A stretch of DNA of 50,547 nt, taken from contig JAIESQ010000171.1 of the NCBI GenBank assembly GCA_019745975.1, positions 1-50,547 on the forward strand, written 5' to 3'. The notes beneath the pieces were generated by a model. That model was not told the origin of the DNA and ran no database searches. It worked only from the letters and a program-made list of their open reading frames with translations. Below, one piece after another: positions 1-50,547 of the stretch. A program made the position numbers and the translations under genes. The DNA comes from Pirellulales bacterium (lineage in GTDB: Bacteria; Planctomycetota; Planctomycetia; Pirellulales; JAEUIK01). The number at the start of each line of letters is the position of its first letter. Position 1 is the first letter of the stretch.

Positions 1-570
1 ACACGCCTGCGGCGGTCGGTGCCGGCCAGCCGTGGCACCCAAGGACTTAGGGCGTCACACAAAGATCATATAAATGACCATAATAATGGTTGACAAATAG
101 CCACCGGTTGCTACAATGCAGACCAGCCGCCACGCTACGGGGCCGCCCTGCGCGCCGTACCGTGGCACGGCCATCCTGGCCGTGATCCTACATGGGCTAG
201 AAGCCCACGCCACGGTTGCGTTCAGCGTCCGCGCGGGTGCCATGCCGCGCTTGTCGTGGGCATGCCTGCGATCGGTCCCCTGAAAACCGAACACTGAAAA
301 CCGAACACTGAACACATCAGGAGTAACCTGGCGCGCCAGCCTGCGCGCATCGGATCACACGGACCAGTCACGCTTCTTGCCCAAGGGCTTCGCGACGCAA
401 CGCGTCGTTTGTCAGAGTCGGGACCGAAGAGCTGCGTTCGCCCTGCGCGCCGAACCGTTAGCCGCAGAGCTTGCTCCGCGAGCTAGTGCGCTCGACGCGA
501 AATTGGAACCTCACGCATAGCTAGCGCGCGGGACAAGTCCCGCGGCTAACAAGCCGAGCTACGCGGTGAG
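1..570. other. Intergenic repeat mosaic, no gene recognised
   Basis: No convincing gene. Several short palindromes are visible. CACGGCCA-TCC-TGGCCGTG lies at 166-184, and GGGCT-AGA-AGCCC at 194-206. GCGGGAC-AA-GTCCCGC lies near 527-542. GTTAGCCGC near 468 is inverted as GCGGCTAAC near 541. The unit AAAACCGAACACTG is repeated in tandem within 280-313. The segment near 28-47 ends in a GTGGCACCC tail like that of the REP-like family elsewhere in the window. This reads as stacked remnants of dispersed palindromic elements. The 86-codon minus-strand frame across 55-315 lies over these repeats and looks spurious. Confidence 0.6.
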
Positions 571-741
571 AGTCTTGGATGCAAAACTTCCCTTGGACGC
601 AACTTGGACGCAAGCGCTCGACGATTTGCGTCCAAAAACAACTCGTGTCAACGAAAGGACTTAACTGCGTGTAACAGCCTCTTTGGACGCATTGGACGCA
701 AATTCCCGGACAATCTTATTCTGGGCCCCCCCAGATGACGG
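571..741 (-). repeat. GCGTCC-motif element, copy A
   Basis: About 170 bp that aligns along its whole length, in reverse orientation, with 26218-26390. On the plus strand TTGGACGCA occurs at 593-601, 604-612, 683-691 and 692-700. A variant TTGGATGCA lies at 575-583, and the inverted TTGCGTCCAA at 626-635. A GC-rich palindrome (TCTGGG..CCCAGA) lies at one end near 719-734. No protein is encoded convincingly. The element sits about 170 bp upstream of the secreted propeller gene at 911. Whether it is a structured RNA, a multi-site protein-binding region or a non-autonomous mobile element cannot be decided from one window. Confidence 0.8.
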
Positions 742-910
742 TTGGCGAAGCGTATTGGGGCGCGCCGTGTGTGAAGCGCTCCAGCGCGACCGGTATCCAG
801 GCTGCCAGGCCCGGCGCGATGGTCTGCTCCCCGCACGGTACAATCACACGCGCGCCCTACTCGCCATTCGCATTCACACAATTCAAGTGCCACGCCACAG
901 GTACACTGCA

Positions 911-2308
911 ATGCTGAAATCTGCGCGCCGAACTAACTTTGTGCCAGCGTCCCTACTGCTTGCGTCGGCATTGACTTGCGCCGCTGCCACACAGCATGCC
1001 ACGGCCGACGAGAACTGGCCGCAGTTCCGCGGCGCTCACTCCCTGGGGACCGCCGAGAACGACCGCCTGCCCGAGCGCTGGAGCGAAACCGAGAACGTCG
1101 CCTGGAAGCGCCCCATCCCGGGGCGCGGTTGGTCGTCCCCGATCGTTTGGGGCAATCGCGTGTTCCTCACCACCTGCGTTAACACGGCGGGGACCGAGGA
1201 GCCGGCCAAGGGTCTCTACTTCCGCGGCGAACGACCCACCCCTGAGTCGGTACACAAGTGGCTCGTCTATTGCCTCGACCTGGCGACGGGCGAAGTGCTC
1301 TGGGAGCGGCTCGCGCACGAAGGCGTGCCGGCCAGCTCCATTCACGTGAAGAACACGTTCGCCTCGGAAACGCCCGCCACGGATGGCCAGCGCATCTATG
1401 CGTACTTCGGCAATCTCGGAATCTTCTGCTATGACCTCGACGGCAACGCGCTGTGGTCAAAGCAGTTCGAGCCGCACAAGACACGAAATGGCTGGGGGAC
1501 CGCAGCATCCCCCATCGTCGCGGACGGTCGCGTCTACATCGTCGACGACAACGATGATGCCTCGTTCGTGGTAGCGCTCGATGCCGCAACGGGCAACGAA
1601 TTGTGGCGCGAAGCGCGCGACGAGAAATCGAATTGGGCGACGCCCTACGTCTGGCAGAACGACGTGCGCAGCGAGTTGATCACCCCCGGCACGAACAGGA
1701 TTCGTTCCTATGACCTGGACGGCAAGCTGCTGTGGGAGCTCGGCGGTATGTCGAGCATCGCCATTCCCACGCCCTTCTCAGGGTTTGGCATGCTCTATGT
1801 CTCGTCGGGCTACGTGATGGACAAGAAGAAGCCGATCTACGCCGTTCGGCCGGGAGCTAGCGGCGATATTTCGTTGTCGGAACAGGCCCCGAGCAATCCG
1901 TTCATCGCCTGGCATGTCGCCGATGGCGGGCCGTACAACACCAGCCCGTTGCTCTACGGCGACTACCTGTATGTGCTGCTCGATCGCGGCATGCTCAGTT
2001 GCTACGACGCTCACACCGGTGAGGCGAAATACGAGAAGCAGCGCTTGCCCAACGGCCGCGCGTTCACGGCGTCTCCCTGGGCCTATCGCGGCAAGATCTT
2101 CGCCTTGAACGAGTACGGCAGCACGTTCGTCGTCGAAGCCGGGCCCGAGTTCAAAGTGCTCTACAACAACGATCTGGCCAGCGAGCCGATGTGCATGGCG
2201 ACGCCGGCGATTGCGGGCGACCGGCTATTGCTGCGAACTGCAGCGGAGTTGTACTGCTTCCGAGAGGGAGCGACGCCAAGCGCGCCGCCAGCAGGCACAT
2301 CGCAGTAG
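911..2308 (+). CDS. Secreted PQQ-type beta-propeller repeat protein
   Basis: A 465-residue exported protein. The open frame extends upstream to 683, but that part runs through repeat DNA. The ATG at 911 begins a good signal peptide (basic MLKSARR, hydrophobic LLLASALTCAAA, cleavage near ATADE). The mature protein has repeated strand motifs of the PQQ/WD-like propeller: ENWPQFRG at the N-terminus, then several units with 'D..TG..LW' cores such as DLATGEVLW, DAATGNELW and DLDGKLLW. The ENWPQFRG opening is typical of planctomycete outer-membrane-assembly-BamB-like proteins of unknown role. No catalytic residues can be assigned, and a quinone cofactor is not implied. It is monocistronic and is followed by the fur-like gene with its own promoter-like sequence. 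Confidence 0.85.
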   Translation: MLKSARRTNFVPASLLLASALTCAAATQHATADENWPQFRGAHSLGTAENDRLPERWSETENVAWKRPIPGRGWSSPIVWGNRVFLTTCVNTAGTEEPAKGLYFRGERPTPESVHKWLVYCLDLATGEVLWERLAHEGVPASSIHVKNTFASETPATDGQRIYAYFGNLGIFCYDLDGNALWSKQFEPHKTRNGWGTAASPIVADGRVYIVDDNDDASFVVALDAATGNELWREARDEKSNWATPYVWQNDVRSELITPGTNRIRSYDLDGKLLWELGGMSSIAIPTPFSGFGMLYVSSGYVMDKKKPIYAVRPGASGDISLSEQAPSNPFIAWHVADGGPYNTSPLLYGDYLYVLLDRGMLSCYDAHTGEAKYEKQRLPNGRAFTASPWAYRGKIFALNEYGSTFVVEAGPEFKVLYNNDLASEPMCMATPAIAGDRLLLRTAAELYCFREGATPSAPPAGTSQ

Positions 2309-2356
2309 TAAGCAGATGGAAACGACAGCCGCGGCACGACGATCGGGGGACGAATC

Positions 2357-2384
2357 TTGCCTAGCGGATTTCGTTTGGTAGAAT
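2357..2384 (+). promoter_or_regulatory. Promoter-like sequence with half Fur-box similarity upstream of fur-like gene
   Basis: TTGCCT at 2357 and TAGAAT at 2379 are separated by 16 bp, a sigma70-like arrangement 117 bp upstream of the ATG at 2501. The -10 overlaps AATCATTAT (2382-2390), which matches nine consecutive bases of the classical Fur box right half. This suggests autoregulation. It is seen by eye only, and planctomycete Fur boxes are not well defined. Confidence 0.35.
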
Positions 2385-2500
2385 CATTATTGGTATTGTT
2401 GAGAACCTATTTGGCTATTTAGACTTTCGATTGCTCCTCGATTTTTTCTCGGGCAGCCGTCTCATTAATCGGCCGGCTTCGGCCCCCCTGCGTGGAACAC

Positions 2501-3001
2501 ATGTCGGAATCGTTCGCACTCGAAGAGGTCCAGGTCGCGCTCTCGCCGCTCGAGCGGTTCGAGGAATTCCTGCAGAGCCGGGGTAAGCGGGTGACGCAGC
2601 AGCGGCGGATTATTGTCGAGCACGTCTTCGCCGGACACGAGCATTTCGACGCCGACGCCCTGGTGTCGCAAGTCCAGCAGCAGGATGCCACGCGGCGCGT
2701 CAGCCGGCCGACCGTCTATCGCACGCTCAGCGAGCTCGTCGAAGCCGGGCTACTGCGCAAGATGACCCTCGGTACGCGCAGCGTGTACGAGCACGACTAC
2801 GGCTATCCGCAGCACGATCACCTCTACTGCCAGCAGTGCGAAAAGCTGATCGAGTTTCACAGCGACGAGGTACGCGAGATTTGTGATGCCGTCGCGCGGC
2901 AGCATCAATTCCGCGTGGCTGGCCATCGCCTGATCGTGCTGGGGACGTGTCCCGAGTGTTCGCGCCCGCGCCGTCCGAAGCGGCGGCTCGACCTGGTTTG
3001 A
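2501..3001 (+). CDS. Fur-family metalloregulatory transcription factor
   Basis: A 166-residue cytoplasmic repressor of the Fur/Zur/PerR family. The N-terminal winged helix includes GKRVTQQRRIIVEHVF and the recognition-helix signature SRPTVYRTLSELVEAGLL. The dimerisation/metal domain carries HDHLYCQQCEKLIEF and a second Cys pair CPEC near the C-terminus, giving the CxxC...CxxC structural zinc site, plus the His-rich metal site. The protein ends in a basic RPRRPKRRLD tail. A GTG at 2492 is in frame, three codons earlier; I chose ATG 2501 without a strong ribosome-binding site for either. Which metal it senses cannot be read from sequence. It stands alone between convergent or unrelated genes, so its targets are unknown. 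Confidence 0.93.
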   Translation: MSESFALEEVQVALSPLERFEEFLQSRGKRVTQQRRIIVEHVFAGHEHFDADALVSQVQQQDATRRVSRPTVYRTLSELVEAGLLRKMTLGTRSVYEHDYGYPQHDHLYCQQCEKLIEFHSDEVREICDAVARQHQFRVAGHRLIVLGTCPECSRPRRPKRRLDLV

Positions 3002-3044
3002 AATCGGATCGAGCTGGAGGTCAACCGCCCACGCCGCTTGGCGA

Positions 3045-4931
3045 CTAGCGGCGGATTTCCTGGCCGGCGACCGGCTCGAGGAAGCAACGCCGCATGCGAT
3101 CGATGAACGGGTCGCCATGCGAGACTTCGCGGGCGAAGGTGCTCAGTTCGTCGAGCCGCAGGTTCCACAAGCGGGCGGTGCGGTCGTCGCCGGCCGTGAC
3201 CAGCCAGTGATTGTCGGAGCTGACCGCCAGACATTGCACCGCGCCGGAGTGGCCGCGCAGAATAATCGGCCAGGATGCAGCGGCTGGGTTCGTCAGGTCC
3301 CAGATTCGCGCCGTTTGGTCGAGACTGCCCGTTACCAAGCGGCGACTGTCGGGCGAAACCGCCAGCGTCTGAATCGAGGCCGTGTGCCCTTCAAGCACAT
3401 AGGCTTTCTCGCTCGGATCGGCGGCCGTCATGTCCCAAACACGCGCAGTTTTGTCTTCGCCCGCCGTGATCGCCCAATGGCCGTCGGGGCTGAACGCCAC
3501 GGCGCGAATCCAACCGTGGTGGCCGCCGAGCACGATTGACTCGCGGCTGGGATCGGCGACGCCCAGGTTCCAGAGTCGCGCCGTCGAGTCAAAGCTGCCT
3601 GTCAGCACCAAACGTCGATTCGGGGCGATCGCGACCGCCTGCACCGGTTCGGTATGACCAGCGAGCACGATGGCAGTCGAGCTCGGATCGGCGGCGTCGA
3701 GGTCCCAGACGCGTGCCGTGCGGTCGAAGCTGCCGGTGACCAGCCAGCGACTGTCGGGGCTGATCGCCGCAGCCTGGATCGATTCGTCGTGCCCGATGAG
3801 AACCCGGACGTTCGCGGCCGGATCGGCGGCCGTCAGGTCCCAGACGCGCGCCGTGTTTTGCTTAAGCGTGAAACCACCACTGGTGCTCACCAGCCAGCGC
3901 CCGTTGGGGCTGATCGTGACCGCGGTGATGCGACCTTCGTGGCCGCGCAGCACTGAGACCGCGGTGGCGGGATTCTTGGCTTTCAGGTCCCACAAGCGCA
4001 CGGTGCCGTCGTAGCTTCCCGTCGCCAGCCAGCGGCCATCGGGGCTCATGGTGACGGCACTCAAGCGACTTTCATGGCCCGTGAGCACCACGGGAGCGGA
4101 CGACGGATACTGGGCGGTCAGATCCCACAATCGCGCCGTGCCGTCGTAGCTGGCTGTCACCAACATCCGCCCGTTGGCACTTACGACAACCGCCGAGACG
4201 CGATCCGTGTGGCCGGCCAACGGACGATCGTCGAGAGTCAGCAAGGCGTCGCGCAGCGATTGTTCGGCCGCGGGCAAGGGGGGCTCGGCGGCCTCCATGG
4301 CGATTGCAACCGCTTCGCTCGCCAAGGCCGCGCTACGCTGCGGGGCTGCGGGCAGGAGCTGCTGCGATTCCTCGCTGAGGCGCGTCGCCACGGCCACGCG
4401 CACGCGGCGCTCGGCGTCATTGCGCTCGGCGACGACATGTTCGCAGCGCTCGTCAGCCGCGGTGATCCGCGTCTCGGCTACCTTGAGTGTATCCGAGACG
4501 CGCCACGCCATGACGCCGCTGGCAAGTGCTCCGCCAACCAGGAGCATAATCGACGCCGCGAGCGCGAAGCTCGGGCGGTAGCGGAAAGGAGATGCAGGGT
4601 CGGCAGGTGGCAATTCGAGCTGCGGCCGGGCAAGCTCGCCGCGCGGCGGCTCGGCGATCCAGTGTGTCGTTCGCTCGTTGATGGGAGCAACCGGGCGGCG
4701 CACTCGCGTCGGCGGCACTGGTTCGGAATGCCGCGATTCGACATACCGCGAGTTGACCCCCACGCTTTCGGCGGAGAATCGCAGTTGGCATTCGCCGCAC
4801 GTGACCATGCGATCGGCGAAAAGTTGTGCCGGATCGATGGGAGAGCAGCAGAGCGGACACGACATCCGCAATGCGGCCGGCTGCGAAGGCAAGCCGACTA
4901 CCGAGAACTTCGACCTAGGCTTCGACGTCAT
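3045..4931 (-). CDS. Membrane-anchored WD40-repeat protein with N-terminal zinc ribbon
   Basis: A 628-residue protein. Residues ~25-50 hold a zinc-ribbon-like CPLC...CGEC pair. A single transmembrane helix lies near 120-145 (FALAASIMLLVGGALASGV). A short coiled region (AETRITAADERCEHVVAERNDAERRV) follows. Eight WD40 repeats follow to the C-terminus, each starting GH and ending in 'ARLWDL' or a close variant. The third repeat carries an insertion (GGFTLKQ). The repeats are predicted to form a propeller outside or inside the membrane; topology is not certain. In planctomycetes such zinc-ribbon/TM/WD40 layouts often accompany Ser/Thr kinases, but no kinase domain is present here. M23 (4865) is an alternative start. 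The partner is unknown. Confidence 0.85.
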   Translation of the reverse strand: MTSKPRSKFSVVGLPSQPAALRMSCPLCCSPIDPAQLFADRMVTCGECQLRFSAESVGVNSRYVESRHSEPVPPTRVRRPVAPINERTTHWIAEPPRGELARPQLELPPADPASPFRYRPSFALAASIMLLVGGALASGVMAWRVSDTLKVAETRITAADERCEHVVAERNDAERRVRVAVATRLSEESQQLLPAAPQRSAALASEAVAIAMEAAEPPLPAAEQSLRDALLTLDDRPLAGHTDRVSAVVVSANGRMLVTASYDGTARLWDLTAQYPSSAPVVLTGHESRLSAVTMSPDGRWLATGSYDGTVRLWDLKAKNPATAVSVLRGHEGRITAVTISPNGRWLVSTSGGFTLKQNTARVWDLTAADPAANVRVLIGHDESIQAAAISPDSRWLVTGSFDRTARVWDLDAADPSSTAIVLAGHTEPVQAVAIAPNRRLVLTGSFDSTARLWNLGVADPSRESIVLGGHHGWIRAVAFSPDGHWAITAGEDKTARVWDMTAADPSEKAYVLEGHTASIQTLAVSPDSRRLVTGSLDQTARIWDLTNPAAASWPIILRGHSGAVQCLAVSSDNHWLVTAGDDRTARLWNLRLDELSTFAREVSHGDPFIDRMRRCFLEPVAGQEIRR

Positions 4932-5732
4932 AAGTTAGCGCCCAACCAACGTATTGTGCGGAAGTGTGGGCCCGTTCGATGGGCCTTGTCCCACGTAATG
5001 CGTACCCCGTTCAAGCCAGCAAAACCCGCGTGCGCCGGATAACACTTACTACCTGAAATCGGCGCAACTTGGGGTCAACCATCCAAATTCGCCAGGGTGC
5101 AGCGTATTCGGCACATCCGATACCTGCTGGCGTGATCGGCACAAGCGTTACCGCTAGCGGTGCTATTGGCCGTACAGATTGTCCTGCTCACCAAGTTGGC
5201 GGCTTCGACTTTGTCTGTCGGCAAAGCGAGGCAACTGCCGGAGACAAATCGGCCCTCCTCGATCAAGGCGGCGTTGAACGCCAGTCTTCCGCTGGGAACG
5301 CACGGATCGCGCGAGGCGGCGCCAAATGAGAAAAAATGTTTTGGCGATTCTGCGGCAAATGGGTAGGCTGACGGCAGTCTGCTCCGCGGTTGCTCGCGGC
5401 GCAACAAGTGGTGCGCCGGCCCGCCGAGCCAATCTGGTCATAGGGTCGATCGATGCCGATCAAGCGTTCGCGCTCGTTGTGGTGGCGGCTCAGCCAATGG
5501 ACCCCTACCTGGAAACAACCCGTGCCGGCCTTTAGTGCCGTCTGGCAAGGCCATCAAGCCCACCAACAGGCGGCCCGGCGGAGGGAACTATACGATCAGC
5601 AGCGAATGCTCTTGCGGCGACGCCAACAACGTACGATGGCGCGCTCGCGGCTCGGCAACGGTTCGCGGCCCGACACCGCCGGCGTGGTGTAACAGCACGT
5701 CGAACGACCGACAGATCTCGCGATCCGCTGAG
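4932..5732. other. 800-bp intergenic region
   Basis: This lies between the 5' end of the WD40 gene and the 3' end of bioF. Overlapping short frames on both strands contradict each other and show no domain. The only one listed separately is the Arg/Gln-rich frame at 5453-5692. No clear terminator or repeat was recognised. Confidence 0.4.
5453..5692 (+). CDS. Possible small basic protein, unrecognised
   Basis: A 79-residue frame starting ATG, preceded by AGGG about seven bases upstream. It is rich in Trp near the start (SLWWRLSQWTPTW) and in Arg/Gln through a helix-like RRRELYDQQRMLLRRRQQR segment. It fits in the gap without overlapping bioF, whose 3' end is at 5733 on the other strand. I recognise no family, and it could be a chance frame in GC-rich DNA. 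Confidence 0.3.
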   Translation: MPIKRSRSLWWRLSQWTPTWKQPVPAFSAVWQGHQAHQQAARRRELYDQQRMLLRRRQQRTMARSRLGNGSRPDTAGVV

Positions 5733-6962
5733 CTAGTTGGCCAGTTCGCCCAACGCTGTGACCAGTCGAGCAAGCAAGTCGGGTGTGTGCGCGCACGAGA
5801 GACTGATGCGCAGGCGTGCCGTCCCTACAGGCACCGTTGGTGGACGAATCGCGGGGACCCAGAGTCCGCGCTCCGCCAATTGCGCTGCCAAGTCGAGCGC
5901 TTGTCGGCTGTCGCCGACGATTACCGGCACGATCGCACCCAGTGTCGGCTGTAAGTCGCCGACGCGCGAGCGATCGACCGCCGACAGCCGCCAACCGAGT
6001 ATCGACAGAGCGTCGGTCAGCCGCAGCAGATTGTCGTGCAGTTGAAGACGCCGCTGGGGCTCGGCGATTACGACATCGAGCGCCGCCATCGCGGCTGCCG
6101 CCGACGCTGGAGTTGCCGCGGTGGAGAAGACATAGGATCGCGCGCGGTTGGCCAGCCATTCGATCAATTTGGCCGATCCGGCAACAAAGCCTCCCGAAGA
6201 CCCGAGGGCCTTGCTCAAGGTCGCCACCCGCGCGGAGATTCGGCCTTCGACGCCCATTGCCTCGCAAACGCCGCGACCATTGGGACCGACTACACCCAAC
6301 GCATGGGCTTCGTCTACCAGGAGCATCGCGTCGTAGCGCTCGGCCAGGTCGCACAGCTCGGCAAGCCGCGGCGTCTGCCCATCCATGCTGAACAAGGAAT
6401 CGGTCACGATCAGACGGCGGCGAGCCATGCTCGACGGGGTCGCCGCGAGCTGCCGCTCGAGTTCTTCGAGATTATTGTGATCGTAGACTGAAACCGTCGC
6501 TCGCGACAACCGGCAACCGTCGATCAAGCTGGCATGGTTCAAGGCGTCGCTGAAGACGATGTCACCACGGCCGACCAGGGCTGCGATCGTACCCAGGTTC
6601 GCGGCGAAGCCCGTCGGAAGGACGAGCGCCGCTTCCGTTCCCATAAATTCGGCGAGCCGCGCTTCGAGCCGTGCGTGCGCCGCGTGTCGGCCAGTCACCA
6701 GTGGACTGGCGCCTGCTCCCCAGCCGTGCTCGCGGGCAGCGGCCTCGGCGGCAGCCACTACACGCGGGTGATCAGCCAGCCCCAAATAGTCGTTGCTGGC
6801 GAAGTTTACGTATTTGCGGCCATCGAACTCGATGTGCGCCGCATCGACGCGGCGGCCGACGCGGCGCTCGCGGCGCAGGGAATTGGCATCCAACTGCGCC
6901 AGGTCATCGTCGAGCCAGGCTAGCGGATCGAGTCTGGTCGCCACGTTTGAGTTGTCCTTCAT
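5733..6962 (-). CDS. bioF: 8-amino-7-oxononanoate synthase (biotin synthesis)
   Basis: A PLP enzyme of the alpha-oxoamine synthase family. It condenses pimeloyl-ACP/CoA with alanine to 8-amino-7-oxononanoate, the first dedicated ring step of biotin synthesis. Family landmarks in order are FASNDYLGL, the FSMDG loop, DEAHALGVVG (Asp for the PLP ring nitrogen), the Schiff-base lysine in TLSKALGSSGGF, and near the C-terminus WVPAIRPPTVP..TARLRI, which strongly matches BioF rather than KBL or ALAS. The frame is open to 7064 (443 codons), but ATG 6962 gives 409 residues, closer to the usual ~390, so I prefer it. No other bio gene is visible nearby. It is divergent from the epimerase-like gene at 7150. 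Confidence 0.9.
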   Translation of the reverse strand: MKDNSNVATRLDPLAWLDDDLAQLDANSLRRERRVGRRVDAAHIEFDGRKYVNFASNDYLGLADHPRVVAAAEAAAREHGWGAGASPLVTGRHAAHARLEARLAEFMGTEAALVLPTGFAANLGTIAALVGRGDIVFSDALNHASLIDGCRLSRATVSVYDHNNLEELERQLAATPSSMARRRLIVTDSLFSMDGQTPRLAELCDLAERYDAMLLVDEAHALGVVGPNGRGVCEAMGVEGRISARVATLSKALGSSGGFVAGSAKLIEWLANRARSYVFSTAATPASAAAAMAALDVVIAEPQRRLQLHDNLLRLTDALSILGWRLSAVDRSRVGDLQPTLGAIVPVIVGDSRQALDLAAQLAERGLWVPAIRPPTVPVGTARLRISLSCAHTPDLLARLVTALGELAN

Positions 6963-7149
6963 GTCCACAATCGTAGCAGGTTTGAGTGCGGTGCTCACAA
7001 GGGCGCGGATTCGGCGCCCGCCGTCGATCGGCTTGTCGGCCATCCTGTGCACGACAGGCCACACGAATTAAACTGGTCGGCTGCCCACCGCTCCGCTCCT
7101 GCCGATCTCACTTCGCAACGGACTGCGCTCCAAGGCCGCCCAGACGCTG

Positions 7150-8010
7150 ATGAAGCTCGCATTCAGCTCGAACGCTTATCTGCACTTTCCGCTCGAAGAG
7201 ACGCTTGCGCGCATCGCCGGTTTCGGCTACGCGGGTGTCGAAGTGCTGGCCGACGTGCCGCACGCCTGGCCCGCCGGGCTGCTGCCAGCGCGCCGCCGCG
7301 AAATTCGCGCCGCCATTGAAAGAAGCGGCTTGGCGATCTCGAACATCAATGCCTTTATGATGAATGCCGTGGCCGATCCGCGGCAGCCTTACTGGCATCC
7401 GGCCTGGACCGAACCGTACGCGCCGTATCGCGCGATCCGCCGCGAGCACACGATTCGCGCGCTCGAGCTGGCGCGCGACCTGGGCGCGCCGAATATCACC
7501 ACCGAGCCAGGCGGGCCGGCGTTTCCGGGCCGGTCGCGCGACGAAGCACTCGACCTCTTCTACGAAGAGCTGATGCCGTGTATTGATGCCGCGGCCCGCT
7601 GCAAGGTGCCGCTCTTGATCGAGCCCGAGCCCGACTTGCTGATCGAGCGCTGCGACGAGTATCTGGCGTTTATCGAGCGGATCGACAGCCCGTGGGTGGG
7701 GCTGAACTTTGATATTGGCCATGCCTTTTGCGTGGGTGAAGACCCGCAGGACTGGATCGCCCGCATGGCGCCGTATACCAGGCACTATCACTTCGAGGAC
7801 ATCGCGGCGACGCGCGTCCACAAACACTTGATTCCGGGGCGCGGGGCGATCGACTTTGTTGCCACACTGCGGGCAATCGCTGCCACGGGGTACGATGGTT
7901 GGATCACCGTCGAGTTGTATCCTTATATCAACGAGCCCGACGCGGCGGCCCGCGAAGCGTACGAATACATGACGTCGCTGGCGGCGCGGCTCGGCCTGGC
8001 ATGGAGCTAG
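7150..8010 (+). CDS. Sugar phosphate isomerase/epimerase-like TIM-barrel protein
   Basis: A 286-residue protein of the xylose isomerase-like / AP endonuclease family 2 TIM barrel. The N-terminus MKLAFSSNAY..FPLEETLARIAGFGYAGVEVL is the usual strand 1-helix 1 of the superfamily. Metal-binding candidates follow the fold: the Glu in LLIEPEPDL, the Asp/His pair in LNFDIGHAF, His in HYHFEDI, and the Glu in GWITVELYPYI. The substrate is unknown. The stop is only four bases before the UbiA gene start, so the two are almost certainly co-transcribed and probably act in one pathway. It resembles EboE only in fold; it is shorter and I do not see the EboE N-terminal signature. Cytoplasmic. Confidence 0.8.
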   Translation: MKLAFSSNAYLHFPLEETLARIAGFGYAGVEVLADVPHAWPAGLLPARRREIRAAIERSGLAISNINAFMMNAVADPRQPYWHPAWTEPYAPYRAIRREHTIRALELARDLGAPNITTEPGGPAFPGRSRDEALDLFYEELMPCIDAAARCKVPLLIEPEPDLLIERCDEYLAFIERIDSPWVGLNFDIGHAFCVGEDPQDWIARMAPYTRHYHFEDIAATRVHKHLIPGRGAIDFVATLRAIAATGYDGWITVELYPYINEPDAAAREAYEYMTSLAARLGLAWS

Positions 8011-8014
8011 CGAG

Positions 8015-9109
8015 ATGACGTCCGGCGGCGCGAACGACTCAGCGAGCGCTGCGGCACAACACCGCAGGTCGATCCGCGCCTGGCTCGAGCTGGTGCGACT
8101 CCCCAACGTGTTCACGGCGCTGGCCGACATTCTGCTCGGTTTCTACTTCACGCACGAGCTGCATGCCACCGAGGAATTGTGGCCCGCGCTTGCGCTGCTG
8201 TTGATTTCGTCGGCGGCGATCTACACGGCCGGCATGGCGCTGAACGACTATTTCGATCGCGCCGTCGATGCGCGGTTGCGCTCCGGGCGGCCGATTCCCT
8301 CGGGGCGCGTGAGTGCGCCGGCGGCAGCGCGGCTCGGTTGGAGCTTGCTGGCGATTGGCTTTGTCGCGGCCGCCGGGGCCGGTATGTACGCCGCGCGTGC
8401 AGACGTCGGATCGCCGAGCAATGTTCTGGAGACCACCGCACTGCTGGACCAGCCAGCAGTGGCACCCGTGGTTGCCGGACAGTCGATTGCAATGGATTCG
8501 CAGGTGCCCGCGTGGCGGCCGGGGCTTTTTGCCGTGCTGTTGATTGCGTCGGTGGTCGGTTACGACGCGCTGTTGAAGCGCACGCTCCTGGGGCCACTGG
8601 CGATGGGGGCTTGCCGCTTCTTCAACGTGTTGTTGGGAATGAGCCTGGCGGCTGGCGCGTTGCACCCCGTGCCTTACGTGGTCGCCGGCGGGATTGGCGT
8701 TTACATCGTCGGCGTCACCTGGTTCGCGCGGCGCGAAGCGATCGTTGGCCGGCAGTTGGAACTAGCAATGGCGGTGTTGGTGATGTTCGGCGGGCTGGCA
8801 CTGCTGGCTTGGTTTCCCAGCCTGGCCGACGATCGGCTCTCGGAAGTGAGCCAGCCGACGTACACCACGCCCGAGCGCTGGTGGCTGTTGATGGGGCTGT
8901 TGGGTTCGGTGATCGCCTGGCGCGTGGTGGGCGCCGTCGTCGATCCGCGGCCTGAGCTGGTGCAGTTCGCCGTGCGGCAGTGCATCATCTCGCTGGTGAT
9001 TCTGGATGCGTCGGCCTGCTTCGTAGTGCGTGGCATGCCGGCGGCCGCGATCATTCTGGCGCTGTTGGCTCCCTTGATGATTCTGCAGCAGTGGTTTTAC
9101 TCGACATGA
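8015..9109 (+). CDS. UbiA-family prenyltransferase, EboC-like
   Basis: A 364-residue polytopic membrane protein, about eight or nine helices. Residues ~75-85 hold the first Asp-rich motif NDYFDRAVD, which binds prenyl diphosphate through Mg2+. It is followed by SGRPIPSGR, typical of UbiA enzymes. The second site is reduced to YDALLKR followed by MGACRFFNVLLG, as in the EboC group. It would transfer a prenyl group to an aromatic or cyclic acceptor that I cannot name. Between helices at residues ~130-172 there is an odd hydrophilic insertion (ARADVGSPS...DSQVPAW). Part of it, LLDQPAVAP, is encoded by a REP-like repeat also found in intergenic DNA. The reading frame stays open. Confidence 0.85.
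   Translation: MTSGGANDSASAAAQHRRSIRAWLELVRLPNVFTALADILLGFYFTHELHATEELWPALALLLISSAAIYTAGMALNDYFDRAVDARLRSGRPIPSGRVSAPAAARLGWSLLAIGFVAAAGAGMYAARADVGSPSNVLETTALLDQPAVAPVVAGQSIAMDSQVPAWRPGLFAVLLIASVVGYDALLKRTLLGPLAMGACRFFNVLLGMSLAAGALHPVPYVVAGGIGVYIVGVTWFARREAIVGRQLELAMAVLVMFGGLALLAWFPSLADDRLSEVSQPTYTTPERWWLLMGLLGSVIAWRVVGAVVDPRPELVQFAVRQCIISLVILDASACFVVRGMPAAAIILALLAPLMILQQWFYST
8438..8467 (+). repeat. REP-like palindrome inside the UbiA coding region
   Basis: GCACTGCTGG and CCAGCAGTGGCACCC form the unit, which differs from the intergenic copies at 35487-35516 and 42301-42330 by only a few central bases. It is in frame and encodes ALLDQPAVAP within a loop insertion. Confidence 0.8.
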
Positions 9110-9129
9110 AGACGGATGAGCTGGCCGAA

Positions 9130-9203
9130 GGGGACGGGAGTCGTTTCCGGCCGACGATCTCGCAGTTGCCAAGTGCCACTGCCCGGAAACGACTCCCGTC
9201 CCC
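9130..9203. repeat. Perfect 21-bp inverted repeat (hairpin family, copy 1)
   Basis: Arms at 9130-9150 (GGGGACGGGAGTCG...CCGG) and 9183-9203 are perfectly complementary, with a 32-base spacer. It starts 20 bases after the UbiA stop and ends 31 bases before the next gene. A second copy is at 38960-39032. It could terminate or stabilise mRNA in this operon; there is no T tract, so it is not a classical terminator. Confidence 0.9.
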
Positions 9204-9234
9204 GTCTGCGTAGAACCTTCATGGAGTTGGTTGC

Positions 9235-10563
9235 TTGAACGACACGATCGTCGTGCTGCTATCGATCCCCGGGTTGCGCCGGCAGGATGTGCCGCGAATG
9301 CCTCGGCTTAGCGCGCTGGCCCGCGGCGGCGATCAGGCGGCGCTGGCCCCCAGCTTTCCGGCGGTCACCTGCCCCGTGCAGATGAATATGACCACCGGCA
9401 CGCTGCCGCGCGAGCACGGCGTGGTGGCCAACGGCTTCTACTGGCGCGAGCGCCGCGAAGTGGAGATGTGGACCGCCTGGAACGACGTAGTGCAAGCGCC
9501 ACAAATCTGGGACGTGCTGGCACGCGAGCGGCCGGGGACGAAGTCGGCCGCCTGGTTCGGACTGCTCTCCAAAGGTTGCGGAGCCGACTACGTCTGCACG
9601 CCGGCACCAATCCACAACCCCGACGGCAGCGAATCGCTCTGGTGCTATACGAAGCCAACCGAGTTGTACGGCGAGCTGCGCGACACGCTGGATCACTTTC
9701 CGCTGCACCACTTTTGGGGGCCGCTGGCCAATATCGCGTCGAGCGAATGGATCGCGTCGTCGGCCGTGCACGCGGCCCGCAAGTTCCAGCCGAGTTTTTT
9801 TTATATTTACTTGCCGCATTTAGATTACGCCGCCCAGCGCAACGGGCCCGATAGCGCTGAGTCGTTGGCCGCGCTTGGTCAGCTCGACGAAGTGCTCGGC
9901 CGGTTGTTCGACGGGCTGGGTGAAGCGTACGCCCCCGCCGCACCGCTCTGGCTGGTGGCCAGCGAGTACACAATTGGGCCGGTGCGGCACACGTCGTTCC
10001 CCAACCGCGTGCTGCGCGAGGCTGGCCTGCTCAAGGTCAAAGAGGCGGACGGCCGCGAGCTGCTGGACTTCACCGGCAGCGACGCCTGGGCCTTGGTCGA
10101 TCATCAGTTTTCGCACGTGTTTGTTCGCGACGCCCAGCCCAAAGTGATCGCTCAGGTCGCGCAGCTACTGGCCGACACACCGGGTATCGCCGAAGTGCTG
10201 GTCGGCGACGAGCGGGCCCGCTACGACCTGGATCACGAGCGCTCGGGCGAAGTGATTGCCATCTCGCGGCCCGATAGCTGGCAGGCGTATTATTGGTGGC
10301 TGGATGACAGCCGGGCGCCGGCGTTCGCCCGCACGGTCGATATTCATCAGAAGCCGGGTTACGATCCGCTGGAGATGTTCTTCGATCCGGTGGTGGGCGG
10401 GGTGCCGCTCGATGTGTCGCTGTGCAAGGGCTCGCACGGGGCGCCGGCGCGCGACGACGCGCAGCGCGGCGTGATCGTGGCCTCGGAGCCGGGCGTGCTG
10501 CCGGGCGGAACCGTGGCCGACTTCGATACCGCGCCGTTGGTGCTGCGGCAGTTCGGGATTTAG
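9235..10563 (+). CDS. Alkaline phosphatase/nucleotide pyrophosphatase-fold protein, EboF-like
   Basis: A 442-residue cytoplasmic protein starting at TTG, with GGAG eight bases upstream that fixes the start. The fold family (type I phosphodiesterase / nucleotide pyrophosphatase) is clear from [30 protein letters not shown], which contains the nucleophile Thr, and from the distal GSHGAP. Three expected metal ligands are changed: the first Asp region reads LLSIPGL, the DxxGHxxGP motif reads DYAAQRNGP, and the SDHGM motif reads SEYTIGP. The same shape is my recollection of EboF proteins, so the family may use a different metal site or none. It probably belongs with the two upstream genes despite the hairpin between them. 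The exact substrate is unknown. Confidence 0.8.
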
Positions 10564-10632
10564 CGTTCTGGAAACCGGCACCTGCTCCGCCAAGACTCGT
10601 CGTGGTTGGCAGCAAGGAATACGATAGCCGTC

Positions 10633-11064
10633 ATGAATAGCGTCCTGCGGACTCGCTCTCGGCAATTCAGTTTGCGATTCCTGCTGATTGCGGTGGCACT
10701 CACCGCGCTAGCGATGCACTGGAATGGCGAGCGGCTTGCCGTAAGACGTGCCTCGCAAGAATTAGAGTACGCGGAGGCCGCCTTTCAAACCGGCCTGATT
10801 GTGCCCGAGGACGTCGTCGCCGCGTCAATGAAATTGGTCACGACCTCATTGGAGTATCCATTGTGCGATCACCTCCTTGCCCTGAAGCGCCACCGCCAGT
10901 GCGTGGCCAAGACGTATGACATCTACACGTTGGAGTGCTTTCAAGGGGCTAGCACTGATGAAGCCTGGCAGAGGGTGGAAGCCGAGGTCCGGAAGTTGCG
11001 CAATTACGTAGTGCAAGCCGAACGTTGGGCGTCGGTCGGCAAGATCGATTCGCTAGAGCCATAG
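10633..11064 (+). CDS. Small membrane-anchored hypothetical protein
   Basis: A 143-residue protein with one N-terminal hydrophobic helix. It begins RQFSLRFLLIAVALTALAMHW, a form common at the start of many unrelated planctomycete proteins (an FSLR-L-L motif followed by a helix and a short tail). The rest is soluble and helical with Cys in PLCDH and HRQC. No domain is recognised. I prefer ATG 10633 over an upstream TTG at 10606; AAGGA lies 14 bases before it, a long spacing. It follows the EboF-like gene by 70 bp on the same strand. Confidence 0.6.
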   Translation: MNSVLRTRSRQFSLRFLLIAVALTALAMHWNGERLAVRRASQELEYAEAAFQTGLIVPEDVVAASMKLVTTSLEYPLCDHLLALKRHRQCVAKTYDIYTLECFQGASTDEAWQRVEAEVRKLRNYVVQAERWASVGKIDSLEP

Positions 11065-11434
11065 CAATGTCGAACGAAGGTCCAGAATCGCTCATCGCGC
11101 GCGCTAGCAGCAGATTCGTGAAAATCGGTCCCTGGTGCGTGCGAAACTCGTTCGACCGCTGATTCAACGCCGCGCGCGAGTTCGCCCGCTGCGCGAGTTA
11201 GCCGCGCGGCCTGGGCCCCTACGATCGAAGTCGCGACTGCGGAGTACGGCAATCGACGATGATTTGACGGGTTTTCCCGCGTTTTTCCCGGCTGCGGTGG
11301 CCGCTGGGTTCCGCCCGGCAATTAATCTATTCTTAAGCTGGGGTGGGCCTTGGGTTTCGCGAACAATCGTTTAGATTCGGCGGTTCGCACACAAGAAGAA
11401 CGCACTAGGAGGGGGCTCCCCAACCGAGTTCACC
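11065..11434. other. Intergenic region upstream of polysaccharide genes
   Basis: No gene recognised in 370 bp. It probably contains the promoter of the 11435 gene, but I could not pick out a convincing pair of hexamers. A purine-rich AGGAGGGGG lies at 11407-11415, about 20 bases before the GTG start, which is far for a ribosome-binding site. Confidence 0.4.
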
Positions 11435-13648
11435 GTGAAGCAGATCGTTCAAAACCTCAAATCGGGCGACCTCGAAGTGCTCGACGTTCCTTGCCCGGCC
11501 GCCGGTGCGGGGCAACTGCTGATTCAAACGCGGGCCAGCCTGATCTCGGCCGGCACCGAGCGGAGTGTCGTCGAGTTCGGTCAGGCCAGCTACTTGGATA
11601 AGGCCCGGCAGAACCCCGAGCGCGTCAAGCAGGTGCTCGAGCGCATTCGTAGCGACGGGTTGCTGCCAACTCTCGAACTGGTCTTCGCCAAGCTCGATGA
11701 GCCGATGCCGCTGGGCTATTGCAACGCGGGCGAAGTGATTCAGGTCGGCGCGGGGGTCACCGGCTACAAGGTCGGCGATCGCGTGGCCAGCAACGGCCGG
11801 CACGCCGAGATGGTTTGTCGCCCGATTAATCTGTGCGCGAAAGTGCCCGAGGGAGTGCCCGACGATCAGGCGACCTTCGCGGTGCTCGGCTCCATCGCGC
11901 TGCAAGGCGTGCGACTGATCGAGCCGGCGATCGGCGAGCGCGTGGCGGTGTTCGGGCTGGGGCTGATCGGTCTGGTCGCCGTGCAGATTCTGGCCAGCTC
12001 CGGCGCGCACGTGATCGGGATTGACGTCGACCCCGCCCGGCTGAAACTGGCCGAAGCGTTCGGCGCCACGACCGTCAACGTGGCGGCCGGCAGCGACCCC
12101 GTGGCCGCCGGCATCGCTTTCTCGCGTGGGCAGGGCGTCGATGCCGTGCTGGTGACCGCCAGCGCCAAGAACGACTCCATCATCCACCAGGCCGCGCAAA
12201 TGTCGCGCAAGCGCGGGCGGATCGTGCTGGTAGGCGTCGTGAATCTCGACATGCAGCGGGCCGACTTCTACGAGAAGGAGCTGAAGTTCCAGGTCTCGTG
12301 CAGCTACGGGCCTGGGCGCTACGATCCCAAATACGAAGAAGGGGGCGTCGACTACCCGCTGCCGTTCGTGCGCTGGACCGAGCAGCGCAACATGGAGGCG
12401 ATTCTCGAACTGATCGCGGCCAGCCGGCTGAATGTCGAGCCGCTGATCACCACCCGCATTCCGCATAGCGAGTCGGTGCGAGCCTACGACCTCTTGGCGA
12501 ACGACCGTACGCAATTGGGCATCGTGCTCGAGTATCCGCGCGTGGCGCCACAGCTCGAACAAGTGGTGCGCAACACGCCCTCGAAGAATGGGCACGCCGC
12601 GCTACCGACCACGACGAGCACAGGAGCGGCGGCCGGCTCCGGCGGAGCGATCGCAGCCCCCAGCACCGGCAAAATGGTGGCCGGCTTCATCGGCGCCGGC
12701 ACGTTCTGCAAGATTCGCTTGTTGCCGCCGCTGCGGAAGCGTGGCGTGCGGATGGTCAGCATCGCCAGTGCCACGGGCGTGACCGCGGCGCTGGCCGCAC
12801 ACAAGTTCGGCATTGAGACCAGCACAACCGACTACCGCCAGGTGTTGGGCGACGCGGCCATCAACACGGTGTTTATCACCACGCAGCACGACACGCACGT
12901 GCGCTTCGCCACCGCGGCGCTCGAAGCGGGCAAGCACGTTTTCTTGGAGAAGCCGGCGGCCACCACGCGGGCCGGGCTCGACGAGCTGCGGGCCGTCGCC
13001 GAGCGCCATCCTGGGCAGCAACTGCTGGTCGGGTTCAATCGGCGATTTTCGCCACACGCCCGCACGGTGCGAAGGTTGGTGGCCGGCCGCTCGCAACCGT
13101 TGACGCTCACCTGCCTGGTGAACGCCGGCTACCTGCCGATGTCGCACTGGGCGCAAGACCCGATCAAAGGAGGTGGTCGGATTATCGGCGAGGGCTGCCA
13201 CTTTGTCGATCTGCTGCGCTACATCGTCGATCGGCCGATCGTGGCGGTCACGGCGACGCAGCTCGGCGACGCGCCGGGAGTGGAATCGCGCGAAGACAAA
13301 ATGCTGATCAACCTGGAGTTCGCTGACGGTTCGCTGGGAAGCATCCAGTATCTAGCCAACGGTCATCGATCGTTCTGCAAGGAGCGGCTCGAGGTGTTTT
13401 CCGAAGGGCGCATCCTGGCGCTCGACAACTTCCGCCGTCTAGTCGGTTACGGCTTCGCCAACTTCAAGAAGCAGAACCTCTGGTCGCAGGACAAGGGGCG
13501 CGACGCCGAGCTCGACGACTTCATCGCGGCCGTCACCAAGGGGGGCCCGCCCGTGATGCCCCCGGCCGAAATCTGGAACGTGACCGAGGCGACGTTTGCG
13601 GCAGTCGAGTCGGCAGCCAGCGGGCGGCGCGTCGAGGTTGGGTCGTAG
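11435..13648 (+). CDS. Bi-domain oxidoreductase: zinc-type alcohol dehydrogenase fused to Gfo/Idh/MocA
   Basis: A 737-residue cytoplasmic fusion. Residues 1-~370 are a medium-chain dehydrogenase: GTERSVVEFGQASYLDKARQ, a GroES-like domain with LGYCNAGEV, then a Rossmann fold with VFGLGLIGLVAVQIL and NAD-binding Asp in GIDVDPARL. Residues ~415-735 are a Gfo/Idh/MocA oxidoreductase: VAGFIGAGTF, the EKPAATT motif with the usual catalytic Lys, and GGRIIGEGCHFVDLLRY. An Ala/Gly/Thr linker joins them. Such fusions are known next to surface-polysaccharide genes; the presumed task is redox chemistry on a sugar nucleotide. The start is GTG. Two sugar-nucleotide genes follow on the same strand after 170 bp. 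Confidence 0.88.
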   Translation: MKQIVQNLKSGDLEVLDVPCPAAGAGQLLIQTRASLISAGTERSVVEFGQASYLDKARQNPERVKQVLERIRSDGLLPTLELVFAKLDEPMPLGYCNAGEVIQVGAGVTGYKVGDRVASNGRHAEMVCRPINLCAKVPEGVPDDQATFAVLGSIALQGVRLIEPAIGERVAVFGLGLIGLVAVQILASSGAHVIGIDVDPARLKLAEAFGATTVNVAAGSDPVAAGIAFSRGQGVDAVLVTASAKNDSIIHQAAQMSRKRGRIVLVGVVNLDMQRADFYEKELKFQVSCSYGPGRYDPKYEEGGVDYPLPFVRWTEQRNMEAILELIAASRLNVEPLITTRIPHSESVRAYDLLANDRTQLGIVLEYPRVAPQLEQVVRNTPSKNGHAALPTTTSTGAAAGSGGAIAAPSTGKMVAGFIGAGTFCKIRLLPPLRKRGVRMVSIASATGVTAALAAHKFGIETSTTDYRQVLGDAAINTVFITTQHDTHVRFATAALEAGKHVFLEKPAATTRAGLDELRAVAERHPGQQLLVGFNRRFSPHARTVRRLVAGRSQPLTLTCLVNAGYLPMSHWAQDPIKGGGRIIGEGCHFVDLLRYIVDRPIVAVTATQLGDAPGVESREDKMLINLEFADGSLGSIQYLANGHRSFCKERLEVFSEGRILALDNFRRLVGYGFANFKKQNLWSQDKGRDAELDDFIAAVTKGGPPVMPPAEIWNVTEATFAAVESAASGRRVEVGS

Positions 13649-13817
13649 GATTGCAACGAAGTATTCGTGCAAGGCCGCCAGCATTGCGTCGGAGTTACTC
13701 ACGGGAACTTCACTCAGTCGTTATGCTGCTTGACAACCCTGAAACAGGCATCCACACTCAGTGTTTCTCTGGGGTCCGGGGGCCGGGCGTGTGGGCCGTC
13801 GCGCGCGGTAACGTTCT

Positions 13818-14948
13818 TTGAGTAAGCTCCGACCACTGCTCATCTTCGGTACTCGGCCCGAGGCCATCAAAATGGCCCCGGTCGTGCACGAGTGCTTGCG
13901 CCGCGCTGACGAAATCGAAACGATCGTCTGCCTCACGGGCCAGCATCGCGAGATGCTCGCGCAGGTCACCGACTACTTCGGTATCGTGGCCGATCTCGAT
14001 TTGCAATTGATGCAGCCGAATCAGACGCTCGCCGAACTGACCGCCCGTTGCATCACCGGCATCGACGGAGCTTTGACGCGCTTCGCTCCACACTGCGTCG
14101 TCGCGCAGGGGGATACCACCACGGTGATGGCCGCCTCGATCACGGCCTTTTACCGGCGGATTCCCTTCGTGCACGTCGAAGCGGGCCTGCGCACCGGCAA
14201 CTTGCAGGCTCCTTGGCCCGAAGAGCTCAATCGCCGCATCGCCAGCCTGGTGACGAGCTTGCACTGCGCGCCGACCGAGCGCTCCGCTGCCAACTTGCTA
14301 TCCGAGAAAGTCGATCCGGCCACGGTCCACGTCACCGGCAATACAGTGATCGACGCCCTGATGTGGGCGGTCGAGCGCGAGCGCGGCGCTTCGGCCCGCT
14401 GGCAAGATCGCTACAGCGTGCTCGGCGACCGGCGGATGGTTTTGATCACGGGTCATCGCCGGGAGAATTTCGGCCAAGGCTTCCAGGACATTTGTGTGTC
14501 GATCGCCAACTTGGCCGATCGCTTCCCCGACGTTGAGTTCGTTTACCCCGTGCACCTCAACCCTAACGTGCAGGAGCCGGTGCATCGCATCCTCGGCCTA
14601 CGCAAGAACATCCACTTGCTTGAACCTAAGGCGTATCCCGAATTCGTCTGGCTGATGGATCGCTCGACCGTGATCCTCACCGACTCGGGGGGCGTTCAGG
14701 AAGAGGCTCCCTCACTGCAGAAGCCAATCCTCGTCATGCGCGAAACGACGGAGCGCCCCGAGGCGCTCGACGCCGGCGCGGTTGAACTAGTTGGCACTTC
14801 GAAGCGGGCAATCGTCGACGGTGTGTCACGACTGCTGACCGACGCCGCCGAATACCGGCGCCGGCAGATCGACAAGAACCCCTACGGCGACGGCCAAGCC
14901 GCCGCCCGCATCGTTCAACTCATGCTCCAACAAGGCTGGCAAGCGTGA
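13818..14948 (+). CDS. wecB: UDP-N-acetylglucosamine 2-epimerase (non-hydrolysing)
   Basis: Converts UDP-GlcNAc to UDP-ManNAc, the precursor for ManNAcA in surface polysaccharide. The 376-residue length is normal. Landmarks are LLIFGTRPEAIKMAPVVH at the N-terminus, HVEAGLRTGNLQAPWPEELNR in the active-site region, ITGHRRENFGQGF, and the C-terminal substrate-binding TDSGGVQEEAPSL with KPILVMRETTERPEA. The start is TTG at 13818. Its stop overlaps the GTG of the next gene by four bases (GTGA), a sign of translational coupling with wecC. Cytoplasmic. Confidence 0.95.
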   Translation: MSKLRPLLIFGTRPEAIKMAPVVHECLRRADEIETIVCLTGQHREMLAQVTDYFGIVADLDLQLMQPNQTLAELTARCITGIDGALTRFAPHCVVAQGDTTTVMAASITAFYRRIPFVHVEAGLRTGNLQAPWPEELNRRIASLVTSLHCAPTERSAANLLSEKVDPATVHVTGNTVIDALMWAVERERGASARWQDRYSVLGDRRMVLITGHRRENFGQGFQDICVSIANLADRFPDVEFVYPVHLNPNVQEPVHRILGLRKNIHLLEPKAYPEFVWLMDRSTVILTDSGGVQEEAPSLQKPILVMRETTERPEALDAGAVELVGTSKRAIVDGVSRLLTDAAEYRRRQIDKNPYGDGQAAARIVQLMLQQGWQA

Positions 14949-16201
14949 CTACCGAAGAAAACCCCGTCGTGACCGTGTCGAGCAAGCAAGGTCTGGCCGG
15001 CACGCGCGTGTGCGTGATGGGGCTGGGCTATATCGGCCTGCCCACCGCCAGCATTCTGGCCAATAAGGGCTACCAGGTGTGGGGGGTCGATGTGCGCCCC
15101 GACGTGGTTGAGACGATCAACCGCGGTCAGATTCATATCGAAGAGCCCGACCTCGACATTCTGGTGCGTTCGGCCGTCAACAGCGGCCAGTTGAAGGCTG
15201 GCGTCGAGCCGCGCAAAGCCGACGTATTCATCATCTGCGTGCCGACGCCGATCAATGCCGATCACTCGCCCGACCTGTCATACGTCGAGACGGCGGCCAA
15301 GACGATCCGCCCGTTCGTCGAGCGCGGCAACCTGGTGATTCTGGAATCGACCAGCCCGCCCTTCACTACCGAGAAGACGGTGCTGCCGCTGGGCATTCCC
15401 GAAGGGTTGGTGCCCGGCAGCGACGTGTTCGTGGCCCACTGCCCCGAGCGAGTGTTGCCCGGCCGCATCCTGCTCGAAGCCGTGCAGAATGATCGCGTGG
15501 TGGGGGGCATCACGCCGGCTTGCGCTCAACGGGCCAAGGCGTTCTACGAAACATTTGTGAACGGTCACGTGCTGGCCACCAGTGCCACGGCGGCCGAAGT
15601 CACCAAGCTGGTCGAGAACAGCTATCGCGACGTGAACATTGCGTTTGCCAATGAACTGTCGATTCTCTGTGATGAGTTCGATCTCGACGTTTGGGAGATC
15701 ATCTCGCTGGCTAATCGCCATCCGCGCGTGAACATTCTCTCGCCGGGTCCGGGCGTGGGCGGGCACTGCATCAGCGTCGACCCGTGGTTCTTGGTGCACG
15801 CCGCCCCCGAGCGGACACGGCTGATTCGCACGGCCCGCGAGGTGAACGACTCGAAGCCGCATGTGGTGGTCGAGCAAATCGCCCGGTTGGCGCAGCAGTT
15901 CGCTTCGCCGCGGATCGGCTGCCTGGGGCTGACTTACAAGGCCAACGTCGACGACCTGCGCGAGAGTCCGTCGCTGGAAATCGTGCGTGAGCTGCGCGAG
16001 CGCAAGGTGGGGGAGATTCTGGCCTGCGATCCGTACGTGTCGCCGAAGCGGTTCAACGAGTTTCCGCTCCATCCGCTGACCGAAGTTGTCAGCCGGTCGC
16101 AGGTGCTGGTGTTGTTGACCGATCATCGGCAGTTCCGCGACATCCCGCACCGTGTGTTGCAAGAGAAGGTGGTGGTCGACACCCGCGGCGTGTGGCGCTA
16201 G
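14945..16201 (+). CDS. wecC: UDP-N-acetyl-D-mannosamine dehydrogenase
   Basis: Oxidises UDP-ManNAc to UDP-ManNAcA with two NAD+. A 418-residue member of the UDP-glucose/UDP-mannose dehydrogenase family. In order: the NAD-binding VCVMGLGYIGLPTA, the DADVFIICVPTP-type segment, the central domain with NSYRDVNIAFANE, the catalytic cysteine in GPGVGGHCISVDPWF, and the C-terminal UDP-binding domain with GLTYKANVDDLRESPS. It is translated from a GTG overlapping the wecB stop. Pairing with wecB and the bi-domain oxidoreductase indicates export of a ManNAcA-containing polymer; glycosyltransferases are not in the window. A hairpin begins right at the stop codon. Confidence 0.95.
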   Translation: MTTEENPVVTVSSKQGLAGTRVCVMGLGYIGLPTASILANKGYQVWGVDVRPDVVETINRGQIHIEEPDLDILVRSAVNSGQLKAGVEPRKADVFIICVPTPINADHSPDLSYVETAAKTIRPFVERGNLVILESTSPPFTTEKTVLPLGIPEGLVPGSDVFVAHCPERVLPGRILLEAVQNDRVVGGITPACAQRAKAFYETFVNGHVLATSATAAEVTKLVENSYRDVNIAFANELSILCDEFDLDVWEIISLANRHPRVNILSPGPGVGGHCISVDPWFLVHAAPERTRLIRTAREVNDSKPHVVVEQIARLAQQFASPRIGCLGLTYKANVDDLRESPSLEIVRELRERKVGEILACDPYVSPKRFNEFPLHPLTEVVSRSQVLVLLTDHRQFRDIPHRVLQEKVVVDTRGVWR

Positions 16202-16274
16202 GGGACCGTCCCATTTTTCGGTGTTCGACGTCACTGTGGCCGACCAACTCCTGGCCGAAAACATGGGACTGTCC
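16201..16274. repeat. Imperfect inverted repeat at the wecC stop
   Basis: The left arm at 16201-16221 (GGGGACCGTCCCATTTTTCG) and the right arm at 16255-16274 (complement of GGACAGTCCCATGTTTTCGG) pair with few mismatches. The ATG chosen for the next gene (16263) lies in the right arm. It is similar in build, not in sequence, to the 21-bp hairpins at 9130 and 38960. Confidence 0.75.
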
Positions 16275-19200
16275 GCTTCCGCAGCTCTCCCGGTCTGGAT
16301 TCTCCGCTCGGCTCGCCGCAGCCGATTCGTGACGCACCTGGTGCTGGCGATTGTCATTTCGCTGGCTGCACTGGCATCGGCTGCCCATGCCGACGAACCA
16401 CTTCGCATGCTCTTTCTAGGGGACGAAGGTCACCATCACCCGGCTGCCATGTTCGAGCTAGCCGGGCCGGCACTGGCCGCCACGTCGATCGAAACCGAGT
16501 ACTCCGCCGACGCAGCCGCACTCAACGCCGACAAGTTGGCTGGCGTCGATTGCGTCCTCATCTTTCGCGACAGCGGTGATTTGTCGCCCGACCAGGAAGC
16601 CGCGCTCTTGAAATTCGTCGAAAGTGGTCGCGGACTGGTCGCCGTGCACTGCGCGTCGCACTGCTTTCGCAACAGCACGCGTTACACGGCGCTCGTCGGC
16701 GGGCGTTTCGATCGGCACGACTCGGGCACCTTTCGCACCGTGGTCGTCGATCGGCAGCATCCGGCCTTGCGCGGCGCCGGCAGCTTCGAAACCTGGGACG
16801 AGACCTACGTCCATAACGAGTTGTCGGCCGATCGCCAGGTGCTGATGGTCCGCGAGCACGAAGGAGGCTACGAGCCCTACACCTGGGTCCGCCGGCAAGG
16901 CGCAGGCCGTGTCTATTACACGGCATTAGGTCACGACGAACGCACCTGGCGGCATCCAGAGTTTCACACGCTGCTCGTGGCGGCCGTGCGCTGGACCACG
17001 GGCCGCGTGAAGGACGACGCGCCGCCGATCGACTACGAAGCAATCTCCGACGGACTGCCGAATTACCTGTCGGGCGAAAAATGGGGCACCGAAGGGGAGC
17101 GGCTGCTGCGCAAGGCCAAGCCGCTCGCGCCGGCCGATTCACAGCGGCACATTCATCTGCCCGAAGGGTTGCGGGCCGAACTGTTCGCGGCCGAGCCCGA
17201 CGTCGTCAAGCCGATCGCCATGGCGTTCGATCACCGCGGCCGGCTGTGGGTCGCGGAAAGCCTCGACTACCCCAACACGCTGCGCGACAATCCCGAGCGC
17301 ACGGGGCGCGACCAGATCAAGATTTGCGCCGACACCGACGGCGACGGCCGGGCCGACCGCTGCACCGTCTTCGCGCGAGACTTGAACATCCCCACGAGCC
17401 TGCTGCCGGTGCGCGATGGCGTGCTGGTGGCCGTGGCGCCGCACATCGTCTTGCTGCGCGATACTGACGGTGACGACGTGGCCGACGAGCGACGCATCGT
17501 ACTCACCGGTTTTGGCCGTCGCGACACGCACGCTGTGCTGTCGAACCTGCATTACGGATTCGACAACTGGATCTACGGTACCGTGGGCTACAGCGGCGGC
17601 ACGGTGCACGCGGGCGATGAGAAGACGAGCTTCCGGCAAGGTTTGTTACGCTTTCAGGACGACGGCAGTCGATTCGAGTTTCTGACGTCGACCTCGAACA
17701 ACACCTGGGGGCTGGGGTTCTCGGAATCGGGCGACGTGTTCGCTTCGACCGCCAACAACGATCACTTCGTCCACCTGGCGATCGCGAATCGCTACTTCGA
17801 ACAGGTGCGCGGCTGGCACGCGGCCGGCAGCGCCGGCATTCACGATCACAATCGGATCTTTCCGATCGCCGAAGACTTCCGCCAGATGGACTGGCACGGT
17901 GGTTTTACAGCGGCCGCCGGCTGCGAATTGTACACCGCGCGGCGATTGCCCGAGCGCTACTGGGGGCGCGCGGCCCTGGTCTGTGAACCAACGGGGCACC
18001 TCGTGCACTTGGATTGGCTGGTGCCGCGCGGCAGCGGCTTCGTCGCCCGCGAGGGTTTTAATATTTTCGCATCAACGGACCCCTGGAGCGCGCCGATTGC
18101 AGCGCAAACCGGGCCCGACGGCGCGATCTGGGTGCTCGATTGGTACAACTACGTCGTGCAGCACAATCCGACACCGCAGGGCTTTGAGACCGGCGCGGGC
18201 AATGCCTACGTGACGCCGCATCGCGACCAGAGTCATGGCCGGGTGTGGCGAATCGTGCCCGACGAAGTGGCTGGCGATGCGAAGTCGCCGTCGCGGCGCG
18301 ATTTGGCCGGCGCGAATACCGCGGCTCTTGTGACGGCGCTGGCCGACGACAATCTTCATTGGCGCCTGGCGGCTCAGCGGCTGTTGGTCGAGCGCCAAGC
18401 GCAGGAAGCGGTCGAGCCCTTGCGGCAAGTGGTTGCCGCCGGCGAGCCGGCGCAGGCCGTGGTGCACGCGCTCTGCGCACTCGATGGGCTGGGGGCCTTG
18501 GGGCGCGATCGCAATGCGCCGCGCGATCGCCCGGTCGATCCTCTGCTGCGCGGCGAAGTTGGCACCTGGTTGAAGCACGGAAGTCCCGCGGTGCGCCGGG
18601 CCGTGCTGGCGGTGTTGCCGCGGGACGTGGAATCAGTCCATGGGATATTAACGTCGCAAATCGTCCGCGATCGCGACCCGGCCGTGCGACTCGCCGCAAT
18701 GCTGGCGCTGGCCGAAATGCCGCAGCATCAGGGCACGGCGGTCGCGGTGGCGGAAGCGCTGTCGGCCGCAGAAAACGCCAGCGATCCGTGGATTCCGCGC
18801 GCGGCCACGGTCGCCGCAGCCACTGCGGGTGACTTGTTTCTGACCGCGGCCCTGAAGACACCCGCCGAACAAGTGACGCCGGCATTGCGAGATGCTTACC
18901 GCATCGTCAGCGAACATTGGGCGCGCGGGCTCACCAACGATCAACCGCCCGAACCGATCGTCGCGCTATTGTCGGGCATTGGTGGCGCGGCGCCGGCGCT
19001 GGCAGAGTCGGTGCTGGACGGACTGTCCGCCGGTTGGAGCGTCAAGCTGCCGGCCGAAGCGCGCGAACGAATCTCGCCCACATTGATTGAATTGATCCGC
19101 GGTGCGTCGCCGCAAGTGACGCTGCGCGCGGTGGCCTTCGCGCGGCGCAGCGACATGGCCGCGGGACTCGACCAAGTTACCGACGCCCTCTGCAAAGACC

Positions 19201-20657
19201 TCGAAACGGTCGTCGGCGACGAATCGGCCACGACAGTAGCTCGCCTGGCAGCGGCACGGCAATTGGTGGCGCTGGCCGCTCCGTCGCGCGCTGTACCGGC
19301 GATTCTGGCGCCGTTGTCGCCGCGAATCGATCCAGCACTCGCGCGGGGTCTGCTCGAGGCCGCCGCCGAAACCGGCGCTGCCGAGGCCGCCGCCGTCTTG
19401 CTTGACAGCCTGCCGCAGATGACGCCCACCATCAGGAGCCAAACGGTAGGCCTGGTATTGTCGCGCCCAGCTTGGACCAGGCTACTTCTCGATCGGCTCG
19501 AAGCAGGCCAATTCAATCCGCGCGATCTGTCGATCGATCACGAACAGCGACTCACGCGGCATGCCGACGCCAAGATCGCGGAGCGTGCCCGTGGGCTGTT
19601 AGCCGCCGCCGGGCGCGGCACGAATCCCGATCGGCAGCGTGTGCTCGATGAACTGCGCCCGTTGGCCGATCGTCGCGGCGATCCGGCGGCCGGCCGCGCC
19701 GTCTTTGAGAAGAACTGTGCCAAGTGTCATCGCCACTCGGGCCAGGGCGGCGCGATCGGCCCAGATCTGACGGGCGTCGCGGCGCGCAAGCGGCCCGACA
19801 TTCTCGCCGAGATTCTCGACCCCAACCGTTCGGTTGAAGGAAACTTTCAGCAGTACACCCTCGTGCTCGCCGATGGCCGCGTGCTGGCGGGGCTGCTGGC
19901 CAGCGAAACTCGCACCACGCTCGAACTGGTCGACGCCGAGGCGGCGCGGCACGTCGTGCTGCGCGAAGAAATCGAAGAGCTCGAAGGCACGTCGCGGTCA
20001 CTGATGCCTGAAGGGTTCGAGAAGTTGCCGGCCGAGGAACTGGTGAACTTACTCGAATTCCTCGCCTCACCGGGACGCTATCTGCCGCTGAATCTCGCGC
20101 CGGTCGCCAGCGTCGTGAGCACGCGCGGCATGTTCTATAGTCACGATGCTGACCTCGAGCGATTGATCTTCGACGATTGGCAGCCCAAGACCTTCGAGGG
20201 CGTGCCGTTTCACCTGGTCGATCCGCAGGGCCAGCGCGTGGCCAACGTAGTAATGCTCTTTGGTCCGCAAGGCACTTTCCCGCCGCAGATGCCCAAGCGC
20301 GTGCGGCTGCCGGTCAACGTGGCAGCCAGCGCCGTGCACTTATTGAGCGGTGTGAGCGGTTGGGGCTATCCGTTGGGGACGCGCGGCTCGATCAGCATGT
20401 TCGTGCGACTCGTGTACGCCGATGGCCAGGTCGAGGCCCACCCACTGGCCAACGGCGAGCACTTCGCCGACTACATTCGCGAGGTGGACGTGCCGGGCTC
20501 TCGGCTGGCGTTCCGGCTGCGCGGCCAGCAGATTCGCTACCTGGCGGTGAAGCCTAAGAGGCCCGAGGTAATCGAAGCGATCGAGCTGGTCAAAGGTCCC
20601 GACGCCACAGCGCCAGTGGTGATGGCGGTCACGGTCGAGACGACCTCGCCGCAGTAG
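16263..20657 (+). CDS. ThuA / PVC-type haem-binding CxxCH protein (giant secreted cytochrome)
   Basis: About 1464 residues. A signal peptide (LVLAIVISLAALASAAHADE) is followed by a ThuA-like domain (MLFLGDEGHHHPAAMF... GGRFDRHDSG...YYTALGHDERTW). Next comes a sorbosone-dehydrogenase-like propeller (LPEGLRAELFAAEPDVVKPIAMAFD..WVAES), then HEAT-like helical repeats. A cytochrome c domain has the motif CAKCH at ~1152-1156 with GPDLTG and the distal LMPEGFEKLPAEEL. A C-terminal beta-rich domain (~1280-1464) may bind carbohydrate. It is probably periplasmic and oxidises sugars or related compounds with electron transfer to haem. The start is uncertain: the frame opens at 16152, ATG 16263 lies in a repeat arm, and GTG 16329 could begin the signal peptide. 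The last 29 bases overlap convergent flhB. Confidence 0.9.
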   Translation: MGLSASAALPVWILRSARRSRFVTHLVLAIVISLAALASAAHADEPLRMLFLGDEGHHHPAAMFELAGPALAATSIETEYSADAAALNADKLAGVDCVLIFRDSGDLSPDQEAALLKFVESGRGLVAVHCASHCFRNSTRYTALVGGRFDRHDSGTFRTVVVDRQHPALRGAGSFETWDETYVHNELSADRQVLMVREHEGGYEPYTWVRRQGAGRVYYTALGHDERTWRHPEFHTLLVAAVRWTTGRVKDDAPPIDYEAISDGLPNYLSGEKWGTEGERLLRKAKPLAPADSQRHIHLPEGLRAELFAAEPDVVKPIAMAFDHRGRLWVAESLDYPNTLRDNPERTGRDQIKICADTDGDGRADRCTVFARDLNIPTSLLPVRDGVLVAVAPHIVLLRDTDGDDVADERRIVLTGFGRRDTHAVLSNLHYGFDNWIYGTVGYSGGTVHAGDEKTSFRQGLLRFQDDGSRFEFLTSTSNNTWGLGFSESGDVFASTANNDHFVHLAIANRYFEQVRGWHAAGSAGIHDHNRIFPIAEDFRQMDWHGGFTAAAGCELYTARRLPERYWGRAALVCEPTGHLVHLDWLVPRGSGFVAREGFNIFASTDPWSAPIAAQTGPDGAIWVLDWYNYVVQHNPTPQGFETGAGNAYVTPHRDQSHGRVWRIVPDEVAGDAKSPSRRDLAGANTAALVTALADDNLHWRLAAQRLLVERQAQEAVEPLRQVVAAGEPAQAVVHALCALDGLGALGRDRNAPRDRPVDPLLRGEVGTWLKHGSPAVRRAVLAVLPRDVESVHGILTSQIVRDRDPAVRLAAMLALAEMPQHQGTAVAVAEALSAAENASDPWIPRAATVAAATAGDLFLTAALKTPAEQVTPALRDAYRIVSEHWARGLTNDQPPEPIVALLSGIGGAAPALAESVLDGLSAGWSVKLPAEARERISPTLIELIRGASPQVTLRAVAFARRSDMAAGLDQVTDALCKDLETVVGDESATTVARLAAARQLVALAAPSRAVPAILAPLSPRIDPALARGLLEAAAETGAAEAAAVLLDSLPQMTPTIRSQTVGLVLSRPAWTRLLLDRLEAGQFNPRDLSIDHEQRLTRHADAKIAERARGLLAAAGRGTNPDRQRVLDELRPLADRRGDPAAGRAVFEKNCAKCHRHSGQGGAIGPDLTGVAARKRPDILAEILDPNRSVEGNFQQYTLVLADGRVLAGLLASETRTTLELVDAEAARHVVLREEIEELEGTSRSLMPEGFEKLPAEELVNLLEFLASPGRYLPLNLAPVASVVSTRGMFYSHDADLERLIFDDWQPKTFEGVPFHLVDPQGQRVANVVMLFGPQGTFPPQMPKRVRLPVNVAASAVHLLSGVSGWGYPLGTRGSISMFVRLVYADGQVEAHPLANGEHFADYIREVDVPGSRLAFRLRGQQIRYLAVKPKRPEVIEAIELVKGPDATAPVVMAVTVETTSPQ

Positions 20658-21489
20658 CCACCCTCGCGCGCGTCGCTGGTAGGATCGTTCGCCCATCCAA
20701 GTCCTCACGTATTTCCGAGCCGTGAGCCCGACGCGCGACCGCTTCACGCTGCAAGGCGCGGCGGCGCGATGCGATTTCGGGATTCGCCTGCAAATCACGC
20801 TGTTCTTCACGCAATTCGGCGGCCGAGAGCTTCAAACTCTGCTCGTGGCGCCGCCAGCGGAAGGCGTAGTCGGCCAATCCCACCGCCAGCAGGCATCCAC
20901 TTGCTTTGAGCGCTGTCCACAGCAGCAATTCGCACAGGGTGGGGGCGATCTGCGAAACGTCGAGCCCGGCGAGCCGCATAATTGTGATGCGCTGACCATA
21001 CAAACACGCGCCGATCACGGCGCCGATCAATACGATCTTGAGAACCGCCAGAGTGCCGACTAAGAGCCTGTCGAGCGACCACAAGCGCGCCAGCCCTTGC
21101 GCCGGATCGATGCGCGACCAGTCGGGCAGCACGTGAGCTGGCCGAAATAACCAGCCCGTCTCGAGCAACTGCAGGAAGCCCGCCCCCAACGCGATCAAGC
21201 CGAGGATCGGCAACAGGGCGCGGGCAAGTTGCGGCGCGAGGCTGCTCCAAAACTCGGCGACGAACTGAGAATCGGCTGTCAGCCAGGCGGCCCCTCCCCA
21301 CATCGTAGCGCCCAGCCGCGCAAGGCACTCAGTCGCGTCGCGCCCGAGCCACAACACGGCAGCCACACCCAAGATGAGCACCCCGGCCGACTCGAACTCG
21401 CGGCTCCGCGCTACGTGACCCCGCGCGCGTGCCTGCTGGCGGCGATACTCCGTCGGATCGTGAATCTTCTCGGCGAAGTTCTCTGCCAT
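20629..21489 (-). CDS. flhB: Truncated FlhB-like flagellar export switch protein
   Basis: A 286-residue protein. The N-terminal part is typical FlhB: EKIHDPTEYRRQQARARGHVARSRE, then membrane helices, then YAFRWRRHEQSLKLSAAELREEQ and the conserved NPEIASRRRALQREAVARR linker. The sequence then departs from the family and stops after ~30 unrelated residues (EDLDGRTILPATRARVATAARSSRP). The cytoplasmic FlhB-C domain with the NPTH self-cleavage motif is absent, and there is no room for it because the coding region runs into the convergent cytochrome gene. Normal FlhB is ~350-380 residues. The loss would be expected to prevent the switch from rod/hook to filament export unless a separate FlhB-C is elsewhere. 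Last gene of the fli operon. Confidence 0.85.
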   Translation of the reverse strand: MAENFAEKIHDPTEYRRQQARARGHVARSREFESAGVLILGVAAVLWLGRDATECLARLGATMWGGAAWLTADSQFVAEFWSSLAPQLARALLPILGLIALGAGFLQLLETGWLFRPAHVLPDWSRIDPAQGLARLWSLDRLLVGTLAVLKIVLIGAVIGACLYGQRITIMRLAGLDVSQIAPTLCELLLWTALKASGCLLAVGLADYAFRWRRHEQSLKLSAAELREEQRDLQANPEIASRRRALQREAVARRAHGSEIREDLDGRTILPATRARVATAARSSRP

Positions 21490-21495
21490 CGGCGA

Positions 21496-22302
21496 TTACA
21501 AGGGGAGCCGTGCTGATTCGTGCCCTGGGGACAGCCGCGACATCAGGCTTTGCAGCAGCGGCTCGAGTCGATCGTCGAACGTCCATGCGAGTGCGCCGAA
21601 CATGACGACGAGCACCGCGAAAGTCACGGCGGTGTTAAGTCCGAAACCGACAACCAGCAGGTTCAGTTGCGGCAACGTACGTGAGACCAAGCCGACGATC
21701 AGCGAGGCCAGGAGCAACGCTGCCAGGGCCGGCGCCGCAACGGCCAGCGCCAGCGACAGACTCTCACCCGCCAGCGAGGTTAGCAAGCCGACAGTCGAGC
21801 GATCGACGCCGACCCGCCCCGGCGGCAGTGCCGTGAACGTGTCGAGCAGGCCCGCGACCAGCAGCCGGTGTCCACCGATGGCGACGAACAACGTGACGCT
21901 AACGAGCTCGAAGAAGTGAGCCACCAGTGGCGTGTGCTCGTTGGCGTCGGGGTTGTAAACGTCGGCCAGATTCAAACCGCTGGTCAAGCTGATGATGCCC
22001 CCGGCCAGTTGCATGGCGACAAAAAGGCTGCGCAAGCCGACCCCCAGGGCCACGCCAATCAGCACCTCGGCCGCCGCCGCCAGCACGTACGTTGCAGGTT
22101 GATCTGGTACGACCGACGACGCCGATGCCGGAGCAACTGCCACGGCGAGCGCCAAGGCAATCAGCGCTCGCACGCGCACGGGCACCACTCTGGCGCCGAA
22201 CAGTGGCGCCGTGGCCAGCATTCCCCCGACGCGCAACAGCACCAGCGTGTAGGGCGTCATTCCGCCGAACAGGACTGGAAGCCAGGCTTCGACATCGCTC
22301 AT
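21496..22302 (-). CDS. fliR: Flagellar biosynthetic protein FliR
   Basis: A 268-residue inner-membrane component of the flagellar type III export gate, which together with FliP and FliQ forms the helical core channel. Hydrophobic helices run through most of the sequence. Family features include MLATAPLFGARVVPVRVRALIALALA near the N-terminus, the GVALGVGLRSLFVAMQLAGGIISL segment, and the C-terminal region SRTLPQLNLLVVGFGLNTAVTF, a good match to the conserved FliR 'P..n.fvvg.pl.i' region. The stop is six bases before the flhB ATG, so it is co-transcribed. Length is normal. Confidence 0.92.
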   Translation of the reverse strand: MSDVEAWLPVLFGGMTPYTLVLLRVGGMLATAPLFGARVVPVRVRALIALALAVAVAPASASSVVPDQPATYVLAAAAEVLIGVALGVGLRSLFVAMQLAGGIISLTSGLNLADVYNPDANEHTPLVAHFFELVSVTLFVAIGGHRLLVAGLLDTFTALPPGRVGVDRSTVGLLTSLAGESLSLALAVAAPALAALLLASLIVGLVSRTLPQLNLLVVGFGLNTAVTFAVLVVMFGALAWTFDDRLEPLLQSLMSRLSPGHESARLPL

Positions 22303-22364
22303 ATCGCACGGGGTGGAAGGGCTTCAACGATTCTGGGTAAGCCACGATCGCCTGCCAGCATGCA

Positions 22365-22631
22365 TCACAAGGTAGACGGAATGTTCTCGATCAATTCGCG
22401 CGTGTAGTCGACCATTTGCGAGAGCAGCCAAGGGAGCGCCAACGACAGCGCCACAATCGTGGCGATCAGCTTGGGGACAAAGGCGATCGACTGCTCCTGG
22501 ATTTGCGTTACCGCCTGAAACAGCCCGACGACCAGCCCCACGAACAAACCAACGACGAGCGCCGGCGCGCTGAGTTTCAAGCAGAGGAGCACCGCTTCGC
22601 GTCCGAGGTCAATCACGTCTTGCGAGAGCAT
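22365..22631 (-). CDS. fliQ: Flagellar biosynthetic protein FliQ
   Basis: An 88-residue protein with two transmembrane helices, part of the export gate. The first helix region reads VLLCLKLSAPALVVGLFVGLVVGLFQAVTQIQEQ, and the conserved linker QEQSIAFVPKLIATI is followed by the second helix and a short MVDYTRELI tail, all as in FliQ. The open frame extends nine codons upstream (22658), but ATG 22631 gives the usual family length and has AAAGG about nine bases upstream. It lies between fliP and fliR. Confidence 0.93.
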   Translation of the reverse strand: MLSQDVIDLGREAVLLCLKLSAPALVVGLFVGLVVGLFQAVTQIQEQSIAFVPKLIATIVALSLALPWLLSQMVDYTRELIENIPSTL

Positions 22632-22695
22632 TCCGCTGTGCCTTTCGAGAAACCTCAATTGTCCACCGCTCGGACCGACTGAACGCGTCCGACTT

Positions 22696-23727
22696 TCAAA
22701 CGACCCCTGCGAAACTTTCCAGCAGCATGCCGACCACCAGGTGCCAGCCGTCGACCAGCACGAACAGCAGTAATTTGAACGGCAGCGAGACCAACACCGG
22801 CGGCAACATCAGCATGCCCATCGACATCAGCACGCTGGAAATCACCAGGTCGAGAATCACGAAGGGCAGATAGACCTGAAAGCCGATCAAGAACGCTGTT
22901 TTGAGCTCGCTGAGCATGAAGGCCGGCACCAGCGCTTCGAGCGGCACCTCGTCGTAGCTGGTCGGCGTGGGTACGCCAGGCATGTGATCGAGAAACAGCC
23001 AGACATCGTCGCTGTTGCCGGTGCGCTCGATTTGCAGACTCATGAACTGCCGCACCGGCGTGACGCCGCGCTGCCAGGCGGTCTCTAGATCGATTTCGTG
23101 CTGGCTGTAGGGCGCGATCGCCTCTTCGTAGACCTGTTTCCAGGTTGGGGTCATCACGGCAAGCGTGAGAAACAGCGCCAGCGCCGTCATCACTTGGTTC
23201 GGCGGCAACTGCTGCGTGCCGATTGCCTGCCGCAACAAACCAAGCACGACCACCGAGCGCACGAAGCTGGTCGTCATCACCAACAGCGCTGGCGCCAGGC
23301 TGAGCACAGACACCAACAGCAGCATCTGAACGCTTGAGCCAAGCTGTTCGGGGCTCGTCCACGTATCTGGCGCGAGCACGCGCTGGGCAATGGCCGACGC
23401 CGTGCTGGCGCCGTTCTCGGGGGCGCCAGCTTCCGCCTCCGATGAAAGTGTGCTAGCCGATGAGCTCAGAGAATCTCCAGGAATGAATGCGGCGGGTTCG
23501 ACCGCCACGGACGCAGCGGGCTCGATCGTGACGTCTTCGACTCGGGCGGCTGCATCACTCGACACCTCCGGCGATTCGAGTCGCGCAGGCTGGTTGACCA
23601 GTTCGGGCGCGGCGGCGTACTGAGCGATCGCCGCCCTGGAGCAATCCAGGGCCAAGATCGTGACAAGCACAAAGCTCAGTATCCGCCCGCGTGTCATCCT
23701 GTCGGCTCCGTGGCGAGATTCAATCAT
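22696..23727 (-). CDS. fliP: Flagellar biosynthetic protein FliP
   Basis: A 343-residue export-gate protein. After a signal sequence ([20 protein letters not shown]) there is an unusually long, acidic, Ser/Ala-rich stretch of about 100 residues before the conserved core. The core is unmistakable: [49 protein letters not shown], then a periplasmic loop, and [44 protein letters not shown] with the C-terminal [17 protein letters not shown] chose ATG 23727, five bases after the fliO stop; ATG 23697 would be almost as good. The open frame to 23874 overlaps fliO and is not needed. Confidence 0.93.
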
Positions 23728-23732
23728 GGGCG

Positions 23733-24413
23733 TTAACTCACGGCTCTCGTCGACTCGCGGTACAGCCCACGCACGAACGAGTGCTGCGCGGGTTCCTGAC
23801 TGAAATCGACTCCAAACTGGTCGCTCTGCTTCTTTCCCTCGGCAATCGGCTTTCGCGCGCCAGCGCCGCCGCACAGTGCGGCGAGCCGCTCGACTTCGGC
23901 TGGCTCGTCGATCTCGGTGAGGGTCTGCATTCCCGCGGTCGTCGTGCAGGTCAGCAGCAGCTTATGGCCGCAGCGCACCAGATGGAGTTGCTGCTTGCCG
24001 CCGATGGTGGTGTGCCCGAGCACCTCGAGCACTGTCGGTGGGAGCTTGCCTCCGTGTGCTGGCAGTCCGCGCCGCAGCACGGCCATCAGCGCGAAGAAAA
24101 CCACCAGCACGACAGCCAGACTGCTCGCCATGGGCATCCACGGATGATCGGCGAATTTGGCCAATGCGGCGCTCTTAGCGTTACCGTCAGCGCCCTCGCC
24201 GACCGGTGCGACGTGCTGCTCGCCAGGCTTCTCGACGTTTGCTCGGCGGGCAATGGGGAGGGGCTCGTCACCCGTCGCGTGTGGACTTGGCACGGCCTGC
24301 GCGGCGCTGCCGAGATCAGCCTGCGCCGTGGCGGGCGTAGCCAGCGCAAGGGCGCCGCAGAAGACGATGGCTCGCGCCGCCTGAGAGGTTGGTGGTTTCA
24401 AGGTCATGGGCAT
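23733..24413 (-). CDS. fliO: FliO-like flagellar export accessory protein
   Basis: A 226-residue bitopic protein, second gene of the operon. An N-terminal signal-like segment ([16 protein letters not shown]) is followed by a disordered periplasmic region, a transmembrane helix ([19 protein letters not shown]) and a cytoplasmic domain whose [39 protein letters not shown] follows the FliO pattern of short strands ('...l.l.pr..l.lv.vg.k.lLvG.t..gi..l'). FliO helps FliP assemble into the export gate. Two ATGs two codons apart (24413 and 24407) are both possible. Sequence identity in this family is always low, so recognition rests on pattern and position between fliN and fliP. Confidence 0.85.
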
Positions 24414-24456
24414 TCGTTCTTGAATCGCTTCGTGCCTCGTGTCTCAGAGCTAGTCT

Positions 24457-24711
24457 TCAAGTAACGGACAGCTCCACCTCGACGACCTCGACGATCCGCA
24501 CGCAGAGTTTTCCATCGAGGACGATCACTTCGCCGCGCGCGACCAGGCGGCCGTCGGCCAGCACGTCGACCGGGTCGATGGCCCGCTTATCGAGCGCGAC
24601 CACCGCGCCCGGGCGCAGTTTGGGCAGTTCGTCGGCATACATTTGCGTGCGGCCGAGCGCGATCTTCACTTCCAGGTCTTCGGAAAAGACGCTGAACGAT
24701 CCGGCATCCAT
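24457..24711 (-). CDS. fliN: FliN/SpoA-domain flagellar switch protein
   Basis: A compact 84-residue SpoA-domain protein, first gene of the export operon. SpoA features are EDLEVKIALGRTQMYADELPKLRPGAVVALDK, the PVDVLADGRLVARGEVIVLDGKLCVRI strands and the closing VVEVE. FliN forms the lower C-ring and receives export cargo from FliH; HrcQ/YscQ-C proteins look alike, but the operon settles the flagellar assignment. The frame is open far upstream, but that part has no coding character and would overlap the menC start region. ATG 24711 is the first methionine before the domain. Family members usually carry 20-50 more N-terminal residues, so a longer start cannot be excluded. Confidence 0.85.
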   Translation of the reverse strand: MDAGSFSVFSEDLEVKIALGRTQMYADELPKLRPGAVVALDKRAIDPVDVLADGRLVARGEVIVLDGKLCVRIVEVVEVELSVT

Positions 24712-25002
24712 GCCGTGTGCTCTCGAAGGGCAGCCGCCAGGGTGCGCACCGGCCTGGCGACGGAATCGTCGACCTGGCTGGCGTCGGGCGCGATCAAGCG
24801 GCGTGGTTGCTTGCAGACGAGTCGGCGCAAGCGGCGGGATTGTTGTCAAACCCGGTAGCGGCGACAAGGTCAACTGGCCGCAGTGCCGCTCCTCCGCCTG
24901 AACCGTATGATTCTGCGATTCGACCGCGGCGGAGTGGTAAACTGGCGAAGCTTGCCGTCGAGTAACTGCCAGCATGGCACGGCATGGCCGAAGGAGCCCT
25001 GC

Positions 25003-26157
25003 ATGCGTATCGACGCCATCGAGCTGTTCCACGTGCGCATGCCACTGTTGGAACCGTGGCGCACCGCTTATGGCGAAGACGCCGCCGCCGAAACCGTGCT
25101 CGCGCGCATCGCAGGCGACGGCGCTACGGCCTGGGCCGAGTCGACCCCGTTGGCCGCCCCCACTTATAGCCCCGAGTGGGCAGGCGGGGTGTTCGCCGTC
25201 GCACGCGATTGGTTCGCGCCCGCGCTCGTCGGTCAGCGCGTCGGTGAACCTGCGGACGTGCAAACACTGTTGGCTCATTTCAAAGGCAATCCGTTCGCTA
25301 AAGGTTTGTTCGACGCCGCCTGCTGGATGCTGACCGCCGAACTAGCGCGGCGGCCGCTGCACGAACTGCTCGGCGGCGCGCGGACGCCAGTCGAAGTAGG
25401 CGCCGATTTCGGCGTCCGCGATTCGATTGGCGATCTGCTGGCCGCAGTCGCTGGTGCTCAAGCCGCCGGCTTCACGCGCGTCAAGCTCAAGATCCGCCGT
25501 GGCTGGGACCTGAACGTGCTGCGGGCCGTGCGGCAGGAGTTTCCCGCGCTACGCATCCATGTTGATTGCAACGGCGGCTACACCTTGGCTGATATGGAAC
25601 TCCTGTGTCGGCTCGACGATTTCGCGCTGGCGATGATCGAGCAACCGCTCGACGGCGACGACCTCGTCGACCACGCCCATCTGCAGCAACAAATTCGCAC
25701 TCCGATTTGTCTTGACGAAAGCATCACGTCGCCGCGCCGCGCCGAGCTGGCGATCGAACTGGGAAGTTGCCGCGTGATCAACATCAAGCCGGGGCGCGTC
25801 GGCGGACTGACGCCGGCCTTGGAGATTCTGGCCGCGGCTCGCGAGGCAGGCCTCGACTGCTGGGTCGGCGGCATGCTCGAAAGCGCGATCGGCGCGCGCA
25901 TGAATCTCGCGCTGGCGACCTGCGCCGGCTTTACTTACCCGGCCGATCTGTTCCCGTCGGCGCGGTTCTTCGCGCAGGACCTGGCACGGCCGGCGCTCGA
26001 GTTCGATACGCCCACATCGTCCGCGCCAGGTGGCGAGGCAACAGCGCCGCCCGCCGCACCGTCGATGACACCGCTCGAAGTGCCGGGCACGGGGGCCGCG
26101 CCCGACGCCGAACGGCTCGAAGCGTGGACGGTCGCGCGGGCGTGCGTATCGAGGTAA
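25003..26157 (+). CDS. menC: o-Succinylbenzoate synthase / enolase-superfamily enzyme
   Basis: A 384-residue member of the enolase superfamily, MenC/N-acylamino-acid racemase branch. MenC dehydrates SHCHC to o-succinylbenzoate in menaquinone synthesis. The full active site is present: KLK (catalytic Lys163), metal ligands Asp188 (DCNGG), Glu213 (EQP) and Asp238 (DES), and Lys262 (NIKPG). This spacing is as in Amycolatopsis NSAR/OSBS. AAGGAG six bases before ATG 25003 fixes the start. A Pro/Ala/Ser-rich stretch of ~50 residues (SSAPGGEATAPPAAP...) lies close to the C-terminus and is unusual for the family. No other men gene is nearby. Racemase activity cannot be excluded by sequence. Confidence 0.88.
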   Translation: MRIDAIELFHVRMPLLEPWRTAYGEDAAAETVLARIAGDGATAWAESTPLAAPTYSPEWAGGVFAVARDWFAPALVGQRVGEPADVQTLLAHFKGNPFAKGLFDAACWMLTAELARRPLHELLGGARTPVEVGADFGVRDSIGDLLAAVAGAQAAGFTRVKLKIRRGWDLNVLRAVRQEFPALRIHVDCNGGYTLADMELLCRLDDFALAMIEQPLDGDDLVDHAHLQQQIRTPICLDESITSPRRAELAIELGSCRVINIKPGRVGGLTPALEILAAAREAGLDCWVGGMLESAIGARMNLALATCAGFTYPADLFPSARFFAQDLARPALEFDTPTSSAPGGEATAPPAAPSMTPLEVPGTGAAPDAERLEAWTVARACVSR

Positions 26158-26217
26158 TGGCCGTGGTCTGTGGCTAGTGGTGTTAGTCAGTGGCTAGGAC
26201 GGCACCGCGTATCCTCG

Positions 26218-26390
26218 AATGTCACGGGGGTCCCCCCAGAATAAAATTGCCCGGGAATTTGCGTCCTAACCGTCCTAAGCGGCTGTCAAAAGTCGTTAAG
26301 TCTTGTCGCAGCAACGAGTTATTTTAGGACGCAAAACTCAAAACCGTTGCGTCCTAGATCGTCCTAAGGGAGGTTTTGCGTCCTAAGCAC
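26218..26390 (+). repeat. GCGTCC-motif element, copy B
   Basis: Homologous over its whole ~170 bp to 571-741. It holds TTGCGTCCTAA at 26259-26269, CGTCCTAA at 26271-26278, inverted TTAGGACGCAA at 26324-26334, TTGCGTCCTA at 26347-26356, CGTCCTAA at 26360-26367 and TTTTGCGTCCTAA at 26374-26386. A GGGGG-T-CCCCC palindrome lies at 26226-26236. Compared with copy A, every motif carries one extra T (GTCCTAA for GTCCAA). The GTTAAGTC and ACGAGTT segments between motifs are also conserved. Confidence 0.85.
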
Positions 26391-26650
26391 TGACCTCGCG
26401 CCAAGGCGCAAAGGCGCCAAGAACCCGAGTTGTTGGTCCGCAATCCCGTTCGGTCTCCTGTTCTCCTTTCTCCTGTCCTGTGCTGAGCTTGCCTGACCTG
26501 AGCCCTTCAACTTCGTTCGGGACAAGCAGCGTCGAAGGGCCGAAGCATCACCCCGGCTCAGCCGCAGGCCGTGGGGGTATTCCAAATTAAATATTGTGCA
26601 ATTGTGCGTCCGGCGCGGCGTTTAGCGTCCAGGCCGGCGGATTACCAATT
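26391..26650. other. Intergenic region with short repeats
   Basis: This runs from copy B to the PEP-CTERM promoter. It includes a GGCGC-rich run (CGCGCCAAGGCGCAAAGGCG at 26397-26416) of a type seen in many bacterial intergenic regions, and a pyrimidine-rich TTCTCCTTTCTCCTGTCCTG near 26460-26480. No gene was recognised. A 73-residue minus-strand frame here is probably chance. Confidence 0.4.
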
Positions 26651-26652
26651 CT

Positions 26653-26680
26653 TTGCAGCGTGATTCTGGCGGCTTAGAAT
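26653..26680 (+). promoter_or_regulatory. Promoter-like sequence for the PEP-CTERM gene
   Basis: TTGCAG at 26653 and TAGAAT at 26675 are separated by 16 bp. The same -10 and spacing occur before the fur-like gene. Transcription would begin near 26687, about 48 bases before the ATG. A strong GGGAGG ribosome-binding site at 26721-26726 follows. Confidence 0.35.
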
Positions 26681-26734
26681 GTGCGGAATCGCGGAGGCCG
26701 GTGAAGTAGTTTCGCATCTGGGGAGGAAACGCTA

Positions 26735-27672
26735 ATGCATCGCACGATTCTGGCAGTCGTGTTGATTTCCGTCGCGCTCGTGGGCACATCGCGCGCGGCG
26801 ACCATTCAGTTTCTCACGCCGGCAGGGTCGTCGCTGGGGGTGGCTTACGGCGTCGATGGGCTGAACGTCGTCGGGCAGGACGTGGCCCAGCGCGGCTTCC
26901 TCTACAACGGTGCCACCAAGACCTACACGGTCATTCAGCCGCCAGGGGGGGGGTGGATATCGCCGCCAGAGGAATATCAGGCAACACGGTCGTCGGCTAC
27001 TACGTCAATTTTGGTGTGAATCATGGGTTCGTCTACGACGGCGCAAACTACACGACGTTCGATGTTCCTGGTGCCTTGGGCACATCGCTACTCGGCATAT
27101 CTGGCAACAAGTATGTTGGCACTTACGCCGATGCTTCCAAGCTGCTGCACGGTTTCTTATATGACGGCACGAACTACACGACGCTCGATTTTCCCGGCGC
27201 CAAAGTCACTCGTCCCTACGACATTTCGGGCAACCTCGTCGTTGGCTCCTATGAGGACTCCAAGAACCGCGTGCACGGGTTTGTGTACAACGGCACCACC
27301 TGGACCACGCTCGACGACCCGTTTTTTCTAAGCGCCGGGGACACCGTCGTTTATGGCATCGATGGTAGCAAGATCGTCGGATACACTTCCGCGAACAGCG
27401 GTAGCATTATTGCCGCCATCATGTACGACGGCGCCACTTATGCGCATCCCTTCGGCATTGAATCAGAGTTCATGGGAGGCCACCACTTTTACGGCATTTC
27501 GGGGAACCGCATTGTCGGTGAGTACAATGACCGGCCGTTCGTGTACATCATTCCCGAGCCAGCGACGTTCGTGCTGGCCGCGCTCGGCCTGCTAGCTTTG
27601 TTCCCGCTCGCCAGGCGGAAGCGCAATCGCGCCTCGCCGCGTCGGCGCATCCCGCGGTTGGCGGCACACTAG
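26735..27672 (+). CDS. PEP-CTERM exported repeat protein, frame broken at a run of nine G
   Basis: Two frames make one protein of about 310 residues. Frame 1 (26735-27019) starts after GGGAGG with a signal peptide (TILAVVLISVALVGTSRAA) and the first GVDG..VVGQ..GFLYNG unit. At G9 (26945-26953) the frame is lost. Frame 2 (to 27672) continues the same repeats: GISGNTVVGYY..GFVYDGANYTTFDVPG, repeated about five times. It ends in the sorting signal PEPATFVLAALGLLALFPLARRKR. Seven or ten Gs would restore the frame. It could be phase-variable, a pseudogene or an assembly error. The HAF-like repeats ('GF.YdG..yttld.Pga') mark a secreted or surface protein of unknown role. The stop codon lies inside a repeat element. 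Confidence 0.8.
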
Positions 27673-27782
27673 CCCGACGCGCAGCGAGGGACCACGCGGG
27701 CAGACCCTTGCTGGCGCCGCGGGCTAGTGTTCGATCCAAATCAGTGCCTCTGCGCAAGAAAGGTTCCTGACACCTTTTCATC
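27627..27782 (+). repeat. 156-bp direct repeat, copy 1
   Basis: Identical at nearly all positions to 27820-27975; period 193 bp. It contains an 11-bp inverted repeat, ACACTAGCCCG at 27666-27676 and CGGGCTAGTGT at 27720-27730, and ends in AGGTTCCTGACACCTTTTC. The last 15 codons and stop of the PEP-CTERM gene lie in this copy, so the basic tail after the sorting signal is partly repeat-encoded. Confidence 0.9.
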
Positions 27783-27819
27783 CCCTTTTCATCCCCGTGT
27801 TCAGTCGCCGACTTCGCTC

Positions 27820-27975
27820 GCGCGCCTCGCCGCGACGGCGCATCCCGCGGTTGGCGGCACACTAGCCCGACGCGCAGCGAGGGACCACGCGGGCAGACCC
27901 TTGCTGGCGCCGCGGGCTAGTGTTCGATCCAAATCAGTGCCTCTGCGCAAGAAAGGTTCCTGACACCTTTTCATC
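27820..27975 (+). repeat. 156-bp direct repeat, copy 2
   Basis: Second copy of the unit at 27627-27782, with a T-to-A difference in the CGCG(T/A)CGG segment. The same 11-bp inverted repeat is present. The 37 bp between the copies is unrelated. It looks like a recent tandem duplication of a dispersed element. Confidence 0.9.
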
Positions 27976-28009
27976 TGCCCACCTTTTCATCTGCCCTTTT
28001 CATCTGCCG
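27966..28009 (+). repeat. Short tandem repeat CCTTTTCATCTGCCC
   Basis: Three consecutive units of (A)CCTTTTCATCTGCC. The first overlaps the end of direct repeat copy 2. The unit TTTTCATC also occurs twice near 27775-27793. Probably replication slippage. Confidence 0.8.
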
Positions 28010-28098
28010 GGATGAGGCTCCAGCGCGCTGTAAGAATCGAGCGAGCCCGATCCGGCTCCAACGACTGCCGTGTAGGCGAAAACTCGGCGTGCCGCGTG

Positions 28099-28572
28099 CT
28101 ATGCGGCGCGCCTTCGCGATGCGAACCATCCGCCGGACGCGATGGCGAGCTGCGCGAGAATGAGTTCCGAGAGCAGCCACACGTCGCCGCCGTAATACAG
28201 CAGTCGTTCGACCTTGGTGAAAGTTCTCCAGTGTTCATCAAATGCTGTTGGCCAGGCGGTGTACAGCCAAATGCGACGGTGTTTGTTGTCGAGTGCCCAC
28301 TTGCTGACCAATAACCAGCCACTCTCGTCCGTCGAGAATTCGCGGTTGGCCAACACTAAATCCGCGTCGCGGCTCGCAAGTTGTGCGTAAGCTTCCCGCG
28401 ATGTCTCGGCACGCTCGATAGCAAGACCGCATAAAGCCAAATCGGCTGCCAGCCTTCCGAAAACCTCGTCGCGACTCTCCACGATGAGCACCGAGCGGGT
28501 GCCCCGCGAGGCTCGTCCTTGCCAAGTACGAAAAGCGGCGGCTGACCATGCTAGCATCGATTTTAGTGGCAT
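28099..28572 (-). CDS. Receiver-like protein of unknown function
   Basis: A 157-residue cytoplasmic protein. RGTRSVLIVESRDEVFGRLAADLALCGLAIERAETSREAYAQLASRDADLVLANRE follows the beta1-alpha1-beta2-alpha2-beta3 course of a response-regulator receiver domain. The phospho-acceptor position at the end of strand 3 reads LVLANRE, with Asn instead of Asp, and the acidic pair after strand 1 is reduced to E-S-R-D-E. It may therefore be a pseudo-receiver. ATG 28572 is preceded by GGAGG with five bases spacing, so the longer frame to 28626 is not used. It precedes no kinase; the neighbours are two Cys-rich secreted proteins on the same strand. Confidence 0.65.
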   Translation of the reverse strand: MPLKSMLAWSAAAFRTWQGRASRGTRSVLIVESRDEVFGRLAADLALCGLAIERAETSREAYAQLASRDADLVLANREFSTDESGWLLVSKWALDNKHRRIWLYTAWPTAFDEHWRTFTKVERLLYYGGDVWLLSELILAQLAIASGGWFASRRRAA

Positions 28573-28663
28573 ATGAGCCTCCACGAATCGCAAGTTTTGG
28601 TCGCTCAAGGACTGCCGGCCAGCCAATCGCCTGGCCGGCAGTGCACGAGAGCGGCGCTCGAAT

Positions 28664-29239
28664 CTAGTGTTGGTGCTCCTCGTGAGCAGCCTCTCGAAGT
28701 TCTCGAACCTTGGCCAACGTAGCCGCTGGCTCAGCCACGGCTTTCTTCACGCATCCCTTGCAACAAAGAAAGACCGCTTGGCCCTGTAGATCAACGCGGA
28801 CGGGAGTACCCATCAAACCCAGCCGGCCATCGCCGATCGGGCACATGGCCTGTGTTTCCGCCAGCTTGCGATCCGTGGCCGAGAGCTTCGCCAGCGCGGC
28901 AGTCGACTTCTTCAGTTGCTCGACTGTCTTGAGAGTGGCTTTGGGGTTTTCCAGAGCCTGTTCGCGGCAACTTTCGCAGCAGAGAAAAACCGGCTTTCCC
29001 TCAATCACCACTTTGACTGGCGTACCCATGGCGCCGAGCCGATCCCTCGTCATTGTCGCGCAGAATCGCTGCGCGGTTGCCAGCTTTAGATCGGCCGCCG
29101 ACAACTTCTTGAGCGCCGCTTGGATGTCAGACTCCGAGGCAGGCGCATCGTGCTCATGGCCTTCGTGTGCCCTGAGCACCGGCAGATATGCCGCAGTCAA
29201 TAACATGCAAACGATCCCAGCAAAGAGTCTTCGAGTCAT
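28664..29239 (-). CDS. Secreted protein with two Cys-rich (TRASH/YHS-like) metal-binding repeats
   Basis: A 191-residue protein. After a signal peptide (AGIVCMLLTAAYLPVLRA) comes a His-rich HEGHEHD segment, then two homologous ~75-residue units. Unit 1 has RFCATMTRDRLGAMGTPV...VFLCCESCREQAL; unit 2 has AMCPIGDGRLGLMGTPV...VFLCCKGCVKKAV. The C-terminus is HEEHQH. The Cys-x(n)-CCxxC pattern in each unit resembles the small TRASH/YHS metal domains found in copper and heavy-metal gene sets. GGAGG seven bases before ATG 29239 supports the start. Periplasmic metal binding is my inference. No efflux pump is in the window. Confidence 0.75.
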   Translation of the reverse strand: MTRRLFAGIVCMLLTAAYLPVLRAHEGHEHDAPASESDIQAALKKLSAADLKLATAQRFCATMTRDRLGAMGTPVKVVIEGKPVFLCCESCREQALENPKATLKTVEQLKKSTAALAKLSATDRKLAETQAMCPIGDGRLGLMGTPVRVDLQGQAVFLCCKGCVKKAVAEPAATLAKVRELREAAHEEHQH

Positions 29240-29509
29240 CCTAAGACCTCCGTAAAAAAAGAACGATCATTAACCACCACACTCCACCATACTCCCATTT
29301 ATCGTTGCCCGAAATCGGGGCAACTATTGTGTTGCCGCCGCAGTGGGGGAGATTCGCAGCCGCAAACCAGGGGAGCGAGATCAAGCGTGGCCGCGAATCG
29401 CAATCGCGATCTGTTCGGCGATCTGGTCTGGGTGGCAGCGCAAAAGAATCGCCGACGTAGTTGGTCTAAGCACGCTGCGCGTCAGACCAAGCATTCGCCG
29501 GCGCGGTAA

Positions 29510-29974
29510 TCAGCAAAGCCAGCGCTGAAAGGCAACGAGAATTTCGCGACCCGATCGGGCCGTAGGGTGTGTCCCCTCGGGATGCGCCACAGTCGCGAGA
29601 AAGTCGCTAACCTCAGAAGTGAACGGGCTGGCAATGATTAGCGCCAGGTCATCGAACCACGAGCAGGAACGCTTGACGACAACCTCGGAATTCTGTGAGG
29701 GAACCGCATGGAACAGGTTTCGCTCACACTCGCAGCCTCCGGGGAAACCTTTCGAAGTAGGCGCGTGGCCACCCGATCGAGGCCGATTCTGTTCGTCCCT
29801 CGAGCTGCTAGTGAGTCGTGCCTGACAGCACCCTAGCGGTAGCACTCCCTGGGTTGTCCCAGTCGTTGCCCACGACGTGCCCATTGCCACGAACCGTGCC
29901 ACCGAGCAGCAACATGGTCTTGGTGCGGAAAGCGCCAGCACCAGCATCCAGGTGGTTACTAAGTAACGAAACAT
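29510..29974 (-). CDS. Cys-rich exported protein, unrecognised
   Basis: A 154-residue protein if started at ATG 29974, which is followed by a signal-peptide-like MFRYLVTTWMLVLALSA; the open frame to 30064 is probably not translated. After the hydrophobic segment come Cys clusters (PCCCSV, LGCCQ, CECE), then a less distinctive C-terminal half with WFDDLALIIASPFTSEV. Together with the TRASH-like protein downstream it suggests a metal-related set. I recognise no family, and the coding evidence is moderate. Confidence 0.5.
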   Translation of the reverse strand: MFRYLVTTWMLVLALSAPRPCCCSVARFVAMGTSWATTGTTQGVLPLGCCQARLTSSSRDEQNRPRSGGHAPTSKGFPGGCECERNLFHAVPSQNSEVVVKRSCSWFDDLALIIASPFTSEVSDFLATVAHPEGTHPTARSGREILVAFQRWLC

Positions 29975-30591
29975 AGCTGGGACGCGCTGGGTAAGGTTGC
30001 CGATCGTGCACAACTCCTCGGTTGCGGAAACTATATCGTCCGGCGCGCGATATGTCTTTAGCAATTACATCGAGCGATCTCGACGGGGTGCGGCGCTGTG
30101 CCAAAGCGACTGCTAGCTTAAATCACTCCTCGCCATCGCTTCCGAGAATCACTTCACCCAACGCGGGACGAAGGAGCACGGGCGGAGCCCGTGGCACACG
30201 GCGGGACAGGCTGAAGGCTTCAGACTGCTGGCTGGCGGAGAGAACGGAATTCCCCCGCATCCGGTTCGGCGTTACTCAGGACAGGCTTCGCTCACCGCAG
30301 GCCGGCGAGTTGTCGCGCCACGCCGACGACTCGCCACCCTCTCTCCACAAGGTCATCCAGGGGTTGTTAGTTTCTCGCACAGGCGCATTTGGTCAGGGGT
30401 CAAAAACGGCGCCGCCCGCGGCCTGGAGCGGATCACCGCCGCGGTTGCTAGAATGAGGCCGCCCGGGCGAGCCTGGCGGGTCGTACCCAGCAATTCAATT
30501 CCGATTTCTTTTGCGAGCCAGGCGGTACGTGGCGCCGCTGGCACGAACAGAAGTCATGGGAGCAATTCGCACGTCTCCGACGGGGTAATAC
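29975..30591. other. Intergenic region upstream of the hybrid kinase
   Basis: No gene I can support. It carries a dispersed-type hairpin at 30175-30197, listed separately. Several 60-140-residue frames overlap one another and show no domain. The kinase promoter is probably near 30500-30580 but I could not identify it. Confidence 0.4.
30175..30197. repeat. Hairpin repeat ACGGGC-GGA-GCCCGT family, copy 1
   Basis: CACGGGCGGAGCCCGTGGCAC shares its CGGGC..CGGAGCCCGT.GCAC core with 33434-33460. The two copies lie on either side of the hybrid kinase gene in the same orientation. Confidence 0.7.
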
Positions 30592-33363
30592 TTGTCAGCT
30601 TTAAGAGAAAAGCCGGCACGCGCTGCGCTGGACTATATTGCTGCCCTGGCGATCGTCGCAGCGGCATTGATCCTACGCTTGGCGTTGGACTCGCTGCTCG
30701 GGGGCCGTCGGCCGTACCTCACATTGTTCGGCGGCGTCGCGCTGGCCATCTGGCTGACGCGCTGGAAACCGGCGGCCGTGGCCGCGCTGGTTGGATTTGT
30801 GGCCGCGAATTTTTTCGTCGCCGCACCCCAAGACGGCATTGTCCTCAACTCCTTCTTCTTTGTTGAATTGGCGGTCTATTCGCTGTCGGCGGGCTTGATC
30901 ATCTTGGGCGGCGAAGCCCTGCACCGAGCCCGGGAGCGCGTCGAACGCGAAGCCGCCGAGCGCGGCACGGCCGAGGAGTCCGAGCGCCGGCAGAAGGAGT
31001 TGCTGCGGGTCACCTTCGCCAGCATCGGAGATGCGGTCATTACCACGGACGCCGCGGGTCGCCTCACCTTCCTGAATGCCGTCGCGGAGTCGCTGACTGG
31101 CTGGATGTTGCGGGAGGCTGTGGGGCAGCCGCTTGGCACCGTGTTCCGCATCGTGAACGAGCAGACTCGATTGCCCGTTGAAGACCCGGCCACCAAGGCC
31201 TTGCAGGCAGGGACGATTGTCGGGCTGGCGAACCATACGGTGCTCATTTCGAAAGGCGGCGGCGAACGACCGATTGACGACAGTGCGGCTCCCATTCGAG
31301 ATCGAGAGGGCCGCGTCGTCGGCTGTGTGCTGATCTTCCGCGACATCACGGAGCGGCGGCGGCTGGAACACAAACTGGTTGACGATACGGCACGCGTCCA
31401 ATCGATCGTGAACAATGTGGTCGACGGCATCATCGCCATTGATGAGCGCGGCACGGTCGTGGCATTTAACCCAGCCGCCAAGCGGATTTTCGGCTACAGC
31501 GAAGCGGAGGCCGTTGGGCAGAATGTGAAGTCGCTCATGCCCGAACCGTTCCACAGCGAGCACGATGGCTACCTGGCGAGTTATCTTCGCACCGGGCAGG
31601 CGAAAATCATTGGGATTGGCCGGGAAGTCGCGGGACGTCGTAAAGATGGCGGCACGTTTCCGATGGAACTGGCCGTAAGCGAGTACTGGCTGGGCGAACG
31701 CCGTTACTTTACCGGCATTGTGCGCGATATCACGGCTCGGAAGAAAGCGGAAGCGCGCCAGCGGCTGTTGTTGGATGCGGCGGCCCTCCTGCTGCACGCC
31801 GAAGACCCGGATGCCATGCTTCACAACCTCTTTTCCCAGGTCGGGCCCCATCTGGGATTGGATACCTACTTCAACTACCTGGCGGATCAACCCGGTGAAA
31901 CCTTGCGGCTCGTATCGTCGGCTGGCATTCCCGAAGGATCCCTCCGCGAAGTCAGCCGGCTGGAGTATGGACAAGCGATTTGCGGGGCCGTGGCCCAATT
32001 TCGTCAGCCGATTGTTGCCACGCAGATTCAGCAATCCGACGATCCGAAGGCCCAACTGGTGAAGTCTCTTGGCGTGCGGGCTTACGCCTGCAACCCCCTG
32101 TTGGCCGATGGCAAGCTGCTGGGCACTTTGTCGTTCGGCAGCCGGTCGCGAGACGAGTTCGATGCCGACGAACTGGAGTTGCTCTCCACGCTGAGCCATT
32201 ATGTCGCCGTCGCGTACGAGCGGCTGCGGTTGGTTCGTGAATTGCAGGAGGCCGACCAGCGAAAGGACAAGTTTCTGGCGACACTTGCCCACGAGTTGCG
32301 CGGGCCGCTCGCTCCCCTGAGCAATATGGTGGAAGTCATGAAGCGCGCCGAAGGGGACGGCGGAATGATCCGGCAAGCCCAGGACATGATCGACCGACAG
32401 CTCAAGCAATTGATACGACTCGTGGACGACTTGCTTGACGTGAGTCGCATCAGCAGCGACAAGCTGGAATTGCGGCTTGAAGACCTGGACCTGACGCCGA
32501 TTGTGCAACAAGCCGTCGAGACTTGCCGGCCGTTGGCCAGGGAGGCAAACCACGCATTGCACTGGGGGGCGCCCCGCGAGCCGATTCTGGTGCGGGCCGA
32601 CGCCGCGCGACTCATGCAAGTTTTCGGCAATTTGCTGGGCAATGCCTGCAAATACACTCCGGCGGGAGGTCAGATTTGGGTAGCGGTCGAGCGGCAGGGG
32701 AGCGATGCGGTCGTGTCGGTCAAAGATACCGGCGTGGGCATCCCCGCCGACATGTTGCAACGCGTGTTCGAGATGTTCACGCAGGTCGATCGGACTTTGG
32801 ACCGTTCGCAACTGGGGTTGGGGATTGGTTTATCGCTAGTGAAGCGGCTGGTGGAAATGCACGGCGGATCGGTGAGTGCCGCGAGCGGTAGCGCGGGAAA
32901 GGGGGCCGAGTTCACGGTCCAGCTGCCGATCATCGTGGGAAGCACGACGGCTGCCCAACCGCGAAAGCAACAGAATGCTCCGCAGCCGACGGGCTTGCGC
33001 GTTCTGGTTGTCGACGACAACCAGGATTCGGCAGCTTCGCTGGCCATGCTGTTGAAAATTCGTGGCAACGAGACCGCGGTGGCGCACGACGGTAGCGAGG
33101 CCGTGGAAAAAGCAGAGCGGTTTGCCCCGGACATGGTGCTCCTGGATTTAGGTCTGCCAAAGCTCGATGGTTACGAAGCGGCCCGGCAAATCCGTCAACA
33201 CCCTTGGGGCAGGCAGATGATGTTGGTGGCCTTGACTGGTTGGGGGCAAGACGAAGACCGGCGTAAGTCAAGAGAAGCTGGCTTCGATCATCACCTTGTG
33301 AAGCCGGTCGATCACAACAGCTTGATGATCTTGCTCGACGAGCAGCGACAGCGACAGGTTTGA
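30592..33363 (+). CDS. Hybrid sensor histidine kinase with FixL-like haem PAS domain
   Basis: A 923-residue membrane sensor, TTG start. Residues ~10-110 form a DUF4118 (KdpD-like) membrane region. PAS 1 follows (~140-255), then PAS 2 (~270-390), a GAF domain (~395-555), HisKA with phospho-His567 (LAHELRGPL), an HATPase with NLLGNACKYTP and DTGVGIP, and a C-terminal receiver with phospho-Asp852 (LLDLGLP). PAS 2 resembles FixL: His324 in SEHDGYLASY and Arg344 in IIGIGREV are 20 residues apart, as are the FixL haem ligand and the oxygen-sensing Arg. This suggests haem-based sensing of O2 or another gas. No output regulator is adjacent; phosphotransfer would go to an unknown partner. Confidence 0.92.
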   Translation: MSALREKPARAALDYIAALAIVAAALILRLALDSLLGGRRPYLTLFGGVALAIWLTRWKPAAVAALVGFVAANFFVAAPQDGIVLNSFFFVELAVYSLSAGLIILGGEALHRARERVEREAAERGTAEESERRQKELLRVTFASIGDAVITTDAAGRLTFLNAVAESLTGWMLREAVGQPLGTVFRIVNEQTRLPVEDPATKALQAGTIVGLANHTVLISKGGGERPIDDSAAPIRDREGRVVGCVLIFRDITERRRLEHKLVDDTARVQSIVNNVVDGIIAIDERGTVVAFNPAAKRIFGYSEAEAVGQNVKSLMPEPFHSEHDGYLASYLRTGQAKIIGIGREVAGRRKDGGTFPMELAVSEYWLGERRYFTGIVRDITARKKAEARQRLLLDAAALLLHAEDPDAMLHNLFSQVGPHLGLDTYFNYLADQPGETLRLVSSAGIPEGSLREVSRLEYGQAICGAVAQFRQPIVATQIQQSDDPKAQLVKSLGVRAYACNPLLADGKLLGTLSFGSRSRDEFDADELELLSTLSHYVAVAYERLRLVRELQEADQRKDKFLATLAHELRGPLAPLSNMVEVMKRAEGDGGMIRQAQDMIDRQLKQLIRLVDDLLDVSRISSDKLELRLEDLDLTPIVQQAVETCRPLAREANHALHWGAPREPILVRADAARLMQVFGNLLGNACKYTPAGGQIWVAVERQGSDAVVSVKDTGVGIPADMLQRVFEMFTQVDRTLDRSQLGLGIGLSLVKRLVEMHGGSVSAASGSAGKGAEFTVQLPIIVGSTTAAQPRKQQNAPQPTGLRVLVVDDNQDSAASLAMLLKIRGNETAVAHDGSEAVEKAERFAPDMVLLDLGLPKLDGYEAARQIRQHPWGRQMMLVALTGWGQDEDRRKSREAGFDHHLVKPVDHNSLMILLDEQRQRQV

Positions 33364-33433
33364 TCGCCTGGGTAGCTGCTCCATTTTTGGTTGGGGCGCG
33401 GAGCGGCGAGGGCACGCTGCGCGTCGCTCGAGT

Positions 33434-33460
33434 ACCCGGGCGAGCGGAGCCCGTCGCACC
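33434..33460. repeat. Hairpin repeat ACGGGC-GGA-GCCCGT family, copy 2
   Basis: CCCGGGCGAGCGGAGCCCGT followed by CGCACC, related to 30175-30197, with a GAG insertion in the loop side. It lies 70 bp downstream of the kinase stop. Confidence 0.65.
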
Positions 33461-33470
33461 GGAGCGCACC

Positions 33471-33487
33471 GGTGTGCTTCGCACACC
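33471..33487 (+). terminator. Possible hairpin downstream of the hybrid kinase
   Basis: GGTGTGC-TTC-GCACACC is a perfect seven-base-pair stem, 108 bp after the stop. There is no T tract, so intrinsic termination is doubtful. It may simply be part of the repeat at 33434. Confidence 0.3.
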
Positions 33488-33616
33488 CTACATGGAAGGT
33501 GCGGGCAGAAACCAGCGGCGCAGGGGAATATCGCCCCGCGGTGGCGCCGCGGTAGACTTAAAGTGTTGCTCGCGCTGGCTCTGACCTCGTGAATTGTCTC
33601 GCCTGGAGGCACCGAA

Positions 33617-35446
33617 ATGCCTGGCTTCTTGCAAGACCCTCCGCAGTTGGGCAATCAGTATCTCGCCGATAGCGCCCTGCGCCGCGTGCTGGGCCGCAAG
33701 CTGCCGGCCGAAGCGGCCGCCGCGGTCGAGACCGACCTCGAGCGCTTCGGCCAGCGCGTCGTCGAGGACATCGCGCAGTGGGGGGACGACGCCAGCGCCC
33801 ACGAGCCGCGGCTCGTGCAGTTCGATCCTTGGGGACGGCGGATCGATCGCATTGACGTGGCGCGCGGCTGGACCGAGCTCGATCGCATTTCGGCCGAGGA
33901 AGGGCTCGTCGCCATCGGCTACGAGCGGACGCATGGTCCCGCCGCGCGGTTGCATCAGTTCGCGAAGCTCTACCTGTTCGGGCCGGCGTCGGCGACGTAC
34001 ACCTGTCCGCTGGCGATGACCGACGGCGCGGCGCGATTGATCGAAGTGCTGGGGGACGACGAGCTCAAGCGCGGCGCCTTGGCCCGGCTCACCAGCCGCG
34101 ACCCGGAGAAGTTTTGGACGTCGGGGCAGTGGATGACCGAGCGCACGGGCGGATCGGACGTGGGCCGCACCGAGACGATCGCCCGCGCGATCGACAAGGC
34201 AAGCAGCGGGAACGGCGCGGCGAAGCGCGGCAATGATGGCGCTGCGCGCGGCGCGGCCGACTATCGGCTGTTCGGCGACAAGTGGTTCACGTCGGCCACC
34301 ACCGCGCAGATGGCGTTCACCCTGGCGCGGATCGAAGACGCCGCGGGCAACACCGTGCCTGGCAGCCGGGGGCTGTCGCTGTTCTACGTCGAGACGCGCG
34401 ACGCAGCGGGGCGACTCAATCAGATCGAAGTGCTGCGGCTCAAGGACAAGCTCGGCACGCGATCGCTACCGACGGCCGAATTGCGTTTGATCGGCGCGCC
34501 GGCGCGGCTGGTCGGCGAGCCGGGGCGAGGGGTGCCGAACATCGCCACGCTGGTGAATGTCACCCGGGTGTACAACGCGGTCTGCTCTGTGGCGGGCATG
34601 CGGCGGGGCCTGGCCTTGGCGCGCGATTACGCCCGGCGGCGCGAAGTGTTTGGCAAGCTGCTGGCCGAGCAGCCGCTGCACGTCGAAACGCTCGCCCAGT
34701 TGGAAGTCGAGTTTCAGGCGGCGCTATGGCTGGTGTTCCGCGTCGTCGAGCTGCTGGGGCGCGACGAGTGTGGTGTCGCCAGCGAAGACGAGCGCGCCGT
34801 GTTGCGGTTGCTCACTCCGTTGGCGAAGCTCTACACGGCGCGGCAGACCGTCGCGTCGGCCAGCGAAGTGCTCGAAGCGTTCGGCGGCGCCGGCTATGTC
34901 GAAGACACGGGCTTGCCGCGCCTGCTACGCGACGCGCAGGTGCTCTCGATCTGGGAGGGGACCACCAACGTGCTGTCGCTCGACGCGCTGCGGGCGATCG
35001 ACAAAGAGCAGTCGTTCGAGCCGCTGTTGGCCGATATCGCGCGGCAATTGGAGCGCGTGGCACATCCGCAGTTGCAGAACGAACGCCGAACGATCGAACA
35101 ATCGGCGGCGGCGCTGGCTTCTTATCTTCCGCAGGCGGTCGGCGACGGGCTCGAAGCGCTGCAAGCCGGCGCGCGCAGCTTCGCCTTTGGACTGGCGCGC
35201 ACGTATATGGCGGCGCTCCTGCTTGAACAAGCACAGTGGGAACTGGCTCGTGGCGGTGAGGCCCCGACGGCGATCGTGGCCCGACGCTGGTGCCGGCAAG
35301 CATTGGCTCCCGTCATAATGGCCGATGCCGCGCATCGTGCTGATTCGCGCCGACTGGCGCTCGACGAAGCGGCGCCGTCGAGCGCGCCGCCGGCGGCGAG
35401 CAACGGCAATGCTGCGCGGCGCGCCGCCGATCGGGCCAAGGTCTGA
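33617..35446 (+). CDS. AidB-like acyl-CoA dehydrogenase
   Basis: A 609-residue flavoprotein of the acyl-CoA dehydrogenase superfamily, longer than simple ACADs and with the layout of AidB. GPAARLHQFAKLYLFGPASATYTCPLAMTDG and SGQWMTERTGGSDVG are the AidB-type middle-domain signatures. NVTRVYNAVCSVAGMRRGLALARDYARRREVFGK belongs to the C-terminal helical domain, and EAFGGAGYVEDTGLPRLLRDAQVLSIWEGTTNVLSLD is the classical ACAD C-terminal motif. A Gly/Ala-rich insert (SSGNGAAKRGNDGAARG) breaks the beta domain. The C-terminal tail is low-complexity. Substrate unknown; AidB itself is tied to alkylation response. FAD-dependent and cytoplasmic. It converges on the secreted-protein pair. Confidence 0.9.
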   Translation: MPGFLQDPPQLGNQYLADSALRRVLGRKLPAEAAAAVETDLERFGQRVVEDIAQWGDDASAHEPRLVQFDPWGRRIDRIDVARGWTELDRISAEEGLVAIGYERTHGPAARLHQFAKLYLFGPASATYTCPLAMTDGAARLIEVLGDDELKRGALARLTSRDPEKFWTSGQWMTERTGGSDVGRTETIARAIDKASSGNGAAKRGNDGAARGAADYRLFGDKWFTSATTAQMAFTLARIEDAAGNTVPGSRGLSLFYVETRDAAGRLNQIEVLRLKDKLGTRSLPTAELRLIGAPARLVGEPGRGVPNIATLVNVTRVYNAVCSVAGMRRGLALARDYARRREVFGKLLAEQPLHVETLAQLEVEFQAALWLVFRVVELLGRDECGVASEDERAVLRLLTPLAKLYTARQTVASASEVLEAFGGAGYVEDTGLPRLLRDAQVLSIWEGTTNVLSLDALRAIDKEQSFEPLLADIARQLERVAHPQLQNERRTIEQSAAALASYLPQAVGDGLEALQAGARSFAFGLARTYMAALLLEQAQWELARGGEAPTAIVARRWCRQALAPVIMADAAHRADSRRLALDEAAPSSAPPAASNGNAARRAADRAKV

Positions 35447-35473
35447 GCGGCGGCTGGCCGTCAAGAAGCTCTA

Positions 35474-35553
<80 letters not shown>

Positions 35554-35555
<2 letters not shown>

Positions 35556-36873
35556 AATACGCCGTGCCGCTGCGCAGCAGCATCGTGTCGACCGGATCGA
35601 AGCTGGGCACGCCGATGTCGCGATACTCGAGCTTGCGGGCGAAGACCCAGCCGATCTCGCCGTAGAAGGAGTGCCCTTTCGCGGTCTTGCGTTCGATGCC
35701 ACCGAACAACCGCAGATCGCGATACGTCATTACATTGCGTGTTTTGTCGGGAAGCTCCGTGCTGAACGTGTTGCCGCCGAACTCGCCTGCCAGGTAAGTC
35801 GACCAGGTGCGGCGGCCATCCTGGCTGAGCACCGTCGTGATCCTGGGGCGCGGGACCAGGAGCTCGAAACGCCAGGTTGGGTTCGGCGTCCAGATCACGC
35901 CGCCGATCGGCATGAACTTGATGTCGTCGCGGTCGAGATAGGCGACACCGCCGATCAACTGCAGCGTTGCCGACCAGTTAAAGATGCCGACGCCGCGCCC
36001 CTGATAGCGCCAGGTGTCGGCGTTGATGAAGGTGTAGTCGCCGTAGATGCCCGGCGTGAACGCGAAGTCGAACATCCAGCGGGCGCCGATCGGGCGCAGC
36101 CAGCGGATCTCGGTCCAGCTTTCGAACAACTGCGCAGGCACGGGCGAAGCACTTGGGCCATCGAGAAAGTGCGCGGCGAAGCCGGGCGTGATCAATAGCG
36201 GCGAGTCGCGCGAGGTGGTGGGAAAGGCCAGCATGCCTTTCAGCAGTAGGTCGGCGAATCCCAGGCCGTTGGGATCGAACTTCGGCATCACGGCTTTGAT
36301 GAAGGCCAGTTGCTGGAGCACGCCATCCTTGGCGCCGTTGTTCGTTAGTGGCCCGGTCGCGCCGACGGACGACTTGGGTCCGACGGGCGGGCCGGCCGCC
36401 GGCGGCAACGGCATCAAGCGACCCGGCGCGATCAGGTCCGGGTTTTCGGTCGTCGGATCGAAGAGCACGGGCACGGTCGTCGGGCCCTCGACCGGCGGCA
36501 ACTCGACCAGGCCCGAGGGGGGCATCGCTTGCGGAGGAAGTTGCGATGGTGGAACTCCGCGCAGCCAATCGGCACTAGGCGGCGCGGGGGGAATTGCCGA
36601 TCCGTTGAGCGGCGCGGGCGGGAGCAGTCGAGCACGCGGCGGCGCGGCAGCGCTAATCGCGCCCGTCGCGATCGGGGACGCCCGATGGCGATCCATCGGT
36701 GGTGTCCCGATCGATTGCGGCGGAGCAGCCGATGTGGGAACACCTGACACGAGCATTCGACCTGGGGCCACGGCCTGCGTGGTCGGCGCGGAGGATTGCG
36801 CGCGAACGTCGTTGCCGGGCGAGGCGCCTAGCGCCGCCGACAGAACGGCGGCGATCCAGTTGGTCGTGCGCAT
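35554..36873 (-). CDS. Secreted, probably outer-membrane, planctomycete protein (paralog 1)
   Basis: A 439-residue protein. A signal peptide (NWIAAVLSAALGASPGNDVRAQ) is followed by a Pro/Ala-rich low-complexity region to ~170, then a beta-rich domain of ~260 residues. Recognisable segments shared with the neighbour at 36886 are LLITPGFAAHFLDGP, GGVAYLDRDDIKFMPIGGVIWTPNPTWRFELLVPRPR, and the C-terminal TMLLRSGTAY. Alternating hydrophobic strands and a terminal aromatic residue suggest an outer-membrane barrel, but I recognise no named function. The ATG is at 36873. The paralog is immediately upstream, 12 bp away, in the same orientation. Confidence 0.75.
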
Positions 36874-36885
36874 GCCCCGCGTCCT

Positions 36886-38181
36886 TTAGTAGGCCAATCC
36901 GGAGCGGAGCATCATGGTTGTCGTGGGGTCGGCGTTTGGCGGATTGTTTGTCAGGGCATAGCGAATCTGGCGGCCGAACACCACCCCCAACTCGATCCAG
37001 CCGCGCAGCCGACTCAAGCCTTTGGTCTCAAGGCCGCCGTAGATGCGGTAGTCGTTGATATCGACCCAATCTCCTGCGCCATTGGCGCGGCGCACCGTCC
37101 AGGCGCCGCCGCCGTATTCCGCGGCCACATAGGCCCAGAGGTCGGTGTTGCGCAGCGTGGTCAAGCGATTGGCGAGCTTCGGCCGTGGAAAGAGAATTTC
37201 CCAGCGGACGTCGGGGTTGGGGGTCCAAATCAAACCGCCGGCCGGCAAGATCTTGACGACATTGCGATCGAGGTACACGACGCCCATCGCCAATTGCCAG
37301 GCCGGCGAGAGCGTGATGATGCCCAAGCCGCGCCCCATCAAGCGAATGCTGTGGTTGGTCACGTAGTTGAAATCGCTGAACACACCGACGCGAAAGCCCA
37401 GGTCGCCGCTGAGCCAAGGGGTCGCCACGGGGCGCCAGCCGGTGTCGAGATAGGCGTCGTAGATGCGTGGCGGCAGATCGGGGGACTGACTGAACTGATC
37501 GCTCTGGGGCCCGTCGAGCCAGCGCACCGCGAAGCCGGGCGTTACGAAAAGTGGCGGCTGCGTCGGCAGGAAGGGCGCCGGAATCGCAAACGAGGCGTTG
37601 AGCTCCAGGCTGTTGATTCCCAGCCCCTGACTGCCGAACCTGGGCAGATACTCGTTCTCGAAGCGAAACTGTTGCACTAACCGCTGCGCTTGGACCAGTG
37701 GATTGGCTGGCACCGCTCCCGGCGGCGCGGGAGCATACGGAGTCGCCGGGTAGAGGGGCTGCACTCCGGGCGCGCCGTACGGGTCGAACGTCGCCGGCGG
37801 CAGCGTCGGCTGGATCATGCCTTGCGGCGACGCCAACGGCGCCGGCGCGGCGAGGCCATCGGCCGATTCAATTGGCGTCGGAAAGATAATTCGTTGGGCC
37901 AGAGCCACTCGGCCGCCGATAACTACGGCGCATAGCGCCAGCGCGGCTCTCAGGCCGTGGCGAACTGCAGACGATCTCTGGCGCCGTCGAATCAAGCGCG
38001 ACCCGCGGAATCGTTGCTGAATCGGTTGCGACAAGGCTTGGGGTAACGTGATGAGTGTCGCTTCTTCGACGCGGCCTTGCGGCGCGCACTTCACGACGCG
38101 GCGGCTGGCGTCGCGTCGCTCGAAGCAGCGGTAACCCCGGACTTGGCCCGCGTGAATATCAGGCTGCAAGCGCAGGGTCAA
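36886..38181 (-). CDS. Secreted, probably outer-membrane, planctomycete protein (paralog 2)
   Basis: A 431-codon frame. A hydrophobic signal segment (HGLRAALALCAVVIGGRVALAQ) lies ~75 residues in, so the true start is probably downstream of 38181, perhaps at the GTG that begins VKCAPQ. After a Pro-rich spacer the domain mirrors the neighbour at 35554: LFVTPGFAVRWLDGP, GVVYLDRNVVKILPAGGLIWTPNP with RWEILFPRPK, and the ending TMMLRSGLAY. The two genes arose by tandem duplication and are likely one operon. Function is unknown; barrel-type localisation is inference. Confidence 0.72.
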   Translation of the reverse strand: MTLRLQPDIHAGQVRGYRCFERRDASRRVVKCAPQGRVEEATLITLPQALSQPIQQRFRGSRLIRRRQRSSAVRHGLRAALALCAVVIGGRVALAQRIIFPTPIESADGLAAPAPLASPQGMIQPTLPPATFDPYGAPGVQPLYPATPYAPAPPGAVPANPLVQAQRLVQQFRFENEYLPRFGSQGLGINSLELNASFAIPAPFLPTQPPLFVTPGFAVRWLDGPQSDQFSQSPDLPPRIYDAYLDTGWRPVATPWLSGDLGFRVGVFSDFNYVTNHSIRLMGRGLGIITLSPAWQLAMGVVYLDRNVVKILPAGGLIWTPNPDVRWEILFPRPKLANRLTTLRNTDLWAYVAAEYGGGAWTVRRANGAGDWVDINDYRIYGGLETKGLSRLRGWIELGVVFGRQIRYALTNNPPNADPTTTMMLRSGLAY

Positions 38182-38338
38182 GGTCGATTGCCTTTGACCG
38201 CCCAGCGGATACCATTGAACCCTTCCGCCAGTGGGGCATTGCTAGCTCTCGCTGGCTGCGGGCGGCCGCGGCCGCGCGTAGCGAGCGAAGCCGGGCAAAC
38301 TGGGGCCACGTCGACGGAACCGCTGCGAGAACGCCACG

Positions 38339-38950
38339 ATGAGTACCGGTGAGCTCACCGAAATGCAGGCCCGCAAGAAGGCCATTCGCGAGCAGGCGCA
38401 CGCCAATCGCAAAGCGCAAGAAAATAAGGACGAGTTGAGCCGGGCAATCTGTGAGAAGTTCGTCGCCTTGCCGGCCTACGCCCAGGCGCGCACAGTGATG
38501 TACTACCTCGATGTGCGGACCGAGGTGCGCACCCGGCACTACCTGCCCACGGCCTTGGCCGGCGCCAAGCGGATCGTCGTGCCGTACTGCGTCGAGGGCG
38601 CGCTCGAGCTGTTCCATCTGACCAGCATGGATGAGCTCGACGTCGGCATGTACAAGATTCTCGAGCCCAAGCCCGAGCTGCGCGCACGGCCCGACAAGCG
38701 CGTCGAGGTCACCGAGCTCGATCTGATCATGGTCCCAGGCGTGGCCTTCGATCGCAGCGGCGCGCGGATGGGACACGGCATGGGCTACTACGACAAGCTA
38801 TTGGAGCACGTGCGGCCCGACGCGCCGCTGGTGGCGCTGGCCTTCGAGTGCCAGTTGTTCCCGGAGATTCCCGTGGCCGAGCACGACATCTTCATGGACC
38901 AGATCTTGACCGAAGCGGCCACGTACCAGGGCCGCGGCCGACAAGGGTGA
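38339..38950 (+). CDS. 5-formyltetrahydrofolate cyclo-ligase
   Basis: A 203-residue enzyme that converts 5-formyl-THF with ATP to 5,10-methenyl-THF. The family signature is complete: the basic N-terminal KKAIREQAHANRKA helix for ATP phosphate contact, MYYLDVRTEVRTRHYLPTAL, and the active-site loop MVPGVAFDRSGARMGHGMGYYDKLLEH. It sits 110 bp upstream of the Ftr gene, separated by a perfect hairpin, giving a small one-carbon cluster. The start ATG at 38339 is in good agreement with family length. Confidence 0.92.
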   Translation: MSTGELTEMQARKKAIREQAHANRKAQENKDELSRAICEKFVALPAYAQARTVMYYLDVRTEVRTRHYLPTALAGAKRIVVPYCVEGALELFHLTSMDELDVGMYKILEPKPELRARPDKRVEVTELDLIMVPGVAFDRSGARMGHGMGYYDKLLEHVRPDAPLVALAFECQLFPEIPVAEHDIFMDQILTEAATYQGRGRQG

Positions 38951-38959
38951 CGCGCTGAG

Positions 38960-39032
38960 GGGGACGGGAGTCGTTTCTGGAATTGGATTTCAACGAAGGC
39001 TGATCGTCCGACCAGAAACGACTCCCGTCCCC
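38960..39032. repeat. Perfect 21-bp inverted repeat (hairpin family, copy 2)
   Basis: Arms at 38960-38980 and 39012-39032 are fully complementary, with a 31-base spacer. The arm matches copy 1 (9130-9203) except at one position: the left arm has T for C, and the right arm has the compensating A for G. The spacer is unrelated between copies. It begins nine bases after a stop codon. Confidence 0.92.
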
Positions 39033-39059
39033 GTCCTGTAGAACAACTGCGAACTGACG

Positions 39060-39980
39060 ATGCCCGCCACGATCGACGACACCTACGCCGAAGCCTTCCG
39101 CAGCCTGTACGCCGAGGTGTTGATCACGGCGCGCGACCGCGAGTGGCTCGATCACGCGGTGGTAGCGGCCACGGGCAATGCGTCGAGCACGATCTTGTGC
39201 GATTGCGAGGCGGGGCTCGATCGGTACGTGGGCCCTGGCGGCGACACTTCGATCAGCACGCCCGACGGCCGCCCCGGCGCGTTGGTGCAGTTTCACGTGC
39301 CGCGGTTTCGCAAAGACCGAGTCGAGGCGCTCGAGCGTTCGCTGTTGGTGCGCGTGAGCCAGAACGTGCTCACGTGCCCCACGGCGCGAGCGTTCAGCCT
39401 GCAAGAAACCGAACCGTACTTTAAGCTCGGCCGCAAGATCGCCTTCTTCGGCGACGGATATCAGTTTCGCGACGAGCGGTTCGGCCGCCGGGTGTGGGTG
39501 ATTCCGATACTCGGCGGCGAGTTCGTGCTCGATCGCCGCTTCGGCTACGCCGACGGCTTGATGGGGGGCAACCTCTGGTTCCTGGGGGGGACGGAAGAGG
39601 CCGCCATCGAAGCGTCCGCGCGCGGCGTGCGGGCCGTGGCCGAGATGCCGGGCGTGATCATGCCCTTTCCCGGCGGCGTGGCGGCCAGCGGCTCGAAGGC
39701 CGGCAGCCGCTACAAATTCTCGATCGCCAGCACCTATGAGAAGTTCTGCCCCACGCTGCGCGACAAGTTGGGCGATGCCTCCGGCGTGCCGGCTGGCGTG
39801 AAGTCGATCATGGAGATCATCATCAACGGGGGCGACCTGGCGAGCATCGTGGCGGCCACGCAGGCGGCGATTCGCGCGGCGGTCGACACGCCGGGCCTGC
39901 TGACGATCTCGGCGGGCAACTACGGCGGCCGGTTGGGCAAGAGCTTTATCTATCTCGACCCGGCGAAACAGCCGGGGTAG
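39060..39980 (+). CDS. ftr: Formylmethanofuran:tetrahydromethanopterin N-formyltransferase
   Basis: A 306-residue enzyme that moves the formyl group between methanofuran and H4MPT in the archaeal-type C1 pathway. In bacteria it runs in the formaldehyde oxidation direction with Fhc and Mch. Ftr features are TYAEAFRSLYAEVLITARD at the N-terminus, QNVLTCPTARAF, FFGDGYQFRDERFGRRVW, GVIMPFPGGVAASGSKAGSRYKF, and the C-terminal ISAGNYGGRLGKSFIYL. The length is normal. H4MPT-linked C1 genes are known from planctomycetes and methylotrophic proteobacteria. No other H4MPT gene is in the window. Confidence 0.95.
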   Translation: MPATIDDTYAEAFRSLYAEVLITARDREWLDHAVVAATGNASSTILCDCEAGLDRYVGPGGDTSISTPDGRPGALVQFHVPRFRKDRVEALERSLLVRVSQNVLTCPTARAFSLQETEPYFKLGRKIAFFGDGYQFRDERFGRRVWVIPILGGEFVLDRRFGYADGLMGGNLWFLGGTEEAAIEASARGVRAVAEMPGVIMPFPGGVAASGSKAGSRYKFSIASTYEKFCPTLRDKLGDASGVPAGVKSIMEIIINGGDLASIVAATQAAIRAAVDTPGLLTISAGNYGGRLGKSFIYLDPAKQPG

Positions 39981-39991
39981 GGCGCGCTCGT

Positions 39992-40414
39992 TTATCGAGG
40001 TATTGCGGGCGGCCGCGTTTCTCCGTCTCGCATCGACCGCATGACCGAGCCGACGAGCGCCGCCAGCAGGCTCGGCCCCATCAGGAACATGCCGGTGAGT
40101 GGCGCGACGAGGGCCATCCGCCAGCCCATTGCGATCTCCGAGGGCTTCGGCTGCGTGTCGGAAGCCGCGATCACGGTGAACGCCGCGATCAAGCCATCGA
40201 GCGCGCCGTGCAGCCCCACCAAGAGAGGCAGCGACAGCGAGATCAGGATTGCGGCCGAAGCCAGCGGCCCGCGCCCGCGGATGATCACCAACAGCACCAG
40301 CGTGAAGCCGACCAGCGCGGCCAGGGGGAGCATCACCGAGTAACGCAGCCCCAGCGCCGAGTAGTAGAAATGCAAGAGCGATTGTTGAACCGGTTCGAAC
40401 GCCTCGGCTTCCAT
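39992..40414 (-). CDS. Small polytopic membrane protein, possibly MotA/ExbB-like
   Basis: A 140-residue protein with three hydrophobic helices: YSVMLPLAALVGFTLVLLVII, a second around SAAILISLSLPLLVGLHGAL, and MALVAPLTGMFLMGPSLLAALVGSVM. ATG 40414 has GGGGTG about eight bases upstream; the longer frame to 40453 is less likely. The layout is like the last part of MotA/TolQ/ExbB-type proteins found in planctomycetes, but no diagnostic residue fixes this. It converges with ftr and is divergent from the esterase gene. Confidence 0.65.
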   Translation of the reverse strand: MEAEAFEPVQQSLLHFYYSALGLRYSVMLPLAALVGFTLVLLVIIRGRGPLASAAILISLSLPLLVGLHGALDGLIAAFTVIAASDTQPKPSEIAMGWRMALVAPLTGMFLMGPSLLAALVGSVMRSMRDGETRPPAIPR

Positions 40415-40656
40415 GGCTATCACCCCAGCGGTAGAAGTTGCTCGCGTGTCCAACAGGCAGGAGTCACCCGTCGGGCGATCAACCTAACCACCCTTGCTCA
40501 ATTCGTCTAGCAAGTGCTGATTGTGACGCGAGTTCGGGCGAAGCGTGGCGAGGCGAAGCCCCCTCCGCCGCGCGGCTTGCGGAGCCCTTGGTGGCACGCT
40601 ATCAATGTCGTGACGAATCGACCGATTTCCCTTATTTGTGCGTGGAGCATTCGACC

Positions 40657-42108
40657 ATGCGATCAATAATCCGGCTGACCTGTGTCGCACTATTGAGCTG
40701 GGCCCTCGTGTGTGCCGCCGATCTGGCGAGCGCCGCGGTCAAGCCGCATCCGCTCTTCTCCGACAACTGCGTGCTGCAGCAAGCCACGAAGGTGCCGGTG
40801 TGGGGGACCGCCGACGACGGTGAGAAGGTCACCGTCAAATTGCAGGACCAGGAAGTGTCGGCCACCGCGACCGGGGGCCGTTGGCGCGTCGATCTCAACA
40901 ATCTCAAGTCGGGCGGCCCTTTTGAAATGACGATTGCCGGCGCCGAGACGATCACGGTCAAGAACGTGCTGGTGGGCGAAGTCTGGATCGCCAGCGGCCA
41001 GTCGAACATGCAGTGGAGTGTGGCCCGTAGCGCTGACCCCGAGACGACGATCGCCCAAGCGGCCAACGCCCGAATCCGTTTGTTGACGGTGCCGCGCGAG
41101 GCGGCCGACGAACCGCAAAGCACCGCCAACGTGGCCTGGGTTGAGTGCGGCCCGCAAAGTGTGCCCGAGTTCTCGGCCGTGGCCTACCACTTTGGCCGCG
41201 CGCTCGAAGCGCAGTTGCAGGTTCCCGTCGGGCTGATCAACACGTCGTATGGCGGCACTCCGGCCGAAGCCTGGACGAGCAAGGAGGCGCTTGAGGCTGT
41301 GCCAGAGCTAAAAACGCTGCTCACCAATTCGCCCGCGCAGAACAAGGCGGCCCAGCGGCCGACCGGCTTGTACAACGCGATGATCCATCCGCTTTTGCCG
41401 TATGCCATCCGCGGGGCGATCTGGTATCAGGGAGAGTCGAACGCGGGGCGTGCCTACGAGTATCAAACGCTGTTCCCCACGATGATCGGCTGCTGGCGCA
41501 AGGACTGGGGTCAGGGGGATTTTCCCTTCTTGTTCGTGCAGTTGGCGCCGTTCCATAAGATCGTCGACCAGCCGGGCCCCAGCGAGTGGGCGGAGTTGCG
41601 CGAGGCTCAGCGGCTGACCGCCAAGAATGTGCCGAACACCTCCATGGCCGTGATCACCGACGTGGGGGACGAGAACGACATTCACCCGCAGAAGAAAGGC
41701 CCGGTCGGCGAGCGGCTGGCGCTGGCGGCCCGCGCTCTGGCGTACGGCGAGAAGATCGAATTCTCGGGGCCGACGGTGGCGGGCGTGGAGATCGCCGGCA
41801 ATCGGATTACGCTCGGCTTCGAGCACGCCGCGAGCGGTTTGAAGACCAACGACGACGGCCCGCTCAAGGGCTTTGCCATCGCCGGCAAGGATAACGTGTT
41901 CCACAACGCGGTGGCCGAAATCCAGCAGGACCGCGTGGTGGTGTCATCGCCCGAGGTTGCGGAGCCGGTTGCGGTGCGCTACGGCTGGGCTGACTACCCT
42001 GTGGTCAACCTGGCGAACAAGGAAGGGCTGTTGGCGTCGCCCTTCCGGACCGACGAACTGCCGCTGACGACGATGCCGAAGCCGGAAGCGACCGGGTCGG
42101 GGCAGTAG
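40657..42108 (+). CDS. Sialate O-acetylesterase-like SGNH hydrolase
   Basis: A 483-residue secreted esterase. GGAG nine bases before ATG 40657 fixes the start, followed by a signal peptide (LTCVALLSWALVCAADLASA). The N-terminal region is a small beta domain (VKPHPLFSDNCVLQQATKVPVWGTA). The SGNH fold has Ser116 in SGQSNMQWS, the Gly/Asn-like blocks (NTSYGGTPAEAW and IWYQGESN) and the catalytic Asp341-x-His343 in GDENDIHPQKK. Family members remove O-acetyl groups from sialic acids or other sugars of complex polysaccharides; the true substrate is not readable. The neighbour is a DUF885 gene on the same strand. The frame upstream to 40438 is not part of the protein. Confidence 0.9.
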   Translation: MRSIIRLTCVALLSWALVCAADLASAAVKPHPLFSDNCVLQQATKVPVWGTADDGEKVTVKLQDQEVSATATGGRWRVDLNNLKSGGPFEMTIAGAETITVKNVLVGEVWIASGQSNMQWSVARSADPETTIAQAANARIRLLTVPREAADEPQSTANVAWVECGPQSVPEFSAVAYHFGRALEAQLQVPVGLINTSYGGTPAEAWTSKEALEAVPELKTLLTNSPAQNKAAQRPTGLYNAMIHPLLPYAIRGAIWYQGESNAGRAYEYQTLFPTMIGCWRKDWGQGDFPFLFVQLAPFHKIVDQPGPSEWAELREAQRLTAKNVPNTSMAVITDVGDENDIHPQKKGPVGERLALAARALAYGEKIEFSGPTVAGVEIAGNRITLGFEHAASGLKTNDDGPLKGFAIAGKDNVFHNAVAEIQQDRVVVSSPEVAEPVAVRYGWADYPVVNLANKEGLLASPFRTDELPLTTMPKPEATGSGQ

Positions 42109-42139
42109 AAACGTGCGCACGAAAGTGAGATCGATTGTC

Positions 42140-42340
<201 letters not shown>

Positions 42341-42354
<14 letters not shown>

Positions 42355-44098
42355 GGTCTTAATTGGCACGAACGGCGTTTTGCGCGCGGCCGACGACGCA
42401 CCGGCCACATTGGCACGGCTCATCGACGAGAGCTGGCAATTCCAGTTGCGCGAAGACCCACTGTTCGCAACGCAGGCCGGCGATCACCGCTACGACGATC
42501 GCTTGCCCGAGTTGACCTTGGCCGACATCGAGCGCCGCGCGAAAGCCACGCGCGATTTCGCTGACCGCTTGAAAGCGATCGCGCGGTCGAAGCTCGTGCC
42601 GGCAGATCAGATCAATTACGACATCTTGGCACGACAGCTCGACGACCGGCTCGCCGAATACCGCTTCAAGGGCTACCTGCTGCCGATCACCAACCGCAGC
42701 GGCTTTCACGTCGAGTTTCCCGAGCTGCCGCGGGAAGTGCCGCTGGAAACGGTGCGCGACTTCGAGAATTACGCCGCCCGGCTGGCCGCGTTCGGTCGTT
42801 ATGCCGACCAACATATTGCCCTGATGCGCAGCGGATTGGCCGAAGGGTACACACTACCGGCCGAAGTGCTGCGCGGCTATGAAGAGCCGCTCGAGGCGCA
42901 GATCGTCGACGACCCGGCCCGCAGCCTGCTGGCCGCGCCGCTCGAGAAGTTTCCGGAGCGGATCGAGCCGGACGAGCGCCAGCGGTTGTCGAAGCTCGCG
43001 CTGGCCGCGATTGCTGAATCGGTGGTACCGGGCTATCGCCGGTTTCTGGCCTTCATGCGCGACGAGTATGTGCCCAAGGCGCGCGACACGGTCGGCGCGT
43101 GGGCACTGCCCGACGGGCGCGACTACTACCGTTATCGCGTGCGGCACTTCGCCACGCTCGACGTGTCGCCGGGGGAAGTGCATGCGACTGGCCAGGCCGA
43201 GGTGAAGCGCATCCGCGGCGAGATGCAGCAGGTGATCGAGCGGGTGAAGTTCCCAGGCGATTTTGCCGCCTTCGTCGAGCACCTGCGGACCGACCCGAAG
43301 TTCTACGCCGACACGCCTGAGCAATTGATGAAAGAGACCGGGCTGGTTCTCAAGCGGATCGACGGCGAGCTGCCCAAACTGTTCGGCAAACTGCCGCGGA
43401 CGCCGTACGGCATCCGTGAGATTCCGGCGTACATCGCGCCGCAAACGACCACGGCCTACTACTTTCCGCCGGCGGGCGATGGCACGCGGGCCGGCTTCTA
43501 CTACGTTAATACGTCGAACTTGAAGAGCCGGCCGCTGTACGAGATCGAGGCGCTATCCTTGCATGAAGCGGTGCCTGGCCATCACTTGCAGATCGCGCTG
43601 GCGCAAGAACTGACGGGCGTGCCGGCGTTCCGTCGCTTCACCGGCTTCACGGCCTTCGTCGAGGGCTGGGGACTGTATTCCGAGCGGCTCGGGCTGGAGA
43701 TGGGCTTCTACGGGGACCCCTACAGCGACTTTGGTCGACTGAGCTACGAGATGTGGCGCGCCTGTCGGCTGGTGGTCGACACCGGCATGCACGACCTAGG
43801 GTGGAGCCGGCAGCAGGCGATCGATTTCATGGCCGAGAACTCGGCGCTGACCTTGCACAACATATCGACCGAGGTCGATCGCTACATCGGCTGGCCGGGG
43901 CAAGCCGTGGCCTACAAGCTTGGCGAATTGAAGCTGCGAGAACTGCGCCGCACGGCCGAGGCGAAGCTCGGGGCGCGGTTCGACGTCCGCGAGTTCCACG
44001 ACGTGGTTTTGTCCGAGGGGGCGATTCCGTTGGACGCGCTGGAGCGGCACGTCAACGACTGGCTGGCGCGAAAATCGGCCTCGGCTGCGGCAAATTGA
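42341..44098 (+). CDS. DUF885-family secreted metallopeptidase-like protein
   Basis: A 585-residue protein if started at TTG 42341, which begins a compact signal-like MKLLLVLIGTNGVLRAAD. The frame is open to 42113, but that part lies in palindromic repeats. DUF885 features: RLIDESWQFQLREDPLFATQAGDHRYDDRLPE at the start, and the putative zinc motif HEAVPGHH at His408-Glu409...His414, as in the HExxxGH family. The distal FTAFVEGWGLYSERLG supplies a third ligand Glu. The C-terminus is SEGAIPLDALERHVNDWLA, typical of the family. Length is normal. It follows the esterase with no promoter seen between them except the repeat cluster; the start is uncertain. Confidence 0.87.
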
Positions 44099-44416
44099 CC
44101 CGCGTGCCGTCGGCCCGGCTGTCCCCGGTCCGTTGTTGCACGGCAATATTCGTTAGGCAAGCCGTGGATGGCGCTTACGCCGCGGCCAGAGTATCCTTTG
44201 GGCCTTTCGGTCGACGGTTCCCGCCGCCGCAGTTGCCGGCTATTCTGGAGGTTTCGGCCAGCGCTATAATCAAGTTGGGGGTTGGCCACGAGCAGGCCCG
44301 AAATCTGCCGCCTATCCGTCTGCCGAAAGACGGTCCGCCAGCGGCGTTGGCAGCCCCCATCGATCGACGACCGTTTATCCCGCCCAGTTGCAGTTCGCCC
44401 CCGATAACGAGGCCCG
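44099..44416. other. Intergenic region upstream of ResB
   Basis: No gene recognised in 318 bp. A cytosine-rich, non-coding look with no clear palindrome. Presumably contains the promoter of the cytochrome c assembly pair. Confidence 0.4.
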
Positions 44417-46771
44417 ATGGCGCGCCCCCGCTTGCGCAAGCCCGACCAGCCCTTTCTGTTGCGGTTCGTGTTAGGGCTGTACGAATTCGCGGCCTCGCTG
44501 AAGCTGGCCGTGATCCTGATCTTTGCGCTGGCGGCCGTGCTGGCCACCGCCACGCTCGTCGAAAGCGAATACGGCACTCGGGCGGTCCAGTTCGCCCTTT
44601 ACGGCTCGTGGTGGTTCGAAGTGCTGGGGGTTTTGCTGGCGGTGAACATCTTCGCCGCGGCCATGATCCGTTACCCCTGGAAGCGTCACCAGACCGGCTT
44701 CGTCATCACCCACATCGGATTGTTGACCCTGATGTTCGGTTGCCTGTTAAACCGCGTGGGAGGGATCGACTCGCAGATGCCGATTTTCGAGGACTGCACG
44801 AACAGCAAGGCCTTCCTCGACACCGAGCGGCTGCGTTTGGATATCCGCGACACCAGTGGCAACGCGCCCCCCGCGGTCGCCTCGACAGGGGATGAGATCA
44901 CGGCTGCGACCGCATCGGCCGCCGATGATGCGTCGTCGGCCGACTCCGCTTCCAACGCGACGACTACCGAATCGGCGGCTAAGGTCATCGCCATGCCGTT
45001 CCGCGGCAGCCCGTTCAACTGGAGCGACTTTGACGCCATGCGTGCCTGGCCGACGCTCACGGGGCGGGGTTTCAAAGGAGCGTTGGCGTCGTTGGGCACG
45101 CTGCCGCTCCGCGCCATTTGGCGCGCCGCGCCAATTGACCGCGGCGTGCTTTACGACAAGGAGGGCATTCGCGTCGAGGCGCTCGACTACTACAGCAACG
45201 CGCAAGAGATTCAGGTCCCCCGGCTGCGGCTGCGGATGAGCATGCCCGAGCGCAGCACGCTGGGGGCCGACGGCCGCGAGCGCAAGGCGCCTGTTACTTG
45301 GACAACGGTTGGCGATTCGAGTGGCGATGAGCTGGTGATTACGAACCCGTCGAACGCGGCGGCTGCGCAATATCCGTTTGGCATGGGCGATCGCAAGTCG
45401 ATCGGCGGCGGACAGGTCGTGTTCGCGATGACCGGCGACGCGGCCGAGTTGGCGGCGTTTCTCGCTAGCGCCCCCGACGCGGCGCTGGGGGTCGACGCAC
45501 CGGGTCAGCTTGTGCTATTGGCCAAGGAGCAGAAGTTTCCGATCAAGGTTGCCGAGCACGTCGATAAGGGTGAATTCCCGCTCGGCGAAACGGGCGTGAC
45601 AATTGAGATCGTCAAACGCTTCGAGCGGGCGACGATCGAGCGGGGGGACCAGCCGGGTGAGCTCAAGTGGGTCGAAGCGCCCGAGGGGGCCCCGTCGCGG
45701 CCGGCGCTCGAACTGCGCGTACGTCACGGCGCCGTGGAGCCGGAGCGGATGCTGCTCCTGGCCGATTGGCCCGAACTGAACGTGCAGGCGCGACGGCTGC
45801 ACGTCTTCGGCAGCTACTGGGTCGCCAGCGAGGTCGAAGGGGGGGCGGCGGGGGGCGCCGCGCCGCCTGCGATGGGTCAAGGCAAGCAGCGGATCGACGT
45901 GCTGCAAGGGCCTGACCAGAAGCTCTATTATCGCTACTGGAATCGCCGCGAAGTGGTGGCCGCCGGCCCCTTGCCGGCCGACGGCAGGCCGATCGACGCC
46001 TTTACGATGCGGAACGGCACGCTGAAGCTCAAGACCGATCGCCACCTGGCGGCCGAGACGCCGCGCCGCATCGTGCAGCCGGTGCCGTTCGAAAAAACAC
46101 TCGAGCCGACGGCCGCCACGCGCGCCGCGCGGATGCGGGTGACGGTCGACGGCCATACCGAGGAATTCTGGCTGTTGGGAATGCCGCCGACCTTCAGCAT
46201 GTATGGAGTTAATCCCGCCGAGCGCAAACAAGTGGCCGGCCGCAATCGCACGGTGACGGTCAGCCTGCCGCTTAACGAGTTCGATATCGGCTTTACGATT
46301 CGCCTGCGCGATTTCGAGCGCAAGCTCGATCCGGGCACGAGTCAGGCTTCGCACTACACGAGCATCATCGATTTTCTCGATCGCCACACGCAGGAGCCCC
46401 TGGAGCAGAAGGTCGTGCTGACGATGAACGCGCCGATCGACTTCACCGACCCGGCGGGGGGCAAATCGTATCGGCTCTTTCAGGAGAGTTTCAATGGTCC
46501 GGTCCTGCCGAACATGAACGAATACGCGATCTACGAGCGAAACCGCGACGCGCGGCTCGACAATCCCCCGCGCGACAAGGTCTACATCTCGGTGCTAACG
46601 GTCAACTATTCGCCGGGGCGCGGGCTGGTGAACGCCGGCTGTTTGCTGGTGGTCGCCGGCATCGTGACGATGTTTTACATGCGCGCGTACTTTTTCAAAC
46701 CGCAGCCAAAACCGACACCACCCGCGGCCGCACAACAGAAGGCGCGGCGGCGACCGCTAGCCCCGGTGTAG
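44417..46771 (+). CDS. Cytochrome c biogenesis protein ResB (Ccs1) family
   Basis: A 784-residue membrane protein of the system II cytochrome c assembly complex. Three N-terminal helices: LAVILIFALAAVLATATLVESEYGT, VLGVLLAVNIFAAAMIRY, and GFVITHIGLLTLMFGCLLNRVGG. A large periplasmic domain follows (~110-740), then the last helix LVNAGCLLVVAGIVTMFYM and a cytoplasmic tail. ResB binds CcsA and holds the apocytochrome for haem attachment. The periplasmic domain has an odd Ala/Ser/Thr stretch (~170-205) and a Gly-rich loop (EGGAAGGAAPP). CcsA begins 46 bp later, so the pair is one operon. Confidence 0.9.
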   Translation: MARPRLRKPDQPFLLRFVLGLYEFAASLKLAVILIFALAAVLATATLVESEYGTRAVQFALYGSWWFEVLGVLLAVNIFAAAMIRYPWKRHQTGFVITHIGLLTLMFGCLLNRVGGIDSQMPIFEDCTNSKAFLDTERLRLDIRDTSGNAPPAVASTGDEITAATASAADDASSADSASNATTTESAAKVIAMPFRGSPFNWSDFDAMRAWPTLTGRGFKGALASLGTLPLRAIWRAAPIDRGVLYDKEGIRVEALDYYSNAQEIQVPRLRLRMSMPERSTLGADGRERKAPVTWTTVGDSSGDELVITNPSNAAAAQYPFGMGDRKSIGGGQVVFAMTGDAAELAAFLASAPDAALGVDAPGQLVLLAKEQKFPIKVAEHVDKGEFPLGETGVTIEIVKRFERATIERGDQPGELKWVEAPEGAPSRPALELRVRHGAVEPERMLLLADWPELNVQARRLHVFGSYWVASEVEGGAAGGAAPPAMGQGKQRIDVLQGPDQKLYYRYWNRREVVAAGPLPADGRPIDAFTMRNGTLKLKTDRHLAAETPRRIVQPVPFEKTLEPTAATRAARMRVTVDGHTEEFWLLGMPPTFSMYGVNPAERKQVAGRNRTVTVSLPLNEFDIGFTIRLRDFERKLDPGTSQASHYTSIIDFLDRHTQEPLEQKVVLTMNAPIDFTDPAGGKSYRLFQESFNGPVLPNMNEYAIYERNRDARLDNPPRDKVYISVLTVNYSPGRGLVNAGCLLVVAGIVTMFYMRAYFFKPQPKPTPPAAAQQKARRRPLAPV

Positions 46772-46816
46772 AATTAACGACGCGAGCGACTCAGGAAAGG
46801 TAACGAGGGTAATCCG

Positions 46817-49732
46817 ATGCCACGGCTGCGAAATTGGTCGGCGGCTTTCAGTTGCGGGCTGCTGGTGCTAGCCATGGGTGGCGCGGCCAACGCCGCGGAC
46901 GCGACGGCCATCGATTGGACCCCCTGGGCCGAACTGCCGGTGCGACCGGCGTTCGAGAGCAAGGCGCGGGTCATGCCGCTCGACACGCTGGCGCGGCAGA
47001 TCGTCGAAACGATTTGTGGCAAGGAGTACTTCAAATTCGACCTGGCGGCCAACCTCACCAAGGATGAGCTCGCTTCGCTCGCCATGCAACCGGCGCGTTC
47101 GCTCTTTCCCGGCGACAAGCCGCGGACGTTCCGAGCCAGTCCACTGCTCTTGAGTTGGTTGTTGGAACGCGAGAAATGGGATGAAGTCCCGTTCTTGCGC
47201 TGCGCTCACGAAGACCTGCGCAAGTTGCTGGGGGTGTCGATCAAGAACGAGTTGGGCGAGTTCATCCTGTTTGTCTCGCCGCGGCAAGTGCGCGAGTCGG
47301 ACGGCTACCACCAGCATCGGCAGGATTTAGCCGAAAAGCAGGCAGCCGCGCGCGACGAGAACCAGGAGTTTCATTTCGTCGGCGTCGACGAGAAATTCAA
47401 CGAGCTGTTCCAGGCCGTCAGCTTGTGGGAGCAGCTCGACTTGCAAGGCATGCTCGATCCCGATGCGGCCCGCGCTTTCGTGACCGAGCTCGAGCTGGCG
47501 CGCAGCACCTGGAGCAGGGTCGAGCCGAAATTGCAGTTTGGCGTGAACACGGAGGCGGGCGAAGCCAATCCCCTGGCTGAAATCCAAACGCAGGTCGAAG
47601 CCGCGCGCCAGGCGCTGGCCAAGTGCTACGAACTGCTTGAAGCCCGCGACATCCGTTTCCTGTCGATCGAACCCGTCGCGGCCCAGTTTGCGCGCTCGAC
47701 GGCCGAGCTGGCGGAGGTTTTCGCGGGGCTCGACGAGCGGGCCCGTCAGCAAGCCGCTGGCAGCCAGGCCGGAGCGCCCGACGACAAGGCGCGCGCGGCC
47801 TTGGCTCAGTTGGCCTGGGATAGCGGTCAGTTGCGCGACGTTGGGGAACAACTGCTGGGGGCCGTGTACCGTAACACTGAGCTGTTGCGCGTGGTGCCGG
47901 CACTCAACGCCGCGGCGCTGGAGAAGGATCGCGAACAGAACGATCGCTCGCAACCCTGGCTCGACTTGCGCACGGTGCTATTTGCCACCGGCTTGCGTCA
48001 AGTGGGGGACTATCCTGAAGCGCAATTGGCCGGCGTGCGGTCGAGTTTCGCCACGTTGCAGCGCATTTATCCGGAGCGCGATTCGCGCCCCAACGATTTC
48101 AATGGCGCCCTGGCCGGCTTTAGCGCCGCGCTGCGCGGCCTGGGCGAAGAGATCACCGCGCGAATCGATCGGCTGGCGCTACAGGGGCGCGACGAAGAAG
48201 TGATCCAGGCGGTGAGTTATCCGAAGCTGGGCGCCACCCATATCGAAGCGCTATACAACCGCGTGAACCCGTTCGCTTTCGTCTGGGGCATTCTCCTCCT
48301 GGCGACGCTGTTGCTGGGCATGTACGTCGGCATGGTCCGCTGGAAGTGGTTGTTTTCGTTCGGCATGCTCGTGCTTTTCGCTGGGCTCGGCTGGTCGATC
48401 TACGGATTCTGGATGCGCGTGCAGATCACCGGGTGGGCGCCGGTGACGAACATGTACGAGACCGTCATCTACGTCGCTACCCTCGTGCCAGCGCTTGGTT
48501 TGTGGTTCGCCCTGCTGCCGGCCACTTGGCCTGGAATCAAGCGCGCCTGGCCGATGACCGCCTGGCCCTTTGCGCTGCGTCGCCGTGACGCGGCGCCGAC
48601 CGAGCCTGTCGGACGCCCGTCGGCCGACCGCGATGACGTCGATTCGACAGCTACAGCGCGCTGGCTCCTGTTGTTGCCGCGCTTGGCGCTAGCGGCACTG
48701 ATCTTCTGGCTCTTGGCCCTAGCTCCTTACGCCGACGGAGGCCGTACGGCATTCGGGTTGTCGCCGAATATCGATATCGGCAAGAACTGGCCCGACTTCA
48801 ATGACATCGTTACCTGGATCGTCGGGCTGATCGTCTTAGGAGTTTCCGTTTGGCTTGGTCCGCGCGTCTTGCTCACGGCAGTGCTCAGCTTGTGGACTGT
48901 TCCCGCGAGCCTCCGCAGCCAACTGGCTACGGCTGGCATCGCCGTTCGCGCTCGCTGGCCATTCGCCTTGATGGGCGCGGGGGTGGGGTTCATCCTATCA
49001 TTGGTCGCCTGGTATACCCCGGTGCTCGACAAGGACTTCAGCCCCCTGCAACCGGTATTGCGCAGCCAATTCTGGCTGTTGATCCACGTGCTGACGATCG
49101 TCGCCAGTTACGCGGCCGGGGCGCTCGCCTGGGGACTGGGAACGATCACGTTGGGGATCTACTTGTTTGGCACGTATCGCGAACCGGCGCTGGCACGCGT
49201 GGCCATCGGCGGACATCGCCCCGCGGGTGGCGGTGGCGGAATGCTGGGGGGCGGACCAGGTGGCGACCTGCAGCCGCAGATGCCGAAGCGGCCGCCGGAG
49301 ATCACCGCGGAATTCGCCAGCTTCGTCTACAAGGCGATCCAGGTGGCGGTCGTGCTGCTGGCGGCCGGCACGATTCTGGGTGGCGTTTGGGCTGATCGCG
49401 CTTGGGGACGATTCTGGGGCTGGGACCCCAAGGAAGTCTGGGCCTTGATTTCGTTGTTGGTCTACCTGGCCATCTTGCACGGGCGCTATGCCGGCTGGTT
49501 TGGCAATTTCGGGCTCTGCGTGGGCTCGGTGCTGGGCGCAAGCGCCATCGCTTTCAGTTGGTATGGCGTGAACTTCGTGTTGGGAGTAGGGCTCCACTCG
49601 TACGGATTCGGCACGGGCGGCCAGTACGAAGTCGGAGGCGTGGTATTGCTCAGTTGGGCATTCATGGCGGCGGCCACGGTTCGCTACCGTCGCGAAACTC
49701 ACGGTAGCGACCCGACCAGCGACGAAGAATAG
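46817..49732 (+). CDS. ccsA: Cytochrome c biogenesis protein CcsA (ResC) with large N-terminal extension
   Basis: A 971-residue membrane protein; AGGAAAGG and GAGGG lie just before the ATG. It carries a signal peptide (FSCGLLVLAMGGAANA), then an extracytoplasmic region of ~450 residues with no known fold (KEYFKFDLAANLTKDELASLAM...). This is followed by the CcsA membrane core with about nine helices. Core motifs are PVTNMYETVIYVATLV, a histidine helix LLIHVLTIVASYA, the WWD-type haem-handling loop WGRFWGWDPKEVWALISLLVYLAILHGRYAG, and a second haem-axial His in GVGLHSYGFG. CcsA moves haem across the membrane and joins it to CxxCH. The cytochrome at 16263 is an obvious client in this genome. Confidence 0.93.
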   Translation: MPRLRNWSAAFSCGLLVLAMGGAANAADATAIDWTPWAELPVRPAFESKARVMPLDTLARQIVETICGKEYFKFDLAANLTKDELASLAMQPARSLFPGDKPRTFRASPLLLSWLLEREKWDEVPFLRCAHEDLRKLLGVSIKNELGEFILFVSPRQVRESDGYHQHRQDLAEKQAAARDENQEFHFVGVDEKFNELFQAVSLWEQLDLQGMLDPDAARAFVTELELARSTWSRVEPKLQFGVNTEAGEANPLAEIQTQVEAARQALAKCYELLEARDIRFLSIEPVAAQFARSTAELAEVFAGLDERARQQAAGSQAGAPDDKARAALAQLAWDSGQLRDVGEQLLGAVYRNTELLRVVPALNAAALEKDREQNDRSQPWLDLRTVLFATGLRQVGDYPEAQLAGVRSSFATLQRIYPERDSRPNDFNGALAGFSAALRGLGEEITARIDRLALQGRDEEVIQAVSYPKLGATHIEALYNRVNPFAFVWGILLLATLLLGMYVGMVRWKWLFSFGMLVLFAGLGWSIYGFWMRVQITGWAPVTNMYETVIYVATLVPALGLWFALLPATWPGIKRAWPMTAWPFALRRRDAAPTEPVGRPSADRDDVDSTATARWLLLLPRLALAALIFWLLALAPYADGGRTAFGLSPNIDIGKNWPDFNDIVTWIVGLIVLGVSVWLGPRVLLTAVLSLWTVPASLRSQLATAGIAVRARWPFALMGAGVGFILSLVAWYTPVLDKDFSPLQPVLRSQFWLLIHVLTIVASYAAGALAWGLGTITLGIYLFGTYREPALARVAIGGHRPAGGGGGMLGGGPGGDLQPQMPKRPPEITAEFASFVYKAIQVAVVLLAAGTILGGVWADRAWGRFWGWDPKEVWALISLLVYLAILHGRYAGWFGNFGLCVGSVLGASAIAFSWYGVNFVLGVGLHSYGFGTGGQYEVGGVVLLSWAFMAAATVRYRRETHGSDPTSDEE

Positions 49733-49788
49733 TAGCACGCGGACGCGTCTAAGTGCGCGGCTGCATCAAGTCGCGATTCTCACACGAA

Positions 49789-50064
49789 CTACTTCCGCGA
49801 TTTCATCAGGCTGTGCAGTCGCTCGAGGCGGTCGGTGGCAGCGGGCGTCCGGACAGTCGCCGGCACATTCTTCGGCGCACTCCCTACGTTGCGGGGCGCC
49901 GGAAAGCCCTCGCCGAATGGGCGCAGTTCGCCGCGAACAATGTGCACGTCGCGCGGGGCATCGAACGACAGGCTGACGCGATTTCCCTCGATGCGGTTGA
50001 TCGTCACGGTGATCTGACCGTCGATGCACACCTGTTCGCCAACTTTTCTGCTCAGCACCAGCAT
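49789..50064 (-). CDS. csrA: Carbon storage regulator CsrA, C-terminally extended
   Basis: A 91-residue RNA-binding regulator. GGAGG eight bases before ATG 50064 fixes the start; the open frame to 50220 is not used. MLVLSRKVGEQVCIDGQITVTI and NRVSLSFDAPRDVHIVRGEL contain the CsrA dimer strands. The L4 and R-x-x-(E/Q) type binding residues near the N-terminus (LSRKVGE) and R44-equivalent are present. Ordinary CsrA is 60-75 residues; this one has ~25 extra Pro/Ala/Arg-rich residues (FPAPRNVGSAPKNVPATVRTPAA). CsrA binds GGA hairpins in leader RNAs and often controls flagella and metabolism; the link to the fli operon here is inference. Confidence 0.93.
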   Translation of the reverse strand: MLVLSRKVGEQVCIDGQITVTINRIEGNRVSLSFDAPRDVHIVRGELRPFGEGFPAPRNVGSAPKNVPATVRTPAATDRLERLHSLMKSRK

Positions 50065-50547
50065 GACAGTACCCTCCGGGCGTTGCCGCCCTGTGTCCTT
50101 CTCAGGGTGTGGATCCCTCCGGCCATCGTGCCGGTTTGGGTCCCGCGAGGCCGACGGCCACGCGGTTGACACTCCTAGTTGGCAAGCGACGTGCCAAGGA
50201 CGGGCCCGAGATCGCGACACGCGACTTAAGTGTCACAAAGACAACGAGATAGAATACGCCAACGGATCGGGATGCTAGCCCTGCAAGCGGTGCTGCATTG
50301 TGCGGTTGCGCCTCAAAGTGGGACGCGGAATCTCACTTCAAGACGTGCCAACCGGAGGCCCGGCCAATGCTAACACGGCAGCCGTTGACGATTTGGGCGC
50401 GGCGATCGAACCGCGCACGGCTAGTGCAGCGTCCAGATACTTTGAAGATTGGACTTTGTTCTTTGCTGCACTAGCCCGGATTATTCATGGCATGTGAAAC
50501 AAGAAGGCCTCCTGCGGGGTTGAAGTTGTTAATGAAAGACAACTTCC
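50065..50547. other. Intergenic end of window
   Basis: No gene is supported. It holds the csrA upstream region. A TTAAGT (50226) and TAGAAT (50250), 18 bp apart, look promoter-like on the plus strand, but no gene follows before the window ends. Confidence 0.35.

What the first reader, a model, noticed from the sequence alone, without database searches (positions are those of the whole stretch)
26218..26390. Two-copy 170-bp element in which every internal motif has changed in step
The segment aligns along its whole length with 571-741 reversed. Between copies, all six GCGTCC motifs differ in the same way: GTCCAA (copy A) against GTCCTAA (copy B). The five direct motifs and the single inverted motif therefore remain complementary inside each copy (TTGCGTCCAA/TTGGACGCAA versus TTGCGTCCTAA/TTAGGACGCAA). 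Conserved segments between motifs (CCGGGAATTTGCGTCC, GTTAAGTC, ACGAGTT, AAGGGA-GTTTTGC) and a GC palindrome at one end are also kept. Coordinated change across six sites in one element suggests that a factor or RNA pairing recognises the motif, or that the copies undergo concerted correction. It could be an undescribed structured RNA, a partition/replication-like array or a non-autonomous element. None is proven.
Basis: partly seen in the sequence, partly recalled or inferred. Interest (0 to 1): 0.88.

Follow-up and report, generated by a model that had tools for sequence, protein, structure and literature searches.

The report
Scattered orphan phage-type replication origins
The 170-bp element is one of about 118 copies, scattered between the genes of one bacterium, of what looks like a virus or satellite replication origin without its replication gene; it comes in four versions in which every protein-binding site carries the same subfamily-specific letters, so the cell may be full of decoy or hitchhiking origins.

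Summary
The genome holds at least 118 copies, not two, in four subfamilies. Each A, B or D copy is 151 bp with six CGTCC motifs (five direct, one inverted). The base after CGTCC is T, A, C or G by subfamily: 63 of 70 A/B/D copies carry one letter at all six sites, against 4.9 by shuffling. It is a substitution, not an inserted base. There is no RNA covariation. All but two copies fall cleanly between predicted genes.

Outside this genome the same architecture (9- to 11-bp phased motifs, both orientations) lies directly 3' of D5/DUF5906, VapE or DUF927 helicase-primase genes in phage contigs and in another planctomycete's integrative element. In related viruses the whole array changes motif in step. 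Papers describe iteron origins of SaPI/PICI/SCCmec elements with this position and layout, bound by the initiator helicase. Viral arrays exist with the B and C specificities, and partly with A. The host has no intact cognate helicase that I could find.

Best reading: orphan iteron-type origins, kept in step by initiator specificity. Identity is well supported. Whether they are decoys (PER-like immunity), hitchhikers or relics is inferred. How they spread is unknown.

The parts
26237..26387 (+). Element core, subfamily A (motif letters TA), 151 bp
   Evidence: profile R1 hit 26237-26386, E 3.1e-33; 95% identical copies elsewhere
26226..26236 (.). G/C palindrome GGGGGTCCCCC at the 5' boundary; tract varies from copy to copy
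   Evidence: listing of 5' flanks
26261..26266 (+). iteron M1 GCGTCC(TAA)
26270..26275 (+). iteron M2 CCGTCC(TAA), 9 bp from M1
26277..26326 (+). segment between the two iteron groups; in A copies about 42% G+C against 64% for the window; includes a hypervariable stretch of fixed length
26327..26332 (-). iteron M3 (inverted), GGACGC preceded by TTA
26349..26354 (+). iteron M4 GCGTCC(TAG)
26359..26364 (+). iteron M5 TCGTCC(TAA), 10 bp from M4
26378..26383 (+). iteron M6 GCGTCC(TAA)
573..723 (-). Element core, subfamily B (motif letters AA), 151 bp
   Evidence: profile R1 hit 574-723, E 4.3e-34; about 13 further B-type copies
721..734 (.). G/C palindrome CTGGGGGGGCCCAG at the 5' boundary of the B copy
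694..699 (-). iteron M1 GCGTCC(AA)
685..690 (-). iteron M2 GCGTCC(AA)
628..633 (+). iteron M3 (inverted relative to the element), GGACGC preceded by TT on the element strand
606..611 (-). iteron M4 GCGTCC(AA)
595..600 (-). iteron M5 GCGTCC(AA), 11 bp from M4
577..582 (-). iteron M6 GCATCC(AA), core mutated
26398..26450 (.). 3' junction to another intergenic repeat (CTCGCGCCAAGGCGC... family), also found next to other copies

Best explanation
Each copy is an orphan, iteron-type replication origin of the kind used by phages, satellites and integrative elements whose initiator is a D5/P4-like (SF3) primase-helicase. Two sets of short binding sites (M1-M2 and M3-M6), phased at about one helical turn, flank an AT-richer segment. 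In the mobile elements the helicase gene lies directly upstream; here it is absent. The six sites carry the same letters because one initiator with one specificity must bind them all; four subfamilies mean four initiator specificities (CGTCC followed by TA, AA, CG or GG). Shown here: the family, its copy number, its in-step letters, its architecture, and the position of the matching arrays 3' of such helicase genes in viruses and in another planctomycete. Inferred: that these helicases, entering the cell on phages or satellites, bind the chromosomal copies; that this titrates them away from the invader's own origin (decoy, like lactic-phage PER), or lets the copies hitchhike on its replication; how copies spread.
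For: Copy number 118. In-step letters 63/70 versus 4.9 shuffled; within subfamily A, motif positions diverge 1.2% against 9.8% elsewhere, singletons 0.083 against 0.356 per site, p=0.002, although copies are only 82-97% identical. Fixed 151-bp length and 9-11 bp site spacing. Unbiased profile hit in a different family, G321 (E 2.5e-7): same head, same 9- and 11-bp spacings, inverted site included, in the 3' end of a DUF5906/D5_N primase gene and just before a tyrosine recombinase gene. Viral arrays 3' of D5_N+DUF5906 genes. In homologous viral loci the same place holds 9-12 CTGTCC instead of GCGTCC. Named phages AmM-1, RcapNL, Mae-JY02, Nsp-JY21, rho14 and a Listeria phage have 7-12 copies of their own hexamer there, mostly with 9-bp steps. 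Arrays with specificity AA (12/12, 5 nt after a DUF5906 gene), GGG (after D5/Pox_D5 and VapE genes) and TC/TA (after D5) found in IMG/VR. Papers: SaPI and Cch2-type helicases bind iterons directly downstream of their gene through a C-terminal domain (PMC7581432); PICI origins always have two iteron sets flanking an AT-rich region (PMC6092414); PLE RepA and ori covary (PMC8263062).
Against: No cognate initiator found in the host genome (DUF5906 none; helicase profile hits only a decayed remnant of other specificity). Similarity to the viral arrays is in motif, spacing and order, with modest sequence homology; several viral hits were found with a motif pattern, so their motif is selected for. 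No viral match for subfamily D (L285 inconclusive). Four of ten named phages tested show no array or only a weak one. No binding, replication or protection data. The variable G/C tract and the joined 3' repeats are not explained.
Confidence: 0.72

Rival explanations
1. MITE-like non-autonomous mobile elements: the six motifs are subterminal binding sites of a transposase or tyrosine recombinase, and the four subfamilies follow four recombinases.
For: Many intergenic copies, chimeras, precise 5' end; G321 array lies next to a tyrosine recombinase gene and arrays could be attP arm sites.
Against: No terminal inverted repeats or target duplication seen; no recurrent neighbour gene; in viruses the constant neighbour is the primase-helicase, not an integrase; the host's three weak integrase homologues have no CGTCC array near them.
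Confidence: 0.15
2. Binding array for a resident chromosomal protein (nucleoid, partition or transcription regulator) that has duplicated into four specificities.
For: Strictly intergenic, motif positions constrained in each copy.
Against: Lineage-specific: none in 56 relatives with the strict pattern and only G321 among 396 genomes of the order; no orientation preference relative to neighbouring genes; does not explain matching viral arrays.
Confidence: 0.08
3. Structured non-coding RNA with the motif pairing to its inverted copy.
For: M3 can pair with any of the five direct motifs; G321 and viral arrays also have both orientations.
Against: Weak folds and no covariation outside the motifs; subfamily C lacks the inverted motif because its central segment is inverted and repeated (read by eye).
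Confidence: 0.03
4. Relics: dead origins left by past integrative elements, amplified by recombination, with no present role.
For: A decayed integrative element with a truncated primase, a C-terminal DNA-binding remnant, five ACGCGT iterons and a recombinase lies at C154:1-5557.
Against: Motif positions stay far more conserved than the rest in old copies; 118 near full-length copies without genes are not expected from decay.
Confidence: 0.15

Closest known systems
SaPI / PICI replication origin with Rep helicase (including SCCmec Cch2, D5_N type)
   Same: Multiple short iterons in two sets flanking an AT-rich region; directly 3' of the SF3 helicase gene in the viral and G321 relatives; initiator-specific motifs (PMC6092414, PMC7581432)
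   Different: Here more than 100 copies scattered in one chromosome, no helicase gene attached, four specificities side by side
Satellite phage P4 alpha protein and its ori/crr type I repeats
   Same: Primase-helicase of the same D5/P4 class; arrays of short direct and inverted repeats (own knowledge)
   Different: Octamer differs; two origin regions per element, not dispersed on a chromosome
PER, phage-encoded resistance by cloned phage origin (phiSfi21, Lactococcus)
   Same: Non-coding origin sequence that in extra copies draws replication proteins from an infecting phage (PMC6356513)
   Different: PER is one origin on a plasmid or prophage; here a dispersed chromosomal family, effect untested
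PLE RepA/ori and the origin-directed nuclease Odn of phage ICP1
   Same: Initiator DNA-binding domain and iterons change together; origins are targets in satellite-phage conflict (PMC8263062)
   Different: RepA_N family initiator, long semi-palindromic iterons
REP/BIME and MITE intergenic repeats
   Same: Short, intergenic, many copies, joined to other repeats
   Different: No palindromic REP core or terminal repeats; ordered phased binding sites with in-step letters

Membership tests
Iteron-type origin of SF3/D5 helicase elements | Multiple short repeats phased at about one helical turn, in two sets | tested here: met
   M1-M2 9 bp, M4-M5 10-11 bp, fixed positions
Iteron-type origin of SF3/D5 helicase elements | AT-rich segment between the sets | tested here: met
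   segment 43-88 has 42-47% G+C, window 64%; only moderately AT-rich
Iteron-type origin of SF3/D5 helicase elements | Lies directly 3' of the initiator helicase gene | tested here: not met
   Met by the viral arrays and G321, but the host copies have no such gene. Hence called origin-like, orphan.
Iteron-type origin of SF3/D5 helicase elements | Initiator binds the repeats and replication starts there | not testable with these tools
   needs gel shift and replication assay
Iteron-type origin of SF3/D5 helicase elements | All repeats change together with the initiator | tested here: met
   63/70 uniform in host; GCGTCC versus CTGTCC arrays in homologous viruses
MITE | Terminal inverted repeats and target-site duplication | tested here: not met
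   none visible in aligned flanks
Structured RNA family | Covarying base pairs | tested here: not met
   no compensatory changes in 44 A copies; Rfam none
PER-type origin decoy | Extra origin copies lower phage replication | not testable with these tools
   needs infection assay

The most novel reading that the evidence does not exclude
A host chromosome keeps over a hundred origin decoys in four specificities as a standing, DNA-only defence that titrates the initiator helicases of incoming phages and satellites, updated by swapping iteron letters in whole arrays.
Probability: 0.27. Interest if true: 0.92.

Novelty: new variant of a known kind. Interest (0 to 1): 0.74.

Why it matters
It links a puzzling repeat family to a known replication mechanism and suggests either a DNA-only anti-phage defence or a new class of minimal parasite that carries nothing but an origin. 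It also gives a rule usable elsewhere: many D5/P4-type primase-helicase genes are followed by a phased repeat array whose letters report the initiator's specificity, so origins of many phages and satellites can be read off, and origin-protein coevolution can be studied in four natural variants inside one genome.

Tried and rejected
Structured RNA: single-sequence folds, RNAalifold per subfamily and a pairwise covariation scan gave nothing. Rfam: no hit. Transposon with a nearby gene: no recurrent neighbour protein among 211 predicted genes. A shared promoter or terminator role: both gene orientations are equally common on the left side. A GTDB pattern scan gave only two unrelated hits. G235/G304 profile hits lie in protein-coding-like sequence and are chance-level. 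G321 primase not found again in 196 genomes of the order at E 1e-30. Viral hit L134, and L209, L278, L247, L280, look like chance or in-frame coding repeats and were set aside. The three weak host recombinases have no CGTCC array near them. BLAST of a viral array against named phages: none. An idea that the elements are integron attC sites was dropped: copies are dispersed, not arrayed.

Full report
Observation. The two window copies are real, at 26237-26387 (+) and 573-723 (-), with a 164-nt ungapped inverted match at 74%. They are not a pair. Searches of the host genome (6.98 Mb, 204 contigs) found 137 sites of GGAATTTGCGTCC with at most one mismatch, against 2 for the reversed control, and a sequence profile made from 31 copies found 118 copies at E up to 0.01. 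This is a lower bound, because only 150 candidates were scored. Strict-pattern search of 56 relatives found none; GTDB contigs gave two unrelated hits.

Four subfamilies. I fetched and aligned 96 copies. The variable letters follow the constant CGTCC: TA in A (about 45 copies), AA in B (11-13), CG in D (12) and GG in C (about 25 fetched). All four bases occur at the first position. In A, B and D, 63 of 70 copies carry one letter at all six motifs, the inverted one included; shuffling letters between copies gives 4.9 on average and never more than 11 in 2000. The exceptions are mostly recombinants, such as L044 (A at M1-M2, B at M3-M6) or L114 and L054 (A with B at M6). So the change is a substitution in step, not an insertion.

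Geometry. A, B and D are all 151 bp from CAGAATAA to four bases past the last GTCC, with compensating one-base indels; M1, M2, M3 and M6 keep their places. M1-M2 are 9 bp apart and M4-M5 10 or 11, about one helical turn. Spacers of fixed length vary freely in sequence, conserved blocks lie next to the motifs, and the central segment has 42-47% G+C against 64% for the window. In C the central segment appears inverted and tandemly repeated, so all its motifs point one way, spaced 10 bp (read by eye). This geometry suits protein on double-stranded DNA. RNA folding is weak and there is no covariation among 44 A copies.

Setting. By a simple coding-potential gene call, all but two copies fall cleanly between predicted genes; the two overlaps are an uncertain gene start at the window's B copy and a low-scoring short ORF in L081. 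Either orientation of the left neighbour is equally common, and no neighbour protein family recurs. The left boundary is a G/C tract that differs from copy to copy (GGGGGTCCCCC, GGGGGGGCC, CCCCCCCC). The right end usually joins one of a few other intergenic repeats. I could not explain either.

Not a fresh burst. A copies are 82-97% identical, yet motif positions diverge 1.2% against 9.8% elsewhere, and private changes are 0.083 per site against 0.356 (p 0.002). Something keeps the motifs intact, either function in each copy or selection among active copies. The comparison includes hypervariable spacers, so it is supportive, not decisive.

The lead outside. Among 396 genomes of the order, the profile found one further convincing place: G321, another family, E 2.5e-7. 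It matches in head, 9-bp M1-M2, inverted M3 and 11-bp M4-M5, with letters CC, and a second head faces it. It lies in the 3' end of a gene for a primase-helicase (DUF5906 6e-12, D5_N, Toprim), directly before a tyrosine recombinase gene, with rho beyond (rho recognised by reading the protein). That is the layout of an integrative element with its replication module.

Viruses. A pattern scan of IMG/VR gave four contigs with such arrays. In L135, L136 and L137 the array lies right after a D5_N+DUF5906 gene (phrog 'DNA primase'); in L138 it follows a Toprim primase gene, but the array-bearing ORF had no family hit. Homologues of the L135 primase hold an array in the same place in eight of nine loci: GCGTCC-type in two, CTGTCC-type (9-12 copies, background 3-4) in six. 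So in viruses too the whole array changes in step. In ten named phages with related primases, six have 7-12 copies of a hexamer of their own at that place, mostly with 9-bp steps and in both orientations: AmM-1 GCCTCC, RcapNL CGTCCC, Mae-JY02 CTTCCC, Nsp-JY21 CCTCCC, rho14 AGTAAC, a Listeria phage AGGGCA; Pthi1 is weak, and RR1-A, VroomVroom and phiMiGM15 show none. For RcapNL and Nsp-JY21 the hexamer count alone is not exceptional against other windows of the same locus, and the phasing is the stronger sign.

The window's own specificities exist in viruses. Scans for the A, B, C and D letters and an array screen gave L174 with 12 of 12 motifs AA, starting 5 nt after a DUF5906 gene (1.5e-22); L248 with AA after a DUF927 helicase; L281 with GGG at 10-bp spacing after a D5/Pox_D5 helicase with a weak RFX-type winged-helix hit at its C terminus; L282 with GGG after a VapE helicase (1e-62); and L160 with TC/TA after a D5 helicase. 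Every array with both orientations and six or more matching motifs in that set lay next to such a gene, apart from L247, whose motifs look like an in-frame coding repeat. For D the single hit, L285, is inconclusive.

Literature. SaPI and SCCmec Cch2 helicases, of which Cch2 and SaPI5 Rep are D5_N-type, bind iterons directly downstream of their gene, Cch2 through its C-terminal domain (PMC7581432). PICI origins always have two iteron sets flanking an AT-rich region immediately 3' of rep (PMC6092414). In PLE satellites the initiator's DNA-binding domain and the origin change together and are swapped as a module, and phage ICP1 has a nuclease aimed at them (PMC8263062). A non-coding phage origin in extra copies gives resistance, the PER system (PMC6356513).

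Host side. No DUF5906 match in the host at E up to 0.1, with controls ringing. A profile of eight helicases found only the C-terminal DNA-binding part in C154 (E 0.001). There a truncated primase, this remnant, and a recombinase stand in the G321 order, and five ACGCGT sites lie within 69 bp at the remnant's 3' end, against at most one per 80 bp in the window. So such elements have entered this lineage, with another specificity, and their rule of an array after the helicase holds there too. The 118 dispersed copies have no initiator of their own that I could find.

Conclusion. I read the element as an orphan, iteron-type, D5-class replication origin. In-step letters follow from one initiator having to bind all sites. 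What the orphan copies do is open: decoys for incoming initiators (about 0.3), selfish minimal origins that are carried along (about 0.3), relics (about 0.15), or something else. Their mode of spread is unknown.

Noticed in passing
G000 C154:1-5557 (L288): Decayed integrative element: HTH genes, truncated primase, D5-type C-terminal remnant, five ACGCGT repeats in 69 bp, tyrosine recombinase.
   Followed up: partly
3' flanks of many copies, e.g. L010, L021, L052: Repeat with inverted ends CGTTAGCCGCGGAGCTTGCTCCGCG...CCGCGGCTAACAAG (REP/BIME-like) joined a few bases after the element's last motif, across subfamilies.
   Followed up: no
26398-26450 and flanks of other copies: Second tail family CTCGCGCCAAGGCGCAAAGGCGCCAAGAA, often followed by CCGCAGATTTCGCAG.
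   Followed up: no
5' flanks of copies: G/C tract just before CAGAATAA varies in run and strand (G then C, all C, all G with T), as if made by template switching at a hairpin or by insertion into G/C hairpins.
   Followed up: no
L107, L102, L072, L017, L013: Two elements of different subfamilies close together in the same orientation (D then C, A then C, D then A).
   Followed up: no
27628-27975: Two 155-bp direct repeats 99% identical, 193 bp apart, near a 126-bp repeat series at 27022-27327.
   Followed up: no
8438-8467, 35487-35516, 42301-42330: 30-nt repeat GCACTGCTGG..CCAGCAGTGGCACCC, partly palindromic, several copies.
   Followed up: no
3295-4156: 135-bp repeats, probably protein-coding.
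   Followed up: no
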